NCBI GenBank assembly: GCA_035573435.1 | Contig: DATMZR010000031.1 | Span: 62,001-126,000, forward strand | Direction: 5' to 3' | DNA: 64,000 nt | DNA from: Solirubrobacterales bacterium | GTDB lineage: Bacteria; Actinomycetota; Thermoleophilia; Solirubrobacterales; 70-9 | Shown: positions 1 to 64,000 of the stretch, piece by piece | Numbering within the stretch: the first letter of the stretch is position 1 | Layout of the letters: the number at the start of each line of letters is the position of its first letter | The notes under the pieces: generated by a model | What the model was told of the DNA's origin: nothing | The model's database searches: none | Seen by the model: the letters and a program-made list of their open reading frames with translations, nothing else | Translations under genes and position numbers: made by a program

Positions 1-622
1 CTTCGAGCTGGCTCCGCGTGCTGGCGAGCTCAGCCCGCTTTGCGGCGATCTCATCGCGCGCCGCCCGCACGCGCTCGACGGTGTCCTTGGTCTTGTCGCG
101 GAGAGTGCGCACGCGCTCTGCGATCGAGGTGTCCTGGGACTGGATCCGCTGCAGGTACTCGTAGCGACTGAGCAGCTGGTCGAACCCATCCGAGTTCAAG
201 ATCACAGTGAGCGCGTCCGGACTGCTGGACTCGTAGATCGCAACCAGCCGTTCCCTCAGCACTTTGAGCGAGCGCTTCAAGCGAACGCGAAGAACCGCGA
301 GCCGGTCCTTCGCCTGCTTCAGCTCCGCCTCCTTCTTTTCCAGCTCGGCCTGGACGATCGCCTCGCGGTTGCGAAGAGTCGCCACCTCTCCGCGTAACTG
401 GTCGAGCTGCTCGCCCGCGCGCTGGATCGTCGTGGACAAGACGCCCTCGCGTGAGTTGGCTTTGTCGAGCTGCGCCTGCTTGTCGTCGAGCTGAGACTGG
501 AGGTCCTGGCCGAACACCCCGGCGGCACCCGCCAGCCCGGCCGCTGCCAGCGCCAAACCCGCCAGCAGTGTCACCGCCGCCCGGGGCGGCTTGGCGCGTG
601 CAGGTCTGTGGGCGTCGCTCAT
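1..622 (-). CDS. Coiled-coil N-terminal part of a secreted cell-wall hydrolase (partial)
   Basis: The reading frame starts at an ATG ending at 622 and is still open at the window edge, so about 207 N-terminal residues are visible. An Ala/Leu-rich signal peptide (residues ~12-38) ends near GVFGQ and is followed by a long heptad-type coiled coil rich in Glu, Arg, Lys and Gln, the arrangement of CwlO/PcsB/RipA-type proteins in which the coiled coil holds an NlpC/P60 or M23 catalytic domain inactive. That catalytic domain would lie outside the window. GAGGAAG sits 5 nt before the ATG. A cyclic-di-AMP riboswitch lies in its leader, which in Actinobacteria typically precedes exactly such hydrolase genes. 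The catalytic family is inferred, not seen. Confidence 0.75.
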   Translation of the reverse strand, partial: MSDAHRPARAKPPRAAVTLLAGLALAAAGLAGAAGVFGQDLQSQLDDKQAQLDKANSREGVLSTTIQRAGEQLDQLRGEVATLRNREAIVQAELEKKEAELKQAKDRLAVLRVRLKRSLKVLRERLVAIYESSSPDALTVILNSDGFDQLLSRYEYLQRIQSQDTSIAERVRTLRDKTKDTVERVRAARDEIAAKRAELASTRSQLE

Positions 623-633
623 GTCTTCCTCGG

Positions 634-775
634 TGGCCTGCGGGGTTAGCTGACGGGCTCGCGCGGAGGATTCGCGCTTGGCCTCTGGACCCGCTGGCCC
701 TGTCGGCCTCTCGCCCCGGGGTTTGGTTCCCCCGCTCCGCCCGCTGTTAGGGACGGATTCGGCACAAATGTGGGG
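634..775 (-). promoter_or_regulatory. ydaO-yuaA type cyclic-di-AMP riboswitch
   Basis: Read on the minus strand, the leader contains the conserved blocks of the ydaO/yuaA class in order: GTGCCGAATCC (765-755), GGAGCGGGGGAACC followed by AAACCCC, then GAGCCCGTCAGCTAACCCCG and AGGCC (660-635). It ends 12 nt before the ATG of the coiled-coil cell-wall protein. This class binds cyclic-di-AMP and usually shuts off expression of cell-wall hydrolases and osmolyte/K+ genes. The match was made by eye against the remembered consensus; a covariance-model search was not run. Confidence 0.88.
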
Positions 776-873
776 CGGCAGGGTATCAGCCGCGCAAAAA
801 CTGTGAGCAGTCGTTAACAGGCGTTCTGCCTGCTGCAAGCGGCTTTTCAGGGTATCCCGGCCGCGCCACCAGG

Positions 874-1836
874 TCAGTTATGGCGAGCCTCGGTCTCAAC
901 CTCCAGCAGGGCGCCCTCGTCGGCCTCCTCCTCCATCTGGAGCGTGGTGTGCTCGAGCCCGTAGCGGTCTCGAAGCACGAACTGGACCTCGTGCCGGGCG
1001 CGGTCGCGATCGACGCCACGGGTGACGACGACGTGGGCCGCCAGCGCTTCGAAGTCGGCCGTCACGGACCAGACGTGGAGGTCGTGCACCGCACACACGC
1101 CGTCCACGGAGCCGATCGCCCGGGCGACGGCCTCCACGTCGACACCGGGGGGAGCGGCCTCCATCAGCACATCCAGCGGCTCGCGCACCAGGCGGATGGA
1201 CGAAGCAAGGATCAGCACGGCGATCGCGATCCCGACCAGCGGGTCGATCACAGTCCAGCCGGTAGCCAGGATGACGGCGCCCGAGACGATCACACCGAGC
1301 GAGCCCAGCGCGTCCGCGGCGGAATGACGCAGAACGGCCTCCAGGTTCAGGTCGTCCCGCCGTCCGCCGGCGAGCACCCAGGTGGCGGCCGCGTTTCCGG
1401 CGAGACCGACCGCCCCGATCACGAGGACCCCGGCCCCCTCTACGTCCGGTGGATCGCCCAAGCGGTTGACGGCCGCGACCACGATCAGCACCGCCACCAC
1501 CACCAGGGTGACGCCGTTGAGCAGGGCGGCGATCACCTCGGTGCGTTGGTAGCCGAAGGTGCGGCGGGGGCCGCCCGATCGCGCCGCCAGCGCAACCGCG
1601 GCGAGGCCAAGACCGATGGCGCCGAGATCGGAGAGCACGTGCCCGGCATCCGCGAGCAGGGCGAGCGAGCCGGTGAGGATGCCGCCGACCACCGCCGTGG
1701 CGAGCAGCACCCCGTTGATCGCCGCGGCGACCAGCATCCGTCGACGGTTTCCCTGTCGGCGCGCCGCGAGCGCGTCCGGACCGCCCGACAGACCGTCGCG
1801 CTCGACTCCCCGGCCGTGGGGATGGGCCTGCGCCAT
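874..1836 (-). CDS. Cation diffusion facilitator (CzcD/ZitB-like) metal exporter
   Basis: A 320-residue membrane protein of the CDF family, which exports Zn2+, Co2+ or Cd2+ in exchange for protons. Six transmembrane segments span residues ~34-215. The two metal-site motifs are present: HVLSD in TM2 (His66, Asp70) and HSAAD in TM5 (~residue 168), the H/D pairing of Zn-selective members. A cytoplasmic domain with LHVWS follows, the usual ferredoxin-like dimerisation domain. The N-terminus has a short His-containing tail. It stands alone between the cell-wall hydrolase and the acyl-CoA dehydrogenase, on the same strand. No Shine-Dalgarno sequence is obvious; a slightly later start is possible. 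Confidence 0.93.
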   Translation of the reverse strand: MAQAHPHGRGVERDGLSGGPDALAARRQGNRRRMLVAAAINGVLLATAVVGGILTGSLALLADAGHVLSDLGAIGLGLAAVALAARSGGPRRTFGYQRTEVIAALLNGVTLVVVAVLIVVAAVNRLGDPPDVEGAGVLVIGAVGLAGNAAATWVLAGGRRDDLNLEAVLRHSAADALGSLGVIVSGAVILATGWTVIDPLVGIAIAVLILASSIRLVREPLDVLMEAAPPGVDVEAVARAIGSVDGVCAVHDLHVWSVTADFEALAAHVVVTRGVDRDRARHEVQFVLRDRYGLEHTTLQMEEEADEGALLEVETEARHN

Positions 1837-1884
1837 GGCCCCGAGGTTAGAGAGCGGTAAGGCCGCTAGACGGCGTCCACTGGA

Positions 1885-3282
1885 TCAGGCTGCGCTGGGG
1901 GTCCGTTCCTCGGCAGCCGGGGCGGCGCCGTTCCCGGACCCGGCCACCGCAGCCTTTCCATCGCCCGATGGGTGGGCGCCGTTGCCGGAGGCGGTGGAGG
2001 CGATCGCCTCCTGCGCGACCTCGACGCCTTGCTTGAGGCGCTCGCGGTACTCGGCCGCCTGCATCCGGGAGATCACCATCCGCTGGATTTCGGCTGTGCC
2101 CTCGAACAGCTGGTAGATCTTGGCGTCGCGGAAGAACTTCTCCAGCGGGCAATCCGTGGTTTGCGCGACCGGGCCGACCAGGTCCATGCAGGTCCGGGTC
2201 GCCCACATCGCGACGTCGCCGCCCTTCAGCTTCGACATCGATCCCTGGCCCCCCAGCATCGGAATGCCGTTGCGGCCCATCCACGAGGCACGCTGAACGA
2301 GCAGGCGCGCCGCTTCGATCTCGGTGGCCACATCGGCCAGACGCTGCTGGATCGCTTGGCGCTCGAGCGGCGGCCGGCCCGCCGTGGAGCTCTCGTCGAG
2401 GTACTCGGCGATGGGCTCCTGGGGGTCGTTGTGGTCGAGGTAGGACAGCGTCCACTCGTACGCGGCCTGGGCGATCCCGAGCGCGGATGCGCCCACGATC
2501 GGCCGGGTGAGCTCGAACGTTGCCAGCGCGTTGGAGGCTCGGCCGCTGGACTCTCCGGTGCGGGCGCGCTCGAGCTTCCGCTCCAGCTTCTCCATGCCGC
2601 CGAGCAGGTTCTCAACCGGGACACGGCAGTCCTCGAGGATCACCTCGGCGGTATGAGAGGCGCGGATGCCGAGCTTCGACTCCTTCTTTCCCTGCTTGAG
2701 GCCCGGCGTTCCCTTGGGGATCACGAACGAGGCCTGGCCTCGGTGGCCCAGTTCCGGGTCCACCGTCGCGACGACCACGTGGACGTCGGCGATGCCGCCG
2801 TTGGTGATGAAGACCTTGGTCCCGTTGAGGACCCATTCGTCGCCGTCGAGCTTGGCCGTCGTCCGAAGGCTCTTCACGTCGGAGCCGGCTTGCGGCTCAG
2901 TGACGGCGTAGGCGCCGAGCTTGGTGTCGTCGCCGTCCAGCCCGAAGCACTCGGGAACCCATCTCGCGATCTGCTCCGGAGTGCCTGATGCGGCGAGCCC
3001 GGCGGCGGCCAGGGCCGACCCCGAGATCGCCAGCGCGATGCCGGCGCAGCCCCAGTGCAGCTCCTCGGCGTAGATGACGGAGACCTGGCCGTCGGCGTCG
3101 TTGGCCATCCGCTGCAGGTGCTCGATCCCGTGCAGGCCCCACTCGCGAGCCGCCGCGATGACCTCCCAGGGGGTCGATTCATCGGCGTCGTGCTCGGCCG
3201 CCACGGGGCGGATCACCTCGGTCGCGAATCTGCGACATACCCCCTGGAACTCCCGCTGCTCGTCGCTCAATCCGAAGTCCAT
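1885..3282 (-). CDS. Acyl-CoA dehydrogenase
   Basis: A 465-residue FAD-dependent acyl-CoA dehydrogenase catalysing the first, alpha-beta-dehydrogenation step of beta-oxidation or a related acyl-CoA pathway. The alpha-helical N-domain starts at residue 1, the beta-domain has the AVTEPQAGSDV motif (~residue 125), and the C-terminal helical domain carries LFEGTAEIQRM, where the Glu of EGT is the usual catalytic base. The last ~35 residues are a Gly/Ala/Ser-rich tail beyond the family core. GGAGGG lies 4-9 nt upstream of the ATG. A 20-bp palindromic operator lies 57-76 bp upstream and is shared with the thiolase at 8286-9467. Substrate chain length cannot be told from sequence. Confidence 0.95.
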   Translation of the reverse strand: MDFGLSDEQREFQGVCRRFATEVIRPVAAEHDADESTPWEVIAAAREWGLHGIEHLQRMANDADGQVSVIYAEELHWGCAGIALAISGSALAAAGLAASGTPEQIARWVPECFGLDGDDTKLGAYAVTEPQAGSDVKSLRTTAKLDGDEWVLNGTKVFITNGGIADVHVVVATVDPELGHRGQASFVIPKGTPGLKQGKKESKLGIRASHTAEVILEDCRVPVENLLGGMEKLERKLERARTGESSGRASNALATFELTRPIVGASALGIAQAAYEWTLSYLDHNDPQEPIAEYLDESSTAGRPPLERQAIQQRLADVATEIEAARLLVQRASWMGRNGIPMLGGQGSMSKLKGGDVAMWATRTCMDLVGPVAQTTDCPLEKFFRDAKIYQLFEGTAEIQRMVISRMQAAEYRERLKQGVEVAQEAIASTASGNGAHPSGDGKAAVAGSGNGAAPAAEERTPSAA

Positions 3283-3338
3283 CTGCCCTCCGTCCTGGCC
3301 GCCCTGCAGGCGGGCAGCGCCGAAGCTCTCGTGTTTCC

Positions 3339-3358
3339 GATTGACTGGTCAGTCAACC
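3339..3358. promoter_or_regulatory. TetR-type palindromic operator (copy 1)
   Basis: A 20-bp inverted repeat made of arms TTGACTG and CAGTCAA with two central bases, extended to 9-bp arms with one mismatch. It sits just upstream of the acyl-CoA dehydrogenase gene. The same palindrome, with perfect 9-bp arms, occurs at 9519-9538 before the thiolase gene. The shape is typical of TetR-family operators for lipid catabolism; no TetR gene lies in the window, so the regulator is unknown. Confidence 0.8.
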
Positions 3359-3441
3359 AGGGCGCAGTTTACCCCCAGCTGAAGCGGCATGCGTCGGATC
3401 GACCGCCATCCCCGTGCAAGGGCGCACCAGTTCGGCGCCGC

Positions 3442-3447
3442 TATCTT
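3442..3447 (+). promoter_or_regulatory. Putative -10 element TATCTT of a leaderless transcript
   Basis: TATCTT lies 6 nt before the GTG at 3454, where no Shine-Dalgarno sequence exists. This spacing places the transcription start at or next to the start codon, suggesting a leaderless mRNA. It is one of five similar cases in the window. Confidence 0.45.
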
Positions 3448-3453
3448 CAACCG

Positions 3454-4713
3454 GTGGAGGTCCGCCGGAGACGACGCCTCGCCGTGGGAGCGGGGGCCCT
3501 GGTGGCTCTGGTCGGCGTCGGCGTCGGCGCCTATCTGGTCATCGACTCGCTGGGTGGCGACGAAGAGCCGCCGGCTCCGGCGCCCAGAGTCGTCGTCCGC
3601 GAGGGGCAGCCGGCGGCCACGCAGGATCTGGGCTTTCCGGCTTTCGCGACCAAGAACACCACCCGGGTCGCCGGCTCCGACTCCGCCGCGGACGCGGCCG
3701 GCGTCGCCCTTGCCGCATTTCCCTCGGCCGGAGGCGTCAAGGGCCCCGCCGCGGTGAGCCTGGTCGACGACGAGGATTGGACCGGCGGGCTTGCCGCGGC
3801 GAGCTTGGTGGCGCAGCCGGTCCGGGCGCCGATCCTGGTCACCGCCAGCGACGCGGCCCCGGCGTTCACCACCGATGCGCTGCAAGCCCTTGCTCCGTCC
3901 GGCTCCGCGAAAACCCACGGAAAGCAGATCTTCACGATCGGGCACGCCACCGCCCCCCGCGGCCTCAGCACGCAGGCGGTGGCCGGGTCCAACCCAGCCC
4001 AGGTCGCCGCCGAGGTCGACCGGCTGCGCCAGAGGTTGACCGGCATTCGCCCGCGCCACATCCTGCTGGCGAGCTCGGAGCAGCCTGCGTATGCGATGCC
4101 CGCCGCTGCGTGGGCGGCGCGCTCCGGCGATCCAGTGCTGTTCGTCAGGACGAACGCGGTTCCCGGTCCGACGCTCGACGCGCTTCGCCGCCACCGGGGT
4201 GTCCCCGTCTACGTGCTCGGGCCACCCTCCGTGATCTCCGACAAGACGCTCGAGGCGGTGCGGAAGCTCGCCCCAAACGTGAGCCGCGTCGGCCGGACAG
4301 GACCGGTCGAGAACTCGATCGCTTTCGCACGCTACGCGAGTGGAAGCTTCGGCTGGGACATCAACGACCCTGGGCACGGGCTCGTGATCGCCAGCGCCTC
4401 CAGGCCGCTCGACGCGGCAGCCGCCGCGCCGCTGTCCGCCGGGGGCACCTGGGGACCGCTGCTGATCACGGACGACGCCGCCCGCGTCCCTCCCGCACTC
4501 CGGGGATACCTGCTCGACATCAAGCCCGGTTACGTGGGCGACCCCACTCGCGCGGTCTACAACCACGTCTGGCTGATCGGCGATCAGGACGCGATCTCGG
4601 TCGATTTTCAGTCGCAGGTCGACGATCTCGCCGAGGTCGTGCAGATAAGGTCCGGCCGCGGGAGCCAGCTGGGCCCGCTGCCCGGAACGCCCGAGCACGA
4701 GCAAAAGCCGTGA
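3454..4713 (+). CDS. Secreted/anchored protein resembling cell-wall-binding repeat 2 family
   Basis: A 419-residue protein from GTG 3454. An Arg-rich start (VRRRRR) leads into one transmembrane segment (~residues 8-28) and then a soluble extracytoplasmic region. The soluble part has repeated patterns such as ...APILVTASD..., GHGLVIASAS and ...YNHVWLIGDQDAIS, resembling the putative cell-wall-binding repeat 2 (PF04122) fold with alternating hydrophobic strands and Ala-rich helices. This is the best guess for its role; no catalytic motif is visible. The start codon was chosen because it directly precedes the basic/hydrophobic segment and because frame-compatible sequence upstream lies across the operator region. 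Confidence 0.7.
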   Translation: MEVRRRRRLAVGAGALVALVGVGVGAYLVIDSLGGDEEPPAPAPRVVVREGQPAATQDLGFPAFATKNTTRVAGSDSAADAAGVALAAFPSAGGVKGPAAVSLVDDEDWTGGLAAASLVAQPVRAPILVTASDAAPAFTTDALQALAPSGSAKTHGKQIFTIGHATAPRGLSTQAVAGSNPAQVAAEVDRLRQRLTGIRPRHILLASSEQPAYAMPAAAWAARSGDPVLFVRTNAVPGPTLDALRRHRGVPVYVLGPPSVISDKTLEAVRKLAPNVSRVGRTGPVENSIAFARYASGSFGWDINDPGHGLVIASASRPLDAAAAAPLSAGGTWGPLLITDDAARVPPALRGYLLDIKPGYVGDPTRAVYNHVWLIGDQDAISVDFQSQVDDLAEVVQIRSGRGSQLGPLPGTPEHEQKP

Positions 4714-4735
4714 GCACATCGAGAAGCGACAGAGC

Positions 4736-4993
4736 GTGAGCGAGGCGGAGCGCCCAGACCGGCTCGCCGGCGGGCATCGGGTCGCCGTCGAGGACATCCG
4801 GGCCCTGGCGGGGCCCGCCACGCCGCATTTCGCGCTCCAGATCCGTAACCGCATCCGGCGTCTGATCGACCGGCTGCCGGCCGATGATCCGGCACGGCTC
4901 GAGGGCGAGCGGCAGATCGAGCGCCTCGACGACCTGGCGCAGCACTCGGGCGAGCCGCGCGGCATCGGGCCGGGCGCGCCGGCGGCCCACTGA
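4736..4993 (+). CDS. Small conserved-looking hypothetical protein
   Basis: An 85-residue open frame starting at GTG 4736, 22 bp after the preceding stop and 13 bp before the methyltransferase gene, all on the same strand. The product is rich in charged residues, with a likely amphipathic helix (FALQIRNRIRRLIDRLP) and no signal peptide, Cys cluster or membrane segment. Protein-like composition and tight packing argue that it is real. I do not recognise a family; it resembles the small helical proteins of unknown function common in Thermoleophilia. Confidence 0.55.
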   Translation: MSEAERPDRLAGGHRVAVEDIRALAGPATPHFALQIRNRIRRLIDRLPADDPARLEGERQIERLDDLAQHSGEPRGIGPGAPAAH

Positions 4994-5006
4994 GGACGAG
5001 CACCGC

Positions 5007-5798
5007 ATGGCGACTGCTCATCGCAACGGCGCCGAAGGGATTCGCCGCGCATGCGAGCTGCTCACCGCCGAGGCAGCCAAACGGGCCGAGCTGACGCCCT
5101 CCGGCGGCCCCGGGTACGTCGACCTGCTGGGCGACGAGCTGGACTCCACGGGAGCGGTGCAGGACCTGATGACGACTCGCCTCGTGCCTGCGATCTACGA
5201 GCGCTACTGGCGGCCCGCCCTGGCGCGAGCCGTCAAGGGCGTGACCGGGCCAGGGATGGCGGAGGAGGTGCGGATCGCGCGCCTTCTGCTCGGGCTCGGC
5301 CCCGGCGACGTGGTGCTCGACGTCGCCTGCGGGCCGGGGAACTTCACGCGCGAGTTCGCCCGGGCTGTCGGCGACAGCGGCTTGGCGGTGGGGATCGACG
5401 CTTCGAAGACGATGCTCGCCCGCGGTGTGACCGAGCTCGCGGCGGCAGGCGTCGACAATCTGGCCCTGATCCGAGGCGACGCCACCCAGCTCCCCTTCCA
5501 AGACGGCGTCTTCGACGGTGTCTGCTGCTTCGCGGCCCTGCATTTGTTCGCGGACCCCTTGGCGGCGCTCGACGAGATGCGGCGGGTGCTTGGCCCTTGC
5601 GGGAGGATCGCGATCATGACCTCGGTGCGCCGCCAGCTGACCCTGCCGCCGCTGAAGCCGCTGATCGAACGAGCCAGCGGCATGCGGGTGTTCGAGTCAG
5701 ACGAGGTAGTGGCCGCCCTCCAGGAGCGAGGATTCCAGAACGTTCGCCAGCGCCTGGCCGGCCTGGTCCAGTTCGTCGGCGGGCGGCTGCCCGCGTAA
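5007..5798 (+). CDS. Class I SAM-dependent methyltransferase
   Basis: A 263-residue methyltransferase. The Rossmann-type SAM-binding motif I VLDVACGPGNF lies near residue 105, the acidic residue of motif II in VGIDASKTML near 128, and motif III-like DGVCCFAALHLF near 170, as in UbiE/Methyltransf_11 proteins. About 90 N-terminal residues precede this core and may form a substrate cap. It starts at ATG 5007, 13 bp after the small hypothetical gene, suggesting co-transcription from about 3450. The substrate is not deducible; polyketide, quinone or lipid methylation are all possible. Confidence 0.88.
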   Translation: MATAHRNGAEGIRRACELLTAEAAKRAELTPSGGPGYVDLLGDELDSTGAVQDLMTTRLVPAIYERYWRPALARAVKGVTGPGMAEEVRIARLLLGLGPGDVVLDVACGPGNFTREFARAVGDSGLAVGIDASKTMLARGVTELAAAGVDNLALIRGDATQLPFQDGVFDGVCCFAALHLFADPLAALDEMRRVLGPCGRIAIMTSVRRQLTLPPLKPLIERASGMRVFESDEVVAALQERGFQNVRQRLAGLVQFVGGRLPA

Positions 5799-5814
5799 CC
5801 GCCCGAGGGCGAAA

Positions 5815-6616
5815 TCACAGGCTTCACGCGAGGCCGCGATTGCGCGGCTCGCGTCGCTGCAACATGGCGTGGTCTCGTTCGCACAACTGGTCACTGCGGG
5901 CCTACACAAAAGCGTGATCGTGCGCCGCACACAGAAGGTCTGCTGCACCGCATCCATCGCGGCGTCCACGCGGTCGGTCACCCCGGCCTGAGCAACGAGG
6001 GAAGGTGGATGGTGGCCGTGCTGGCCTGCGGCGAAGGCGCCGTACTCAGCCATCGGAGCGCCGCCGCGCTGTGGGCGATCGTCCCGCCGCCCAGCCTCAT
6101 CGACGTCATCGTCCCCGGCACCCCGGGGCGAAAACCACGCGATGGCATCAGGGTCCACCGCTCACTGACCCTCTTACCCAGCCAAACCACGCGACGGGCC
6201 GGCATCCCGGTAACTAAGCCTGCTCGCACGCTCGAAGACCTGAAGCGCGTGCTCGCAAGCGAGCAGTTCGCTCCCGCCCTGCGGCGGGCGGAGTTCCTCC
6301 GCCTTCCGATAGGCGAGGAGCTCGAGCCCGATCACACTCGCAGCGAGCTCGAGAGCCGGTTTCTCGCTCTCTGCCGGCGATACCGGGTGCCGCATCCCAG
6401 GGTCAATGTCCGGGTGGGCCCGTTTCTCGTCGACTTCCTCTGGCGTGCCCGGCATTTGGCTTCGGTGCTCACGGCACCCGCTCCGCCTTTTAAGCCGACC
6501 GGGCCCGAGACGCACGCCTGAAGCTCATGGGGTACGACGTAGTTCGGTTCACCTGGCGCCAGATGGTCGATGAAGCGCCCAGCGTCGCCGCCACGCTGCG
6601 CGCCTTACTGGCTTAG
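5815..6616 (+). pseudogene. Decayed DUF559 / AbiEi-antitoxin-like protein gene
   Basis: Three frames must be joined to recover the protein. The first (5838-5932) encodes a winged-helix segment AAIARLASLQHGVVSFAQL as in AbiEi-type N-terminal domains. A frameshift near 5935 then leads to LLHRIHRGVHAVGHPG and on to ...GAVLSHRSAAALW..., reading to VGPFLVDFLW near 6445. There the sequence loses the VVE-x-DG core of the DUF559 Vsr-like nuclease fold and shifts again into AHGTRSAF, an in-frame TAA, then ADRARDARLKLMGYD and VRFTWRQM, ending at TAG 6616. With two frameshifts, an internal deletion and a nonsense codon it cannot make a functional nuclease-like protein. Such DUF559 proteins are abundant in soil actinobacteria. 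Confidence 0.85.
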
Positions 6617-6621
6617 TGGAT

Positions 6622-7656
6622 TTAGGGGGAGCCGCCCGGGGCGAACGCCTCCACGATCCGGCGCTGGTACTCGGCGATCTCCTCGGCCGGGATGAAGTAG
6701 GTGGGCGGGGTCAGGAAGACACCGTCGCCGCGTTCGGCCACCTCCACGACGCGCGCCCGGACCTTGTCCAGGGAGCCGGCCGCGCAGTACGTATCGACCA
6801 TTTCATCCGAGATGTGGGAGGGCATTGCGGCGAAGTCCCCGGCCCGAAATGCTTCGCCAACCGCGGCGGCCGCCTCGCCGAAGTCGTGCATCTCCCACAG
6901 CGGCGCGTAGGTCCGGACCGTGGCGTAGAAGCAAATCGTTCGGCGCGCCGCCTCGTAGGCAGCCTGCTCGTCGTCGGAGATTGCGCAGGCCACCGTGGGG
7001 ATGAAGTCGAAGTCCCCCCGGTCCCGCCCGGAGCGCGCCAGGCCCTGCTCGAAGTTGGCAACGAGCACTTCGTCGAGCCAGCGCAGGGAGCAGATCGGGT
7101 GGCCGATCAGGCCATCGGCGCAGTCGCCGGCCATCCGTGCCATGCCCTCCCGCACCGCGGCGGTGTAGATCGGCACCGATTCGCGAGCCGGCGGATGGGG
7201 GCGGACCCAGCCCTTGATCTCCAGCTGGTGGTAGTCCCCCTCGAATCGGATCGGCTCCCCTGCGTGGGCCTTCTGCATGATCAGTCGCACCGCCTCGATC
7301 GTCTCGCGCAGATGCGGAGCCGGCCGCCCGTACTCGACGCCGTGCCAGGTCTCGTTGAGGCGCTTCACCCCGGCGCCGAGCCCGAGTCGGAACCGCCCGC
7401 CCGACATCTCGTCGACGTCCAGCGCGGTGACGGCGAGGATGAACGGGCTGCGCGTGAACGCCCACGCGATTCCGGTGCCCACTCCGATCCGCTCCGTCGC
7501 CGCCGCAATCCAGGCTGCCTGGGTGACCGAGCTTCGAAAGAGCTCCGGAGCCCAGATGCATTCGATTCCATCGCGCTCCGCGTCGCGCGCCTGGGCCGCC
7601 AGGTCGTCGGCGGTGGCGCCCAGCGCCGCGATCGAGATCCGGTCGAGGGCGCTCAC
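6622..7656 (-). CDS. LLM-class F420/flavin-dependent oxidoreductase
   Basis: A 344-residue luciferase-like monooxygenase (TIM-barrel) protein. Family signatures include ERIGVGTGIAWAF (strand 3 region), MSGGRFRLGLGAG with the conserved Gly-rich turn, and VPIYTAAVREGMARMAG. In actinobacteria this branch usually uses coenzyme F420, but FMN cannot be excluded. GTG at 7656 was chosen because upstream in-frame codons run into the DNA glycosylase gene, whose stop lies 10 nt before this GTG; AGGG lies upstream. The three genes from 9467 down to 6622 are closely packed on the minus strand and may be one transcript controlled by the TetR-type operator at 9519. Confidence 0.88.
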   Translation of the reverse strand: MSALDRISIAALGATADDLAAQARDAERDGIECIWAPELFRSSVTQAAWIAAATERIGVGTGIAWAFTRSPFILAVTALDVDEMSGGRFRLGLGAGVKRLNETWHGVEYGRPAPHLRETIEAVRLIMQKAHAGEPIRFEGDYHQLEIKGWVRPHPPARESVPIYTAAVREGMARMAGDCADGLIGHPICSLRWLDEVLVANFEQGLARSGRDRGDFDFIPTVACAISDDEQAAYEAARRTICFYATVRTYAPLWEMHDFGEAAAAVGEAFRAGDFAAMPSHISDEMVDTYCAAGSLDKVRARVVEVAERGDGVFLTPPTYFIPAEEIAEYQRRIVEAFAPGGSP

Positions 7657-7666
7657 GCCGGGTGCC

Positions 7667-8284
7667 CTAGCCGGGAACGTTGTCGAGGGAACGCCATAGG
7701 TAGAGGCAGGCAAGCGTCCGGTGGGGGCGCCACGGCTCGGCGATCCGCTCGAGATCATTCGGGCCCGGCAGGTCGTCGAGACCGTAGGCGACCTGCACCG
7801 CGCGGCGAATTCCGAGGTCGCCGGTCGACACCACGTCCGGACGCCCCAGGTGGAAGATCAAGAACATCTCGGCCGTCCAGGGGCCGACGCCCTTGATCTG
7901 GATCAGCTCCGCCACCACGTCCTCGTCCGACAGCCCCGCCAATCGGCCCAGGTCCAAGCGGCCGTCCTCGATGCGCTCGCCCAGGTCGCGAAGGAAGCCC
8001 ACCTTGGCGCGCGAGAGGCCAGCCTCGCGAAGCGACTCCGGGCCGGCGGCGAGCAGATCGGCGGGCGGCGGAAAGGAGCCGCCGAAGGGCGCGACGAGGC
8101 GCTCCCAGATCGAGCCGGCCGCCTTGGTCGACAGCTGCTGGCCGACGATGGCCCGGGCAAGAGCCTCGTAGGCGTCCGGGCGGCTCCCGCGCCGGTCCTT
8201 CGCGGGGTCGATTGGCCCGTCCTGGTCGATCAGCCGCTTGAGGACAGGATCGACCGAGCGCAGATGCTCGTCGTCGGCGGTGAT
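7667..8284 (-). CDS. DNA-3-methyladenine glycosylase (AlkA/HhH-GPD family)
   Basis: About 205 residues of the HhH-GPD superfamily, which removes alkylated bases. The helix-hairpin-helix IKGVGPWTAEMF is followed by the catalytic Asp in VSTGDLGIRR, and AIVGQQLSTKAAGSIWERL is the typical AlkA entry helix. The homologous reading frame continues upstream to the thiolase stop without an ATG, GTG or TTG: the frame preceding the conserved SVDPVLKRLI has only ATC at 8284, 1 nt after the thiolase TGA. The boundary at 8284 is thus a proposal; ATC is a rare start. A first in-frame GTG at 8002 would cut off half the domain. Confidence 0.8.
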   Translation of the reverse strand: MTADDEHLRSVDPVLKRLIDQDGPIDPAKDRRGSRPDAYEALARAIVGQQLSTKAAGSIWERLVAPFGGSFPPPADLLAAGPESLREAGLSRAKVGFLRDLGERIEDGRLDLGRLAGLSDEDVVAELIQIKGVGPWTAEMFLIFHLGRPDVVSTGDLGIRRAVQVAYGLDDLPGPNDLERIAEPWRPHRTLACLYLWRSLDNVPG

Positions 8285-8285
8285 G

Positions 8286-9467
8286 TCAGACGCGCTGGAT
8301 GAGGGTCCCGGTCCCCAACCCGCCGCCGCAGCACATCGTCACCAGACCCCACTCCTTGTCGGAGCGCTCCAGCTCGTGCAGCAACGTCGTGATCAGGCGG
8401 GCCCCTGTGGACCCCAGCGGATGTCCGAGCGCGATCGCGCCGCCGTTGACGTTCACCCGATCCATGTCCGGCTCGAGCTCACGCCGCCAGGCGGCGACAA
8501 CCGAAGCGAACGCTTCGTTGATCTCGATCAGGTCGATATCTCCGATCTGCATCCCGTTTCGGTCGAGCAGCTTCCTCGTGGCGGGGATCGGGCCGGTCAG
8601 CATCATCACCGGGTCGACGCCGACAGTGGTCTCATCCGTGATCCTTGCCCGCGGCTTCAGGCCGAGCTCGTCGGCCTTCTCGCGCGTCATCAGCAGCACC
8701 GCGGCGGCGCCGTCGGAGATCTGCGATGAGTTCCCCGCCGTGATCTTCCCGTCCTCCTTGAAGGCGGGCTTCAACTCCGCGAGCTTCTCGATGCTGGTGT
8801 CGGGGCGAATGCCCTGGTCGGTGACGTAGGTGTCGCCGTTCACCGAGAACGGAATCATCTCCCGCTCGAAGCGGCCCTCCTCCGTGGCTTGCGCGGCGTG
8901 CTGGTGGGAGCGCAGCCCGATCTCGTCGAGCTCGGAGCGAGGGATCTCCCACTTGTCGGCAATCATCTCGGCCGAGATTCCCTGCGGGACCAGGTTGTAG
9001 CGCTCGAGCAGCTGCGGCGAGAAGGCCATCCCGTGCTCCTGCATCACCTGCGCGACGTCGGCGAAGGAGATATGGCCCATGTGCTCCACCCCGCCGCCGA
9101 TCGCGACGTCGTGGACACCTGAGGCGACCAGGGCGGCGGCGAAGTTGACCGCCTGCTGGGCCGAGCCGCACTGGCGGTCGACGGTCGTCGCGGGAGTCTC
9201 GATGGGCAAGCCCGCCTCCAGCCATGCGTTGCGGCCGATGTTGAGGCCCTGCTCGCCGAACTGGCTGACGCAGCCGGCCACCACGTCCTCGACCTCGGAG
9301 GCCTCGATTCCGGCGCGATCGACGAGCTCCTTGAACGTCTTCGCGAGCAGGTTCGACGCGTGGACGTCCTTGTAGTAGCCCTTCTCCGGGTGGCCGCGGC
9401 CGATCGGGGTGCGGACAGCCTCGACGATCACTACTTCGCGGCCCTGGAACTTGCCGTTGCTCGCCAT
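8286..9467 (-). CDS. Acetyl-CoA C-acyltransferase (thiolase), FadA5-like
   Basis: A 393-residue thiolase that cleaves 3-ketoacyl-CoA with CoA in beta-oxidation. The nucleophilic Cys is in DRQCGSAQQA (~residue 95), the catalytic His in ALGHPLGSTGA (~350) and the second Cys in MCCGGGLGTG near the C-terminus. Features such as VEHMGHISFADV resemble the steroid/lipid-degrading thiolase branch of actinobacteria, so degradation rather than acetoacetyl-CoA synthesis is favoured. ATG 9467 was chosen over a longer frame because GGAGG lies about 8 nt upstream and the longer frame would run through the operator at 9519-9538. Confidence 0.95.
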   Translation of the reverse strand: MASNGKFQGREVVIVEAVRTPIGRGHPEKGYYKDVHASNLLAKTFKELVDRAGIEASEVEDVVAGCVSQFGEQGLNIGRNAWLEAGLPIETPATTVDRQCGSAQQAVNFAAALVASGVHDVAIGGGVEHMGHISFADVAQVMQEHGMAFSPQLLERYNLVPQGISAEMIADKWEIPRSELDEIGLRSHQHAAQATEEGRFEREMIPFSVNGDTYVTDQGIRPDTSIEKLAELKPAFKEDGKITAGNSSQISDGAAAVLLMTREKADELGLKPRARITDETTVGVDPVMMLTGPIPATRKLLDRNGMQIGDIDLIEINEAFASVVAAWRRELEPDMDRVNVNGGAIALGHPLGSTGARLITTLLHELERSDKEWGLVTMCCGGGLGTGTLIQRV

Positions 9468-9518
9468 CCGGACGCCTCCGTTCGGTCGTTTGAGATGCCT
9501 AAGGGACGATAGCCGATC

Positions 9519-9538
9519 GGTTGACTGACCAGTCAACC
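9519..9538. promoter_or_regulatory. TetR-type palindromic operator (copy 2)
   Basis: GGTTGACTG and CAGTCAACC form perfect 9-bp inverted arms around two bases, 52-71 bp upstream of the thiolase ATG. The arms match the site at 3339-3358 before the acyl-CoA dehydrogenase at 17 of 18 arm positions. It is likely the operator of a lipid-catabolism TetR repressor encoded elsewhere. Confidence 0.85.
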
Positions 9539-9564
9539 AGTGTCGGACGCCGCGCCGCGGCCTG

Positions 9565-11373
9565 TTACTTGGCGAGCTCTGGGAGCCTGACCGAGAGGTG
9601 CTCGACCCGGACCACGAACGTGCCGTTGCTCGCCTGGTAGTAGGGGGAGTCGCGCCCGAGGAGCTGGAGCACGACCCTGTGGCCCTGGCCGAAGCGGTAG
9701 CCGTTGCCGTGGAGCTGGAAGACGATCTGCCCCGTTTGGTTGTTCTCGAGGCTGTAGACGCCGCGGTCGATCAGGCGCTGCTGTCCGTCGGGGGTCAGAT
9801 CCCAAACCCTGGCCGCGATCTCGCCGAAATTGCCCGTGGTCGCGATCTGGGCACGGACGGTGGGCCGGCCGAGCATCGTGAAGGGACTGGAGAAGAGGTG
9901 CCGGTAGGTGGCCGTGTTCGGCTCGTCCGTGATCGGGATCGTCTTGCAGGAGTCCGTCGTCCCGGCGATCGGATCGAACTGGGCCGCGATGCTCTGATTG
10001 CCGCCGCTGGAGGTGAAGGTCTTCGCGTTGTTGGAGCCGAATTCGAGGCTCCCCTCGTGGATCGTCCCCCAGCCCGGAGCCCTGAACGGGCCTCCATCTG
10101 GGGCGGTGCTCGGACAGGTCTCGGTGAAGGCGGTCACAGAACCCCGCGGCGGTGGGCTGCCCTGGTGGTTCAGGTAGGCGTTGAAGAAGCGCGCCGCCTG
10201 GTCGAAGAAGGCCTTGTTCGTGGCCGCCTTGTTCGATCCGCGGCTGTGGCCCAGGTCCCCGAATTGGAGGCTGACCGGGAAGCCCGGGTAACGGGAGCGA
10301 AGGAGGTTGTAGGGGCGAAGGGCGTGCTGCGGCGGGAACAGATCGTCCGTCCAGCCGTTCTGGATCAGAAGCGGGGCCGGCCGCGAGTGGTTGGCCACGA
10401 AGGCGAGCGAATAGGGCGAGTGATTGAGGTACACCTCGTTTATCGCCGCCTTCGCCGCAGGCGTGAGCGGCTGGCCGGCCGTGACGTATGCGAAGTTCTT
10501 GTTGATGTCCGCGCCCGAGTCGGTGCAGGGGCTCGAGGCGGGCGCGTCGCCGCAGTAGTAGCCGCTGGTCTTGCCGAGCGCGTAGAGGCCGCCGACGTAG
10601 CTCTGGATCGGCACCCCGACGGGGTTCAGGCTCTGCTTGAAGGGCGCCACCTGGGTGTCGAGGAAGCGGCCGTTGGGGAGCAGGGCGTCGATCAGGTCGG
10701 ACCACGGCCACCGCGGGTAGGCCGCCGCGATCCTGAGGGACTTTCCGTTCGGGCTGCGCCAGGGCGCGAGCGTTCCGTCAGGCTTCCGGATCCGATCGTT
10801 CAGGAAGGCCAGCTCCATGCTCTGCCCCCCTCCGTAGGAGACGCCCGTGACGCCGATGCTCGCAGGCTTCACGATGCCCTGGTCGGCGAGCCGCCCCAGC
10901 AGGTACTGGGTGTCGCGCGCCTCGAAGCGGGTGTCGGCGAGATGGATGTAGCCCTTGCCGCAGGGACCGGAGTGGTCTGGCGGCGATGCGCCTCCACAGG
11001 AGTCGCCGAAGCCGCGAGCGGTGTAGTTGACGACGGCGTATCCCTTGCTCGCGAAGAAGGTGTTGCTGTACCCGTCCGTGGACGAGGTCGACTCGAAGTT
11101 TGTCTTGCTACCGCCCCAGCCGTGCAGCATCACGATCGTGGGAAACGGCCCACTCCCCTGGGCGGGGAGGGTCACGTCAACGTCGAGCGGAACCCCATCG
11201 AAGCTCGGGACCCGCTGCGCCCTGCTGGCGGTGGGGCAGAAACGGACCCCGTTTTGGACCTGGCACGTGTGCCCGAACGGTTTCGGCGGCGCGGCAAACG
11301 CGTTTGCGCTCAAGCCGAAGCCGACGATGAGCATCGACACCGACGCGATGACCCACCGGCTGCCGAAAGTCAC
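9565..11373 (-). CDS. Secreted CocE/NonD-like (peptidase S15 family) hydrolase
   Basis: A 602-residue alpha/beta hydrolase. From GTG 11373 it begins with a signal peptide (VTFGSRW... to ANAFAA, ~residues 1-28). The hydrolase domain contains the oxyanion-side motif IVMLHGWGGSK, the nucleophile Ser in GVSYGGGQ, the acid in NGWTDDLF and the His in FGDLGHSRG. The C-terminal ~200 residues form the jelly-roll X-Pro dipeptidyl-peptidase C domain typical of S15/CocE enzymes. It is probably an exported esterase or acyl/aminopeptidase; the substrate is unknown. In-frame starts at 11388, 11400 and 11466 exist; 11373 was chosen because it directly precedes the signal peptide. Confidence 0.9.
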   Translation of the reverse strand: MTFGSRWVIASVSMLIVGFGLSANAFAAPPKPFGHTCQVQNGVRFCPTASRAQRVPSFDGVPLDVDVTLPAQGSGPFPTIVMLHGWGGSKTNFESTSSTDGYSNTFFASKGYAVVNYTARGFGDSCGGASPPDHSGPCGKGYIHLADTRFEARDTQYLLGRLADQGIVKPASIGVTGVSYGGGQSMELAFLNDRIRKPDGTLAPWRSPNGKSLRIAAAYPRWPWSDLIDALLPNGRFLDTQVAPFKQSLNPVGVPIQSYVGGLYALGKTSGYYCGDAPASSPCTDSGADINKNFAYVTAGQPLTPAAKAAINEVYLNHSPYSLAFVANHSRPAPLLIQNGWTDDLFPPQHALRPYNLLRSRYPGFPVSLQFGDLGHSRGSNKAATNKAFFDQAARFFNAYLNHQGSPPPRGSVTAFTETCPSTAPDGGPFRAPGWGTIHEGSLEFGSNNAKTFTSSGGNQSIAAQFDPIAGTTDSCKTIPITDEPNTATYRHLFSSPFTMLGRPTVRAQIATTGNFGEIAARVWDLTPDGQQRLIDRGVYSLENNQTGQIVFQLHGNGYRFGQGHRVVLQLLGRDSPYYQASNGTFVVRVEHLSVRLPELAK

Positions 11374-11434
11374 GGATCGTCCGGGCACCCCTCCGTGCAC
11401 GAGTCGAGCATATCTCAGTCGTCGCCGCCTGGCG

Positions 11435-11881
11435 CTACTGGCTCGGAATCGGAGAGCCGGCGGCAAAGAAGAACCAGATCGCCATCGCGGCTCCGGCGAG
11501 CAGGACCGAGGCGAGGATCACCGCCTCGAGCACGTTCATGCCCCGGGGCCCCTCACGCTCGTCGCTGAGGCTCTTCCGCCACGCCGGCAGGTAGCGCGTG
11601 GGCAACCTCGTGCTGCCCGTGATCCGCACGTAGAGGCGGTTCAGCCGCGACAGCACCCAGGACATCGCGATGATCGAGCAGACGATGCCGAAGAAGACGA
11701 CCATGTAGGGGCCGCCGGAGGGCTGTTGGGTGTTCGAGATCATGGAGCCGATCCAGATCCACCCGAACGGGATCACGGTCCACATCGAGAAGGCGCCGAG
11801 CACCATCACAGCCACCACAAACGTGGCCGCCAAGCCCATCCCCGCCGCGGCCGGAACTGCTCGCCTCGCACGCTGCTCCAT
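11435..11881 (-). CDS. Small three-helix membrane protein of unknown function
   Basis: A 148-residue integral membrane protein. Hydrophobic segments lie at about residues 15-40 (AGMGLAATFVVAVMVLGAF...), 55-80 (...MVVFFGIVCSIIAMSWVL) and 122-142 near the C-terminus (VILASVLLAGAAMAIWFFF). Basic loops LNRLYVRITGSTRLPTRYLP lie between. I do not recognise a family. It starts at ATG 11881, head to head with the hydroxyacyl-CoA dehydrogenase gene, and its stop is 61 bp from the start chosen for the S15 hydrolase, so the two may be co-transcribed. Confidence 0.72.
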   Translation of the reverse strand: MEQRARRAVPAAAGMGLAATFVVAVMVLGAFSMWTVIPFGWIWIGSMISNTQQPSGGPYMVVFFGIVCSIIAMSWVLSRLNRLYVRITGSTRLPTRYLPAWRKSLSDEREGPRGMNVLEAVILASVLLAGAAMAIWFFFAAGSPIPSQ

Positions 11882-11966
11882 GAGGTCAGGGTACGCGGCG
11901 GCGACCCCCGACGTAAGCGACCCCGACCGGCCCGATCGGGACGGCGTGATAGTAACCACCGTCGCG

Positions 11967-12794
11967 GTGAGCGACTCGGATGGCTACACGCGCCCAGCGG
12001 TGGTCGGCAGCGGAGCGATCGGTTGCGCCCTCGCCGCGTGCGCCACGGCGGTCGGAGAGGTCCGACTCCTGGCCAGAAGCGACGTCTCGGCCTGGCGGGC
12101 CGAGGAGCAGGCGCAGGCCGATTGCTCGAAGGTGGAAGGCGGGGCTTCGAATCGACTCCGGGTAACGACTGATCCGGCTGACCTTTCGGACGCCGACCTG
12201 GTGGTCGAGGCCGTGATCGAGGACCTCGATGCGAAAGCCACCCTGATCCGCGAGCTGGGCGAGTTCAGCCCCGAGGCCGACCTGGCGAGCACCACGTCGT
12301 CGCTGCCGGTGGCCGAGCTGGCCACGCGCAGCGGCCACGACGACAGGGTCTTCGGCTTCCATGTCTTCAACCCGGTACAGCAGATGGAGCTGGTGGAACT
12401 CTGCCTGCCGGATCGCCTGCGAGAGGGCGTGGGCGAGCGCGCCCGGGAATGGGCCGCGGCACTGGGCAAGACCGTGATCGAGGTCCCCGACCAGCCCGGC
12501 TTCGTGGTCAACCGACTGCTGTTTCCATATCTGTTCGACGCCGTGCGACTACTGGAACGCACCGGGATGGAGGCGTCCGACATCGACTCGTGCATGCAGT
12601 TGGGCGCCCGCTACCCGATGGGGCCACTGCGACTGCTCGACTTCATCGGCCTGGATGTCGCGGCATCCATCGGCGAAAGCCTCTTCAGCGACACCGAGGA
12701 GGACCGGTACCGCGCCCCGGGGCTGATCGAGGAGCTGATCGGCGACGGAAAACTTGGCCGCAAGAGCAAGGCCGGCTTCTACGACTACAACTGA
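11967..12794 (+). CDS. 3-hydroxyacyl-CoA dehydrogenase family protein
   Basis: About 275 residues. The N-terminal NAD-binding fold begins with AVVGSGAIGCALAA, followed by DADLVVEAVIEDLDAK, the characteristic region of 3-hydroxyacyl-CoA dehydrogenases (oxidation of (S)-3-hydroxyacyl-CoA). The catalytic His is in VFGFHVFNPVQQMELVE, and the C-terminal helical domain has QPGFVVNRLLFPYLFDAV and LGARYPMGPLRLLDFIGLD, ending with the usual GRKSKAGFYDY. Start is uncertain: GTG 11967 places the Rossmann motif ~10 residues from the N-terminus; GTG 11946 is the alternative. It would act with the thiolase, acyl-CoA dehydrogenase and enoyl-CoA hydratase found elsewhere here, but is not adjacent to them. 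Confidence 0.9.
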   Translation: MSDSDGYTRPAVVGSGAIGCALAACATAVGEVRLLARSDVSAWRAEEQAQADCSKVEGGASNRLRVTTDPADLSDADLVVEAVIEDLDAKATLIRELGEFSPEADLASTTSSLPVAELATRSGHDDRVFGFHVFNPVQQMELVELCLPDRLREGVGERAREWAAALGKTVIEVPDQPGFVVNRLLFPYLFDAVRLLERTGMEASDIDSCMQLGARYPMGPLRLLDFIGLDVAASIGESLFSDTEEDRYRAPGLIEELIGDGKLGRKSKAGFYDYN

Positions 12795-12798
12795 CCGA

Positions 12799-13041
12799 CT
12801 ACGCCGCGGTTCGCTTGCGCTTCCCGGCGAGGTCCCAGATCACATCGGCCTCCGAGATCCCTTGACGGCGGGCCGTCTCGGTCACGTCCTCCCATGGAAG
12901 ATGGGCGTCTGGAAGCTCGTCCCACCGGGCCAGGTCGAGCGCCTCCAGTGCACCGCGGAGGGCGGGCCCCAAATGCTCCTCCGCGCGAAGAACGGCCTTC
13001 AGTACCTCGAGCTGCTTGTCGGTGAGCTTCACCACCCACAT
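12799..13041 (-). CDS. Small hypothetical protein
   Basis: An 80-residue protein with LTDKQLEVLKAVLRAEEHLG and a C-terminal ISEADVIWDLAGKRKR, predicted mostly helical with no membrane segment. AAGGGG lies 8-9 nt upstream of the ATG. The stop is only 4 bp from the convergent hydroxyacyl-CoA dehydrogenase stop. Composition and RBS support expression. The start resembles helix-turn-helix-like small proteins, but no family is assigned. Confidence 0.6.
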   Translation of the reverse strand: MWVVKLTDKQLEVLKAVLRAEEHLGPALRGALEALDLARWDELPDAHLPWEDVTETARRQGISEADVIWDLAGKRKRTAA

Positions 13042-13125
13042 ATGCGATGCCCCTTCAGGTAGATGAGCCGGACCGCAGGCAAGCTAGACCTGTTCGCGGA
13101 CGGAAGCAGGGGGGCCTGAGAGCCG

Positions 13126-14463
13126 CTAATTGCGGGCTTGAGACTCGCTCGGGCCCTGCTGCCGGGGGAATTCGCCGGTCGCTGACTGATGGATGCGAAC
13201 CGCCACGATGCGGTTTTCGCGCACCGACTCGACCCTGACCTCGTAGCCATTGGCCACGATCCTGTCGCCGCGCTTTGGCAGCCGGCCGAGCTCCGAGAAG
13301 ACATAGCCGCCAATCGAGTTGAAGGCATCGGAGGAAACCGGGAGCTGGATCCCGACATCCTCGAGGTCGCCCAGCGAGACGTGGCCGCGCACGTACCAGT
13401 CGCCGTCGGTGAGTTGCCGCATCGAATCGGCCCGCGGGTCGGTCTCGTCCTCGATCTCCCCCACGACCTCCTCGAGGATGTCCTCGACGGTGACGATCCC
13501 CACGGTCCGGCCGTATTCGTCCGAGACCACCGCGATGGAGCTGCGCTGACGCTGGAGCTCCGCGAGCAGGTCGTCGAGCGGCTTCGTCTCGGGGAAGATC
13601 GGCACCTCGCGGATCGCCGGCTCGATCGAGGTGTCCGGGCCCGCGTTCATGTAGAGCCGAACGAGGCTGTTGTTATGCGCGACGCCGCGTACCCGGTCCG
13701 GGTTTTGATCCTCGATCACGACCAGCCTCGTGTGACCGGAGGAGACGGAGCGTTGCAGCGCCTCCTCGACGGTCTCCGATGAGTTGACGGTGACCACGGC
13801 GGGGATCGGGGTCATCACCTCGCGCGCCTCCTGCTCGTGCAGATGGAAGACGCCGCCGAGCATCACGGCCTCGCCGGGGTCGAGTGAGCCGCCGGTGGCC
13901 GACTGCCGGATGATGGCCTTCACGTCCTCGGAGGTGTGCTCCTCGCTGAGCTCCTCAGGGCTGACGCCGAACAGGCGCACGACCGCGTTCGCGAGCTTGG
14001 TCAGTGCGACAGTGAATGGAGCGCTCAGGGCGCGGAATGCCGCCAGGGGTCCGGCAAGCGCGCGGGCGGTGGTGTCCGCTCGGGTGAGCGCCAACATCTT
14101 CGGGACCTGCTCCCCGAAGGCGATGTGGATGGACGTCACCAGGGTGAACGCAATCGCCAAGGAGATCCCCACCGCAACGCCGTGCGAGAGGCCACCGAAG
14201 ATCGGCTCCAGCAGTCGAGCCAGGGACGGCTCACCGAGGAAGCCGATGCCGATCGAGGCCATCGTGATCCCCACCTGGCACGCGGACAGGTATTCGTCGA
14301 TGTGATCGACCTGCACCAGCGCCTGCTCGGCGCCACGTGCGCCCTCTTTTGCCAGCCCCTCCAGCCGGGCTCGCTTGGACCTGACCAGCGCGAACTCGGC
14401 GGCGACGAACAGGCCGTTCAGCGCCACGAGCAGCAGCAGCAGGATGAGAAGGAGAACGCTCAC
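13126..14463 (-). CDS. HlyC/CorC (CNNM)-family transporter-associated protein
   Basis: A 445-residue protein with the three-part arrangement of the family: an N-terminal DUF21/CNNM transmembrane domain (residues ~1-190, starting [19 protein letters not shown]), a central CBS-domain pair ([11 protein letters not shown] at ~215 and [17 protein letters not shown] at ~290, ending [16 protein letters not shown]), and a C-terminal CorC_HlyC FAD-like domain. Members are linked to Mg2+/Co2+ efflux or resistance; the ligand of the CBS pair is usually an adenosine nucleotide. Older labels of 'hemolysin' are not supported functionally. It is divergent from the PLP-enzyme gene that follows. Confidence 0.92.
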
Positions 14464-14594
14464 GGCCGCGCCGAGCCAGGCTCGCCCGGGCTAGGGGGGT
14501 CGCCTATGTCGGTGGTACTTCGAGGGGGGCCGTCGTCGTCCATCGAGGACGGGCGAAAGGTACCAGGGCCCTGGGGACGTACCTCGCGCCCCAC

Positions 14595-14600
14595 TACAGT
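14595..14600 (+). promoter_or_regulatory. Possible -10 element TACAGT
   Basis: TACAGT sits 9 nt before ATG 14610, where no Shine-Dalgarno is present. It could give a near-leaderless mRNA; the spacing is slightly longer than in the other cases. Confidence 0.3.
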
Positions 14601-14609
14601 CCAAGACGA

Positions 14610-16124
14610 ATGTCTGGCGACGCTCTGCAATCGGAGGCGGGCGACAGCGAGCAGGACCAGACTCCCTATCTGGACGCCATCGTCGATTACGCCAGGCGCC
14701 GGCCAGGTCGCTTCCACGTTCCGGGGCACAAGGGCGGGCCCGGAGCAGACCCAACGGCGATCGCGGAGCTGGGCCAGGCGGCGTTCGACCTCGACGTCCC
14801 GGCTGGCCTCGAGGGGATCGACGTCGGTCCCCATTCCCCCTTCCAGCGCGCTCAGCGGCTCGCCGCCAAGGCCTGGGGCGCGCGGCGAAGCTGGTTCCTC
14901 GTCAATGGCGCCTCGCAGGGCAATCACGCCACCTGCCTCTCGCTCCGCCACCTCGGCCCGAGCGTCGTGGTCCAGCGAAACGCACACTCGAGCACGGTCG
15001 ACGGGATCATCCTCGGCGGGCTGGAGCCGACCTTCGTCGCGCCCGAGCTGGATGCCGAGCTCGGCGTCGCGCACTGCCTGACCCCGCGCTCGCTGGCCGA
15101 CGCGCTCGACAGCTCCCCGGGCGCCGTCGCGGCGATGACTGTGTCGCCAACTTACTTCGGCGCGGTTGCCGACGTTGCCGGGTTGTCGGAGGTCTGTCAC
15201 GAGCGAGAGCTTCCGCTGGTCGTCGACGAAGCCTGGGGCTCGCACCTGCGGTTCTCGCCGCTTCTGCCCGCGAGCGCCCTGGAGTGCGGTGCGGACCTCG
15301 TCCTCTCCTCGGTGCACAAGCTGGGCAGCCTGACCCAGTCCGCGATCCTCCACCTCGGGGAGGGCGGCCTGATCGACGAGGACGTGGTCGACCGCTGCGT
15401 GACACTCACCGAATCGACCAGCCCGAGCGCCCTGCTCACCGCCTCTCTCGACGCCACGCGCCGACACGCCGCGGTGCACGGGCCCGAGCTGCTCGCGCGG
15501 ACGCTGGCGGGAATCGAACATGTCCGCCGGGAAATCCAGCGGATCCCTGAGCTCGAGCTTCTGGACGAGCGATTGGTCGGGCGGCCGGGGGTGCACGACT
15601 GGGATCCGCTGCGCCTCACAATCGACGTCCGAGGGACCGGCAGCACCGGCACCCAGCTCGCCTCGCTGATGCGGGAGTTGGACGACATCAACTTGGAGCT
15701 CGCCTCCCAGAACGTCGTCGTCGCCGTATTCGGGATGGGAGAGGATTCGGCCCAGGGCGCGGGCCGCTTCGTCGCCGCCCTGCGTCACGCGGTGGACGCC
15801 GTGGGGACCGAGGCCGAACACCCGCAGCGGCCCTTCACGCCGCCACCACCTTGGGGGGACCTTGTCGCCTTGCCGCGCGACGCCTTCTTCGGCCCACAGG
15901 AGGTGGTGCCGTTCGAGCAGGCCGTGGGCCGCGTCGCCGCAGAGCCCTTGGCCGCCTATCCGCCCGGGATCCCGAACGTGCTGCCCGGCGAGCGCTTGAC
16001 CCAGGAGACGGTGGACTACGTGCACGAGGTCGTCGAGCATGGCGGCTGGGTGAGGGGCGCCGTCGACCGAAGCCTCAGGACCCTTCGGGTGGTCAGCGAG
16101 CGACCGACGGTCCCGACGACGTGA
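14610..16124 (+). CDS. Orn/Lys/Arg decarboxylase-family PLP enzyme
   Basis: A 504-residue fold-type I PLP enzyme of the small-form Orn/Lys/Arg decarboxylase group. The start RRPGRFHVPGHKGG is diagnostic. The cofactor region has FLVNGASQGNH, VVDEAWGSHL (Asp/Trp region stacking on PLP) and the Schiff-base Lys in LSSVHKLGSLTQS (~residue 235). The C-terminal domain begins near PPPPWGDLVALPRDAFF. It likely decarboxylates a basic amino acid (arginine, lysine or ornithine) to a polyamine precursor. Its end overlaps the convergent CapA gene by 32 bp. Confidence 0.9.
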   Translation: MSGDALQSEAGDSEQDQTPYLDAIVDYARRRPGRFHVPGHKGGPGADPTAIAELGQAAFDLDVPAGLEGIDVGPHSPFQRAQRLAAKAWGARRSWFLVNGASQGNHATCLSLRHLGPSVVVQRNAHSSTVDGIILGGLEPTFVAPELDAELGVAHCLTPRSLADALDSSPGAVAAMTVSPTYFGAVADVAGLSEVCHERELPLVVDEAWGSHLRFSPLLPASALECGADLVLSSVHKLGSLTQSAILHLGEGGLIDEDVVDRCVTLTESTSPSALLTASLDATRRHAAVHGPELLARTLAGIEHVRREIQRIPELELLDERLVGRPGVHDWDPLRLTIDVRGTGSTGTQLASLMRELDDINLELASQNVVVAVFGMGEDSAQGAGRFVAALRHAVDAVGTEAEHPQRPFTPPPPWGDLVALPRDAFFGPQEVVPFEQAVGRVAAEPLAAYPPGIPNVLPGERLTQETVDYVHEVVEHGGWVRGAVDRSLRTLRVVSERPTVPTT

Positions 16125-17091
16125 CCTGAAAACGCTGCTCCGCGACCCGCTCGACGCGGGTGCCGCGCGGCTCGCACGCACCGGCCAGCCGCTGCGCGAT
16201 CCATTCCGCGTCGTGGCCGACGGCGAGCCGGGTGTGGCAGAAGTCGAGGGCGAGCCCGACGAGCTCCAGCTCGAAGTCGGGATCTCCGGGACGCCAGAGA
16301 GCCAGCACGCCGAGGTCGTTTCGGAGCCTGGGATCGATCGCGTAGTCGTCGAGCGCGTCGCCGAGGTCGTAGAGCAACGGGCCGCGTCGGCCCCACCCGG
16401 CACCGTGGAAGACGTGCGCCGAATGGCCGGCGACCAGATCCGCCCCCGTTTCCTGAAGCTGCTCGGCCGCCCGGCGCTGCCAGCCCGCCGGGTCGGTGGT
16501 CATGTTGGGGCCCCAGTGGGGGAAGGCCACCACGTGGTCGCACTCCCGGTCGAGCCGGGCCAGCTCGCCGGCCAGCCAGTCGGGAATCGCGCGCCGCAGG
16601 TCGCCGTAGGCGATCCCCGGCAACTCCGGGCCGGCCGCGAACTCGCGCGGGTGGTCGGAGGCGGCCACCAGCCCGATGCGACGGCCGGCGGCGTCGACGA
16701 TCGCGCCGCTGCGCGCCTCGGACTCACGGCGGCCCGCGCCGGCGACGGCTATCCCGGCCTCGCCCAAGAGCTCGAGCGTCTCGAGGAGGGCGTCCGCCTC
16801 GTAGTCGAGTGCGTGGTTGTTGGCCAGGCCAACCCCCGCAACGCCGATCGCCGCGAGCGATCGCACCGCCTGGGGCGGCCCGCGGAAGAAGAACGGCTTG
16901 TGCCGGACGCGTTGAGTCGGTTCGCCGCGCGCCGAGATGCAGCACTCCAGGTTGCAGATCACGAGATCGCACGAGCGGCACAGCTCGCGAACCTCGGGCG
17001 CCCACACCTCCTCGGGGGGGACGTCGGCGAGCCGCTCGGCCACCCCACGCCCGAGCATCACGTCCCCGAGCAGCGCGATCGTCGGGTTCAC
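16093..17091 (-). CDS. CapA-family (PGA_cap) metallophosphoesterase-fold protein
   Basis: A 332-residue single-domain CapA/PgsA-like protein starting at GTG 17091 with IALLGDVMLGRGV. Family motifs include DLVICNLECCIS, GLANNHALDYE and the His/Asn-bearing VVAFPHWGPN and ADLVAGHSAHVFHG that form a calcineurin-like metal centre. There is no signal peptide, so it is probably cytoplasmic, unlike capsule-linked CapA. It follows the flavodoxin gene with a 9-bp gap and is probably co-transcribed with it. Confidence 0.88.
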   Translation of the reverse strand: MNPTIALLGDVMLGRGVAERLADVPPEEVWAPEVRELCRSCDLVICNLECCISARGEPTQRVRHKPFFFRGPPQAVRSLAAIGVAGVGLANNHALDYEADALLETLELLGEAGIAVAGAGRRESEARSGAIVDAAGRRIGLVAASDHPREFAAGPELPGIAYGDLRRAIPDWLAGELARLDRECDHVVAFPHWGPNMTTDPAGWQRRAAEQLQETGADLVAGHSAHVFHGAGWGRRGPLLYDLGDALDDYAIDPRLRNDLGVLALWRPGDPDFELELVGLALDFCHTRLAVGHDAEWIAQRLAGACEPRGTRVERVAEQRFQVTSSGPSVAR

Positions 17092-17100
17092 ACGATCCGG

Positions 17101-17781
17101 CTACCCGCCGTGTACGGCGTCGCCGCCGTATTCCTCCAGCGTGTTGCCGATCGGCGGGATCGGGTTGTCGCGAATGATTCGCGCCATGTGCAGGAGGTTG
17201 TGCGCGCACCAGGAGCTCGTCCGCTGCGTGTACGGATGGTCGGGGCCACCTGCCTCGAGGTACGAGGGGCCCGGGCCGGCGTCGCCGACCCAATAGGTGT
17301 CGACGTTCGGCGGCACCACGCAGCCGAGGTGGGTCATGTTGAACAGCGTCGATTCGGCGCAGGCGTGGGCGCCGTCCTCGTTGCCGGTCACCACGACACC
17401 GGCCACCTTGTTGTAGAGCGGGTACTGCCCGACCTCATTGCGCTCGTTGTAGGTGCCGTCGAGCCGCTCGATCACGAGCTGCGCGACCGAAGAGCGATGG
17501 CCGAACCAGATCGACATCCCCATCAGCAGGATGTCGGCGGCCTTGATCTTGTCGAGCAGCTGCGGCCACTCATCGCCCTCTCCCTCGTCGGAGGTGACCC
17601 CGAAGGCGATTGCGTAGTCGACCGGGCGCAGGATCTCGGTCGCCACGCCGTGCTCGGACAGCAGGCCGAGCACTCGGCGCATCAGCGCCTCCGTGTGCGA
17701 GGTCTCCGGTGACTTCTTGAGCGTGCAGTTGATCCCGAGCGCGGTCAGCCCGGCCCCCGCGTCCGCGTCCAGCTCTGCCAA
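17101..17781 (-). CDS. Flavodoxin/NADPH-dependent FMN reductase family protein
   Basis: About 226 residues with the flavodoxin-like fold: INCTLKKSPETSHTEALM in the phosphate-binding loop (serine/threonine-rich, ~residues 14-31), ILLMGMSIWFGHRSSVAQLV in the FMN-contacting loop, and VAGVVVTGNEDGAHACAESTL. It resembles NAD(P)H:quinone/FMN reductases of the WrbA-like or iron-sulfur flavoprotein type. TTG 17781 was chosen because AAGGAGAGG lies about 6 nt upstream; in-frame sequence further upstream overlaps the divergent enolase-family gene. The gene has a 9-bp gap to capA downstream. Confidence 0.88.
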   Translation of the reverse strand: MAELDADAGAGLTALGINCTLKKSPETSHTEALMRRVLGLLSEHGVATEILRPVDYAIAFGVTSDEGEGDEWPQLLDKIKAADILLMGMSIWFGHRSSVAQLVIERLDGTYNERNEVGQYPLYNKVAGVVVTGNEDGAHACAESTLFNMTHLGCVVPPNVDTYWVGDAGPGPSYLEAGGPDHPYTQRTSSWCAHNLLHMARIIRDNPIPPIGNTLEEYGGDAVHGG

Positions 17782-17879
17782 GTTCCTCTCCTTTCTCGGG
17801 CCCGCGAGCCGCTGTTCGGCTCGCGGCGCAAGATATCCAGAGTCCCGCCGGCAGCGCGAGCGTTTCGCGGCGGCATCAC

Positions 17880-17885
17880 TAGCCT
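17880..17885 (+). promoter_or_regulatory. Putative -10 element TAGCCT of a leaderless transcript
   Basis: TAGCCT lies 7 nt before GTG 17893 with no Shine-Dalgarno sequence between. This spacing fits a transcript starting at the start codon. Confidence 0.45.
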
Positions 17886-17892
17886 TCGAGCG

Positions 17893-18963
17893 GTGAGCGC
17901 CTTCGACGCCCTCGCCGACCTGCCGATCGAGGTCTCCTCGTACGAGCTGGAGGGCCGGGACCGCGAGTACGGGTCGTTCACCCGGCCATCGACGATTGTC
18001 CGGCTGCGTGGCGCAGGCCAGGAGGGGGTCGGCGAGGACGTCGTGTACGAGGTCCTGGACCACATGGCCCATCGCGACGCCGGGCCCGTCCTCGACCTGA
18101 GTGGCCCGGGGACGCTGGGCGAAATCTGCGACCTGCTCGCGGAGCTCGACCTCTTCAGCGCGGCGGCCCCGGAGCACGAGCCCTCGCGCCACTACCGACG
18201 CTGGGCGTACGAAAGCTCAGCGCTCGACCTGGCGCTCCGTCAGAGCGGCGTCCCGCTCCACGAGGCGCTCGGCCGCGACCCGAAGCCGGTGAACTTCGTC
18301 TGCTCCACCCGCCTCTCGAGCCTTGGGGACGACGACTCAGGCTCCACCACCGAGCCGGTGCGCCGGCGGCTCGAGAAGTACCCGGGACTGCGCTTCAAGC
18401 TCGACCCCGAGAACGACTGGGACGCGGATCTGATCGCCGAGCTGGAGCATCTCGCGGGGGTCGACGTCCTCGATCTGAAGGGCCACTATCACGGTACCCC
18501 GGTCGACGTGGAGACCGACCCCGAGCTCTATCGGGCGGTTGCCGAGGCCTTCCCGACGGCCTATCTGGAGGACCCGGACCTGAACGCCGAGACCCGACGG
18601 GTGCTCGAGCCAGCCGGCCACCGGATCACCTGGGACGCGCCGCTGCACTCGCTGGCCGACATCGAGGCGCTGGAGCGGAAACCGCGGGCGATCAACTCGA
18701 AGCCGTCGAGGTTCGGCTCCCTGCGCGAGCTGTTCACCGTTTACCAGCACTGCGAGCAGCAGGGCATCGCGATCTACGGGGGCGGCCAGGGAGAGCTGGG
18801 TCCCGGACGTGGCCAGATCCAGTACCTGGCCTCGCTCTTTCACGCCGAGACCCCGAACGACGTCGCCCCCTCCGGTTACAACGACCCGGCGGTTCCCGAC
18901 GGGCTGCCCTCCAGCCCCCTGTACCCGGCGCCCTCGGCCACCGGCTTTCGCTGGGGCGAGTAG
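17893..18963 (+). CDS. Enolase-superfamily (mandelate racemase/muconate lactonizing-like) protein
   Basis: A 356-residue protein with the two-domain enolase-superfamily layout: an N-terminal capping domain (residues ~1-115) and a C-terminal barrel. In the barrel RFKLDPENDW has the Lys-x-Asp start of strand 2, LDLKGHYHG strand 3, PTAYLEDPDLN the metal-binding Glu-Asp, and ITWDAPLHSL and INSKPSRFGSL later acid/base positions. Known members catalyse racemisation, cycloisomerisation or dehydration through an enolate; which of these cannot be told. It starts at GTG 17893, divergent from the flavodoxin gene. Confidence 0.85.
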   Translation: MSAFDALADLPIEVSSYELEGRDREYGSFTRPSTIVRLRGAGQEGVGEDVVYEVLDHMAHRDAGPVLDLSGPGTLGEICDLLAELDLFSAAAPEHEPSRHYRRWAYESSALDLALRQSGVPLHEALGRDPKPVNFVCSTRLSSLGDDDSGSTTEPVRRRLEKYPGLRFKLDPENDWDADLIAELEHLAGVDVLDLKGHYHGTPVDVETDPELYRAVAEAFPTAYLEDPDLNAETRRVLEPAGHRITWDAPLHSLADIEALERKPRAINSKPSRFGSLRELFTVYQHCEQQGIAIYGGGQGELGPGRGQIQYLASLFHAETPNDVAPSGYNDPAVPDGLPSSPLYPAPSATGFRWGE

Positions 18964-19036
18964 GCCGACTGTGGGCCGGCCGTCGCCCACGAAGCGGCCC
19001 GGTTAGCCTGCGGCGCGAACGAGCAGAGGAGATCAG

Positions 19037-19570
19037 ATGCCAGAGAAGCCCTTCGCCGAGGCGCTCAACGAGCAAATCGCCAACGAGTTCGCCGCCCACC
19101 AGCAATACATCGGAGCCGCCGTCTACTACGAGTCCGAGACCCTGCCGCGCCTCGCCGCCTTCTTCTACCGCCAGGCGGTCGAGGAGCGAAACCACGCGAT
19201 GATGATGGTCCAGTACCTGCTTGACGCCAACCAGGAGGTGCGGATCCCCAACATCGAGGCGAAGCTGACCCGCTTCGACGACGTCGTCGCCCCGGTGCGG
19301 ATGGCGCTCGACCAGGAGCAGAGGGTGACTGAGGAGATCAACGCGCTCTTCAAGCTCGCCCGGGACAATGGCGACTACCAGGCTGAGCAGTTCATGCAGT
19401 GGTTCGTCAAGGAGCAGGTGGAGGAGGTATCGATCATGACCGACCTGCTGACGATCGTCGAGCGGTCCGAGGACAGCCCGCTGCTGGTCGAGGAATACCT
19501 GGCGCGGGAGAAGCTCGGCGAGGAACAGGCCGACCCCACAGCCCCGCCGGCGGCGGGCGGAGCGCTTTAG
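19037..19570 (+). CDS. Ferritin (non-haem, BfrB-like)
   Basis: A 177-residue four-helix-bundle ferritin for iron storage and oxidation. Ferroxidase-centre residues are visible: Glu17 (ANEFAAHQQY), Glu50 and His53 (EERNHAMMM), plus later Glu/Gln in QEQRVTEEINALF and VKEQVEEVS. An AGAGGAGAT ribosome-binding site precedes the ATG by ~4-12 nt, and TAGCCT at ~19003 could be the -10. The C-terminus is Pro/Ala/Gly-rich (PTAPPAAGGAL), and its coding DNA is duplicated at 20530-20561. Confidence 0.95.
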   Translation: MPEKPFAEALNEQIANEFAAHQQYIGAAVYYESETLPRLAAFFYRQAVEERNHAMMMVQYLLDANQEVRIPNIEAKLTRFDDVVAPVRMALDQEQRVTEEINALFKLARDNGDYQAEQFMQWFVKEQVEEVSIMTDLLTIVERSEDSPLLVEEYLAREKLGEEQADPTAPPAAGGAL

Positions 19571-19574
19571 CCGC
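19543..19574 (+). repeat. Direct repeat, copy 1 (ferritin 3' end)
   Basis: A 32-bp sequence (CCCGCCGGCGGCGGGCGG followed by AGCGCTTTAGCCGC) at the ferritin gene end and stop. It recurs at 20530-20561 with 31 of 32 bases identical. The interval between the copies contains exactly one gene, the three-module secreted protein. Confidence 0.8.
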
Positions 19575-19597
19575 GCGGTCTGATGGAAAGTCCGGGC

Positions 19598-20470
19598 CTA
19601 CCCGCCGGCGCAGTACGCGTAGGCCGTCAGTTGGCCGGCGTCTGTGCCGTTGGTGTTGAAGGCGCTGACCTTCCAGACGCGAGCGCTCGTGCGCTCCAGC
19701 CCGTGCAGGGATACGAAAGCGTCATTGAAGGTCACATCCGCGCGGTAGCCTCCGAACGCGACCCGCTTGTCGCGGCCGCATTTCGCCTTCACCCTGGCCA
19801 CGTCGTTGCTCTCCACCGTCACGGTCTTCTTCTCGGTCGTGGTCCTTGGCGCGTGCTTGGAGCAGTAAGCGATCGCGGTCACCGGCGCCGAGTGGGCAAA
19901 GTTGAAGGCGCCCACCCGCCAGCCATGCTTACCGGTGCGGCGCAGCTCGCTCACGTAAGCGTCGCTGGACTCGCCAGGTACAGCGCCCTGGTCATAGTCG
20001 AAGCCGCCGAACGCGAGTTGCTCCCCGGGGTGGCACCGCGCCGTGACGGTGACCGGCGAGTCAGTGGGGCCCTGCTTGGGGATCCTCACCGTGTGCTCAC
20101 GGGCCTTGATTCCCCTCAGCCGCGAGCAGTAGGCGATCGAGGTGAGGGTCGGCCTCTCGTCTGCGTCGTAGTTCACGGCGCCCGCGCGCCAGCCGCGTCT
20201 CCCGTCGAGCTTCAGGTGTGTGCTGTACCCGTCGTCCGCCCGCAGCGACACCTCGAAACCGCCGAGCACGACCCGCTTGCCCTCCGGGCAGCGCGCCTTT
20301 GCGGACGCGGTTCCGCCCGGGCCGGTGTCCACCGGCACCCTCACCGACTTGGTCCGTTCGATCAGTCGGCCATCAGCCTGCAGTGCACCCAGCCCCACGA
20401 CGCCGATGATCGCGATCGCCGCCGCAGCCAGCTTGAACGGCCGCTTGGAAGCTATCCCGGTCCCTCCCAC
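19598..20470 (-). CDS. Secreted protein with three tandem Cys-containing modules
   Basis: A 290-residue protein with an N-terminal hydrophobic export segment (AAAAIAIIGVVGLGALQADG, residues ~14-34). Three modules of about 80 residues follow. Each has a Cys after an A-x-A-[RK]-C pattern (KARCPEGKRVVLGGF, TARCHPGEQLAFGGF, KAKCGRDKRVAFGGY), a tryptophan in GWRAGAVN, GWRVGAFN or VWKVSAFN, and a closing A-Y-C (TSIAYC, TAIAYC, YAYC). The two Cys per module suggest one disulfide each, consistent with export. No known family or catalytic residue is recognised. It is the only gene between the 32-bp direct repeats. Confidence 0.75.
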   Translation of the reverse strand: MGGTGIASKRPFKLAAAAIAIIGVVGLGALQADGRLIERTKSVRVPVDTGPGGTASAKARCPEGKRVVLGGFEVSLRADDGYSTHLKLDGRRGWRAGAVNYDADERPTLTSIAYCSRLRGIKAREHTVRIPKQGPTDSPVTVTARCHPGEQLAFGGFDYDQGAVPGESSDAYVSELRRTGKHGWRVGAFNFAHSAPVTAIAYCSKHAPRTTTEKKTVTVESNDVARVKAKCGRDKRVAFGGYRADVTFNDAFVSLHGLERTSARVWKVSAFNTNGTDAGQLTAYAYCAGG

Positions 20471-20529
20471 GACTGATCCGGGAGCTTATCGACGGATTCG
20501 GCCCCTCGGCGACACCGCACCGCCTGCAG

Positions 20530-20561
20530 CCCGCCGGCGGCGGGCGGAGCGCTGTAGCCGC
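20530..20561 (+). repeat. Direct repeat, copy 2
   Basis: Matches 19543-19574 at 31 of 32 positions. It ends 1 bp before the stop of the ABC permease gene and could still encode PPAAGGAL and a stop, i.e. a detached copy of the ferritin C-terminus. Confidence 0.8.
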
Positions 20562-21302
20562 CTACTCGACGTCGCGCCTGCGCAGGAGCGCGCCTCCAGT
20601 CGCAAAGGCGGCGCCGATCCAGACCAGCATCGCGAGCCCGGCGAGCGGCGGGGAAAGCAGCTCGACGTCGTCACCCAGGTCGGACGACGGTAGGTCCTGC
20701 ACCGCGGCCGGCAAGCCGACGAAAGGCCCGTAGCGCCCTACGTCGGGAGCAAGCCCCAGAACGGCGGGCTCGAGGACGAAGGACGCGACAAGGACACCCA
20801 CGATCGCCACCGGCTGGTTGCGGACCAAAGCCCCGATTCCCACACCGAACGCACCCAGCAGCGCCGCGACAATGGCGTTACGTCCGATCTGCGCCAAAAG
20901 CTCCCCGGCCTCGGGAAGGGGCAGATTCCGCGCCGAAAGAACGGCGAAACCCGTGATCGACACACCGATCGCAATCAGCAGCGACAGAAGGAGCCCGGCG
21001 GCCGCGAACGCGAGCGTCTTCGCGGCGAGGAACCTGAGCCGGTCGGGCGCCGCAAGCAGCGAGCTTGCGATCGTGCGGTGGCGCCATTCGCCGGTGATTC
21101 CCACGATTGCGAGAATCAGGATGAAGAGGCTGCTGGTATCGGAGGTGAAGACGTCGGTGAGCACGGACCCCTCGCTCGGCTCGGACAGCAGGCTCACCAG
21201 CCCGGCTATCAGCACCGAGGTGGCAACCGCGATGGCAGCGAGGGCCACGAAGGTGCGTGTGGTGCTGAGCTTCAACAGCTCGGCTTCGAGCAGCGCCGTC
21301 AC
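20562..21302 (-). CDS. ABC-2-type transporter permease
   Basis: A 246-residue membrane protein starting GTG 21302, with six predicted hydrophobic segments including TRTFVALAAIAVATSVLIAGL (residues ~15-35), SLFILILAIVGITGEW, LAFAAAGLLLSLLIAIGVSI and a final LAGLAMLVWIGAAFATGGALL. ITGEWRHRTIASSLLAAPDRLRF matches the cytosolic loop typical of ABC-2 exporters. Its start overlaps the stop of the ATPase gene (GTGA). The pair forms a complete exporter of unknown substrate. Confidence 0.9.
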   Translation of the reverse strand: MTALLEAELLKLSTTRTFVALAAIAVATSVLIAGLVSLLSEPSEGSVLTDVFTSDTSSLFILILAIVGITGEWRHRTIASSLLAAPDRLRFLAAKTLAFAAAGLLLSLLIAIGVSITGFAVLSARNLPLPEAGELLAQIGRNAIVAALLGAFGVGIGALVRNQPVAIVGVLVASFVLEPAVLGLAPDVGRYGPFVGLPAAVQDLPSSDLGDDVELLSPPLAGLAMLVWIGAAFATGGALLRRRDVE

Positions 21303-22189
21303 GCCTCGCCTTCCGTGAGCTCGAAGAAGGCCTCCTCGAGGGAACGTGAGACGGCGACGAGTTCGACCAGCGCAACCCGGTGCTCGGCCGCGATCGCACC
21401 CACGGTTTCTGGCGCGCTGCGCACGAGCAGCACGTTCGAGTCATGCGGCTCGGCCGCGATACCCCGTTCGCGCAGGAGCGCGGCGAGCCGCTCGGCGTCG
21501 TCCGAGTGAACGCGGGTCACCGGCCCTTCCGGCGTCCCGAGCACGCTCTCGAGCGCTCCGCTGGCGCGCAGCGTGCCGCGGGCAATCACGACGACGTCGT
21601 CCACGCTCTGGGCCACCTCGGAGAGCAAGTGGCTCGACACGAGCACCGCGCGGCCGCGGCTCGCCTCCGTGCGCAGGAGGTCGCGCATCCAGCGGATGCC
21701 GGGTGGGTCAAGCCCGTTCGCGGGCTCGTCGAGGATGAGCACCTCAGGGTCGCCGAGTAGCGCGGCCGCGATCGCCAGCCGCTGGCGCATTCCCATCGAG
21801 TAGCCCTTCACGCGCCGGTTCGCAGCCGCCGCCAGGCCGACCTGCTCGAGCACCTCGGCTACCCGCCCCGGGGGGTGCCGACCGGCCGCCGCGAGCACGC
21901 GCAGATGGTTGCGGCCGGTGCGACCCGGGTGAAAGCTCCCCTCTTCGAGCACCGCCCCGACGTGGGCGCTTGGGTGGGTCAGCTCCTCGTAACTCCGGCC
22001 CTGGAAGGTCGCTGCCCCGGCGTTCGCCCGCACGAGGCCCAGCAGCACGCGGAGCGTCGTGCTCTTGCCCGCCCCGTTCGGGCCCAGGAACCCGGTCACC
22101 CGACCGGCCTCGACGCTGAAGGACAGGCCGGCCACCGCCTGCACCGACCCGAAGCGCTTGCTCACCTCGTGAATCTCGATCGCGGCCAC
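21299..22189 (-). CDS. ABC transporter ATP-binding protein
   Basis: A 296-residue ABC ATPase of the DrrA/CcmA-like group that powers the adjacent permease. Walker A is GPNGAGKST (~residue 36), the Q-loop region follows in VGAVLEEG, the signature is YSMGMRQRLAIA and Walker B VLILDEPANGLDP (~residues 150-162). The H-loop is VLVSSHLL. A ~80-residue C-terminal extension after residue ~215 resembles the regulatory tail of DrrA-type ATPases. It overlaps the permease gene by 4 bp, indicating coupled translation. Confidence 0.95.
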   Translation of the reverse strand: MAAIEIHEVSKRFGSVQAVAGLSFSVEAGRVTGFLGPNGAGKSTTLRVLLGLVRANAGAATFQGRSYEELTHPSAHVGAVLEEGSFHPGRTGRNHLRVLAAAGRHPPGRVAEVLEQVGLAAAANRRVKGYSMGMRQRLAIAAALLGDPEVLILDEPANGLDPPGIRWMRDLLRTEASRGRAVLVSSHLLSEVAQSVDDVVVIARGTLRASGALESVLGTPEGPVTRVHSDDAERLAALLRERGIAAEPHDSNVLLVRSAPETVGAIAAEHRVALVELVAVSRSLEEAFFELTEGEA

Positions 22190-22344
22190 GCGACGAGAAT
22201 AGGCAGCACGGCTGGCCGTGGCAGGATCGGCAGATACAGGAGCGGCGGCGATGAATCGGTGACAGCCGACCGGTCGTAGACGTCAAGCACGCTTCGATAA
22301 CGTGATCGCCTCTCGCTTGGAGGCCGCCCGAAAGGGATTCCGAC

Positions 22345-24520
22345 TTGAGAGCCTTTGCATCCTTCGTCACCGGACGCCGCAGCAAGTGGCTGGTGCTGGT
22401 CGCCTGGGTGATCGCCTTCGGGGCCTTGATGCCGCTCGGCCAAAAGCTCTCGGACGAGACCGAGGACGACACGGCCTCCTACCTGCCCGAGAGCGCCGAA
22501 TCGACCGAGGTCGTGCACATCCTCGATCGCGAGTTCTCCGCGGGGGAGACGACCATCGGCCTGATCGTCTACCAGGACGAGGGAGGCCTCAACGCTGCCG
22601 ACAAGCGGACGATCGTCGCCGACGCCCACAGGATCGAGGCCGCCGGCAACGAGGTTCCGCTGACCAGGCCGCCTGCGGTGCCGTTTGCGCGGGGGGCTCC
22701 CGCGGACCTGGTTTCGCCCCAGGGAGACGTCGCATACATGGTGCTCACGGTGCCGACCAACTTCGACAAGTCCGCGGACTGGGGCAAGGCGATCCGCGAC
22801 ATCACCGGTGACCAGGCCGGCAGCATGCGGATCTTCCTCACCGGGGACCTCGGCTTCTCGACTGATGCCGACGAGGTCTTCGGCGACCTCGACACCAAGC
22901 TGCTGGCGGTGACAGTGCTGCTGGTCCTGGTCCTGCTCGGCCTGATCTACAGGGCCGTATTGGTGGCCCTCACCCCCTTGCTGGTCGTCTTCTTCTCCTA
23001 CACCGTCGCCACCGCGTTCGTCTACCTGTACGCCAAGTCCGGTGCCTCGGTCTCCTCCAACGGCACCACGATCCTGATCGTGCTGATGTTCGGTGTCGGT
23101 ACCGACTACAGCCTCCTGCTCGTCTCCCGCTACCGCGAGGAGCTGCGCCGAATAGAGGACAAACATGAGGCCATGGGGCGGGCGCTTCGCCGTACCGGCC
23201 CGACGATCTTCGCCAGTGGGCTCACCGTCTCACTGGCGATGCTCGTGCTCGCCCTGGCGGACACCCGCCTCACGGCCTCGCTCGGTCCCGTGGCCGCAAT
23301 CGGGGTCGCATGCGCGATGATCGCCGGGCTCACCCTGCTTCCGGCCCTGCTGACGATGTTCGGGCGGACCGGATTCTGGCCGCGTCGGGCAACCGTCGAG
23401 TACGACCCCGAGCACCCGGAGATCGGGCGCCAGGGCATTTGGCGGCGCTTCGGCGACCGGGTGCTCGAGCGGCCGTTGCCGGCGCTGATCGTGACCGTGG
23501 TCGTCTTCGCGGGAGGCGCGCTCGGGCTGGCCGCCTACAAGGTCGACTACAGCACCACGAACTTCTTCAAGGAGTCCGTGGAGAGCGTTGAGGGGTTCGA
23601 CGTCCTCCGGCAGTCATTCCCAGCGGGGACGCTCGCCCCGACTACGGTGCTGGTCGAACGCACGGACGGGCCGGTGACCCGTGCGGATGTTGCCGTGGCG
23701 GTACGCCGGCTCGACGCAGTCAACGGGGTCGCCCGGGCGACCCCAACCGGGCTCCGTTCCAAGAACGGTCGCATCGCATCGATCGACGTGATCCTCGAAG
23801 GGGATCCCTACAAGCAGTCCACCCTCGACGTGGTGCCGCAGATCCGGGACAGCGTCGGCGACCTTGGCCCGGGAGTACATGGCCTGGTCGGCGGCGGCAC
23901 GGCAATCCAGTACGACTACGACCAGGCGATCCAAGACGACCTGAAGCTGATCGTGCCGGTCGCGCTGGCGGTGATCGCATTAATCCTGGCGCTGCTGCTT
24001 TGGTCGCTGGTCGCTCCGCTGGTGCTGATCGCGAGCGTGATCCTGTCCTTCTTCTGCACCCTGGGCCTTTCGATCCTCTTCATTCGCTTCGTGGTCGGCG
24101 ACGCCGGCTTCGACGCTTCCCTCCCCACCTTCGCCTTCATCTTCCTTGTCGCTCTGGGGATCGACTACACGATCTTCCTGATGGCGCGCGTACGCGAAGA
24201 GGCACGTCGTCACGGCACCCGCGAGGGCATGCTGCGCGCGCTCTCAGCTACAGGGCCCGTGATCACGAGCGCCGGGATCATCCTCGCCGGCACCTTCTCG
24301 GTCTTGATGACGCTGCCGGTCACCTACACCTTCGACCTCGGCTTCATGGTGGCGGTGGGCATCCTCCTGGACACGTTCATCGTCCGCTCGATCATGGTCC
24401 CGGCGGCCGTGGAGCTGCTGGGCGACCGAATCTGGTGGCCGTCGACCGCCAGCCGCGGGGGCGCCCTGCGCGAGCGGGCCGAGCCCGAGCCGAAGCCCGG
24501 GACCGCGCCGACGGGCTCCT

Positions 24521-24522
<2 letters not shown>
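22345..24522 (+). CDS. MMPL/RND-family transporter
   Basis: A 725-residue membrane transporter with the duplicated layout of MmpL proteins: TM1 (residues ~14-32), a periplasmic loop, five TM segments (~190-330), a further TM1', second loop (~390-540) and five more TM segments to ~690. The motif VGTDYSLLLVSRYREEL in half 1 and LGIDYTIFLMARVREE in half 2 carry the Asp-Tyr pairs used for proton relay. Actinobacterial relatives export lipids or siderophores. TTG 22345 was chosen because AAAGGGA lies ~9 nt upstream. The stop TGA abuts a tRNA-Asp fragment. Confidence 0.93.
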
Positions 24523-24568
<46 letters not shown>

Positions 24569-24778
24569 ATCCCGCACTAGCAAGGGGGTAGAGCCTCACC
24601 CGCTGCGCTGACCCTGGCGCTGCTGGGGTCCTCTTCGGGGTCCAACCGAGCCGTGCCGGACCCGCTCGCCGGAGAGAAGCCGGACTGAGCGACTGCGACA
24701 CGGGGTGGTCTTGTTCTGCTTTCATCTGATATGGAGGGCACGCGTCGAGGGTGTGCGGGCCCGGGAAGGGAGGACGAC

Positions 24779-25951
24779 ATGAGCAGGGGATGGGCGATCG
24801 TGACCGCCGTTGTTGCGGCGGGCATGGTGGCGCTCGGGGCGGCCACCATGGCGAGCGCCGCGGACAGCATTTACTGGGGTAATGAGGGCGGCGATACCGT
24901 TCAGGTCGGGAACCTGAACGGCACCGGCAGCCCCACGACCCTGTGGAGCGGCGGCGGCGGCCCGTGCGGGGTCGCGCTTGATCCGGCGGCGGGCAAGATC
25001 TACTGGGCCAACTTCAACGGAGGCCAGATTCAGGTAGCGAACCTGAACGGCACTGGCAGCCCATCGACCCTGATCGGCGGCCAGGACAACCCCTGCGGGG
25101 TGGCGATCGACCCCATGGCCCACAGGATCTACTGGGCCGAGTTCTGCGAAATCCCCGGAGCCACCTGCGGAACGATCCGGGGAGCCGACCTGGCGGACGT
25201 CTCGGGCACTGCCGCAACCCTGGTTACCGGCGAAGCCGGTCCGAGCGGGGTGACGCTTGACCGCGCGGCCGGCAAGATCTACTGGACAAACCAATCTCCC
25301 GCGGGGACCCCTCCGGGCTCGGTGCGGCGCGCAAACCTCGACGGAACGAATACGGAGACCGTGGTCGACAACCAAGCCAACCCGATCGGGGTGGCGATCA
25401 ACGCTGGCAGGATCTACTGGTCCAACCTCGGGCAATGCTGCAGCGGTCCCGGAGCGATACGGGTCGCGAATCTGGCGGACGTTTCGGGCACTACCACCGA
25501 CCTGTTCAGCGGCGAGAGCGGCCCTGGCGGGGTGGCGATCGATCCCACAGCGAACAAGATCTACTGGGCCAACTTCGGCCCCAGTGAAATCCGGGTCGGG
25601 AACCTGAGCGGCACGGGCACCGCCTCGACACTGTTCGGCGGCCAGAGCTTCCCGCTCTTCCCGGCGGTGCTGCGGGCACCTGTGAGCGATGGGCGTCCGG
25701 CAATCTCCGGCGGAGCCAAGGTGGGCAGGGAGCTCACCTGCCAAACGGGGAAATGGGCACCCGACCTGATCGGCGCATTCCTGTACAGGGCACCTGGCAG
25801 CTTCGCCTATCAGTGGAAGAGGAATGGGTCGAACGTCGCCAACAGCGCGACGTTTAAGCCCACCCTGGCCGGTGACTACACCTGCACAGTGACCGCCGCC
25901 AACCAGGCCGGGTCGACGTTGCAAACGAGTTCTGTGAAGAAGGTCAAGTAG
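24779..25951 (+). CDS. Secreted beta-propeller-like (YWTD/NHL-type repeat) protein with Ig-like tail
   Basis: A 390-residue exported protein with a signal peptide ending near ATMASAA (residue ~28). At least six repeats of about 42-50 residues follow, each with GVA[IL]-D followed by ...KIYWxN..., then a G-x-[IV]-[RQ]-V-x-N-L stretch; this resembles YWTD/LDL-receptor or NHL propellers. Residues ~315-390 look like an Ig/PKD-like domain (QWKRNGSNVANS, AGDYTCTVTA). It may bind surface ligands; no catalytic residue is seen. GGGAAGGGAGG ends ~5 nt before the ATG. It is the sole gene between the two tRNA-Asp 3' halves. Confidence 0.8.
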   Translation: MSRGWAIVTAVVAAGMVALGAATMASAADSIYWGNEGGDTVQVGNLNGTGSPTTLWSGGGGPCGVALDPAAGKIYWANFNGGQIQVANLNGTGSPSTLIGGQDNPCGVAIDPMAHRIYWAEFCEIPGATCGTIRGADLADVSGTAATLVTGEAGPSGVTLDRAAGKIYWTNQSPAGTPPGSVRRANLDGTNTETVVDNQANPIGVAINAGRIYWSNLGQCCSGPGAIRVANLADVSGTTTDLFSGESGPGGVAIDPTANKIYWANFGPSEIRVGNLSGTGTASTLFGGQSFPLFPAVLRAPVSDGRPAISGGAKVGRELTCQTGKWAPDLIGAFLYRAPGSFAYQWKRNGSNVANSATFKPTLAGDYTCTVTAANQAGSTLQTSSVKKVK

Positions 25952-26013
25952 GTCAGACTCGGGAGTTCACCCGGAGGCACCGGATTGAGCATGGTCATGC
26001 CGGATGCTCGGAG

Positions 26014-26087
<74 letters not shown>

Positions 26088-26120
26088 GAGAAGGTTGATT
26101 CTACGGAGCGTCCTTGACCC

Positions 26121-26894
26121 TCAGCTGCCCTCGAAGGCGCCATGGCCCGGGCCCTTCTCGAGCAGAGTTCGAGCGCCCCTCTGAAGGTCCTCGCTCGCCA
26201 TCACTTTCGCGCCCGCCTGGGACAAGGCCGCATCGGCTGCCTCCACCCCCTCGTCGACAGTTAGTCGAATCATCTCCTTGGTCGCCGCGTGCGCGAGCGT
26301 CGGCCCCTCGGCGAGGCGTCCGGCGAACGCTCGCGCTTTCGCCTCCAGGTCATCAGGTTCTACGACGCGGTTCACCACGCCCCAGTCGAGCATGGTCTCC
26401 GCCGAATAGGCCCGTGCGGTCAGCACCGCTTCGGCGGCCCGTCCCGCGCCGGCCCTGGCGACGAGCCGTTGCGTGCCGCCACCGAACGGCGTGGCTCCGA
26501 TAACCGCCTCGACCAGCCCCAGTTGCGAGCCCTCCGCAGCCCAGATCAGGTCGCAACTCAAAGCGACCTCGAGGCCCGCCGCGAGGCAGAGCCCCCGCAC
26601 AGCAGCGACCGTGGGGACGGGAATCTCGGCGAATCGCCTGATCAGAGGTATGAACTCCATGAGCAACTCCCGGGCCGCGGCCTCGTCCCGGCCAAGGAAG
26701 ATCTCCACGTTCGCGCCGGCCGAGAAGTTGTCGCCCTCAGCGCGAACCAGGATTGCTCGGGCGGCACTTTCAGCCGCCTGCTGAGTCACGTCGGCGAGGT
26801 CGCGGGCGAGCTCCAGGTCGAACAGGTTCAGGGGCGGGTCTGTGAGGACTATCTCTCCGACGTCGCCGTCCAGATCGAACCGCGCCTTCGCCAT
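26121..26894 (-). CDS. Enoyl-CoA hydratase/isomerase (crotonase family)
   Basis: A 257-residue crotonase-fold protein. The first oxyanion loop is AEGDNFSAGANVEIFLG (residues ~50-67) and the second VRGLCLAAGLEVALSCDLIWAA (~105-126). Oxyanion-hole backbone positions and the conserved Gly residues are kept, and GVVNRVVEPDDLEAKA is typical of the family. Catalytic glutamates of true hydratases are not clearly resolved: the region after the second oxyanion hole has QLGLVEAVIGATPFGGG, where the hydratase Glu is expected at VEAV. Function: probable acyl-CoA hydratase or isomerase in fatty-acid or aromatic degradation. A GGGGAG run directly precedes the ATG. Confidence 0.88.
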   Translation of the reverse strand: MAKARFDLDGDVGEIVLTDPPLNLFDLELARDLADVTQQAAESAARAILVRAEGDNFSAGANVEIFLGRDEAAARELLMEFIPLIRRFAEIPVPTVAAVRGLCLAAGLEVALSCDLIWAAEGSQLGLVEAVIGATPFGGGTQRLVARAGAGRAAEAVLTARAYSAETMLDWGVVNRVVEPDDLEAKARAFAGRLAEGPTLAHAATKEMIRLTVDEGVEAADAALSQAGAKVMASEDLQRGARTLLEKGPGHGAFEGS

Positions 26895-26938
26895 CTCCCC
26901 ATGATTCCATGGAGCGCCCCGGCGGTGCCACCCCGGAA

Positions 26939-26944
26939 TAGGGT
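26939..26944 (+). promoter_or_regulatory. Putative -10 element TAGGGT of a leaderless transcript
   Basis: TAGGGT lies 6 nt before ATG 26951 in the short divergent region between the enoyl-CoA hydratase and the fumarylacetoacetate-hydrolase-family genes; no Shine-Dalgarno is present. Confidence 0.45.
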
Positions 26945-26950
26945 TTGGGC

Positions 26951-27787
26951 ATGCGGCTCGTCAGCTATCGCTCCGATCGGGGGGTGCGGGCGGGGCTCTT
27001 GCGCGATGACTCGGTGGTCGACGTGTGGGACGCGCTCGGGGGCGACGGATCCAGCGTTCGCGATCTGCTCGCAGGCGAGCGTCTGGCGGAGGCGGCCGAG
27101 ATCTCCGGCGGCGAGCCGCTGGCGCTGGCGGAGGTCGAGCTCGAGCCACCGGTGCCGGACCCGGACAAGATCATCTGCATCGGGCTGAACTACCGCGCCC
27201 ATGCGGCCGAGGCCGGGATCCAGCCGCCGGACGCCCCAACGTTCTTCGCCAAGTTCCGCAACGCGCTCGCCCCTCCGGGGGCCACGGTGCCACTGCCGGC
27301 GGCGAGCGCCAAGGTCGACTACGAGGCGGAGGTGGCATTCGTGGTCGGGCGCCGCGCCAGGGAGGTGACAGTGGCCGACGGGCTCGATCACGTCGCCGGC
27401 TACATGCTGCTCAACGACCTGTCCGCCCGCGACCTCCAGTTCGCCACCCCGCAGTGGATGCCGGGCAAGGTGTTCGACGGCTCGGCGCCCTGCGGCCCCG
27501 CCCTGGTAACGCCCGACGAGGCGGGTGCCCCGGATCAGTTCTCGTTCTCGCTGACGCTCAACCGGGAGCGGATGCAGGCGGCCTCCACCGACGACCTGAT
27601 CTTCTCCGTGCCGGCCCTCGTCGCCCACCTGTCGGACCTGATGACGCTCGAGCCTGGCGACATCGTCTCGACCGGGACCCCGGCGGGGGGCGGCAGCACC
27701 CGGCAACCCCGCGTGTGGCTGAAGCCCGGGGACGAGATCGAGGTCAGCTCGCCGTCCCTGGGGCTCCTTCGGACGACGATCGGCTGA
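26951..27787 (+). CDS. Fumarylacetoacetate hydrolase family protein
   Basis: A 278-residue FAH-superfamily enzyme. A short N-terminal domain of about 65 residues precedes the core, which starts ICIGLNYRAHAAE. Metal-binding Glu residues lie in KVDYEAEVAFVVGR, and LNDLSARDLQFATPQWMPGK and FDGSAPCGPALVTPDE are typical. It likely hydrolyses, hydrates or decarboxylates a 2-oxo/2-hydroxymuconate-type product of aromatic or lipid degradation. Its 3' end overlaps the convergent membrane glycosyltransferase-like gene by 44 bp. Confidence 0.92.
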   Translation: MRLVSYRSDRGVRAGLLRDDSVVDVWDALGGDGSSVRDLLAGERLAEAAEISGGEPLALAEVELEPPVPDPDKIICIGLNYRAHAAEAGIQPPDAPTFFAKFRNALAPPGATVPLPAASAKVDYEAEVAFVVGRRAREVTVADGLDHVAGYMLLNDLSARDLQFATPQWMPGKVFDGSAPCGPALVTPDEAGAPDQFSFSLTLNRERMQAASTDDLIFSVPALVAHLSDLMTLEPGDIVSTGTPAGGGSTRQPRVWLKPGDEIEVSSPSLGLLRTTIG

Positions 27788-29429
27788 TCACGTCGCCTCG
27801 CTGGGTCACGAACAGGGCCGCCAGCACCAGGGGCAGAAACCAGACCACGTAGAAGTAGAACCAGTGGGTCGCCCCCAGCTGGACCGCGATCAGCACCGCC
27901 GCCGCGAGCGCGGCGACCTGCGCGGGCGTCTTTCGCCGGGGCCAGAACGCAACCGCGAGGGCGAGCGCGATCGCTCCCCCGCGCGCGATCGGCCGCAGGA
28001 AGTCGAGCGAGGGATCCAGGCCCCAGACGCTGAACGGCGAGCTGCGGGACGCTTGGTAGCCGAGGGTGCGGTCATACAACTCCCGAGGGCCGCCGTCGGG
28101 GAGAAAGGGCAGGACCAAGAGGGCGCCGACTGTGAGAAAGGCGATTCCGAAGATGAGCGCGGAGCGCAAGCGGCGATCGCCCGTGCCGGTCGCGAACAGC
28201 GGCGCCAGTGCCGCAGGCCCGAACTTCGCCGCGGACCCCAGCGCCATCACCGCTCCGCGGGCGGGCGGAGAGGCCAGCACCAGCATCGCCCCGACCACGA
28301 TCGCCGCGATCAGCGAGTCGTTCGCGTTCGCGTTCATCGTGTAGAGGGTGAACGGGTAGGCGAGCCAGCCGAACGCGAGCGCGATCCCGAGCGTCGTGCC
28401 ACTCGTGCCGGGACGCAACCGCCGCCCCAGCGCGAGCAGGCCGAGCGCCGTGAGCAGGTCGAAGGCGATCGCCGCCGCGTGGGCGGCAGGCACGTCGCCC
28501 CAGTGACCCTTCCATGGGAACACCGCCTCGAAAGGAACGTAGGCGAGGTAGTTGAAGGGCCCATAGACGTCGCCGCGGATGCCCACCCCCGGAGCGAAGC
28601 CGCCTCCGTACAGCTCTTGCCCGTGGGTCACGTGGTCGGCACCGACGACCCCCGCGACGCCGATGTCGATCACTCGCGAGTCGGCCACGTTGAGGGCGAT
28701 CCGGGCGCAAACGAGGACGGCGGCGCCGATCGCCAGCCAGCGCACGGGGAGCACCGGAATCAACGGACCAGGCCGATCGCGCGGACGGGCTCCCACCCAC
28801 AGCATGCGCAGCAGCACGTAGCCCAGCACGGGGTAGGTGAGCGGCACCGACGCGGTGACCTCGCCGCGGTTGAAGAACCAAAGCGAGACCCCGAGCCCGA
28901 GCAGCACCAGGAGATCGAGGTGGAGGAGGCGGAAGGGACGCCGAGGATCGAAGAACGGCGCCATGAACAGCAGGCACAGTGGCAGCCACACGTAGGGGGC
29001 GTTCACCTTCTGCGCGATGGCGCCGGAATAGCCGCGCGCAAGCGGTGCACCCAGCTGCTGGTCGTGCCAGGCGCCCAGAACCCGGCCGCTCTCGTCGTCC
29101 ACGATCGCCTGAGCGACCTCGGCGCGGTCCGACCCTGAGCCGATGAAGTAGCTCACCTGCCAATCTCCCCCGCGCTCGAAGGCGACCGCCCGCATCTGCG
29201 GGCTCTCGTCGCGCTCGTCGCGCACCGCTTCGGCCATGTTGGCTATCTCGGCCGCCTCCCGCCCGCTGAGCTCGAACCCGGGAGGCGGAAGATGCTCGGA
29301 TTCAGGCCTGACGAGAGGTGGGGGCAACTCGCCGCCGAACGGCGGCTCGCGCGCAAAGTCCTCGTTCGCCGCGGCCGGCGCCGGCGCCGCCAGAGTCGTC
29401 GCCAGCGCGGCGAGGATGACGATCAGCAA
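27744..29429 (-). CDS. Polytopic membrane protein resembling GT87/DUF2029 mannosyltransferases
   Basis: A 561-residue protein with a cleavable-like export segment (residues ~1-20) and an ~110-residue extracytoplasmic N-terminal region, followed by at least ten membrane helices to the C-terminus. An acidic/aromatic loop (GGGFAPGVGIRGDVYGPFNY) sits between early helices, as in GT-C type glycosyltransferases such as the DUF2029 (GT87) polyprenyl-phosphate mannosyltransferases. Assignment to GT87 is inferred from topology. TTG 29429 overlaps the stop of the Mth938-domain gene (TTGCTGA), suggesting translational coupling; there is no independent Shine-Dalgarno. Confidence 0.7.
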   Translation of the reverse strand: MLIVILAALATTLAAPAPAAANEDFAREPPFGGELPPPLVRPESEHLPPPGFELSGREAAEIANMAEAVRDERDESPQMRAVAFERGGDWQVSYFIGSGSDRAEVAQAIVDDESGRVLGAWHDQQLGAPLARGYSGAIAQKVNAPYVWLPLCLLFMAPFFDPRRPFRLLHLDLLVLLGLGVSLWFFNRGEVTASVPLTYPVLGYVLLRMLWVGARPRDRPGPLIPVLPVRWLAIGAAVLVCARIALNVADSRVIDIGVAGVVGADHVTHGQELYGGGFAPGVGIRGDVYGPFNYLAYVPFEAVFPWKGHWGDVPAAHAAAIAFDLLTALGLLALGRRLRPGTSGTTLGIALAFGWLAYPFTLYTMNANANDSLIAAIVVGAMLVLASPPARGAVMALGSAAKFGPAALAPLFATGTGDRRLRSALIFGIAFLTVGALLVLPFLPDGGPRELYDRTLGYQASRSSPFSVWGLDPSLDFLRPIARGGAIALALAVAFWPRRKTPAQVAALAAAVLIAVQLGATHWFYFYVVWFLPLVLAALFVTQRGDVISRSSSEGAPGTAS

Positions 29430-29773
29430 GTCAGATGTAGCGCCGCGGCGACGGCCGCCGGGTTTCGGGTCTCCAGCTCCTCGAAACGGGCCACCGCCTC
29501 CTCCGTCGGCAGCGCCTCGACCTTCACCCCTCGCCGCTCGAGCGCCTCGACCACGGAGGGTTCGGGCCGGAGCCGGCTCGAATAGCCGCAGCCCACGATC
29601 AAGCGCTCCGGGAGCTCGTCGAGCACCTCCTCGAGATCCTCGATCACGAGCGAGTGTCCGTCGCGCCGCCACCAGTTGGGCAACACCCGATTCGGAAGCA
29701 CGATCACGTCCCGATTGACCTCGACGCCGTCGATTACGACACGTCCCGGGCTGTAGTTCTCAATCCGCGCCAC
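29423..29773 (-). CDS. Mth938/DUF498-domain protein (NDUFAF3-like)
   Basis: A 116-residue protein. It shows the hallmark sequence of the Mth938 domain: YSPGRVVIDGVEVNRDVIVLP near the start, ELPERLIVGCGYSSR, ALERRGVKVEALPTEEAVARFEEL. In eukaryotes the relative NDUFAF3 helps assemble complex I, but bacterial function is unknown. GTG 29773 gives the expected family length; an upstream in-frame extension exists but runs into the neighbouring gene. It shares an overlapped junction with the membrane-protein gene downstream. Confidence 0.85.
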   Translation of the reverse strand: MARIENYSPGRVVIDGVEVNRDVIVLPNRVLPNWWRRDGHSLVIEDLEEVLDELPERLIVGCGYSSRLRPEPSVVEALERRGVKVEALPTEEAVARFEELETRNPAAVAAALHLTC

Positions 29774-29804
29774 GATCGACCCTCGGGCTCGATCGTATCG
29801 GGGT

Positions 29805-31034
29805 CTAACGATGCGACGGGGGCGGAATCTCGTCCCGCAGCGGCGGCAGGGAGGCGGACTGCGGGGCGGCGGATGCGCGCTTGCCGCCGCCGCGTGCGGT
29901 CTTGCTCGACCAGTCGACCGTGCGGGGCGCAACGTCGAGTAGGGCCCGCCACGTCCGCGGGCCGACGCGACCGTCGTCCACCTCGCCCTTGGAGCGCTGA
30001 AAGCGTCTCACCGCTCGCCGGGTCTGCCTGCCGAAATAGCCCGTCACCGGCAACGACTCCTCGCCTCTCTTCAGGTGCTCCTGCGCCCAGACCACGAGGT
30101 CCCCCCGACTCCCCTTGGCGAGCATGGGGTAGCCGCTGCCCGACCGGCCGGCCCCGGGAATCGCCTGGACATGGCGGCCCACCGCCCGCCACTCGCGCCT
30201 GGAAGTGTGCTGCCACGACCACCAGCTCAGGCCGCCAAGCTCGTACGAGATCGCCATCCGCCGGAAGCGCCGGATCTGACGAATCGGCGGATCGTCGTAG
30301 GTCTGCCCGAGCGGGTAGATGCTCCGCCGGTAGACGCGGTTGAAGCGGAAGGTGTGCTGGTAGCCGTCGCCGACCGTGACCCCGATCGTGTGCCAGTAGA
30401 GCTGGGGCAGGTTGTAGCGCACCCCGCCCGGGCCGAGGAAGACCGAGTAGGGAAAGGCGGGGTGGTAGTCGACGTACGGGAAGCTGGTCAGCGCCGTCGG
30501 GAAGGTGTCTCCGATCTTGCGGCGCAGCTTGTCCACATAGGTGTCGGCGGCCGCGTAGCGGCCCTCGTAGTTCGACTCGGCGTCAACCACCAGGCAGTCG
30601 GCGCCCTTCTCAACCGCCTCCGCGCCCCGGCGGGCCTCGGCGCCCGGATGACTGCCGTAGACGAACTGCCAGGCACACACCCGGAGGCCGCGGGTGTGCA
30701 GGTAGGAGACCAAACCCCGTCGGAACTGGCTCCATGAGGTCCCGCCGTCGGAGCTCTTGATGTAGACGGTCTCGATCCCGTGACGCCGAGCCTTAAGCGC
30801 GATTCTGCCCAGATCGCCGCCGCTCGTGCGGCTGACGTACCAGATCCACATCCCGTCGCCCCGGTAGGGGTTCGCGGAATGCGCGTGGTGGGAACCGTGC
30901 GCGCGCCCCGTGCCACCGTCGGAGCCAGACGCCACTCCCCCTTTCGCTGACAGCGCGCCCCCTCCCGCAAGCAGGATCGCGACCACCACGGCCGTGAGCC
31001 ACCCAAGTCTGGGATTGATGCTGGGAGCGTCCAT
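29805..31034 (-). CDS. Secreted glycoside-hydrolase-like protein with peptidoglycan-binding domain
   Basis: A 409-residue exported protein. It has a hydrophobic anchor/signal (TAVVVAILLAGGGALSAKGG). A TIM-barrel-like region (residues ~60-290) with GMWIWYV, HGIETVYIKSSDGG, ADCLVVDAESNYEGRY and ISYELGGLSWWSW follows; it resembles DUF1906/GH25-like lysozyme-type barrels, with acidic residues in strand ends. Residues ~300-370 form a PG_binding_1 domain (SRGDLVVWAQEHLKRGEE, TGYFGRQTRRAVRRFQRSKG). The start could be ATG 31034 or an in-frame GTG at 31070; the Shine-Dalgarno GAAGGAG is very close to 31034. Cell-wall remodelling is inferred. Confidence 0.78.
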   Translation of the reverse strand: MDAPSINPRLGWLTAVVVAILLAGGGALSAKGGVASGSDGGTGRAHGSHHAHSANPYRGDGMWIWYVSRTSGGDLGRIALKARRHGIETVYIKSSDGGTSWSQFRRGLVSYLHTRGLRVCAWQFVYGSHPGAEARRGAEAVEKGADCLVVDAESNYEGRYAAADTYVDKLRRKIGDTFPTALTSFPYVDYHPAFPYSVFLGPGGVRYNLPQLYWHTIGVTVGDGYQHTFRFNRVYRRSIYPLGQTYDDPPIRQIRRFRRMAISYELGGLSWWSWQHTSRREWRAVGRHVQAIPGAGRSGSGYPMLAKGSRGDLVVWAQEHLKRGEESLPVTGYFGRQTRRAVRRFQRSKGEVDDGRVGPRTWRALLDVAPRTVDWSSKTARGGGKRASAAPQSASLPPLRDEIPPPSHR

Positions 31035-31159
31035 TCTCCTTCGGGCGTGCGAGGACGCACCTGACCTCACCGCTGCCGACTCTAGGCAGCAGATCGGCGG
31101 ATCTCGGCGCCTCTTAGCCTGCTATCGACGGCCGTGCCGGATCGCCTGAACCCACCGGC

Positions 31160-31394
31160 TCAGCAGGTGTCTATGCGTCCATCCCGAGGTTGCCCAGCGC
31201 CGCCTGAGCCCGTGGCCGCGACGCGCCCTCGGAGGGCTGGATCAAGAGCCAGCCGGACCCCGAGAACGACATCGGTGCCGGTCAGGGGCAGGAACTCCGC
31301 ATCGGGGTCGTAGAGCACCAGCAGGCCCTCCACGGTCGCCCCTTCGGATCGCGTCGAAGCTCTTCCGCACGATCTCCACGTTCTGCTTCGACAT
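31160..31394 (-). pseudogene. SnoaL-like gene, frameshifted and truncated
   Basis: From ATG 31394 the frame reads MSKQNVEIVRKSFDAIRRG, close to the start of the three intact SnoaL-like genes upstream, but shifts after ~20 codons; the continuation VEGLLVLYDPDAEFLPLTGTDV lies in another frame, and the remaining ~100 codons of the domain are missing or unrecognisable. Its spacing to the upstream gene (3 nt) repeats the junction between the two intact genes at 32481/32477, so it is the damaged second member of a duplicated pair. Confidence 0.75.
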
Positions 31395-31397
31395 CGC

Positions 31398-31844
31398 CTA
31401 CTCCGAGAGCCCGGCGGCTTCGAGGGTTTCGCCAGTGAGTCCGAGCGCGTGAAGCGCACCTTTCGCGGTCAGGTGGTCCTCGACCCTGATGAATCGCCCG
31501 TGTCGCACCCAGAAGCAGTGGTAGATATCGCCTTCCAGCGCCACGCCGCTCGCGCTTCCCTGTGCCGAGATGCGCGCGTGTACCAGAACCCGATCATCGG
31601 TAATCGCCCTCGCGTCCTCGACCACGTATCGGTAATCCCACGCGCCGCGGTACTCGGTCAAGAATCGCGCGATTTCCTCGTGTCCGTGGCAGGGCCGCGC
31701 CTCCGGGAACTTGCGAACCGGGTAGTAGTCGCCGTCGGGATCCCAGAACCCGGCGACCCACGCCACGACCTCTTCGATTGGCAGGTCTTCGGCAGGTGGC
31801 TCCTGCAGGAAGCGGCGCACGATCTCCACGTTCTCCTGCGGCAT
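31398..31844 (-). CDS. SnoaL-like (NTF2-fold) protein
   Basis: A 148-residue NTF2/SnoaL-like domain protein beginning MPQENVEIVRRFLQE and ending ETLEAAGLSE. Cone-shaped alpha+beta barrels of this type often act as isomerases, cyclases or ligand binders; no specific activity can be given. It is the first member of the downstream duplicated SnoaL pair. Its start region up to the neighbouring tRNA-Val fragment closely repeats that of the gene at 32481-32885, with 25-30 bp missing. No Shine-Dalgarno is evident. Confidence 0.8.
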   Translation of the reverse strand: MPQENVEIVRRFLQEPPAEDLPIEEVVAWVAGFWDPDGDYYPVRKFPEARPCHGHEEIARFLTEYRGAWDYRYVVEDARAITDDRVLVHARISAQGSASGVALEGDIYHCFWVRHGRFIRVEDHLTAKGALHALGLTGETLEAAGLSE

Positions 31845-31882
31845 CGCCCGCGCAGTATTTCGCTCTGGCTCCGTCGGGCCGA

Positions 31883-31930
31883 TGGGCGGTGCCGGCTCGA
31901 ACCAGCGACCTCCTGCTTGTAAGGCCGGCG
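31883..31930 (-). repeat. tRNA-Val 3'-half duplicate
   Basis: Matches the 3' half of the intact tRNA-Val (32950-33022): the T arm, variable region, anticodon and part of the anticodon stem. One base is deleted in the T stem and one mismatch lies beyond the anticodon. The match stops on the 5' side of the anticodon arm, the same position as for the tRNA-Asp fragment at 24521-24568. Confidence 0.85.
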
Positions 31931-32075
31931 GCCCCGTGCGCTTATTCAAGCCTTTCCGGCTTGGGGAAGCTCGTTGTCGGCCTAAGCGCACGAGGCGAAA
32001 TTCGCCAGGATTCGGAATCAAATCACTGGGTTTGGGCACCAGGAGCGGTCCCGTGCCCGGTGGTGACGCGACGCC

Positions 32076-32477
32076 CTACTCCCGCAGCCCGGCGGCTTCG
32101 AGGGCCTCGTCGTACTCCCAGAAGTACCGCGCCCGGACGATCCTTCCGCCTCGCAAGAGGAATACGGCTGCCATCGGCGTGTCGAAGGACATTCCGGTGT
32201 CCCTGCCCCGAGTTACGTAGCGAAACCGGGCCAGCACCTGGTCGTCGCCGACCGGACGAATTTCGTCCACCTCGGCACGAGCCTCCTCCCAGGAGTCGCG
32301 CAAGCGTTTAGCCTGCCGCCTCCACGCCCCGATCCCCTGCGGCTCCTCTCCCTCGGGCCAGCCTTTCGGCGGCGTCACGACGACCTCAGGGTCCCAATGC
32401 TCGGCCCATTCATCCAGGTCTCCCTTCGAGAAGAGCTCGTTCACGCGGCGCACGATCTCTACGTTCTCCTGCGACAT
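32076..32477 (-). CDS. SnoaL-like (NTF2-fold) protein
   Basis: A 133-residue NTF2/SnoaL-like protein beginning MSQENVEIVRRVNELFSKGD and ending DEALEAAGLRE. WDPEVVVTPPKGW and RFRYVTRGRDTGM follow the strand pattern of ketosteroid-isomerase-like folds. It starts 3 nt after the stop of the paralogue at 32481-32885, so the two are surely co-transcribed. The function is unknown. Confidence 0.85.
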   Translation of the reverse strand: MSQENVEIVRRVNELFSKGDLDEWAEHWDPEVVVTPPKGWPEGEEPQGIGAWRRQAKRLRDSWEEARAEVDEIRPVGDDQVLARFRYVTRGRDTGMSFDTPMAAVFLLRGGRIVRARYFWEYDEALEAAGLRE

Positions 32478-32480
32478 CGC

Positions 32481-32885
32481 CTACTCCGAGAGCCCGGCAG
32501 CTTCGAGGGCTTCCCGTCTGGAGCGGTAGCCGAGGATCGCTCGGACGACCCTTCCCTGGCGGAATTCGTACAAGTCGAACTGGTGGGTGTCTATCGAGAT
32601 GCCGCTCGCCTTGCCCTGTCCCTTCCAGTGCGCCGCGCAGACCACTCCGTTCGGGGTCTCGATGTACTCCTCGATGTCTGCGTGCAGCTCATCGAAGGCA
32701 TCGGCCCAGAGCGTGAGATTTGCCTTGATCGCCTCGACGCCCTCCACCTGCACGGGCTGATCCGGAGCGTTCTGCCGGTCCTCCAGCACGGCATCCGCCG
32801 CGAAGAGTTCACCGAGGCCCTCGAAGTCACCTCGGTTCAGAGCCGCATTGCCGCGTCTTGTCGCCTCCACGTTCTCCTGCGACAT
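32481..32885 (-). CDS. SnoaL-like (NTF2-fold) protein
   Basis: A 134-residue SnoaL-like protein, MSQENVEATRRGNAALNRGD at the start and REALEAAGLSE at the end. It lies directly on the 3' side of the tRNA-Val gene and is followed after 3 nt by a paralogue. Its conserved centre VEGVEAIKANLTLWADAF and AAHWKGQGKASG resembles ester-cyclase/KSI-like members. No catalytic assignment is possible. Confidence 0.85.
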   Translation of the reverse strand: MSQENVEATRRGNAALNRGDFEGLGELFAADAVLEDRQNAPDQPVQVEGVEAIKANLTLWADAFDELHADIEEYIETPNGVVCAAHWKGQGKASGISIDTHQFDLYEFRQGRVVRAILGYRSRREALEAAGLSE

Positions 32886-32949
32886 CGCCCGCGCAGTATC
32901 GCGCTCTGGCTCCGCCCGATGGCCCCGTGCTCAAGGGCTTTCGGGCCGA

Positions 32950-33022
32950 TGGGCGGTGCCGGGCTCGAACCAGCGACCTCCTGCTTGTAAGGCAGGCGCT
33001 CTCCCAACTGAGCTAACCGCCC
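32950..33022 (-). tRNA. tRNA-Val (anticodon TAC)
   Basis: A 73-nt cloverleaf on the minus strand. Acceptor GGGCGGT pairs with ACCGCCC, D arm TAGCTCAGTTGGGAGAGC, anticodon stem-loop CTGCCTTACAAGCAG with anticodon TAC, and T loop GGTTCGAGCCC. The discriminator is A and CCA is not encoded. Its 3' half is repeated at 31883-31930. Confidence 0.97.
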
Positions 33023-33045
33023 GGGTCGTGTGATTATGCCCGCGG

Positions 33046-34014
33046 TTATCCGGGGGTGGTCGGCGGAGTCGAGGGGCTCTCCACCTCGACCCCCAGGCGG
33101 CGATAGGCCGATACCGAGTAGGCCCGGGCGCGAGCGTGGAGGATCGGATCGTTGGAGAGCTCGATGCCGTCGACGACGCGGATCGGGTCGAAAACGTCGA
33201 TGTGGTCGTCGGACTCGGGATCGTCGACGATCTCATTGATCTCGAGCCGCCCGGCGACGACGAGCTCGCGCTCCTCGGGCCAGATGGCGGTCGGATCGTC
33301 AATGGGATCTCCCTCGGCAGCGAGCTGGAACAGCAGCTCGAAGGCAACGGGGCCGGCGCGAAGCCGCTCGGCGAGCTCCTCGCGAAGGTAGTCGCGGCCG
33401 CGCTCTTGGGCCTCGTCGTCGGGGATCTGAGCCTCGCCCGCCTCCGGACGCCACCGGTAGCGGACCCAGGTTCCCTCGCCGGCGCCGTCGACGAGCTTGA
33501 ACGAATGCGGCGAGCGGTAGGCGACCTGTGCGAGGCTCGCAGGAGGCTCGGTGTTGATTGTCGCCTGGATCGCCGGCTGTGACTCGGGGTGGGCCTCGAG
33601 AAAGGCGCCGAGCTTCTCCCAGTCGGGCTGGCCCGTTTCCGGATCCGGGCGGCGGAGGCGCAGAAGCTCGAGGAACTCCTCGGGGGTCCGGGTAGCGAAG
33701 GAGGGGTTGCTGGTGGCGAGAATGTCGGCTTCGGCCCCCGCCTCGGGGCGGAGCTTGACCGCCATGCCCCGCGCCTCTCGCGCGGCGTCGTTGGACTCCG
33801 GGTTGCCGCTGCCGTTCGAGAAACGAACCAAGGCCGGAACCGGGTCTCCCTGAAAATGGAGGGCGCGGCAGAGCTGCGCTGCCTCGGGGCTCGCGGTGAA
33901 GCTGCCCTCGCACCAGGTGCCCTTTGCATGGAGCGCCCGGGCGTGCGGATGCACGCCGTAGATGCCGTTCGCTGCGTCGACCAGCTGTTCGTAGAGGTCG
34001 CCGTCGCTGGCCAT
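33046..34014 (-). CDS. Catalase-like haem protein (SrpA-type)
   Basis: A 322-residue short catalase-family protein lacking the C-terminal domains of typical catalases. RALHAKGTWCEGSF carries the distal His (ALHAKG motif), VRFSNGSGNPESNDAAREARGMAVKLR corresponds to the catalase core (distal Asn region and conserved Arg), and the haem-ligand region is near RARAYSVSAYRRLG. Relatives act as weak peroxidases in sulfate or organic peroxide stress. ATG 34014 is used; a GTG three codons upstream is also possible. Confidence 0.85.
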   Translation of the reverse strand: MASDGDLYEQLVDAANGIYGVHPHARALHAKGTWCEGSFTASPEAAQLCRALHFQGDPVPALVRFSNGSGNPESNDAAREARGMAVKLRPEAGAEADILATSNPSFATRTPEEFLELLRLRRPDPETGQPDWEKLGAFLEAHPESQPAIQATINTEPPASLAQVAYRSPHSFKLVDGAGEGTWVRYRWRPEAGEAQIPDDEAQERGRDYLREELAERLRAGPVAFELLFQLAAEGDPIDDPTAIWPEERELVVAGRLEINEIVDDPESDDHIDVFDPIRVVDGIELSNDPILHARARAYSVSAYRRLGVEVESPSTPPTTPG

Positions 34015-34056
34015 CGCGCTCACCGTATCCGACGGACGCCCGCGGCGAGCACCGGA

Positions 34057-34062
34057 TAGCGT
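34057..34062 (+). promoter_or_regulatory. Putative -10 element TAGCGT of a leaderless transcript
   Basis: TAGCGT lies 7 nt before ATG 34070 of the SDR gene, without a Shine-Dalgarno between. It lies in the 55-bp region shared with the divergent catalase-like gene. Confidence 0.45.
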
Positions 34063-34069
34063 CCCCAGG

Positions 34070-34822
34070 ATGGACCTCGGCATCTCGGGGAGGACCGCCC
34101 TGGTCATGGGCGCAAGCCGCGGGCTCGGTAAGGCGATCGCCGCGGCGCTGGCCCGCGAGGGCGCCAGGGTGGCCATGGCGAGCCGCTCGCGCGAGGCGCT
34201 CGAGGGGGCGGCCGCCGAGATCGAGGGCGAGACGGCCGTCCTGGAAGCCGACGCCTCCGACCTCGATCGTCTCGCAAACCTGGCCTCCGAGGTCGAGGAT
34301 GCGCTGGGCCCCATCGAGATCCTGGTCGCCAATACCGGCGGGCCGCCGTTCGGCGGCGCGCTCGACAACCCGCTGAGCGAGTGGGAGCAGGCCTACAGAT
34401 CGCTGGTGCTGGCACCCCGAGTCCTGACCGAGGCGGTGCTGCCGGGGATGCGCGACAGGGGTTGGGGACGGATCGTGAACGTGGGCTCCAGCTCAGTTCG
34501 CGAGCCGATCCCCGGGCTCGCCCTTTCCAACGCCCACCGAATGGCGGCTGTTGGCTTCTTCAAGACCCTGGCGAGCGAGGTCGCCGCCGATGGAATCACG
34601 GTCAACACGGTCGCCACAGGCCGCTTTGCGACTAAGCGGCTGGCATCCAATTGGGCGTCGTGGGAGGAGATGGAGCGCCGGGCTCACGAGGGCGTCCCGG
34701 CCGGCCGCCTGGGGAGGCCCGAGGAGTACGGCGATCTGGTCGCCTTCGTGTGCTCGGAGCGGGCTGCCTACCTCACGGGGGCGGTCATTCCCCTCGACGG
34801 CGGCCTGCTGCGCTCCGGTTGA
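34070..34822 (+). CDS. SDR-family oxidoreductase, catalytic Tyr not conserved
   Basis: A 250-residue Rossmann protein. The cofactor motif GASRGLGKAIA lies at residues ~12-22 and NTGGPPFGG takes the place of the usual NNAG. GRIVNVGSSSVREP supplies the catalytic Ser, but the usual Tyr-x3-Lys region reads LSNAHRMAAVGFFKTLA with no Tyr; the Lys is present. This branch occurs in actinobacterial SDRs of unknown substrate. It is preceded by a leaderless-type -10 and followed by a hairpin immediately after its stop. Confidence 0.88.
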   Translation: MDLGISGRTALVMGASRGLGKAIAAALAREGARVAMASRSREALEGAAAEIEGETAVLEADASDLDRLANLASEVEDALGPIEILVANTGGPPFGGALDNPLSEWEQAYRSLVLAPRVLTEAVLPGMRDRGWGRIVNVGSSSVREPIPGLALSNAHRMAAVGFFKTLASEVAADGITVNTVATGRFATKRLASNWASWEEMERRAHEGVPAGRLGRPEEYGDLVAFVCSERAAYLTGAVIPLDGGLLRSG

Positions 34823-34844
34823 GCGCCGCCCTTGCGGCGGCGCT
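34822..34844 (+). terminator. Possible intrinsic terminator after the SDR gene
   Basis: AGCGCCGCC, a 5-nt loop CTTGC and GGCGGCGCT form a perfect 9-bp GC-rich stem beginning in the SDR stop codon; GATTTGATT follows with only a weak T run. It may terminate the SDR transcript ahead of the ZIP gene. Confidence 0.45.
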
Positions 34845-34860
34845 GATTTGATTCGCCGCC

Positions 34861-35580
34861 GTGACCTGGATCGCGATCCCCTTCGGCGCCTTCGTCGTCC
34901 TCAGCACCCTGGCCGGCGGCCTGCTGGGGCTTCGCATGGCCCGTTCGCTGCCGACCGTGATGGCGTTCACGGGCGGCATCGTGGTCGCGGTTGGTCTGTT
35001 CGACGTCCTTCCGGAGTCGCTCGAGGCTCTTGACGACCCGGAGACGGTCACCGCCCTCGTCGGCGCTGGCTTCCTCGGCTGGTTCCTGATCGAGCGCCTG
35101 CTCGTCCTCCACCACCGCGATGCGCCGGAGGAGGCGCGGGCGCACCAGCAGGTGGGCGCCTTGGGGGCGCTGGGCCTGTCAATTCACAGCTTCATCGACG
35201 GGCTCGGGATCGGGCTCGCGTTCGGACTCGACACGACGACGGGGATCCTGGTCTTCATCGCCGTCGCCGCTCACGACTTCGCCGATGGGCTGAACACGGT
35301 GAGCTTCGTGCTGAGTCAGTCCGGCGACCGGCGTCAGGCCACCCGCTGGCTGCGAATAGACGCGCTGGCCCCGCTGCTCGGCGCGATCGTGGGGGCCGCC
35401 CTCAACGTCTCCGAGGAGTTCCTCGGCCACATCCTGGCTCTCTATGCGGGCTTCTTCATCTACCTCGGGGCCACCGACCTCCTCCCCGAGGCGCACCAGC
35501 ATGCCTCCTGGGCCCGGGTGGGCCTGACCGTCGCCGGCTTTGCGCTGATCTTCGGAGTGGCGCGGGCGGCCGGGGTCTGA
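34861..35580 (+). CDS. ZIP-family metal transporter
   Basis: A 239-residue membrane protein with about eight hydrophobic segments, starting GTG 34861. The metal-binding motifs of ZIP helices IV and V are present: LSIHSFIDGLGIGLAF and AVAAHDFADGLNTVSFVLS (His-x-x-Asp-Gly-x-x). It imports or releases divalent metals such as Zn2+ or Fe2+ across the cytoplasmic membrane. It converges with lgt, with a 6-bp gap between the stops. Confidence 0.93.
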   Translation: MTWIAIPFGAFVVLSTLAGGLLGLRMARSLPTVMAFTGGIVVAVGLFDVLPESLEALDDPETVTALVGAGFLGWFLIERLLVLHHRDAPEEARAHQQVGALGALGLSIHSFIDGLGIGLAFGLDTTTGILVFIAVAAHDFADGLNTVSFVLSQSGDRRQATRWLRIDALAPLLGAIVGAALNVSEEFLGHILALYAGFFIYLGATDLLPEAHQHASWARVGLTVAGFALIFGVARAAGV

Positions 35581-35586
35581 GCCGAG

Positions 35587-36351
35587 TCAGGCCGATGCGG
35601 GTACGCGGGTCAGCGTCCCGCGGCGCGCCTTCGAGGTCAGCCACGCGCCGCCCACCGCGATCATCGCCAGGCTGATCAGCTGCGCCTGGGTGAGCCCGAG
35701 GAGGACATCGTCGTTGCGGCGAATGAACTCGACGAGGAATCGCTCGGCCCCGGCGAGCACCAGGTAGATGGAGAACAGAACTCCGGCCTGGAAGCGGTCG
35801 CGCAGCTGCCACAGGAGGTATGCGATCAGGCCCATCGCGAGAGTCTCGTAGATCGGCGTCGGGTGGACGGTCTGGTCGATCGGCTTGGTGCCTTCGGGGT
35901 AGGCCATCGCCCAGGGGCCGTCCCACGCCTTGCCGTAGTCGCCATCGCCCGAGAGCTGGCAGCCGATCCGGCCAATCGCATAGCCCAGCGCCAGCGGGGT
36001 CGCGCAGAGGTCCAGGAGGGCGGTGTTGAACATCCCTCGCCGCCAGGCCCAGAGGCCGACGCCGATCGCACCCCCGATCGCGCCGCCGTACCAAACCAGT
36101 CCCGCGCCTGAGAAGAGGTTGCCGAACAGGTCGTCCTTGACCGAGTCGTAGTTCTCGAGAATGAAGTCCAGGCGCGCGCCGACGATGCCGCCGACCAAGG
36201 CGCAGAGAATCACCTCGTAGGCCCAGTCAGGCGGCTTGCCCCATTCCTGGAGGCGCCGCGCGACCACTGCCCCCGCCGCAATGAAGGCGAGCGCGAACGC
36301 GATCCCGAAGGTCTGGAGGGTGATCGGGCCTAGGTGGATCTCGGGCTGCAT
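35587..36351 (-). CDS. lgt: Prolipoprotein diacylglyceryl transferase
   Basis: A 254-residue membrane enzyme that moves diacylglyceryl from phosphatidylglycerol to the lipobox Cys. Lgt features: an N-terminal LGPITLQTFGIAFALAFI, the signature GRIGCQLSGDGDYGKA (Lgt motif with the conserved Arg/Asn-type region), HPTPIYETLAMGL, and RFLVEFIRRNDDVLLGLTQAQ close to the catalytic Arg/His region. Start ATG 36351 leads straight into the first membrane segment; a longer in-frame alternative at 36384 would overlap the divergent promoter region. Confidence 0.95.
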   Translation of the reverse strand: MQPEIHLGPITLQTFGIAFALAFIAAGAVVARRLQEWGKPPDWAYEVILCALVGGIVGARLDFILENYDSVKDDLFGNLFSGAGLVWYGGAIGGAIGVGLWAWRRGMFNTALLDLCATPLALGYAIGRIGCQLSGDGDYGKAWDGPWAMAYPEGTKPIDQTVHPTPIYETLAMGLIAYLLWQLRDRFQAGVLFSIYLVLAGAERFLVEFIRRNDDVLLGLTQAQLISLAMIAVGGAWLTSKARRGTLTRVPASA

Positions 36352-36452
36352 GGGCTTGGCGACAGCGGTACATCCGGGTCGCATTTGTGTTCATACCTGA
36401 GAAGGGCAAGTCGAGCCGGGTCAAGCCGGCGCGGGGAGCGGAAGGAGCCGCC

Positions 36453-36647
36453 ATGCACCACGTCCACCAGTGTTCCAACTGCGGCGGTAATGTCAGGCCC
36501 GAGCTCGGCGTGGCAACCGCCGTCACCGTTCAACACCGGGAATGCGCAGACCGGTTTGGCGTCGGCACCCACGGCAAGCGCTTCGTACTGCCTGTCGACC
36601 ACGCGATCCGGCATCGTCCACTTGCCATCGCGGTTCGCGGCGCATGA
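36453..36647 (+). CDS. Small Cys-containing (zinc-ribbon-like) hypothetical protein
   Basis: A 64-residue frame from ATG 36453 with a strong ribosome-binding site (GAAGGAG, 5-nt gap). The N-terminus reads MHHVHQCSNCGGNVRP, a CxxC knuckle with nearby His residues, followed by HRECADRFGVGTHGKRF. The paired Cys could bind a metal with a third Cys or His. It lies in the divergent region between lgt and tRNA-Glu, so this stretch is not empty. Reality is supported mainly by the RBS; no family is recognised. Confidence 0.55.
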   Translation: MHHVHQCSNCGGNVRPELGVATAVTVQHRECADRFGVGTHGKRFVLPVDHAIRHRPLAIAVRGA

Positions 36648-36659
36648 GCGACGGCTGAG

Positions 36660-36733
36660 TAGCCCCGGCGGGATTCGAACCCAGCTCTTCGGCCTTGAAA
36701 GGGCCGCGTGCTCAACCCTTACACCACGGGGCC
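36660..36733 (-). tRNA. tRNA-Glu (anticodon TTC)
   Basis: A 74-nt cloverleaf on the minus strand. Acceptor GGCCCCG pairs with CGGGGCT (one G-U), anticodon stem CGGCCCTTTCAAGGCCG with anticodon TTC, and T loop GGTTCGAATCC. Discriminator A, no encoded CCA. Unlike tRNA-Asp and tRNA-Val no duplicate of its 3' half was seen nearby. Confidence 0.95.
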
Positions 36734-36758
36734 GCGGTCTCCAGTCTAGGGTCCGCGC

Positions 36759-37646
36759 TCAGCCGTGGCCCATCAGGAGCTCGAGCAGTGCCTTTTGGGC
36801 GTGCAGACGATTCTCGGCCTGGTCCCAAACCGCGGAGCGCTCGCCGTAGAGCACGGCCTCGGTGATCTCCTCACCGGGGTGGGCGGGGAGACAGTGAAGG
36901 ACGATGGCGCGCTCCGAGGCTTGGGCGAGCAGCTCGGCGTTCACCTGAAACGGAGCCAGGTCGGAACGGCGGCCCTGCGCCTCCGTCTCGTCGCCCATGC
37001 TCACCCAGACGTCCGTATAGATCGCGTCGGCGCCGGAGGCCGCCTCGCGCGGGTCGTCGGTGTCGAGCGTGGCCAGACCGGGCTCGATCCGATACCCGTC
37101 GGGTGAGGCGACCCTGACCTCGACCCCCACCGTCCGGCCAAGGATGGCCAGCGAACGCGCGACGTTGTTGCCGTCGCCCACGTAGGCGACTCGCAAGCCG
37201 TCCAGATCCCCGAAACGCTCGCGGAGCGTCAACAGATCGGCCAGCGCCTGACAGGGATGGTGGTCGGGCGTCAGCCCGTTGATCACGGGCACCTCGGCCC
37301 GGTGGGCGATCTCGTGGAGCACCTCGTGAGACCCGGTCCGCACCACGATCGCATGCACATAACGGGACAGGACACCCGCCGTGTCGCCCAGGGACTCGCC
37401 TCGAGAGAGCTGAAGCTCGTCGCCCCGCAGGATGATGGGCGCGCCTCCCAGCTCGGTCACTCCGACCTCGAACGAGACGCGCGTGCGTGTCGAGGGCATC
37501 TCGAACACCAGCGCAACGCTCTTGCCCGCGAGCCCGCGGGCTCCCGCGCCGCTCGGCCTGCCGGCCTTCAACTCGAGCGCCCGGTCGAGCAGCGCATTCA
37601 GCTCGCCACGGTTGAGCTCTTCGCCGGTCAAGAAATCGCGTGCCAT
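36759..37646 (-). CDS. argF: Ornithine carbamoyltransferase
   Basis: A 295-residue transcarbamoylase making citrulline from ornithine and carbamoyl phosphate (arginine synthesis). The carbamoyl-phosphate loop FEMPSTRTRVSFEVG (~residue 50), HPCQALADLLT, the ornithine loop VWVSMGDE and HCLPAHPGEEI (~residue 268) are all conserved. It stands alone without other arginine genes. It is read toward tRNA-Glu and is divergent from the EEP-family gene at 37686. It is slightly shorter than the usual 305-330 residues but complete by motifs. Confidence 0.95.
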   Translation of the reverse strand: MARDFLTGEELNRGELNALLDRALELKAGRPSGAGARGLAGKSVALVFEMPSTRTRVSFEVGVTELGGAPIILRGDELQLSRGESLGDTAGVLSRYVHAIVVRTGSHEVLHEIAHRAEVPVINGLTPDHHPCQALADLLTLRERFGDLDGLRVAYVGDGNNVARSLAILGRTVGVEVRVASPDGYRIEPGLATLDTDDPREAASGADAIYTDVWVSMGDETEAQGRRSDLAPFQVNAELLAQASERAIVLHCLPAHPGEEITEAVLYGERSAVWDQAENRLHAQKALLELLMGHG

Positions 37647-37685
37647 GGAAGGCGAGGATGGTACGCCGCGGTTGATACTTCGGCC

Positions 37686-38501
37686 GTGGAGATCGGCGTC
37701 ATCACTTGGAACCTCTTCCACGGCCGTGACTTTCCGCCGGACCCGGCCCTTTATACGTGGCGCTCGCGCCTGGCCCGGATGAGCGAGCGCAACGCAACTC
37801 ACATCCAGGTGAACCGGGAGCTGATTCGCGAGTTCGCCCAGACTCTCTGCGGTGCGCGGTGGGACGTCGCGCTGCTGCAGGAATGCCCGCCCCGCTGGTC
37901 GGCCCCGCTGGTCGCGGCCTGCGGGGCAAGCGCGCAGCGCTCGCTCACGTCGCGCAACTCGCTTGGCTCCGTTCGCAGCGTCCTCGGCCGCTGGAACCCC
38001 GATCTGCTCGGTTCCTGGGAGGGCGGCTCGAACCTCACCCTGCTGCGGGGGGTGGCCGCAGACGGCCCGCTCGACTTGCGAGAGCTGGAACTTCGCCGCC
38101 GCCCCGAGCGGCGCGCGATGGCCTTCGCCCGGCTCCCCTCCGGCCTCTGCGTGGCGAATCTGCACGCGAGCACGAGCCCCCCACTGGCGGCGGAGGAGGT
38201 GCGCAACGCGACCGAGACCGCCGTGTCCTGGGCCGGGGAGGCACCGCTGATCCTGGGAGGCGACTTCAATCTGCGCCCCAGCCAGACCGCGCTGTTCGAG
38301 GAGCTGGCACAGCGCTTCGGCCTGGGCACACCGACCGGCCCCGACTCGATCGACCACATCCTGGGCCGGGGAGTCGAGACCGTCGAGCTTCCGGCCGCGT
38401 GGCCGCCTGAGGCCCGGGAGGTGGCCTGCCAGGGCCTCCGATTGCGCCTCTCGGACCACGCGCCGGTGGCGGCGAGGCTCGCGATGAAAGGAAGCGTTTG
38501 A
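37686..38501 (+). CDS. Endonuclease/exonuclease/phosphatase (EEP) family protein
   Basis: A 271-residue EEP-fold metal hydrolase, cytoplasmic by lack of a signal. The start VITWNLFHGRD matches the first EEP motif with Asn, DVALLQECP the catalytic metal Glu, FARLPSGLCVANLHAS the His/Asn strand, LILGGDFNLRPS the metal-binding Asp/Asn, and LRLSDHAPV the catalytic His. Potential substrates are DNA, RNA or phosphoinositides. GTG 37686 is a proposed start; GATACT six nt earlier might be a leaderless -10. Confidence 0.88.
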   Translation: MEIGVITWNLFHGRDFPPDPALYTWRSRLARMSERNATHIQVNRELIREFAQTLCGARWDVALLQECPPRWSAPLVAACGASAQRSLTSRNSLGSVRSVLGRWNPDLLGSWEGGSNLTLLRGVAADGPLDLRELELRRRPERRAMAFARLPSGLCVANLHASTSPPLAAEEVRNATETAVSWAGEAPLILGGDFNLRPSQTALFEELAQRFGLGTPTGPDSIDHILGRGVETVELPAAWPPEAREVACQGLRLRLSDHAPVAARLAMKGSV

Positions 38502-38569
38502 CCCGCCGGCTGCGGGAATGAAATAGTCCGGTCCCCCGAAACGATCGCGGCGACGCGAAGGAGGAGCTC

Positions 38570-39202
38570 ATGGCGACGAGATCGGGCGGTTCCAGGTCAA
38601 GCAAATCGAGTGGCTCGAGGTCACAAGGCAAGCGCGGCGGCGCCACCCGCCGGACGGGCTCAACCCAGCGCTCGGCCGCGACAGCGCGCACCGACAAGAG
38701 CGTCGAGGCATTCCGGGATGCGCTGGAACGAAGCGTCACCCTGTCGCGCGATCGGCTCCAGGAGGTCGTGGACGACGCCGTCCGGCGCGGTCGCATGACT
38801 CGCCACGACGCGAATGAGCTCGTCAGCAACCTCGTCACCAGGGGCCGTCACTACACAGACGACCTGCTCAAGGAGCTCGAGCGACTGCTCGACCAGGCGA
38901 GCCGGGAGCTTCGCTCACGCGCGGGCCCGACGCGCCGCCGGGCCAGCAAGGCGGCCGGCCGCGTCGGGCGGGCGGCTCGGGACGCCGCGGACGCGCCGCT
39001 CGCCCAGGCGGATCGCCTGCGCCGGCGCGCCAGGGTCTCCGCGGGAGGGCCGATAACCGCCTATGACCAGCTCACCGCCAACCAGATCAAGGCACGGCTC
39101 GGCGACCTGAGCCCAGCCGAGCTGCGCCAGCTGCGCGACCGCGAGAAGCGCGGCAAGGCGCGCAAGGGTGTGCTCGCGGACATCGAGCGCCGGCTCCGCT
39201 AG
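38570..39202 (+). CDS. Phasin-like coiled-coil basic protein
   Basis: A 210-residue soluble protein. The first ~40 residues are Ser/Arg/Gly-rich (a disordered basic tail), residues ~45-125 form an amphipathic helix with VEAFRDALERSVTLSRDRLQ, followed by Ala/Arg-rich helices, and the end has YDQLTANQIKARLGDLSPAE, a motif seen in many actinobacterial proteins. It resembles PHA-granule-associated phasins or heparin-binding (HbhA-like) proteins; this is a guess from composition. GAAGGAGGAG is 4-13 nt before the ATG. Confidence 0.7.
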   Translation: MATRSGGSRSSKSSGSRSQGKRGGATRRTGSTQRSAATARTDKSVEAFRDALERSVTLSRDRLQEVVDDAVRRGRMTRHDANELVSNLVTRGRHYTDDLLKELERLLDQASRELRSRAGPTRRRASKAAGRVGRAARDAADAPLAQADRLRRRARVSAGGPITAYDQLTANQIKARLGDLSPAELRQLRDREKRGKARKGVLADIERRLR

Positions 39203-39226
39203 CCAGGGCAGACAAGGGCACTCGGT

Positions 39227-40723
39227 TCAGCTGGCGCGCCCCGTCAGCTCGGCCGCCATCACGGCGAGATCGAGCTCCCCGCCGAGCGTCCCGGCGAGCA
39301 ACTCCGCGGCGTCGAGGCTCTGCCCGTTACGCCAAACCGAGCGCAGCCACTCGCCCGCCTCAGGCGAGGCAAACCAGCGCGGCCCGAATCGCTCCTCGAG
39401 CGCGGCGCGCCAGTGGGTCTCGAGCGCCCAAGCCCGCAGGTAACAGGCCGCATAGAAGCCATCGTCCACATCAGCCAGCCAACTCGCCCGCGGCCAGGGG
39501 ACATGAGTCGCCTCGGTCAACCGCTCCGCGTAGCGCGCGGGCATCTTCGAGAGCGTGGACGCCGGGCCATGGAGCTCGAGCTCATACGCGAGCTTGGCCA
39601 CATAGCGGCGCAGGAAAAGGAGCTTGACCGCCTGGGCGTGAGCGGCGACACGCTCGGGATCCTGAACCCGGAGCTGGTGGCGAAGCCATTCGCGGTTCTC
39701 CGTCAGGTGCTCGACCAGGAACGCGAACGACTCGGTCACCGAGTTGTCGCCCAGATGCCGGAACTCGAACGCCAGGCCGGCATCCGTGTGCGCGTAGTGC
39801 TCCGCGTGCCCCCCCTCGTGGAACAGGGCCCCGTAGTCGTCGCGCCCGCCGGTTGGGGCGATCACCAGATGGACCTCGTCGGGCACGCGGGGGGTCGAGC
39901 AGAAGGCACGAGGCGACTTCGTCCGGCGAGGCTCGAAGTCGAGGTGGATATTGGGCTGCCCGCGCAGGTCGATGCCGAGCCCGTCAAGGGTCGCGGCAAG
40001 CGAGTCGACCAGTCGGTCGCCAGGGAACTCTGCGTCGAGGTCGGCGGCGCGAAAGAATCGCGGCAGGTCCGAGCGGCGGAGCTCTCCCAGCGGGGGCAGA
40101 TTTGCGCGCCCCAGCTGGGAATCGGCGACGGCGAAGTAGACATCCTCGGTCGCCTCGAGGAAAGCCGCTCCCTGGCTCGCCAGCTCCTCGAGGTCGATGG
40201 CCCGCAGCTCGGCATAGGCGGCCGCATAGCTCGACCAGCCCAGTGAACGGCAGAGCTCGTGGGCGCGCTCCAGCGCCGTGAGGTAGAGCGGGTTCAGCCG
40301 TTCTGCGAGAGCCGCGTTGCGTGCTTCCTCGAGCGCCTGCCTGCGCTCGGCCCGCGCTTCGTTCGCCTGCTCGATGGCCACCGCGCGATATGGAACCGCC
40401 CCATCGCCAGGGTCGATCTCCAGCGAGGCCTCGAGGCCGGCGAGCTCCGCCGACTCGGAGCGGGTCTCCAGCCCAACGAGTCCGTCGAAAGCGAACTGCA
40501 GCAGGTAGCGCAGGCGGCGCCTCTCTTCGTCACCGGTGGCTGCTCCCCAGAGCTCCCTCAACCGCTCCACGTCCCGGATCGCGAAGAGGTCGGCGAAGTC
40601 ACGGTAGATGGGCTCGATCTCGAGCTCGAGCTTGTGACCCGCGAGGTGCAGGTAGTACTCGCGGCCCAGCTGCTCGCTGAATCGCTCCGCCCGCCGGCGG
40701 TACTCGTCGAGGTCGAAGCTCAA
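39227..40723 (-). CDS. Gluzincin metallopeptidase (M3-like)
   Basis: A 498-residue soluble protein. The zinc motif HEGGHAEHY (HEXXH, ~residue 298) lies in FHEGGH with a downstream Glu in ESFAFLVEHL, as in gluzincins such as oligopeptidases of clans M3/M2. Most of the rest is alpha-helical (residues ~1-280, Arg/Glu-rich), the usual fold of oligopeptidases. A substrate cannot be predicted. TTG 40723 is proposed because it lies 20 bp from the divergent RNA methyltransferase ATG; a later start is possible. Confidence 0.82.
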   Translation of the reverse strand: MSFDLDEYRRRAERFSEQLGREYYLHLAGHKLELEIEPIYRDFADLFAIRDVERLRELWGAATGDEERRRLRYLLQFAFDGLVGLETRSESAELAGLEASLEIDPGDGAVPYRAVAIEQANEARAERRQALEEARNAALAERLNPLYLTALERAHELCRSLGWSSYAAAYAELRAIDLEELASQGAAFLEATEDVYFAVADSQLGRANLPPLGELRRSDLPRFFRAADLDAEFPGDRLVDSLAATLDGLGIDLRGQPNIHLDFEPRRTKSPRAFCSTPRVPDEVHLVIAPTGGRDDYGALFHEGGHAEHYAHTDAGLAFEFRHLGDNSVTESFAFLVEHLTENREWLRHQLRVQDPERVAAHAQAVKLLFLRRYVAKLAYELELHGPASTLSKMPARYAERLTEATHVPWPRASWLADVDDGFYAACYLRAWALETHWRAALEERFGPRWFASPEAGEWLRSVWRNGQSLDAAELLAGTLGGELDLAVMAAELTGRAS

Positions 40724-40743
40724 GCGGCTGCAACGATAAGCCC

Positions 40744-42084
40744 ATGCCGCAGCCCGCGACCCGAGACCTTCCGAGACCGAGACAGGGCGAGGAGCTGCTA
40801 CTCGAGGTCGACTCGATCGCCCAGGGCGGTCGGGGGGTGGCCCGGGCGAACGGCTATGTCGTCTTCGTCTCCGGAGCGCTTCCGGGCGACCGGGTCCGCG
40901 CCCGGGTGACCAGGGCCAAGCGCAGCTTCGGCGAGGCGGAGGCCGTCGAGGTGGTGGATCCCAGCGCAGACAGGGTCGCCGACCGGTGCCTTCACGGCGG
41001 CGCGCCGTGCCCCGGCGCGCCCTGGCAGGGGTTGCCGTACGAGCGCCAGCTCGACGAAAAGTCGAAGCAGGTCGACGAGGCGCTGCGCCGCCTCGGCGGG
41101 CTGGGGGGATTCGAGCTCGAGCCGGCCGAGCCCGCCGCCCTCGAGTGGCGCTACCGCAACAAGCTCGAGTACTCGTTCGGCGAGCGGGAGGGTGGTCTGG
41201 CGCTCGGCTTCCACCGGCGCGGCAGCTGGGCTGACGTGATCGATGTCGATGACTGCCTGCTGGCCTCGGAGCGAAACAACGCGTCGCGCAACATGGTCCG
41301 GGATTGGGCGCGACGCGAGGGGATTCCGGCATACCAGCGGCGTGACCAGGTGGGAGTGCTGCGCAATCTCGTAGTCCGAGAGGGCCGCCGGACCGGGGAC
41401 CTTCAGACGCGACTGGTCACCGCGCGGGCGAGCTTCGCCAAGCCCCCCGTCGATCTGCACACCGTGGTCGACGGCCCGGGCGGCGGCACCAACGGGCCGA
41501 CCGGCGTCCTCGGAGAGGAGTTCCTCCATGAGGAAGTGGCGGGGGTGCAGTTGCGTGTCTCTCCTTCGGCGTTCTTCCAGGTCAATACCGAGACGGCGGA
41601 GCGCCTCTACGCGATCGCCGCGGACTATGCGGGGCTCTCCGGCCGTGAGCGGGTTTTCGACCTCTATTGCGGGGTCGGCACGATCGGCCTCGCGCTCGCT
41701 TCCCGGGCAGGCGAGGTCTGGGGGATCGAGACGGTTCTCGAGGCGGTCGGCGACGCCGAGGAGAACGCCCGGCGCAACGGGATCGCCAACGCCAGCTTCA
41801 TCGCCGCCGACGTCCGCCTCGGAGCGCGGCCACTGCTCGAGCGAGCGGGCCGTCCCGACGTGGTCATCGTGGACCCGCCGCGCGCCGGGCTCTCGAAGAA
41901 GGTTGTTCGGCGGGTGGTCGAGTTCGGAGCGCCGCGGATCGTCTACCTCTCCTGCAACCCGACGACGCTGGCCCCGAACGCCTCTCAGCTCACCGACGCC
42001 GGCTATACGCTGCGGCGCGTGAGGCCCGTGGACATGTTCCCCCAGACGCCGCACGTCGAGTGTGTGGCGTTGCTCGAGAAATGA
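40744..42084 (+). CDS. tRNA/rRNA (uracil-5)-methyltransferase, TrmA/RlmD-like
   Basis: A 446-residue RNA methyltransferase that methylates C5 of uracil. A TRAM domain (LLLEVDSIAQGGRGVAR to about residue 75) lies at the N-terminus, the SAM motif VFDLYCGVGTIGLALA at ~residue 305, VDPPRAGLSKK at ~378 and the catalytic Cys in VYLSCNPTTL at ~402. An N-terminal CxxxxxC pattern (CLHGGAPCPGAPWQG) may partly replace the 4Fe-4S site of RlmD. Target RNA and site are unknown. The downstream LLM gene overlaps its stop (ATGA). Confidence 0.93.
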   Translation: MPQPATRDLPRPRQGEELLLEVDSIAQGGRGVARANGYVVFVSGALPGDRVRARVTRAKRSFGEAEAVEVVDPSADRVADRCLHGGAPCPGAPWQGLPYERQLDEKSKQVDEALRRLGGLGGFELEPAEPAALEWRYRNKLEYSFGEREGGLALGFHRRGSWADVIDVDDCLLASERNNASRNMVRDWARREGIPAYQRRDQVGVLRNLVVREGRRTGDLQTRLVTARASFAKPPVDLHTVVDGPGGGTNGPTGVLGEEFLHEEVAGVQLRVSPSAFFQVNTETAERLYAIAADYAGLSGRERVFDLYCGVGTIGLALASRAGEVWGIETVLEAVGDAEENARRNGIANASFIAADVRLGARPLLERAGRPDVVIVDPPRAGLSKKVVRRVVEFGAPRIVYLSCNPTTLAPNASQLTDAGYTLRRVRPVDMFPQTPHVECVALLEK

Positions 42085-42866
42085 GCCAGAAGCGCGCCTT
42101 CGGCGTTGCCGCCGGGCTCGACCCGGAGATCGCTACGCCCCTCGCCCAGCGTTGCCAGGCCCTTGACTACTCGTCGATCTGGTCGAACGACCACCCGGGC
42201 GCCAACGGCCTGGAAACCCTGGCGGCCTTCGCCGAGGGCTCCGAGCGGCTCGAGCTGGGAGTGGCGGTAACGGCGCTCGATCGCCACGAACCGGCCGCGA
42301 TCAACGAGGCGATCGAGCGGCTGGGGCTCGACCGGCGCCGACTATGGCTCGGACTGGGCGCCGGCTTCTCCGAGCGGCCACTGACCACGATGCGCAACGC
42401 GCTTGGAACGCTCCGCGAGGCGATCCCCGGCGTCCGGCTGGTGCTCGCGGCAATGGGCCCGAAGATGTGCGCCCTCGCCGGAAGCGGCTTCGACGGCGCG
42501 TTCTTCAACTGGATGACTCCGGAGTACGCGGCGCGTGCTCGAGACCATGTCCACGCCGGCGCTCGCGAAGCGGGTCGGGAGCCGCCGCCGGTGCTGGGCT
42601 ACGTGCGGACAGCCGTCGGCCCTGACGCCGCGGAGCGCCTCACCAAGGAGGAGTCGTTCTACCGCGAGCTCCACGACGGCTATCGAAACCACTTCGCTCG
42701 GCTGGGCGAGCCCGAGGGCACGGTGGGTGTCGCGGCCGCCGACCGTGAAGGCGCTCAAGCCGCGCTCTCGCGTTACGCCGCCCTCGACGTGGTCGTCGTG
42801 CGGGGGCTGGCCACCGCCAGCCTAGAGGCGATGACCGCGCTGGTCGAAGCGGCCGCACCAGCCTGA
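42081..42866 (+). CDS. LLM-class flavin/F420-dependent oxidoreductase
   Basis: A 261-residue luciferase-like oxidoreductase, shorter than the typical ~330. AAGLDPEIATPLAQRC, LELGVAVTALDRHEPAAINE, RLWLGLGAGFSE and VLAAMGPKMCALAGSGFDGAF follow the family's TIM-barrel pattern. The start overlaps the stop of the RNA methyltransferase by 4 bp. F420 dependence is probable given lineage but not provable from sequence. It converges with the small zinc-ribbon gene with an 11-bp gap. Confidence 0.85.
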   Translation: MSQKRAFGVAAGLDPEIATPLAQRCQALDYSSIWSNDHPGANGLETLAAFAEGSERLELGVAVTALDRHEPAAINEAIERLGLDRRRLWLGLGAGFSERPLTTMRNALGTLREAIPGVRLVLAAMGPKMCALAGSGFDGAFFNWMTPEYAARARDHVHAGAREAGREPPPVLGYVRTAVGPDAAERLTKEESFYRELHDGYRNHFARLGEPEGTVGVAAADREGAQAALSRYAALDVVVVRGLATASLEAMTALVEAAAPA

Positions 42867-42877
42867 CGGCCGCTCGC

Positions 42878-43066
42878 TCAGTACGCCGCCTCGCCCTCCT
42901 CGGAATCCTCGTCGCCGATCGCCACCGCCTCCGCGGCGCAGGTGGTGCAGAGGGCCAGCGCCGATCCCTCGTCGAGGATCCGCTGCTTCTCCGCCCCCGT
43001 CAGGGTGGCGCCGCAGCTCTCGCAGCGCTCCGGCAGCTCTTCGATCGACCGCTCCTCGAGCTCCAT
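42878..43066 (-). CDS. Small zinc-ribbon protein
   Basis: A 62-residue protein with two CxxC knuckles, CESCGATLTG and ALCTTCAAE, separated by about 22 residues, and acidic flanks. It resembles DksA/TraR-like or FYDLN zinc ribbons that bind nucleic acid or transcription machinery. It lies 28 bp after the uracil-DNA-glycosylase-like gene on the same strand, the last gene of the minus-strand run from 48480. Confidence 0.7.
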   Translation of the reverse strand: MELEERSIEELPERCESCGATLTGAEKQRILDEGSALALCTTCAAEAVAIGDEDSEEGEAAY

Positions 43067-43094
43067 GGAGCGGAGCCTAGTGGACGGCCCGCTG

Positions 43095-43787
43095 CTAGTA
43101 GGGCGGGAGGTCCGAGTACCAATCGCCGAGCGTGCGGAAAGCGGCCCAGAACTCGCGCTTCGACTGCTCGGAGTCGAGCGACTCGTCGATGTCAGGGACG
43201 AACAGGGCGTCGATCGTGGGCGTGAAAGGTTGAACCTCGCCGGGCCGGGGATCGACGGAGCTCGAGAGGGGCACATCCACCTCGTTGAGGGTCTCGAGGG
43301 CGCGTTCCCCCATCACCACGATCACTCGCGGTTGCACGATCGCCAGTTCCTCGACGATGCGCTCGATGCACTCGCCGCCCGCCTGCGAGGGGTCCGCCAC
43401 CGGGCACTTGACGCACAGCGTCCCGTAGACGACCAAGGGATCGATGTTGAGGCGTTTGAAGCTCTTGCGGAGCGCGTTTCCGGCGCGGCCGTAGAACGCA
43501 ACCCCCTCCTCGATCTCCGCTGCGGTGGGAGCGAACTTGAGCAGGAAGATGTCGGCCTGCGGATGTCCGGAGCCGAGCACCGGCATCAGATTGCCGCGCG
43601 GGCAGTGAGAGCACTCCTGGAGGCGATGGGTCAACTCATTGAGCTCGCGTATCGCGCGCTCCAGGTACTTCTCCCGAATCTCGTCGTCTGTCGTCGGCAA
43701 GCCGCCTCCTCGTTTGGCCCCACCACCCGGGCCCTGGGCTTGCGCTTTCTTTGACGGCCCCGCCGGCCCTCCTTCAGCTTGCATCAC
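43095..43787 (-). CDS. Uracil-DNA glycosylase superfamily protein, family-4-like but with altered motifs
   Basis: A 230-residue protein with a Gly/Lys/Pro-rich N-terminal tail (~30 residues). Four candidate cluster cysteines of family-4 UDGs are present: Cys59 and Cys62 (CSHCPRG), Cys128 (VKCPVAD) and Cys140. The usual motif GE-x-PG is KFAPTAAE here, the region normally carrying the catalytic acid/asparagine. The His-Pro motif near the C-terminus is replaced by FVPDIDE. Thus the fold and probably the iron-sulfur cluster are kept while uracil excision is doubtful. Start GTG 43787 overlaps the stop of the GT-PHP gene (GTGATG). Confidence 0.8.
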   Translation of the reverse strand: MMQAEGGPAGPSKKAQAQGPGGGAKRGGGLPTTDDEIREKYLERAIRELNELTHRLQECSHCPRGNLMPVLGSGHPQADIFLLKFAPTAAEIEEGVAFYGRAGNALRKSFKRLNIDPLVVYGTLCVKCPVADPSQAGGECIERIVEELAIVQPRVIVVMGERALETLNEVDVPLSSSVDPRPGEVQPFTPTIDALFVPDIDESLDSEQSKREFWAAFRTLGDWYSDLPPY

Positions 43788-45733
43788 GGCTTGCCTGACG
43801 CCCGCCCGCTCCTCGTCCGCCGCGAGCTCGGCTTGGATGCCTGGAGCAGCTTCAGCGCTTGGACGTAGATCAGGTTCTTGTGCTTTCTGACGATGTCCGC
43901 GTCGCGCATGGCCTCCAGGAACTCCTCGGGGCCCTCGAAGTCGTGCACCCGGATCCTGACGCTTCCGAGCCCTTGGGCGACGTGGCTGTCCGAGCCGGCG
44001 CCCGGGACGATCCTGTACTTGGCGGCGAAGCGCTCGGCTTCCTCGTTGAAGGCCGTCAGCGCCACCCTCGGGTTGAACACCTCGAGGATGTCGATCTCAT
44101 CGACCATTCGAAGGAGGTGCTCGTAGTCGGGCACCGAGTGAAGACGGTCGAACGGGTGGGGCACGTAGACGAGCCCGCCCTGGCGCCGGATCTCGGCAAT
44201 CGTCTCGTCCATCGTCATCCCCTTCGGGATCTTCTCCTCCAGGAAGAGCCCGATCACCTCTCCCTGCTCGGCGGTCTTCACCTCCTCGGCGACGATCACC
44301 TTGATCCCCCCCATCTGCTCCGCGACCTCACGCGCGGCGAGCGCGCCCGAGATCTCGTTGTGGTCGGTGATTGCGATCGCACCCAGCCCGCGGTCGCGCG
44401 CTGTTGCCAGCAGGACCTCCACCGGCGTCGCGCAATCCGGCGAGTGATCCGTGTGCATGTGGAGGTCGACGTGAATCGAGCCGCGCCGTGAAAGTCGCTC
44501 GCGCAGGGCGGGATTGCCGCGGGGATCATGGCGGCGGGCGCACAGCGACTGGTAGGTGTCCTCGAGCCCGTTGGCAACCGCTGCCCAGTCGGGGACCGTC
44601 CCGTGCCCGGCGCGAACGAGGTCGTCGCGCAAGTCGGGCTCAGTGATCAGCCTGGAGAGCTGGCCCGCGAAGGTGACGGCGTCCCCTGGGGGGAAGAGCA
44701 GCCCGCGCTCGCCCTCCCCGGTCAGCTCCTCATAGATGGAGAGGCGGGAGGCCACCGGCACCGTGCCGGCGGCCAGCGCCTTGCGGATCAGGCCGGGAGC
44801 CACCCGCGGGCCGCCGGAGGCGACGCAGGCGATATCCGCTCCGGCGATCAGCTCCTCGCGCGACGCTTCCCGGGGGCCGACCACGTGAACCCGGTCCCGC
44901 AATCGGCGCGAGATGCGGATCTCCTCCCTGTCCTCGAGCCACACTGCCGCCTCCCAGGCGAGTCCCAGCGACAGGCGCCGGAGCGCCCGAAGGAAGAGCC
45001 GTAGAGCGCCACGCTCCTCTTGAAGGCAGAACGCGATCCGCACAGGCCGCCCGCGGCCCGCCTCAGCGACGGCGCCGGGGTCCTCGCCGCGCGGCCACCA
45101 GCCCTCCACTCCAGGGTCGGCACCCGGCGTGATCAACTCATAGGTGCCGGGAAAGAAGCGCTCCATCAGGTCGGAGGTGGTGCGGCAGCTCGCCGTGCGC
45201 GCATCCAGCCGGCCGAAGAAGATCTCCACCAGCGGGCGCGCCACCTGAGTGGAGAGGATCCGTTCGGTGGGCTCGTGGAAGCTGCCGACGTTGAGCGAGC
45301 GCGAGTGGCGGAGGGCGACCGAGGACGCGCTGGGCGCGAACGGATCGTGCACGTGGACGATGTCGAGCTCGATCCCGCCGAGCAACTCCTCGAGGGGGCG
45401 GCTGAGGTCGATCGGCACGGGCGCCGCGCGCGGCGCTGGGCCGCGCGGCATCGCGAGGCTCGAGCCCACCGCCAGCACCGGCGGCCCACCGTCGCCCGCC
45501 CTCTCTCCCTTCCAGGAGCCGTCGAACAACGACTCTGGCTGCTCGCGCGCAGCCCTGATCACGCGGCGTGACTCGCGGACCGCGGATCGTGAGGCGGCGG
45601 GGGCCGCCACCACCACCCGGTGTCCCCGTTGAGCGAGGTCGGCCGAGACCCTGGCCACGAACTCGTTGACCTCGTGCGGCGCTCCCCACGGATGGGGGCT
45701 CACTTGGGCGATCGAGAGCCGCTCGGAGGCCAC
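43784..45733 (-). CDS. Glycosyltransferase (GT4-like) fused to PHP-type phosphoesterase
   Basis: A 649-residue two-domain protein. Residues ~1-400 have the glycosyltransferase-B fold: an N-terminal SPHPWGAPHEVNEFVARVSAD, VHVHDPFAP, and late RGLLFPPGDAVTFAGQLSRL. Residues ~412-610 are a PHP domain: VDLHMHTDHSPDC, IAITDHNEISGALAA, YVPHPFDRLH and GAGSDSHVAQGLGS carry the four metal-binding His/Asp sets. The fusion could transfer a sugar and hydrolyse a phosphate of the same lipid or sugar. The gene sits within an inositol-lipid run, between ino1 and a UDG-like gene, whose start it overlaps by 4 bp. Confidence 0.85.
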   Translation of the reverse strand: MASERLSIAQVSPHPWGAPHEVNEFVARVSADLAQRGHRVVVAAPAASRSAVRESRRVIRAAREQPESLFDGSWKGERAGDGGPPVLAVGSSLAMPRGPAPRAAPVPIDLSRPLEELLGGIELDIVHVHDPFAPSASSVALRHSRSLNVGSFHEPTERILSTQVARPLVEIFFGRLDARTASCRTTSDLMERFFPGTYELITPGADPGVEGWWPRGEDPGAVAEAGRGRPVRIAFCLQEERGALRLFLRALRRLSLGLAWEAAVWLEDREEIRISRRLRDRVHVVGPREASREELIAGADIACVASGGPRVAPGLIRKALAAGTVPVASRLSIYEELTGEGERGLLFPPGDAVTFAGQLSRLITEPDLRDDLVRAGHGTVPDWAAVANGLEDTYQSLCARRHDPRGNPALRERLSRRGSIHVDLHMHTDHSPDCATPVEVLLATARDRGLGAIAITDHNEISGALAAREVAEQMGGIKVIVAEEVKTAEQGEVIGLFLEEKIPKGMTMDETIAEIRRQGGLVYVPHPFDRLHSVPDYEHLLRMVDEIDILEVFNPRVALTAFNEEAERFAAKYRIVPGAGSDSHVAQGLGSVRIRVHDFEGPEEFLEAMRDADIVRKHKNLIYVQALKLLQASKPSSRRTRSGRASGKP

Positions 45734-45802
45734 GGGGGCAGGATAGAAGCGAAACGGGAGCTGGATCCCGGCGCGGGCTCCGCCGAGCTGCGGGAACGCT
45801 GG

Positions 45803-46984
45803 CTATGTCTCGGTCTGCAGCTCCGCGGCGCGCTGCCCCGCCGGCTTGCGCGCGTGCTCGCGAATGAACTCCTCCGTCAACTCGCGCGCCTCGTCGTCGG
45901 GCCGCTGAGTGTGGGGCGACTTCATCAGGTAGCTCGATGGCCCGTCGAGCTCGCCCGTGATCCCATGGTTCAGCGCCAGCTTCACGATGCGCGCCGCGTC
46001 GATCACGATCCCGGCCGAGTTCGGCGAATCCCACACCTCCAGCTTCAGCTCGAGGTTGAGCGGGACGTCACCAAACGACCGACCCTCCAGCCTGATGTGT
46101 GCCCACTTGCGGTCGGTCAGCCAGGCAACGTAGTCGGAGGGACCGACGTGGACGTCATCGGGCGGCAGCTCGTGGCCCATGATCGAGGTCACGGCGTTGG
46201 TCTTCGACTCCTTCTTGGAGGCCAGCCGCTCGCGCTCGAGCATGTTGTAGAAGTCCATGTTGCCGCCGACGTTGAGCTGGGAGGTGCGCTCGAGCCGTAC
46301 GCCACGGTCGTGGAACAGACGCGCGAGCTGGCGGTGAACGATGGTGGCGCCGACCTGCGACTTGATGTCGTCGCCGATGATCGGCAGTCCTGCCTCGCGG
46401 AAACGTCCCGTCCAGTAGTCCTCGCGGGCGATGAACACGGGCAGGCAGTTGACGAACCCAACGCCCGCCTTCAGCGCCTGCTCGACGTACCACTTGGTGG
46501 CCTGCTCGGACCCAACAGGCAGGTAGCAGATCAGCACATCGGCCCTGGTGTCCTGGAGGATGCCGACCACGTCGTCCGTTGGACCGGGCGCCTTGGTGAT
46601 CTTCTGCTTCAGGTACTTACCCAGCCCGTCATGGGTCATGCCCCGGTGCACGGGGACTCCGAGTGGCGCCACCTCCGCGAACTTGATCGTGTCGTTGGGA
46701 CCGGACCAGATCGCTTCCGACAGGTCCTTGCCGACCTTCTCCGCGTCGATGTCGAACGCGGCGACGAACTCGATGTCGCGGACGTGGTAGCCGCCGAGGT
46801 CGACGTGCATGAGGCCGGGCACCGCCTCGGCCGGGTCGGCGTCCCTGTAATAGGAGACGCCCTGAACAAAGGCGTTGGCGCAGTTGCCGACACCGATGAT
46901 GGCCACCCGAACCTTGCCGTCGTCGATCCGGTGGCCGTTGGTCGTGGCGCCGTCTTGTGCTGCTTCGTGTTCGGTGGTGCTCAT
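45803..46984 (-). CDS. ino1: Inositol-3-phosphate synthase
   Basis: A 393-residue NAD-dependent enzyme that converts glucose 6-phosphate to 1L-myo-inositol 1-phosphate. The NAD-binding loop [16 protein letters not shown] lies near residue 26; [11 protein letters not shown] and [14 protein letters not shown] contain the conserved Lys and Asn/Asp positions of the active site. It belongs to the short actinobacterial/archaeal type. Its neighbours PAP2 and CDP-alcohol phosphatidyltransferase fit phosphatidylinositol synthesis. Confidence 0.95.
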
Positions 46985-47044
46985 CGCGTGCGAAGTCCTC
47001 CTCGCGGCCGGGTGGGTTCCTATACCGCTCGGGCCGCCATTGGG

Positions 47045-47686
47045 TTACACCTCTTCCATGGCGCTGAGCTCGCGCCGCACGTGCCACACGCGCTGCCCCA
47101 CGGTGAGCGCCGTGAGCGCTCCCGTAGCGTAGATGGCCGGGGCCAGCAACTCGATGTCGAACACCCCTGCCCCCTTTGCGAACACCAGCCCGATCGACAG
47201 GATGACCACCCTGACGGGCCTGGTGGCGATTCCCAGGGTGCACTCCACGCCGAGCGCCTCGGCGCGCGCACGGGTATAGGAGACCAGCAGCGAGCCGAGC
47301 ACGGTGAGCACGCAGGCCGCGGCCGCAATCGCGTGGCCGGTGTCCGCGAAGTACCAGGCAACCGCCGTCAACACGATGCCCTCCTCCATCCGATCGAGAG
47401 TCGAATCGAGGAAGGCGCCGAACAGCGTCCCCTTGCCCGACATGCGCGAGTATCGCCCGTCGAGCGTGTCCATGACCGAGCCGACGATGAAGGAGATGCC
47501 CGCCAGGAAGAAGAGCCGTTGCGTGATCAGCACCGCGGCGGCCAGGTTGAGAATCAGGCCGCTGACCGAGATTGCGTTGGGAGTCAGGCGCGACTCGATC
47601 AGCCGGCCACGCGCGTAGGCCCGAAACGACGCGAAGCCGGCGTCCGTCTCGGCCTCGCCCCTCGCGGCGCGGGTTCCCGACCTCAG
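47045..47686 (-). CDS. CDP-alcohol phosphatidyltransferase (phosphatidylinositol-phosphate synthase-like)
   Basis: About 213 residues with several membrane helices. The family signature D-x2-D-G-x2-A-R-x8-G-x3-D-x3-D is nearly intact: DTLDGRYSRMSGKGTLFGAF followed by LDSTLDR, with Tyr in place of the small Ala. In actinobacteria this enzyme joins CDP-diacylglycerol to inositol 1-phosphate. No ATG, GTG or TTG opens the frame before the conserved core; CTG 47686 overlaps the PAP2 stop as CTGA, mimicking the usual ATGA junction, and has GAGG ~11 nt upstream. The start is therefore a non-canonical CTG by inference. Confidence 0.85.
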   Translation of the reverse strand: MRSGTRAARGEAETDAGFASFRAYARGRLIESRLTPNAISVSGLILNLAAAVLITQRLFFLAGISFIVGSVMDTLDGRYSRMSGKGTLFGAFLDSTLDRMEEGIVLTAVAWYFADTGHAIAAAACVLTVLGSLLVSYTRARAEALGVECTLGIATRPVRVVILSIGLVFAKGAGVFDIELLAPAIYATGALTALTVGQRVWHVRRELSAMEEV

Positions 47687-48480
47687 GCGGGCGCCTCGTC
47701 GGTCGCCGCGCTCCGCCAGGACCAGGCTTCTGGACGCAGGCGTGCGAGTTGATGCGCCGATACCGCCGCCAGGCAGGCGACGGCGGCACCCGCGGCGGCG
47801 TCGAACCAGTAGTGGTTCGCGGTCACGGTGATCACGAAGTAGACCATCAGCGGATAGGCGGACCACAGGGCCCGCGCCCAGATGCTTCGGACCAGGCTCA
47901 TCGCGGACACCGCGATCATGAGCGAGAAGGCGATGTGCATGCTGGGCACGGCCGCATAGGGGTTGACCAGCACGCTGCTGAACGAGGAGTCCTGATTCAT
48001 GTCCGTGAACGCGTCGATCGTGTCGGTGAACCCAGCCGTCGGGAACATGCGAGGCGGAGCGGTGGGGAAGAGCGCGTAGCCGATCAGCGCGAGTCCCATG
48101 GCAACCAGGAACATGTTGCGCACGAAGTTGAAGTTCTCGTTGCGAAACAAGTAGAGCCAGGCCAGGAACGAGATCGTGATCACGAAGTGGCTGTTGAAGT
48201 ACATCCAGTTGGCGATCTCGATCACCCACGTGTGTGAGATGAACGCCTGCTGGAAGCCCGGCTCGAAGAAGGCGCCGAGCGAGCGCTCCAGCTGCATCAC
48301 ATGGACCCCGTTCGCCAGCGCCACAGCGTCGCGGCCGTCGGCGATTCCGCGCACCAGCTGGTAGCCCCAGTACGCGGCGAAGAAGAACGCGAACTGGCGC
48401 ACCAGATCACCCCAGCCACGAGGCAGGCGGCGACCGAGGGTGCGGACGAGTTGCGCGATGGTATGGACGAAAGGGCGCAC
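47683..48480 (-). CDS. PAP2-family (AUR1-like) lipid phosphatase/transferase
   Basis: A 265-residue membrane protein with six hydrophobic segments starting GTG 48480. Catalytic motifs of the PAP2_3/inositolphosphotransferase type are visible: C2 NPYAAVPSMHIAFSLM with the catalytic His, and C3 VTANHYWFDAAAGA with His-x3-Asp. An FPTAPPRM loop resembles AUR1/inositol phosphorylceramide synthase relatives. Given neighbours, it could act on inositol phospholipids. It is the first gene of the minus-strand run, with its stop overlapping the proposed CTG start of the next. Confidence 0.85.
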   Translation of the reverse strand: MRPFVHTIAQLVRTLGRRLPRGWGDLVRQFAFFFAAYWGYQLVRGIADGRDAVALANGVHVMQLERSLGAFFEPGFQQAFISHTWVIEIANWMYFNSHFVITISFLAWLYLFRNENFNFVRNMFLVAMGLALIGYALFPTAPPRMFPTAGFTDTIDAFTDMNQDSSFSSVLVNPYAAVPSMHIAFSLMIAVSAMSLVRSIWARALWSAYPLMVYFVITVTANHYWFDAAAGAAVACLAAVSAHQLARLRPEAWSWRSAATDEAPA

Positions 48481-48587
48481 GGAGGTTGCGAGATTGTAAA
48501 TGGCCGCACGACTTGCGCCAGGTCACGGACTTCGCCACGCACCGGGCCACCCCTGCGTCTGCCTGCCTCTGCCAAGGTTGGGCCGCG

Positions 48588-49277
48588 ATGAGCTGGAAGC
48601 GCCCGGAGAAGCGTCGAGTGCGTGCGATCCGCGACCGGCTCCGCCAGATGTACGGCCGGCCCGTGAACCATCCACACGGCGACCCCGTGCACGAGCTGGT
48701 CAAGACGATCCTCTCCCAGAACACCAGCGACACCAATCGCGACACCGCGTACGGCCGGCTGCGTGACCGGTTCGAGACCTGGGAGGAGGTTCGCGACGCA
48801 CCCGTCAACGAGGTCGCCGAGGCGATCCGACCGGGCGGGCTGTCGGTCACCAAGGCCCCCCGAATCCAGACCGCGCTCGAGGGCTGCGGCGATCCGATCG
48901 ACCTCTCGTGGCTGCGCGAAGCCCCGCGCGACGAGGCGATCGACTTTCTGACCTCGCTGCCCGGAGTCGGGCGAAAGACCGCCGCCTGCGTCCTGCTCTT
49001 CTCCTTCGACCGCCCTGAGATTCCAGTGGACACGCACGTCCACCGCGTCGGTGGACGCCTGGGCCTGATCGACGACCGTGCTTCCTTCGACCAGGCGCAC
49101 GACGAGATCCTTCGGGTGGTCGACCCCGAGGACGCCTACGAGCTCCACATCAACCTCATCCACCACGGCCGGGCCATCTGCCGGCCACGCCCGCGCTGCG
49201 AGGAGTGCGACCTGCGGCGGATGTGCCCGTATGGGCGGCGGCTGGCCGCGGCGGCGCATCGACGCTCGGGCGACTAA
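48588..49277 (+). CDS. Endonuclease III-like DNA glycosylase/AP lyase
   Basis: A 229-residue HhH-GPD enzyme of base-excision repair for oxidised pyrimidines. The hairpin LPGVGRKTAACVLLFSF carries the catalytic Lys (GRKTA) and the Asp is in IPVDTHVHRV. Near the C-terminus CRPRPRCEECDLRRMC offers four Cys (C-x5-C-x2-C-x5-C), fitting the 4Fe-4S cluster. It starts at ATG 48588, divergent from the PAP2 gene. It resembles the short Nth clade; exact lesion preference is unknown. Confidence 0.92.
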   Translation: MSWKRPEKRRVRAIRDRLRQMYGRPVNHPHGDPVHELVKTILSQNTSDTNRDTAYGRLRDRFETWEEVRDAPVNEVAEAIRPGGLSVTKAPRIQTALEGCGDPIDLSWLREAPRDEAIDFLTSLPGVGRKTAACVLLFSFDRPEIPVDTHVHRVGGRLGLIDDRASFDQAHDEILRVVDPEDAYELHINLIHHGRAICRPRPRCEECDLRRMCPYGRRLAAAAHRRSGD

Positions 49278-49367
49278 ACTGGGCGCCAGAGACAGGGGGA
49301 TCGCCCGGACGCCGGTCGGAGGCAGACGGGGCGCTCACCCGGGGGAACAAGAAAAGGGGAGGACATC

Positions 49368-50579
49368 TTGAGTGAGGATGTGTTGGTCCGGCCCGTCGGC
49401 GCCAGCCTTGGATTGCGCGCCCGGCTGCTGGGCATCGCGCTGCTGTTGACCGGGATCGTTGTAGCCGTGCTGGGGTCGCCCGTCGGCGCTCAAGCCGCCG
49501 ACAACGTCAACGTCAGGATCATGACTCGCAACGTGTATCTGGGGGCCGACCTGAGTCCCGCGATCAACGCCTCGACCACGAACGAGTTCGTCGACGCCAA
49601 CGGCCAGATCGTCCGCGACGTGGACACCAACAACTTCCCGGTCCGCGCCAAGGGGCTGGCTCAGGAGATCCTCAGCAAGAGCCCCGACCTGGTGGGGCTC
49701 CAGGAGGTGGCGCTGTGGAGGAAGGGCCCGCTCAACGACTCCGCGCCCTTCACGTGCAACGGCACGCCCGATGAGGACTCACCCTTCGGTTGTGACTTCA
49801 CTGCGTCGACGGTCAGGTACGACTATCTGCGCGACCTGCTCAGGGAGCTCAACAAGGACAAGCAGCGCTACAGGGTCGTGATCTCCCAGAAGGAGTTCGA
49901 CTTCGAGGCGCCGACCGACTACAACGGCGTCGCGGGAGACGGCGACGCCTGCCCGGCCCAGTGCGACGGCGAGGAGAACGATCGCCTGACGATGCGCGAC
50001 GTCATCCTCGCCCGCACCGACCGCGTGACGACGACGAACGTCAAGGCCGGCCATTTCGAGCATCACTACGCGCCCGAGATCGCCGGCACCGTGACCGTGC
50101 ACGTCCTGCGCGGTTGGACCCAGGCGGACGTGACGGTCCGAAACAGCCACAAGTTCCGGTTCGTCAACACCCACCTGGAGGCGTTCGGAGACCCGACAAT
50201 CCGTAGAGATCAGGCGCGGGAGCTGGTCCAGCCGGGCGGTCCGGCCACGGGCAAGGCGCCGGTGATCCAGGTCGGGGACCTGAACTCAGACGACAACACG
50301 GTTCAGGGGGGCGACCGGCTGGCCTACTCCGTGTTCCTCAACCACGGATTCCGCAGTCGCAGCACCGAGAATCCGCTCAGCTGCTGCCTGGACTCCGACA
50401 TCATCACCGCGAACGGGGGCGGCAGCGTCAGCGACTTCGACCATCACGTCGATCACATTCTCACCAACGCGCCGCAGGCGGTGGGACTGGTGCGCTCATC
50501 CGTCACAGGGCGACAGCCCGTGAACGGATTTTGGGACTCCGATCACGCAGGAGTGTTCAGCAACCTGCTGGTGCACTAG
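49368..50579 (+). CDS. Secreted EEP-family nuclease/phosphatase
   Basis: A 403-residue exported EEP-fold protein. The hydrophobic segment LLGIALLLTGIVVAVLGSPV (residues ~20-40) ending GAQAAD is a signal peptide. The catalytic set is visible: RIMTRNVYLGAD, VGLQEVALW, FRFVNTHLEAFGD, VIQVGDLNSDD and DSDHAGVFSN. The Cys-rich inserts (FTCNGTPDEDSPFGCDF, ACPAQCDGEEND, LSCCLDS) suggest disulfides. TTG 49368 has AGGGGAGGACATC directly upstream. Its end overlaps the convergent GDPD gene by 23 bp. Confidence 0.88.
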   Translation: MSEDVLVRPVGASLGLRARLLGIALLLTGIVVAVLGSPVGAQAADNVNVRIMTRNVYLGADLSPAINASTTNEFVDANGQIVRDVDTNNFPVRAKGLAQEILSKSPDLVGLQEVALWRKGPLNDSAPFTCNGTPDEDSPFGCDFTASTVRYDYLRDLLRELNKDKQRYRVVISQKEFDFEAPTDYNGVAGDGDACPAQCDGEENDRLTMRDVILARTDRVTTTNVKAGHFEHHYAPEIAGTVTVHVLRGWTQADVTVRNSHKFRFVNTHLEAFGDPTIRRDQARELVQPGGPATGKAPVIQVGDLNSDDNTVQGGDRLAYSVFLNHGFRSRSTENPLSCCLDSDIITANGGGSVSDFDHHVDHILTNAPQAVGLVRSSVTGRQPVNGFWDSDHAGVFSNLLVH

Positions 50580-51366
50580 GCGTCGCCGGCGCGGGTTCCG
50601 CGTCGAGGAGTACTGAGGTTGACGGTGCCTCCTCCAGCCTCAGGGCCTCGGCGCGGAGCTCGGCCGGACGATCCGTGCAGACGGCGTCCGGGAGCGCCAG
50701 CTCCGTAACCCGAGCGAGCAGCTCGGCGTCGTTCACGGTGCCGGTGCTGACGCTCAAGCCGGCGAGGCGGAGGACGGCGACGAGCTTCGGCGCCAGCAGG
50801 AAGTGCTCCACTGAAACCCCGGTGACTCCGCGGCTCACGGCCCACGCGGCGAGCGCCTCGGGCGCGTACTCCGCCCAGACGACGAGGCGAGACCGCAGAC
50901 CGTAGGCCGCCGCGGTGGCGCAGGCCGCCGAGTGGAAGCTGATCAGCTCGAGGCGGCGCCGTTCGGGCCCGGTCCGGTAGCGCTCGCAGAGGATCTGCGC
51001 CGTGCGCCGCGCTAGCTCCGGATCGGCGTGGGCCTTGACCTCTACCTGAATCGGCAGGTCAGACGGGGTGGCGGCGAGCAGCTCGTCCAACGTCATCGCC
51101 CGTTCCGCCGTCGGCTCGCCATTGCGATCGAGGGTTCGAGCGCGGAGGATCTCGGTGGCGCTCCGCCGATGCGCCCAGCCGCCGAGCGTGGTGCCGAGCG
51201 TAAGCAGAGGGTCGTGAAGGAGGACCAGCTCGTCGTCCGCGGTCACGCAGACGTCGGTCTCGAGGCCGTCGACACCGGCCGCCAGCGACGCGGCCAGGGC
51301 GGTGGCGGAGGAGTCGGGCCCATAAGCGCGACCGAGGCGGTGTGCGTAAAGCGCCGGAATTTGCAT
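50557..51366 (-). CDS. Glycerophosphodiester phosphodiesterase (GDPD) family
   Basis: A 269-residue GDPD-fold protein hydrolysing glycerophosphodiesters to glycerol 3-phosphate. HRLGRAYGPDSSATAL (first motif; the usual PEN-T is changed), GVDGLETDVCVTADDELVLL followed by HD (metal Glu-Asp and catalytic His) and LPIQVEVKA are present. The C-terminal ~30 residues are Ala/Pro-rich. There is no signal peptide, so it is intracellular. It follows no obvious operon, being convergent with the secreted EEP gene. Confidence 0.85.
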   Translation of the reverse strand: MQIPALYAHRLGRAYGPDSSATALAASLAAGVDGLETDVCVTADDELVLLHDPLLTLGTTLGGWAHRRSATEILRARTLDRNGEPTAERAMTLDELLAATPSDLPIQVEVKAHADPELARRTAQILCERYRTGPERRRLELISFHSAACATAAAYGLRSRLVVWAEYAPEALAAWAVSRGVTGVSVEHFLLAPKLVAVLRLAGLSVSTGTVNDAELLARVTELALPDAVCTDRPAELRAEALRLEEAPSTSVLLDAEPAPATPSAPAGC

Positions 51367-51419
51367 ACAAACATGGCACTAAACGCCGTCCCCGCCGGTG
51401 TTACGGGAGTGTGACCTCG

Positions 51420-52220
51420 TCACTCTTCGGCTACCAGGGTGCCGATGATCCGTGGGTGGCCGTCGATCACCGGCGTATCGACGATCTCCGTACCGCCGAA
51501 GCCGGCGTGGCCGGCCAGACGAGCCAGGCTCTTGCCCGTGAAACCCCAATACACGTAGTCGTCGTGAGCGTAGACCTCGCCCGGCTCCCAGACGTGCACC
51601 GCGGCCTCGTGCTCCAGATCGGGGCTGGTGACCCCGTGGGTCTCGAGCAACACGCAACCGCCGTCCGCGAGACGGCGCCGCAGCACCCCGAGCAGCCCTA
51701 GCGGGTCCTCGACCCGATGCAGGATCCCGAAGCAGAAGACCAAGTCGAACTGGTCGTGGAGCAGGTCGAGGTCGAACGCGTCGAGGCGCTGGTACTCGAC
51801 CTGCGAGCGCAAGAGCTCGGCGATCGTCCGGAAGCCCGCGCCGCCCTCGAGCTCGACGCCCCAGCGGGCCAGGACCCAGTCGCGGTATTGCTCGTTGTCG
51901 ACCGCGACCACGCGCTCAGCTCCCCGAGCCTCGGCCAGGAAGGCATAAAAGCCGTCGAACGTCCCGACGTCGAGCACGCTCATGCCGCTGAAGTCCTGGG
52001 GCAGGACGGGAATCCGGTAGCGGTGGTCCCGCGCCACGCCCGGCGTGTACATGGCGCCCCCGTCGAGGGAGAAGGTGTGAAACCAGAGCGGAACGCTCTC
52101 CAGCGCCGCGCGGGCCGTCTCCTCGTCGGCGCCGATCGGCAAGAGGTCGGCGACCGCGCGCTCGGCGCGCGTGGGTTGCGGTAGTCGCTCGCGGCTGGCG
52201 ATCTCGTCTCGAACTGCCAT
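51420..52220 (-). CDS. Class I SAM-dependent methyltransferase
   Basis: A 266-residue methyltransferase. The SAM motif I SVLDVGTFDGFYAFLAE is at about residue 85, motif II acid in VVAVDNEQYRDWV and motif III region FDLVFCFGILHRVEDPL. The layout, with ~75 residues before the core, resembles CmoB/DUF1698-type methyltransferases; a specific substrate (tRNA wobble carbon or a small molecule) cannot be stated. ATG 52220 begins the first helix. Confidence 0.85.
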   Translation of the reverse strand: MAVRDEIASRERLPQPTRAERAVADLLPIGADEETARAALESVPLWFHTFSLDGGAMYTPGVARDHRYRIPVLPQDFSGMSVLDVGTFDGFYAFLAEARGAERVVAVDNEQYRDWVLARWGVELEGGAGFRTIAELLRSQVEYQRLDAFDLDLLHDQFDLVFCFGILHRVEDPLGLLGVLRRRLADGGCVLLETHGVTSPDLEHEAAVHVWEPGEVYAHDDYVYWGFTGKSLARLAGHAGFGGTEIVDTPVIDGHPRIIGTLVAEE

Positions 52221-52391
52221 ATCGATCCAGGGCGAGTGGCGCCGTGGCCATCGCTCGTGCCCCACCTAGGTATAGCGCGGCTCACCTGGCACCTCAACCC
52301 CATCGCCCCGCGGGGGCGGCCGGGTCACCTTGCCGGTGGCCCGACTAGTATCTCGGCGCCACGGGGATCCGAGCCCCCCGGCGGCAGTCGA

Positions 52392-52793
52392 ATGAGCAAG
52401 CGACCCTTCGTGATCTTCGGCATCCTCGCGGTCATCTGCCTCGTCGCGCTGCCTTTCTGGGCGCTCTCCGGCGAGGGATCGAGCGACGCGTCGCCGGAGG
52501 GCTCGGTCTCCTCCTCGGATCAGCAGGGGCTCGAGCTGTTCCAGATCAACTGCGGCGCCTGCCACACGCTGACCGCAGCAGGCACCGACGGCGTGATCGG
52601 ACCCGACCTCGACGCGCGATTCGGAGCCACCACCAAGAGCGCAGACACAGTCAAGTCCACCTACACGACGGTTCTGACGACGATCGAGAACGGCCTCGGC
52701 GGCAGGATGCCCAAGGGCATTCTCCAGGGTGCCCAGGCGAAGGCCGTGGCGCAATTCGTGGCGGACAACGTCCAATACATCCCCGGTTCCTAG
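52392..52793 (+). CDS. Small cytochrome c
   Basis: A 133-residue c-type cytochrome with an N-terminal membrane anchor/signal (FVIFGILAVICLVALPFWAL, residues ~6-25). The haem motif is INCGACHTL (CxxCH) and the distal ligand is likely Met in GGRMPKGILQG. It faces outside the membrane and passes electrons. TAGTAT at 52346-52351 is a candidate -10. The downstream 272-bp intergenic region before dnaK is unusually structured. Confidence 0.9.
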   Translation: MSKRPFVIFGILAVICLVALPFWALSGEGSSDASPEGSVSSSDQQGLELFQINCGACHTLTAAGTDGVIGPDLDARFGATTKSADTVKSTYTTVLTTIENGLGGRMPKGILQGAQAKAVAQFVADNVQYIPGS

Positions 52794-52834
52794 GAACCCG
52801 GGCCAACTCGCGCGAGCTGACCGAGGCGTTCAAG

Positions 52835-53032
52835 CGTCGCTGCCTGAGCCCGGCCCGGGCTAGCGACGAATATTCCGCCGGAAGCCTCGGCCATCGGCCT
52901 ACGTTTCCGGCGGGCGAGGGCCCGGGCCTTACCCGGCAGGCACCTCCGTATCTACCGCGACTGCGTCGCTAGCCTGGACCAGGCTCAGTGCAACCCGTGA
53001 ACGCTGGGGACATCTGCTAGCCTGAGACTCAG
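52835..53032 (+). other. Structured repeat element upstream of dnaK
   Basis: The 272 bp between cytochrome c and dnaK hold no gene. They contain three direct copies of a CGTCGCT(A)GCCTG-like segment or its GCTAGCCTG half at 52835-52846, 52964-52976 and 53016-53024, and one inverted copy at ~52857-52868. A 25-nt arm (52844-52868) pairs with 52964-52988 (22 Watson-Crick pairs, one G-U, two C-A). A hairpin with a 9-bp perfect stem (52875-52883/52905-52913) lies between. Alternatives: structured regulatory RNA, MITE-like repeat (3-bp TGC flanks both ends of the 25-nt repeat) or a leader with alternative folds. Confidence 0.55.
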
Positions 53033-53039
53033 ATTTCCT
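53030..53039 (+). promoter_or_regulatory. CAGATTTCCT motif upstream of dnaK (shared with clpB)
   Basis: A 10-bp sequence 26 nt upstream of the dnaK GTG, identical to 57935-57944 upstream of clpB. In dnaK it follows the palindrome CTGAGACTCAG; in clpB it follows CTTGATGACA. The common context is [CT]TGA-N4/5-CAGATTTCCT. It may be a heat-shock operator; the classical HspR inverted repeat CTTGAGT-N7-ACTCAAG is not present in either place. Confidence 0.4.
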
Positions 53040-53053
53040 GTCGACCTATTTAG

Positions 53054-57283
<4,230 letters not shown>

Positions 57284-57934
57284 GACCCTCCGCGTCTCGC
57301 GATTCGGGATAGCTCGCCTTGTAGGCCCGCAGGCGAGCCAGGAACGCCAAGAGCGGGAAGAGCACTCGCTGCACTGTGCGCGGCGGCCGGGTGACGACGA
57401 AGTAGTCGCGGACCTCCCACAGTGTGAGCACCGACTGCAGGAGAGGAGGTCGGCCATGCCTGTTCACTCTGCCATCGGCCGCGAGCCCGAAGAAGGTCGC
57501 GAAGAAGGTCTCCACGGACTTCAAGCCGGGCCGGTACTCGCTGATCATGTGAAGCTCCTCCGCTCCTCCGTTCCTGAAGATGTGGGAGACGCCCACCGGC
57601 ACCGTGACCACCTCGCCTGGCTTCCCTGGCCGCTCGGCGCCATCGATCCGAAAGATCGGTGAGCCCGCGAGGATCTCGAACCGCTCCTCCTGGATCGGGT
57701 GGAAATGGTCGGGCCCGACCCAATCCCCCGGGCCGGGCGTGACCCGGATCTCCATTCGGGTCAGCTCCCCACCGGTCTCCGCCGCGACGTCCAGCAGCGT
57801 AATCCGCTCGCCCGTGTGAGGATTGTCGAATTGGCGCCGCGATCTCGCCACGGGCAGAAGTATGCTCGACCGAGGGCCCGTCGCGCCCCCTCGCGGGGCT
57901 ATCGGCCCGGGCACAGATCTAAGTCTTGATGACA

Positions 57935-57944
57935 CAGATTTCCT
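57935..57944 (+). promoter_or_regulatory. CAGATTTCCT motif upstream of clpB (shared with dnaK)
   Basis: Identical to 53030-53039 upstream of dnaK. Here it lies directly upstream of and touching the clpB -35 element, a position suited to repression. Confidence 0.4.
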
Positions 57945-57972
57945 TTACAAAGGACTAGCAGGCCGCTAAGCT
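57944..57972 (+). promoter_or_regulatory. clpB promoter, -35 TTTACA and -10 TAAGCT
   Basis: TTTACA (57944-57949), exactly 17 bp, then TAAGCT (57967-57972), 7 nt before ATG 57980 with no Shine-Dalgarno. The geometry is that of a standard vegetative-sigma promoter producing a leaderless clpB mRNA. Its -35 end touches the CAGATTTCCT motif shared with dnaK. Confidence 0.65.
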
Positions 57973-57979
57973 GTCCCTG

Positions 57980-60580
<2,601 letters not shown>

Positions 60581-60583
60581 GCT

Positions 60584-61216
60584 TCAGCTTGCGCGCCGCG
60601 CTTCGCCCCGGACCAATGGGCGAACGATCGGCGGCGCCTTCGGCAATCGGTCCCGCTGCACCGGCTCTGCCACAAGACCCGTGGCCTCGAGCTGCGCGAC
60701 CGTGTCACGGTTCGGATGGCAGCCGGCGCCCAGCCATCCCCATGGCCGCTCGAGGCGATCCTGCCAACGCGCCAGAGCGGGGTCGCCGCTGCGGACGTGC
60801 TCCAGGTACAACAGCCGGCCATCGGGCTTGAGGACGCGAGCGATCTCAGCCGCGGCGCCGCCCGGCGATTCCACCGAGCAGAGGACGAGAGTGGAGACCG
60901 CCGTGTCAAAGCTTTGATCCTCGAACGGGAGGCGCTCCGCCGGGGCTTCGATCACCTCGACCCGACCGGGGGCGGGCCGCTCGTCCTCGAGCCGGGTCCG
61001 CAATCGGCGGGCCATGTGGGGGTCCGGCTCCGTGAGAACTAGCTCGGTGACCGCATCGGTGTAGTGGGCGAGATTGAGGCCGGTCCCGGCGCCCAGCTCC
61101 AGCGTCCTTCCGCGCGCTCCAGCCAGGAGCTCGGTTCGCATGTCCCGCAGTCCGGCGTCCTCGGTGCCGCTGAGCATCCGGTCGTACAGGGCGGCGAAGA
61201 TGCGATGTCCGCGCAA
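60584..61216 (-). CDS. Class I SAM-dependent methyltransferase (UbiE-like)
   Basis: A 210-residue methyltransferase with motif I TLELGAGTGLNLAHY (~residue 40), a downstream acidic residue in LVLTEPDPHMA, and SFDTAVSTLVLCSVESP (motif III region), followed by RVLKPDGRLLYLEHV. It resembles Methyltransf_11 enzymes that act on quinones or small metabolites. TTG 61216 is the proposed start; a later in-frame start cannot be excluded. Its stop is 3 bp from the clpB stop (convergent). Confidence 0.83.
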   Translation of the reverse strand: MRGHRIFAALYDRMLSGTEDAGLRDMRTELLAGARGRTLELGAGTGLNLAHYTDAVTELVLTEPDPHMARRLRTRLEDERPAPGRVEVIEAPAERLPFEDQSFDTAVSTLVLCSVESPGGAAAEIARVLKPDGRLLYLEHVRSGDPALARWQDRLERPWGWLGAGCHPNRDTVAQLEATGLVAEPVQRDRLPKAPPIVRPLVRGEARRAS

Positions 61217-61253
61217 GGTAGGCTCAGCCTAACCAGTCGAAAGGAGGAGTGAG

Positions 61254-61535
61254 ATGCCCGTCTTCATCATGTTGACCAGGCTGACCTCGAACGGCGTCAA
61301 GACGCTCAAGGACAACCCGGGGCGCGTCCAGGAGGTCAACAAGGAGGTCGAGCAGCTCGGCGTCAAGGTCGTGAACCAGTGGGCGACCCTCGGCGAGTAC
61401 GACTTCGTCAGCGTGGTCGAGGCACCGGACCAGACGACGATGGCCAAGGTCTCGGTCGAGCTGGGCTCGCGCGGCACGACCAGCAATGAGACTCTGGCCG
61501 CGATCCCGGCCGAGGAGTTCACGAAAGCGCTCTAG
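61254..61535 (+). CDS. GYD-domain protein
   Basis: A 93-residue ferredoxin-fold alpha+beta barrel protein. It begins [20 protein letters not shown] and contains [14 protein letters not shown], the GYD-like motif (GEYD), with an ATMAKV-type helix between. The function of GYD proteins is not established. AAAGGAGG ends 5 nt before the ATG. It precedes purD by 23 bp and may share its transcript. Confidence 0.88.
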
Positions 61536-61558
61536 CCAACCCGACCGGGTCGCCGCGC

Positions 61559-62839
61559 GTGAGAATCCTAGTAGTTGGAGGGGGTGGGCGGGAGCACGCG
61601 ATCATCCGTGCGCTGGCGCGGTCCCCTGAAGCGCCGGAGCTGCTCTGTGCGCCCGGCAACGCCGGGATCTCGGCGGAGGCTCGCTGCCTCGAAGTGGGGG
61701 CCGAGGACGTCCGCGAGTTGGTTTCGGCCGCGGCTTCGGAGCGCGTCGACCTGGTGGTGGTCGGCCCGGAGGCCCCGCTGGTCGCCGGGCTCGTGGACGC
61801 CCTCGAGGCTTCGGGGATCGCCGCCTTCGGCCCCAGTGCCGAGGCGGCCCGAATCGAGGGATCGAAGGTTCACGCCAAGGAGCTGATGGCCGCGGCGTCC
61901 GTGCCCACCGCTTCCCACACAGTGCTCCGCTCCCGCGAGGAGGCGCTCGAGCGCCTCGCCTCCGAGTCGTTCCCGGCGGTCCTCAAGGCAGACGGGCTGG
62001 CCGGCGGCAAGGGGGTGATCATCGCGAGCACCGAGGCAGAGGCGCGGGAAGCGCTGGACGCCTTCTTCGTCGAGCGGCGGTTCGGCGACACCGAGGTTGT
62101 GCTGGAAGAGCACCTGGAGGGGGAGGAGCTGTCAGTGCTGGCGCTCTGCGACGGCGAGAACGTGGTCCCGCTGGCGCCGGCGCAGGACTACAAGCGGATT
62201 CTGGACGGTGACCGCGGCCCGAACACGGGCGGCATGGGCAGCTACTCCCCGGTTCCCGGATTCGATCCCGCGCGCACCGATGAGATCGCGGACATCGTGC
62301 ACCGGCCGATCGTCGACCTGCTGTGTCGCCGGGGAATCCCCTACCGCGGCGTGCTCTATGCGGGCCTGATGGTCACCGGGGCGGGGCCAAAGGTGCTCGA
62401 GTTCAACTGCCGGTTCGGCGACCCCGAGACGCAGGCAGTGCTGCCGAGGTTGCGCTCCGACCTCGTCGAGCTGTGTGCGGCCTCACGTCGGCGCGGCGGG
62501 TTGGCGGACGTCGGCGTCGAGTTCAGCGACGATTGGGCGGTGACGGTCGTGCTCGCCTCCCGGGGTTACCCCGCCTCCTCGTCGAAGGGAGACGCGATCT
62601 CGGGACTTGCCGAGGCCACGGCCACGGAAGGAGTCGAGGTGACACACGCCGGAACGGCGATCGAGGGCGGCGAGATCGTCACGGCCGGGGGCAGGGTGCT
62701 GAACGTCACCGCGGTCGGCCCCACGCCCGGCGAGGCGCGCGACCGTGCTTATCGGGCGGCTGGACTGATCTCGTTCGAGGGCATGCAGATGCGGGGCGAC
62801 ATCGCGGCTCGGGCCGTCGACAGCGTCGCCGCGGCGTAG
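61559..62839 (+). CDS. purD: Phosphoribosylamine-glycine ligase
   Basis: A 426-residue ATP-grasp ligase that joins glycine to phosphoribosylamine in purine synthesis. The N-domain starts [17 protein letters not shown], the ATP-grasp includes [17 protein letters not shown] (~residue 140) and [16 protein letters not shown] (~residue 225), and [14 protein letters not shown] (~residue 285) is the family signature with metal-binding acids. GTG 61559 was chosen as it opens directly at the Rossmann start. It leads the purD-purE-purB set. Confidence 0.97.
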
Positions 62840-62890
62840 ACAGCCGGACGCGGCGCGAGAATTCGCCGGTAACCGAAGGGAGAAGGATTG

Positions 62891-63391
62891 ATGGAGATAG
62901 CGGAGCCCGAGCGCCCCGGCGGCGGCGAAGCCGAGACGGCCACCGCCGAGCCGATGCCAGAGGTGGAGGCGGCGTTCGAGGAGATCGAGGTCGATGCCCC
63001 GCTGGTGGGGATCATCATGGGCTCGGCCAACGACAAGTCGAAGATGCAGCCTGCCGGCGGGGCCCTCCACGACGCGGGCATCCGCTACGAGGTGCGGGTG
63101 ATGAGCGCCCATCGCGATCCGGAGAAGGTGCGCGAGTACTGCCAGGCCGCGAGAATGCGGGGCCTGAAGGTGATCATCGCCGGCGCGGGGATGTCGGCCG
63201 CGTTGCCGGGGGTGGCGGCCGCCCACACCGATCTCCCCGTGGTCGGCGTCCCGCTGACGGGCAAGAGCCTCGGCGGGCTTGACGCTCTTCTCTCCGCCGT
63301 GCAGATGCCGCCCGGCGTCCCCGTTGGCTGCGTTGCAATCGACGGGGCGAAGAACGCCGGCCTGCTGGCCGCCCGCATAATCAATGCGTGA
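62891..63391 (+). CDS. purE: N5-carboxyaminoimidazole ribonucleotide mutase
   Basis: A 166-residue class I PurE that moves CO2 from N5 to C4 of the imidazole ring. The core begins LVGIIMGSANDKSKMQPAG (residues ~38-56), with MSAHRDPEKVREY holding the catalytic His, IAGAGMSAALPGVAAAHT and VPLTGKSLGGLDALLSAVQMP. About 36 residues of acidic N-terminal extension precede the core, longer than typical. AAGGGAGAAGG lies 4-14 nt upstream of ATG 62891; TTG 62888 is an alternative. Its stop overlaps purB by 4 bp (GTGA). Confidence 0.96.
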   Translation: MEIAEPERPGGGEAETATAEPMPEVEAAFEEIEVDAPLVGIIMGSANDKSKMQPAGGALHDAGIRYEVRVMSAHRDPEKVREYCQAARMRGLKVIIAGAGMSAALPGVAAAHTDLPVVGVPLTGKSLGGLDALLSAVQMPPGVPVGCVAIDGAKNAGLLAARIINA

Positions 63392-64000
63392 TTGAGCGCT
63401 ACACCCGCCCCGAGATGGGGGCGGTCTGGACGGCCGAGCGGCGAATGGCGGCCTGGCTCGAGGTCGAGTTGGCTGCCACCGATGCCTGGGCGACCGAAGG
63501 CCGAGTGCCGCCGGAGGCGGCCAAGGCGTGCCGCGAGCGGGCCTCGTTCACGGTCGAGGCCGTCAACGAGCGCGAGCAGGCCACCGGTCACGACGTGGCC
63601 GCCTTCGTCGACGTTGTCGCAGCCGCAGTGGGCGAGGACGGGCGGTGGATCCACTACGGGCTGACGTCGTCTGATGTCCTGGATACCGCTCTTGCGCTGC
63701 AGCTTCGGACGGCCGGCGAGATCGTCGTCGCGGGGGCGCGCGAGTTCCGCGACCAGCTGGTGAAACGCGCGCTCGAGCACCGTGACACGCTCTGCGTCGG
63801 CCGGACCCACGGCATCCACGCCGAGCCCACGACCTTCGGTCTGCGGCTCGCAGGGTTTGCCTTCGAAGCGGATCGCAACCTGGCTCGCCTCGAGGACGCC
63901 TTCGAGCAGATTGCCGTAGGCAAGCTGTCGGGAGCCGTCGGCACCTACGCATCAGTGCCACCCACGGTCGAGCGCCGGGTGATGGAGGCTCTGGGGCTTC
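63388..64000 (+). CDS. purB: Adenylosuccinate lyase (partial)
   Basis: The first ~204 residues of adenylosuccinate lyase, which removes fumarate in two steps of purine synthesis; the gene runs off the window. The start IERYTRPEMGAVWTAE is typical, and YGLTSSDVLDTALALQLR, RTHGIHAEPTTFGLRLAGF (catalytic His region) and AVGKLSGAVGTYAS match conserved blocks of the fumarase/aspartase superfamily. GTG 63388 overlaps the purE stop. The catalytic Ser loop lies beyond the window. Confidence 0.95.
   Translation, partial: MIERYTRPEMGAVWTAERRMAAWLEVELAATDAWATEGRVPPEAAKACRERASFTVEAVNEREQATGHDVAAFVDVVAAAVGEDGRWIHYGLTSSDVLDTALALQLRTAGEIVVAGAREFRDQLVKRALEHRDTLCVGRTHGIHAEPTTFGLRLAGFAFEADRNLARLEDAFEQIAVGKLSGAVGTYASVPPTVERRVMEALGL

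Follow-up and report, generated by a model that had tools for sequence, protein, structure and literature searches.

Results

A tRNA-Val gene, its 3' half and two pairs of SnoaL genes

The window analysed here, a stretch of 64,000 nucleotides, belongs to the 2.58-Mb genome of a soil actinobacterium, and the analysis proceeds throughout by inference from the sequences of MAGs. All of the features of the locus described below lie on the minus strand. The first is a complete tRNA-Val(TAC) gene (33022-32950), found by ARAGORN and as an Rfam tRNA, which would be the host tRNA gene and a reconstituted attachment site (attL). The 45 nt between this gene and the next leader form the left end of what we call element 1 (32905..32949), made up of TCGGCCCGA, an insert of about 24-26 nt and CGGAGCCAGA; the leader itself, GCGCGATACTGCGCGGGCG (32886..32904), differs at one position from the leader found genome-wide and has the hexamer GATACT 15 nt before the ATG. 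Two SnoaL genes come next, A1 (32885-32481; 134 aa; Pfam SnoaL_2, E 4.8e-17, 62.9 bits) and, 3 nt after it, B1 (32477-32076; 133 aa; SnoaL_2, E 1e-14, 55.4 bits). A right end of 145 nt (31931..32075), which contains GTGCGCTTA ... TAAGCGCAC, adjoins a copy of the 3' half of the tRNA-Val gene (31930-31883); this copy corresponds to nt 25-73 of the gene at 96% identity, has a T arm short of one C, and is the putative att site between the two elements. Element 2 has a left end of 19 nt, TCGGCCCGACGGAGCCAGA (31864..31882), a leader, GCGAAATACTGCGCGGGCG (31845..31863), again with one mismatch to the genome-wide leader, a SnoaL gene, A2 (31844-31398; 148 aa; SnoaL_2, E 2.2e-7, 31.9 bits), which is no recent duplicate of A1, and, 3 nt further on, a SnoaL pseudogene, B2 (31394-31160), frameshifted and truncated in its three-frame translation.

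A1, B1 and A2 all score above the curated cut-off of 27 bits for Pfam SnoaL_2 (PF12680); when searched against NCBIfam, A1 gave a ketosteroid-isomerase-like match only, below the cut-off. B2 opens with a SnoaL start, MSKQNVEIVRKSFDAIRRGD, then loses its frame and ends early; its frame-shifted remainder reached no Pfam family, and family members matched it over short stretches and weakly (best E 0.004). The 3-nt gap between the genes is GCG in both units. A sequence-only reading of the same DNA had already reported the complete tRNA-Val, the SnoaL genes and the tRNA 3' half, and ARAGORN, the open reading frames and Pfam agree with it; its further statements, that the repeat begins in the anticodon arm of the tRNA and that one gene is decaying, are borne out by the extent of the 3' half and by the state of B2, respectively.

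From the tRNA to its 3' half, element 1 measures 1.02 kb and contains two SnoaL genes only. Upstream of the tRNA-Val gene lies a peroxidase-like gene, and downstream of B2 a lysozyme-like gene (both names come from a reading of the sequence). Of the putative att sites of the tandem, the first and the middle one are present, and the distal one, behind B2, went undetected in our search: no significant tRNA remnant was found at the far end of element 2, and a candidate for a decayed tRNA end behind B2 was dropped, as 27-31% of shuffles scored as high. The window holds a second case of such an architecture, also on the minus strand: a tRNA-Asp(GTC) gene (26013..26087; ARAGORN) has a copy of its 3' half (24523..24568; nt 30-75, 100%) 1.44 kb downstream, with no SnoaL leader between the two.

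Relationship between the two gene pairs

The two units had been read as a duplicated SnoaL gene pair, a claim which the genes contradict. A1 and A2 are identical at 46 of 129 aligned residues (36%), and A1 and its neighbour B1 at 43 of 132. With the ends trimmed, and among the 69 full-length members in the stretches examined, the best relative of A1 lies on contig C43 (31%) and that of A2 on contig C19 (28%). The genes of a tandemly duplicated unit are expected to be mutual closest relatives, and A1 and A2 are not; a simple tandem duplication was rejected on the identity between A1 and A2 and on the location of their best relatives on other contigs. In the family at large, the best match lies in the same locus for only six of the 67 SnoaL members with a match (median best-match identity 40%), and the arrays of this genome are therefore not mainly derived from local duplication.

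A base-by-base alignment of the units, which had been proposed along with the sequence-only reading, confirms part of the claimed likeness: the tRNA 3' half, TCGGCCCGA and CGGAGCCAGAGCG are common to the two units only, the two latter blocks being separated by an indel of about 24-26 nt when the units are compared, but the gene bodies are alike at the family level only. Upstream of the A1 and A2 leaders, the best shared stretch is identical in 56 of 58 columns. The flanks next to the tRNA are thus truly shared; unrelated flanks with a coincident tRNA similarity, the outcome named in advance as speaking against the two units, were not what we found. Beyond the tRNA half, the stretch common to the two units alone is short. 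We also note that identity with the tRNA is 96% in its non-functional half copy, against 36% between the SnoaL genes A1 and A2.

Two other marks of the supposed unit are real but general. Both units do have the leader, but it is not unit-specific, because the genome holds 53 copies of it, and it gives no evidence of a duplicated unit; likewise, the gap is GCG in both, but a gap of 3 nt is family-wide, separating neighbouring SnoaL genes in 23 of 27 cases in the stretches examined. By these alignments, A1 and A2 are unrelated beyond the family level, and the units have a putative attachment site and a left end in common but differ in the genes that they carry.

Copies of tRNA 3' halves in the genome

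A search of 609 kb of the genome for copies of tRNA halves, counted at ≥90% identity over ≥23 nt, used 45 ARAGORN tRNA calls; three of the 46 Rfam tRNAs (C14, C2 and C25) lay outside the stretches searched. Fifteen copies of 3' halves were found behind 10 of the 45 tRNA calls (Val-tac, Val-cac, Asp, Ser-cga, Gly-gcc, Cys, Lys-ctt, Arg-ccg, Arg-cct and Arg-acg), all of them downstream, on the same strand and within 12 kb; for the 45 calls, no copy lay upstream and none on the opposite strand. Twelve further 3'-half matches were found elsewhere, mostly these same copies matched by sister tRNAs. For the 5' halves of the 45 calls, no match lay nearby, and the two found elsewhere fall at a single place on C43. 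The start of the 3'-half copies is mostly at nt 25-33, within the anticodon arm, and at nt 51-53 for those of two tRNA-Arg genes. One of the ARAGORN calls (C41) lies inside a repeat-protein gene and is probably false.

A check for recombinase-like boundaries at the anticodon arm had been suggested by the sequence-only reading, and it came out positive: the one-sided, same-strand placement of the 3'-half copies is, as a pattern in the genome, the signature of such boundaries. Nine further tRNA genes are followed by this scar, and we therefore take the "two tandem units" to be probable stacked insertions, each with genes of its own, in place of a single gene pair made twice.

Cargo and ends of the tRNA-anchored intervals

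A same-strand leader is found 0-400 bp downstream of five of the 46 Rfam tRNAs. When tRNAs were placed randomly one by one the mean was 0.19, and none of 20000 simulations gave as high a count, under a null that is optimistic because tRNAs cluster. The 11 intervals between a tRNA and its 3' half make up 1.27% of the genome and hold nine of the 53 leaders (0.67 expected) and 16 of the 103 SnoaL_2 domains (1.31 expected), these expectations ignoring the clustering of leaders and genes. These leaders and domains lie in the Ser, Cys, Val-tac and Arg-ccg intervals. As for other contents, the Gly interval carries a DUF5122 beta-propeller protein, the Asp interval a beta-propeller/PKD-like protein and a second Ser interval an FAD-binding protein, and the Lys interval is overlapped by a trehalase-like N-terminus. 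Four intervals (Val-cac, Asp, Lys and Gly 1) have other cargo or no leaders, so that SnoaL is not the defining cargo; and since 44 of the 53 leaders lie outside the intervals, the tRNA elements account for only part of the spread of the family.

The ends of the elements recur. The three Val-cac right ends are identical to one another in 85/105 to 100/112 columns, and the tRNA-Gly left ends in 95/107. The right end of the Val-tac element resembles the one that adjoins the tRNA-Gly 3' half on C36 (98/131 columns, above 100/100 shuffles), a likeness that was recovered again by search. In the 60 other genomes searched, the right-end DNA of element 1 was absent; the tRNA part dominated the matches, and the rest matched only in the window's genome. 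The insert within the left end of element 1 is similar to the terminus of the right end (score 31.5; one of 2000 shuffles scored as high), and may therefore mark a third neighbour, since deleted; from their sequence, these 24-26 nt appear to be what is left of another boundary.

The SnoaL leader and head block

The leader, GCGAGATACTGCGCGGGCG-ATG, is present in the 2.58-Mb genome in 53 copies at ≤3 mismatches, 27 of them exact, and mostly heads SnoaL genes; the reversed pattern, used as a control, had no match in the whole genome. Aligned, the 53 leaders have a sharp upstream edge at -20 and no conserved -35 region, and their conservation continues into the first codons (ATGTCGCAGGAGAACGTGGAG). 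Some copies, noticed in the alignment listing and uncounted, lead into non-SnoaL sequence. TCG is used for Ser2 in 63 of the 66 full-length genes that have Ser at this position, but for 101 of the 351 serines in the gene bodies, and the SnoaL start is therefore constrained or shared as DNA. Among the 95 start blocks in the stretches examined, 69 begin a full-length gene (100-220 aa), and 34 of these genes have the leader. Over the genome, many of the 103 SnoaL_2 domain matches belong to arrays whose genes stand 3 nt apart and have conserved heads and tails, the tail-to-head junction reading EAAGL[SR]E, stop, 3 nt and ATG. Within the order, the core leader pattern was found in 29 of 232 genomes, from three of four families; viral contigs gave no match to either of two head-block patterns.

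Before the starts of 406 other long open reading frames, TANNNT is enriched at 12-16 nt (7-14 per position, against about 0-4 elsewhere), and the GATACT of the leader, which begins at -15, falls within this peak. In Actinobacteria, according to PMC3160421, genes with a TA-like signal some 10 bp before the start are leaderless; this, together with the position of the TANNNT peak, makes it likely that the SnoaL leader is a leaderless promoter. The likeness to the leaderless genes of Actinobacteria lies in the placing of a -10-like hexamer (TANNNT/GATACT) before the start; unlike that class of promoter, the leader of about 20 nt is near-invariant among its copies, far more uniform than would be needed.

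Several pairs of leader loci share a long stretch upstream and have no downstream match above shuffles (109/126 columns for L107/L112, 68/73 for L111/L113, and 56/58, 73/89, 71/86 and 54/67 for others), the homology ending at the head block; one pair is alike on both sides (58/72 columns upstream, 106/123 downstream). Since most pairs with long upstream likeness are unrelated past the head block, the mosaics change partner there. Judged from these comparisons, the SnoaL head block (about 45 nt, comprising the leader and first codons) is a recurrent mosaic breakpoint, and it may be either an active hinge or just the longest identical run that family members have in common.

Related genomes and integrases

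A peroxidase-like gene lies near tRNA-Val(TAC) in five related genomes (G001, G002, G003, G007 and G017), two of which (G002 and G003) also have a lysozyme-like gene at this locus. Single-unit versions of the locus, for which a look at relatives had been recommended, did not turn up in three same-genus genomes, two of them the soil MAGs AC_56 and AC_57: behind tRNA-Val(TAC), these have no leader and no SnoaL gene (open reading frames of G001 and G003, DNA of G002). At this locus, G003 has a 29-nt tRNA-Val 3' fragment of its own, and in G002 the tRNA-Val is inverted.

The same geometry is found at other tRNA genes of relatives, there with integrases. G049, from another family, has a tRNA-Cys gene, a leader, a SnoaL gene, an integrase remnant (PF00589, E 0.0015), a tRNA-Cys 3' half (42 nt, 100%), a leader and a SnoaL gene, in this order. 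G007 has a 3' half of tRNA-His and, in addition, a tRNA-Arg element that contains a fragment of an integrase (E 0.00075), with a leader ahead of its 3' half. Intact integrases adjoin the 3' half in a tRNA-Lys element of G046 and a tRNA-Met element of G017. The right end of the window's element 1 was not found with any of the integrases that lie near tRNA genes in relatives.

The window's own elements contain no integrase or clear remnant of one, the PF00589 matches of the genome lying elsewhere, and tblastn with 13 integrase frames gave no match inside the Val element. In the window's genome, PF00589 has three matches at E up to 10, two of which, on C43 and C7, exceed the cut-off. The C43 protein passes an Xer-type NCBIfam model and scores 131 bits for integron integrase (cut-off 265); the C7 protein, of 321 aa, appears to be Xer-like. 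The third match, on C28 (E 0.0148), was taken as chance. An integron was set aside, as the C43 protein falls short of the integron integrase cut-off and the C7 protein is probably Xer-like. An integrase-like C-terminus fused to a SnoaL start (L106:9821-10006) is a weak candidate (tblastn E 0.004) with no Pfam match, and was not used as support.

Discussion

We consider it probable, at about 80%, that the locus consists of stacked, integrase-less (CIME-like) elements at a tRNA-Val(TAC) attachment site. This reading builds on the repeats, their one-sided placement genome-wide, the common ends and the unrelated cargo genes, and, in relatives, on the lack of SnoaL leaders at tRNA-Val in the three same-genus genomes and on elements of like geometry that hold integrase genes or what remains of them. 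The tRNA-Val(TAC) gene would serve as the attachment site, with a crossover in the anticodon arm, and the element site would carry a copy of the tRNA 3' half. At least two elements would then stand in tandem, with related ends and different SnoaL genes, in the order tRNA (attL), left end, leader, A1, B1, right end, tRNA 3' half, left end, leader, A2 and the B2 pseudogene. The insertions would have been made by a tyrosine integrase, the tandem order would reflect their succession, and the leader would act as a leaderless promoter driving each array. Lacking an integrase, the elements would best be taken as decayed or cis-mobilizable (CIME-like) ones, stacked by accretion. Against this reading speak the lack of an integrase or clear remnant in the window's elements, the far end of element 2 that the search did not find, the right-end DNA missing from the 60 other genomes, the shortness of what the two units alone share beyond the tRNA half, and the four intervals with other cargo or no leaders.

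A single unit of tRNA 3' half, leader and SnoaL pair could instead have been duplicated in tandem, one copy then diverging and decaying, and the order and 3-nt gap alike in both units, the 56 of 58 columns upstream of the two leaders and the partial decay of the second pair would fit such a history. It would, however, have to reconcile A1 and A2, no closer than any two family members, with a purposeless tRNA half that has stayed 96% identical; order, leader and gap are all family-wide, and a right end of a type also seen at tRNA-Gly sits between the units. We judge this history to be very improbable. Homologous recombination at the SnoaL head block, by which the tRNA 3' half and leader were copied once and another gene body was joined at the shared start block, with no site-specific integration at this locus, is an unlikely account of the whole. 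The pairs of loci with long upstream likeness and unrelated downstream DNA (L107/L112, L111/L113) argue for it, as do the array neighbours, seldom closest relatives (6/67); yet it leaves unexplained the 3'-half copies behind 10 tRNAs, always downstream and mostly from the anticodon arm, and the integrase genes in such elements of relatives. Recombination of this kind may have acted in addition to integration at the tRNA. That a tRNA-like similarity and a common leader came together by chance or through an assembly artefact, with no event behind them, is hardly credible, even for a MAG assembly in which some tRNA calls are false (such as C41, inside a repeat-protein gene): 15 copies at ≥90% over ≥23 nt have a complete strand and side bias, and the same architecture is found in G049, an unrelated MAG of another family.

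A wider role for the head block is conceivable, if doubtful. Besides serving as promoter and start, it could be a hinge for recombination, with any gene body joined to any upstream region, genes added to arrays in register by the tail-to-head junction, and tRNA-targeted elements as vehicles for new arrays; hinge and vehicles would then form an integron-like, integrase-light means of assembling and reshuffling a very large enzyme family. When a small genome holds about a hundred divergent members of the SnoaL/NTF2 fold, duplication is the usual explanation. Here, array neighbours are seldom closest relatives and part of the family is found in tRNA-anchored elements, and acquisition and re-assembly are therefore indicated. 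The tRNA sites and the head block may offer a testable route of gain for such genes in uncultivated Thermoleophilia-like soil bacteria, and the locus cautions against taking tandem tRNA fragments and leaders held in common as proof of gene duplication.

In the literature, we found nothing that joins SnoaL with a genomic island, an integrase and a tRNA, and nothing on point for SnoaL in Thermoleophilia or, by title, for gene family expansion in related taxa. The stacked elements proposed here can nevertheless be compared with three known systems. Tycheposons, described in PMC10872708 as elements of 4-200 kb with a recombinase, are likewise tRNA-anchored cargo elements linked to tyrosine recombinases; in contrast, element 1 measures 1.02 kb, has no recombinase inside and so falls outside that description. 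The ssrA islands of Dehalococcoides stand in tandem, are marked by repeats of the 3' end of a tRNA-like gene and include several without an integration module, as set out in PMC3146451, and they too spread one variable gene family (rdhA there, SnoaL here); however, on that account they use a serine recombinase and a single ssrA site, whereas many tRNA genes, and tyrosine integrases in relatives, are involved here. The picture adopted here is that of CIMEs and their accretion, in which, according to PMC5704250, the att repeats are kept, the integration and transfer genes are gone, and elements stand in tandem behind one site. In the window, the tRNA-Val gene and its 3' half would correspond to attL and attR as direct repeats, and integration and transfer genes are missing from element 1 (1.02 kb). 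Differing from that model, no resident ICE or IME with matching ends was found in our searches, and the elements here are very small (1.0 kb) and spread over 10 tRNA sites of one small genome.

Other partial tRNA genes and leader-flanking sequences

In the window, on the minus strand, the tRNA-Asp(GTC) gene is followed, 1.44 kb downstream, by a perfect 46-nt copy of its 3' half, gene and copy together spanning 24523-26087; SnoaL genes are absent from this tRNA-to-copy interval, which carries, on the opposite strand, a beta-propeller/PKD-like ORF. Three 3' halves of tRNA-Val(CAC) lie in tandem on contig C41 of the same genome, G000 (L247:2593-6847; L numbers designate fetched DNA stretches). 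The right ends of the elements at these halves are mutually related and hold many GCGCACATCC-like repeats, and repeat proteins are found among the cargo. In the same-genus relative G002, the tRNA-Val(TAC) gene (L194:2063-2135) is inverted, its orientation relative to its neighbours being opposite to that seen in the window and in the other relatives.

An isolated 5' half of tRNA-Gly (nt 1-41; L111:2271-2311, contig C43 of G000), identical to the tRNA-Gly gene on contig C36, breaks off in the anticodon arm, with different DNA beyond, and a SnoaL leader is located about 275 bp past it. Directly upstream of the tRNA-Gly gene on C36, the start of a SnoaL gene is fused in frame to a sequence with a weak predicted likeness to the C-terminus of tyrosine integrases (L106:9798-10006). 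Genes for DUF5122 (delta-60 type) beta-propeller repeats are dispersed (L106:10369-12747, L129, L113 and L247); one of them gives rise to an ARAGORN call of tRNA-Ala that is probably false.

Two sequence families were recognized upstream of several SnoaL leaders in G000: one, present at about six sites, is a GCTTTGCATGGAAAGC...GACACGTTCAGCA stretch; the other is a CGAGCCACTGGGGCCGTCC stretch and occurs at four. The motif CTCGCC[CT]TCC[AG]GGCTCGCTG precedes short 3' fragments of tRNA-Arg at four places (L115, L242 and L240), where it possibly represents a second kind of element end; a similar motif occurs near tRNA-Val(CAC).

Follow-up and report, generated by a model that had tools for sequence, protein, structure and literature searches.

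A dispersed, structure-conserved hairpin repeat with one copy between a cytochrome c gene and the dnaK promoter in a Solirubrobacterales genome

Just upstream of dnaK in the window (the whole 64,000-nucleotide stretch of DNA analysed here) lies what we take, with a probability of about 0.85, to be a copy of a mobile hairpin repeat that is non-coding, non-autonomous, and REP- or MITE-like in behaviour. In this lineage the copy would have inserted behind a cytochrome c gene and ahead of the dnaK promoter, landing there by chance beside an unrelated, highly conserved heat-shock promoter. This differs from the original prediction, which read the same place mainly as an alternative-fold element controlling the heat-shock operon.

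The repeated unit is ~114 nt long (~52867-52980 in the window). Its edges are sharp as judged by information content over 30 + 32 copies: it begins GAATAAC-TCCGCC... and ends ...GTCGCTAGCCC-RRRC (CTAGCCC-RRRC), and the flanking sequence beyond is near random. Searching the window's own genome (G000, 2.6 Mb) with the DNA of the region returned dozens of partial copies at 73%–92% identity. A covariance model built from 28 copies matches the dnaK copy at 52870-52982 (R1 covariance-model match, 115.8 bits, E 8.7e-23) and finds at least 50 copies in G000 and at least 57 in the congener G001. The further copies that the original prediction called for are therefore present, but the 145-bp repeat it described is not the repeated unit, since other copies share only the ~114-nt segment. 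Mean identity among copies is 75% inside either genome and 69% between the two. In the same family, G002, G006, G007, G015, G017, and a few more genomes, other genera among them, have fewer, diverged members; where other families of the order were sampled, the covariance model found none. Across the genomes of 84,980 species, a strict repeat pattern matched a single MAG, from New Zealand groundwater; the set searched may not have included the genome of the window. There were no matches to the repeat in a viral collection, and Rfam returned only a sub-threshold chance match, on the dnaK side of the region.

The unit folds into two well-supported hairpins and a third, weaker one (Table 1). In A1, the sequence-only alignment used for the covariation counts, the whole structure has 51 two-sided cells compared to 16.3 in shuffles, and the covariation score is 0.267, compared to 0.069 or less when the partners are slid. 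In hairpin III, a C-G pair is exchanged for G-C on both sides in 4/28 G000 copies and 10/29 G001 copies. Hairpins I and III are recovered separately in alignments A3 (G001 copies alone) and A4 (G002, G006, and G007 copies alone), and hairpin II is recovered in neither. A pairing of GGGCTAG with CTAGCCC was also considered, and was dropped because the G001 copies do not preserve it.

Table 1. Features of the dnaK upstream region, with positions in the window
Feature	Position	Strand	Evidence
Upstream cytochrome c-like gene (longest ORF, start approximate)	52236..52793	+	Pfam Cytochrome_CBB3, E 2e-7
43-nt fragment holding the "direct copy" 52835-52841	52804..52846	+	98% identical to coding DNA at G000 C34:144-186
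Inverted 3'-end stub directly beside the repeat, forming the left arm of the 25-nt stem	52844..52868	-	Sequence match to repeat family
One copy of the interspersed hairpin repeat, from AT-rich 5' box (GAATATTCC) to 3' end (CTAGCCTGGACC)	52867..52980	+	Covariance model and edge information content
Hairpin I (10-bp stem, internal loop, short apical stem)	52875..52913	+	7/13 pairs with pairing-preserving two-sided changes
Hairpin II (GCCT/AGGC), weakly supported	52926..52941	+	1/4 pairs covarying in A1
Hairpin III (GCGAC-TGC-GTCGC)	52957..52969	+	Two-sided exchanges in 2/5 pairs
dnaK -10/operator ATCTGCTAGCCTGAGACTCAGATTT, probable HspR site	53012..53036	+	Conserved before dnaK in 30/30 genomes
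dnaK	53066..54973	+	NCBIfam DnaK, 1013 bits

That the repeat moves is suggested by sites without it. At all four G000 sites examined fully, the regions with the same flanks in G001, G002, and/or G003 carry no repeat, and where G000 has one copy of ~125 bp, a few bases separate two convergent stop codons in the counterpart. As these comparisons span species that are ~80% identical in DNA, the exact insertion points are uncertain. Elsewhere G000 and G001 each have a copy in a shared neighbourhood, in some cases in opposite orientation and in others from a different or unrelated subfamily. The junctions between copies show a pattern of their own: in front of 14 copies stands a 5' half-hairpin stub derived from a second copy, which often belongs to a different subfamily, and the stub breaks off close to the hairpin I apex; in front of three stands an almost complete unit whose end is at the hairpin III apex. 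Tandem arrays were also seen, with two units joined at the hairpin III apex in L045 and L047, and four units at a spacing of roughly 90 bp in L164 (2033-2421, G001). A second palindromic module (GGGAGCCGNAGGCGACCGGTC...; GGGAGCCGNAGGCGACCGGTCATCCGGCGAAGCCGGATG) is found at 14 places in the genome; some copies of the repeat have it inserted within hairpin I or close to hairpin III, in either orientation (L040, L037, L045, L050, L145, and L032 in G000, and L087 in G001).

The repeat has no terminal inverted repeats, its two edges being unrelated in sequence, and no target duplication was found across the family, in which the longest edge repeats are close to those of permuted pairs; excision and insertion are therefore not directly visible. 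The 3-bp TGC flanks reported for the dnaK copy are not common to other copies. The alternative of a MITE origin, proposed on the strength of those flanks, is right in kind, given the many copies and their absence from the four orthologous congener sites, but the lack of terminal inverted repeats and target duplications argues against a standard MITE.

Elements derived from IS200/IS605 carry subterminal imperfect hairpins at each end, with an AT-rich site on the 5' side, and make no target duplication. It is possible, if doubtful, that the repeat is a deletion derivative of such a Y1 transposase element, with a 5' hairpin behind an AT-rich site and a 3' hairpin; its asymmetric subterminal hairpins, its AT-rich 5' box, and its lack of both terminal inverted repeats and target duplications would all fit, and a RAYT-like gene exists in the assembly. 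That gene is the only one recovered by a search of the genus for Y1 transposases. It scores below the NCBIfam cut-off and lies on a 5.2-kb contig (C9) that holds no copy of the repeat and may be a contaminant, and the search gave no match in the incomplete assemblies of the other three congeners, G001 with its many copies included. The gene itself (L084 4654-5221, G000 contig C9) is cut by the contig end and is preceded by TTTCTAGGTGCC repeats of its own. No transposase linked to the repeat was found in these draft assemblies, and the interval between two inverted copies in G006 (L127), where an autonomous element might be sought, holds ordinary ORFs only, none of them transposase-like when the translations were read by eye.

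The placement of copies is biased. Of the 73 intergenic copies, 52 lie downstream of a same-strand gene as called by a simple ORF-based method (binomial p 0.0004), often 1-6 nt past the stop. Convergent settings are more frequent than divergent ones (25 vs 9, binomial p 0.009). The CTAG of the 3' edge often provides the stop of a convergent ORF. Another 17 copies fall inside called ORFs, perhaps in part through caller error. Near two tail-to-tail copies in G001 there is a c-di-AMP riboswitch (Rfam RF00379; L086 4410-4501, minus strand), which is unrelated to the repeat.

Such a bias to gene 3' ends and convergent gaps could also mean that the copies are functional 3'-end RNA or DNA elements (a terminator, an mRNA stabiliser, or a gyrase-type site) that are under selection, with mobility secondary. 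Stop codons supplied by the element edges, stems preserved by compensation, and the neighbourhoods that are occupied in both G000 and G001 are consistent with this idea. It is nevertheless unlikely, as congeners lack copies at orthologous 3' ends, orientation varies at shared positions, most relatives in the family have few copies or none, and the hairpins, unlike those of intrinsic terminators, are not followed by a U-run.

For a mobile repeat, the reading we prefer, these observations suggest a possible mode of spread. Copies would move as hairpin-forming single strands or templates, which a nuclease or transposase may recognise in trans; insertions would survive mainly right behind stop codons, where they should do the least harm; and new copies would often join at the hairpin apex of an older one. 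A bolder version, in which the family represents a new class of multi-hairpin mobile repeat whose spread is self-targeting and directed to hairpin apices, joining those of older copies with no standard transposase, seems to us improbable.

The dnaK copy itself lies 77 nt 3' of the cytochrome c ORF and 84 nt 5' of the dnaK start. The 25-nt stem reported there, with arms at 52844-52868 and 52964-52988, is real: the arms are 88% complementary and 95 nt apart, with 22/25 bases paired, and with those 22 matches they form the best 25-nt inverted repeat in the 272-nt region 52794-53065, for which 300 dinucleotide shuffles gave 18 or fewer. The region also folds better than its shuffles (z = -4.3). 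The stem exists because the 3' end of the dnaK copy pairs with an inverted 3' stub beside the same copy, positions 103-120 of the upstream flank matching element positions 107-90 in inverted form. The element-derived part of this stub stops near the apex of hairpin III, and comparable inverted stubs were seen at only two other sampled copies (L033 and L092). The compensatory changes found in hairpins I and III of the family thus give the covariation that was looked for, but none of them concerns the 25-nt stem.

The competing short hairpin has a different source. Its left arm, the direct copy CGTCGCT (52835-52841), sits in the 43-nt fragment, which also has 93% identity to C27:236-278. The fragment is stranded between the cytochrome c gene and the repeat and looks like filler DNA. 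By our reading of a motif, its source gene may encode an AAA+ ATPase (MoxR-like); the 140-aa piece had no Pfam match. With the long stem formed by the stub and the partner of the short hairpin located in this fragment, the alternative pairings come from a local patchwork. Of the two mutually exclusive pairings, the short one, CGTCGCT with 52862-52868, can form in truncated RNAs (P ~0.9 for 52794-52900), but in the full 272-nt region it is predicted at zero at 25, 37, and 55 °C and the long stem has P ~0.91. In silico, the long stem stays at P ~0.9 throughout 25 to 65 °C and is dominant at every temperature, so no thermal switching is predicted. The order of folding during transcription may affect which pairing forms.

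Downstream of the repeat, ATCTGCTAGCCTGAGACTCAGATTT contains a TAnnnT -10 together with an inverted repeat. Each of the 30 genomes compared within the order has it ahead of dnaK (27 by the strict pattern, three as one-base variants), and it occurs at one place in the whole genome when up to three mismatches are allowed. The third half copy reported at 53016-53024 and the palindrome over the dnaK -10 do exist, as TAGCCT (53018-53023) and CTGAGACTCAG; both, however, are parts of this conserved promoter/operator, which is independent of the repeat. In the window, clpB is preceded by ATCTAAGTCTTGATGACACAGATTT (~57917-57941), a similarly spaced sequence of 25 nt whose outer half-sites are identical to those of the dnaK motif, and the dnaK operon encodes HspR. 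From these motifs, 53012-53036 is a probable HspR (HAIR-like) operator, with binding predicted, and dnaK control is better assigned to it than to the repeat stem. With the -10/operator positioned 3' of the repeat, the predicted dnaK start site probably comes after the repeat as well, which would leave the repeat outside the dnaK mRNA. In the window, GDPD, methyltransferase, and cytochrome c genes (50557-52793) stand between dnaK and the 49368-50579 ORF; in G001 and G012, dnaK is directly preceded by an ORF whose end is like that of the 49368-50579 ORF.

A dnaK-specific RNA or DNA switch (thermosensor) that works through the alternative pairings, as first proposed, is scarcely credible, for although the long stem is far above chance and truncated transcripts can adopt the short hairpin, the repeat is missing before dnaK in 29 relatives (two congeners included), the outer stem is private to the dnaK copy, the pairings depend on a stub and a foreign gene fragment beside that copy, no temperature response is predicted, and the conserved promoter lies downstream.

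This removes a tempting but wrong heat-shock switch. It also puts on record, from a bacterial lineage about which little is known, a large family of repeats whose structure is conserved and which fits the definition of neither REP nor MITE. The hairpin-apex junctions offer a concrete, testable hint on spread, a question that is open for most bacterial palindromic repeats, and the -10/operator conserved before dnaK provides a usable HspR-site hypothesis for the order.

Compared to known systems, the region differs from an RNA thermometer or riboswitch for dnaK, which would be conserved in the leader of that gene; here the 29 relatives have no copy before dnaK, and Rfam gives no match above threshold. 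The 53012-53036 segment resembles HspR/HAIR-controlled dnaK promoters in having an inverted-repeat operator over the -10 and HspR in the dnaK operon (binding is predicted), but this is a neighbouring feature, distinct from the repeat. With IS200/IS605-derived elements, to which a RAYT link is known (PMC2817692), the repeat shares its subterminal hairpins, AT-rich 5' side, and lack of target duplication; it differs in that no cognate transposase was located. Bacterial MITEs (ERIC, NEMIS/Correia, and RUP) are likewise in the 70-300 bp class, non-coding, dispersed beside genes, and of stable secondary structure, and the presence/absence polymorphism of MITEs and other mobile repeats is seen here too, in the four congener sites and the dnaK leaders that lack the repeat; terminal inverted repeats and target-site duplications were the two MITE features not detected.

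REP elements, too, are located 3' of genes and provide stop codons (PMC3733652). Like REP/BIME (GTAG-, CGTC-tagged; PMC3733652) and RAYT-associated REPs (PMC2817692), the repeat is dispersed and intergenic, lying behind genes and between convergent or unidirectional ones, and its copy number and placement are those of a REP (at least 50 copies in 2.6 Mb, and most intergenic copies behind a same-strand gene). As in REP/BIME, complementary changes keep the stems, edges supply stop codons, and copies may be clustered, inverted, or in tandem. A REP, however, is one 20-40-bp palindrome with an unpaired terminal GTAG/CGTC tag, whereas the repeat is ~114 nt long, holds two to three hairpins that differ from one another, and has CGTC only inside the hairpin III stem. 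In the REP/RAYT arrangement, inverted copies flank a RAYT, and in these draft assemblies the only Y1 match has no copy on its contig. Failing the defining tests of both classes, the repeat nonetheless behaves like the mobile repeats of the REP and MITE type.
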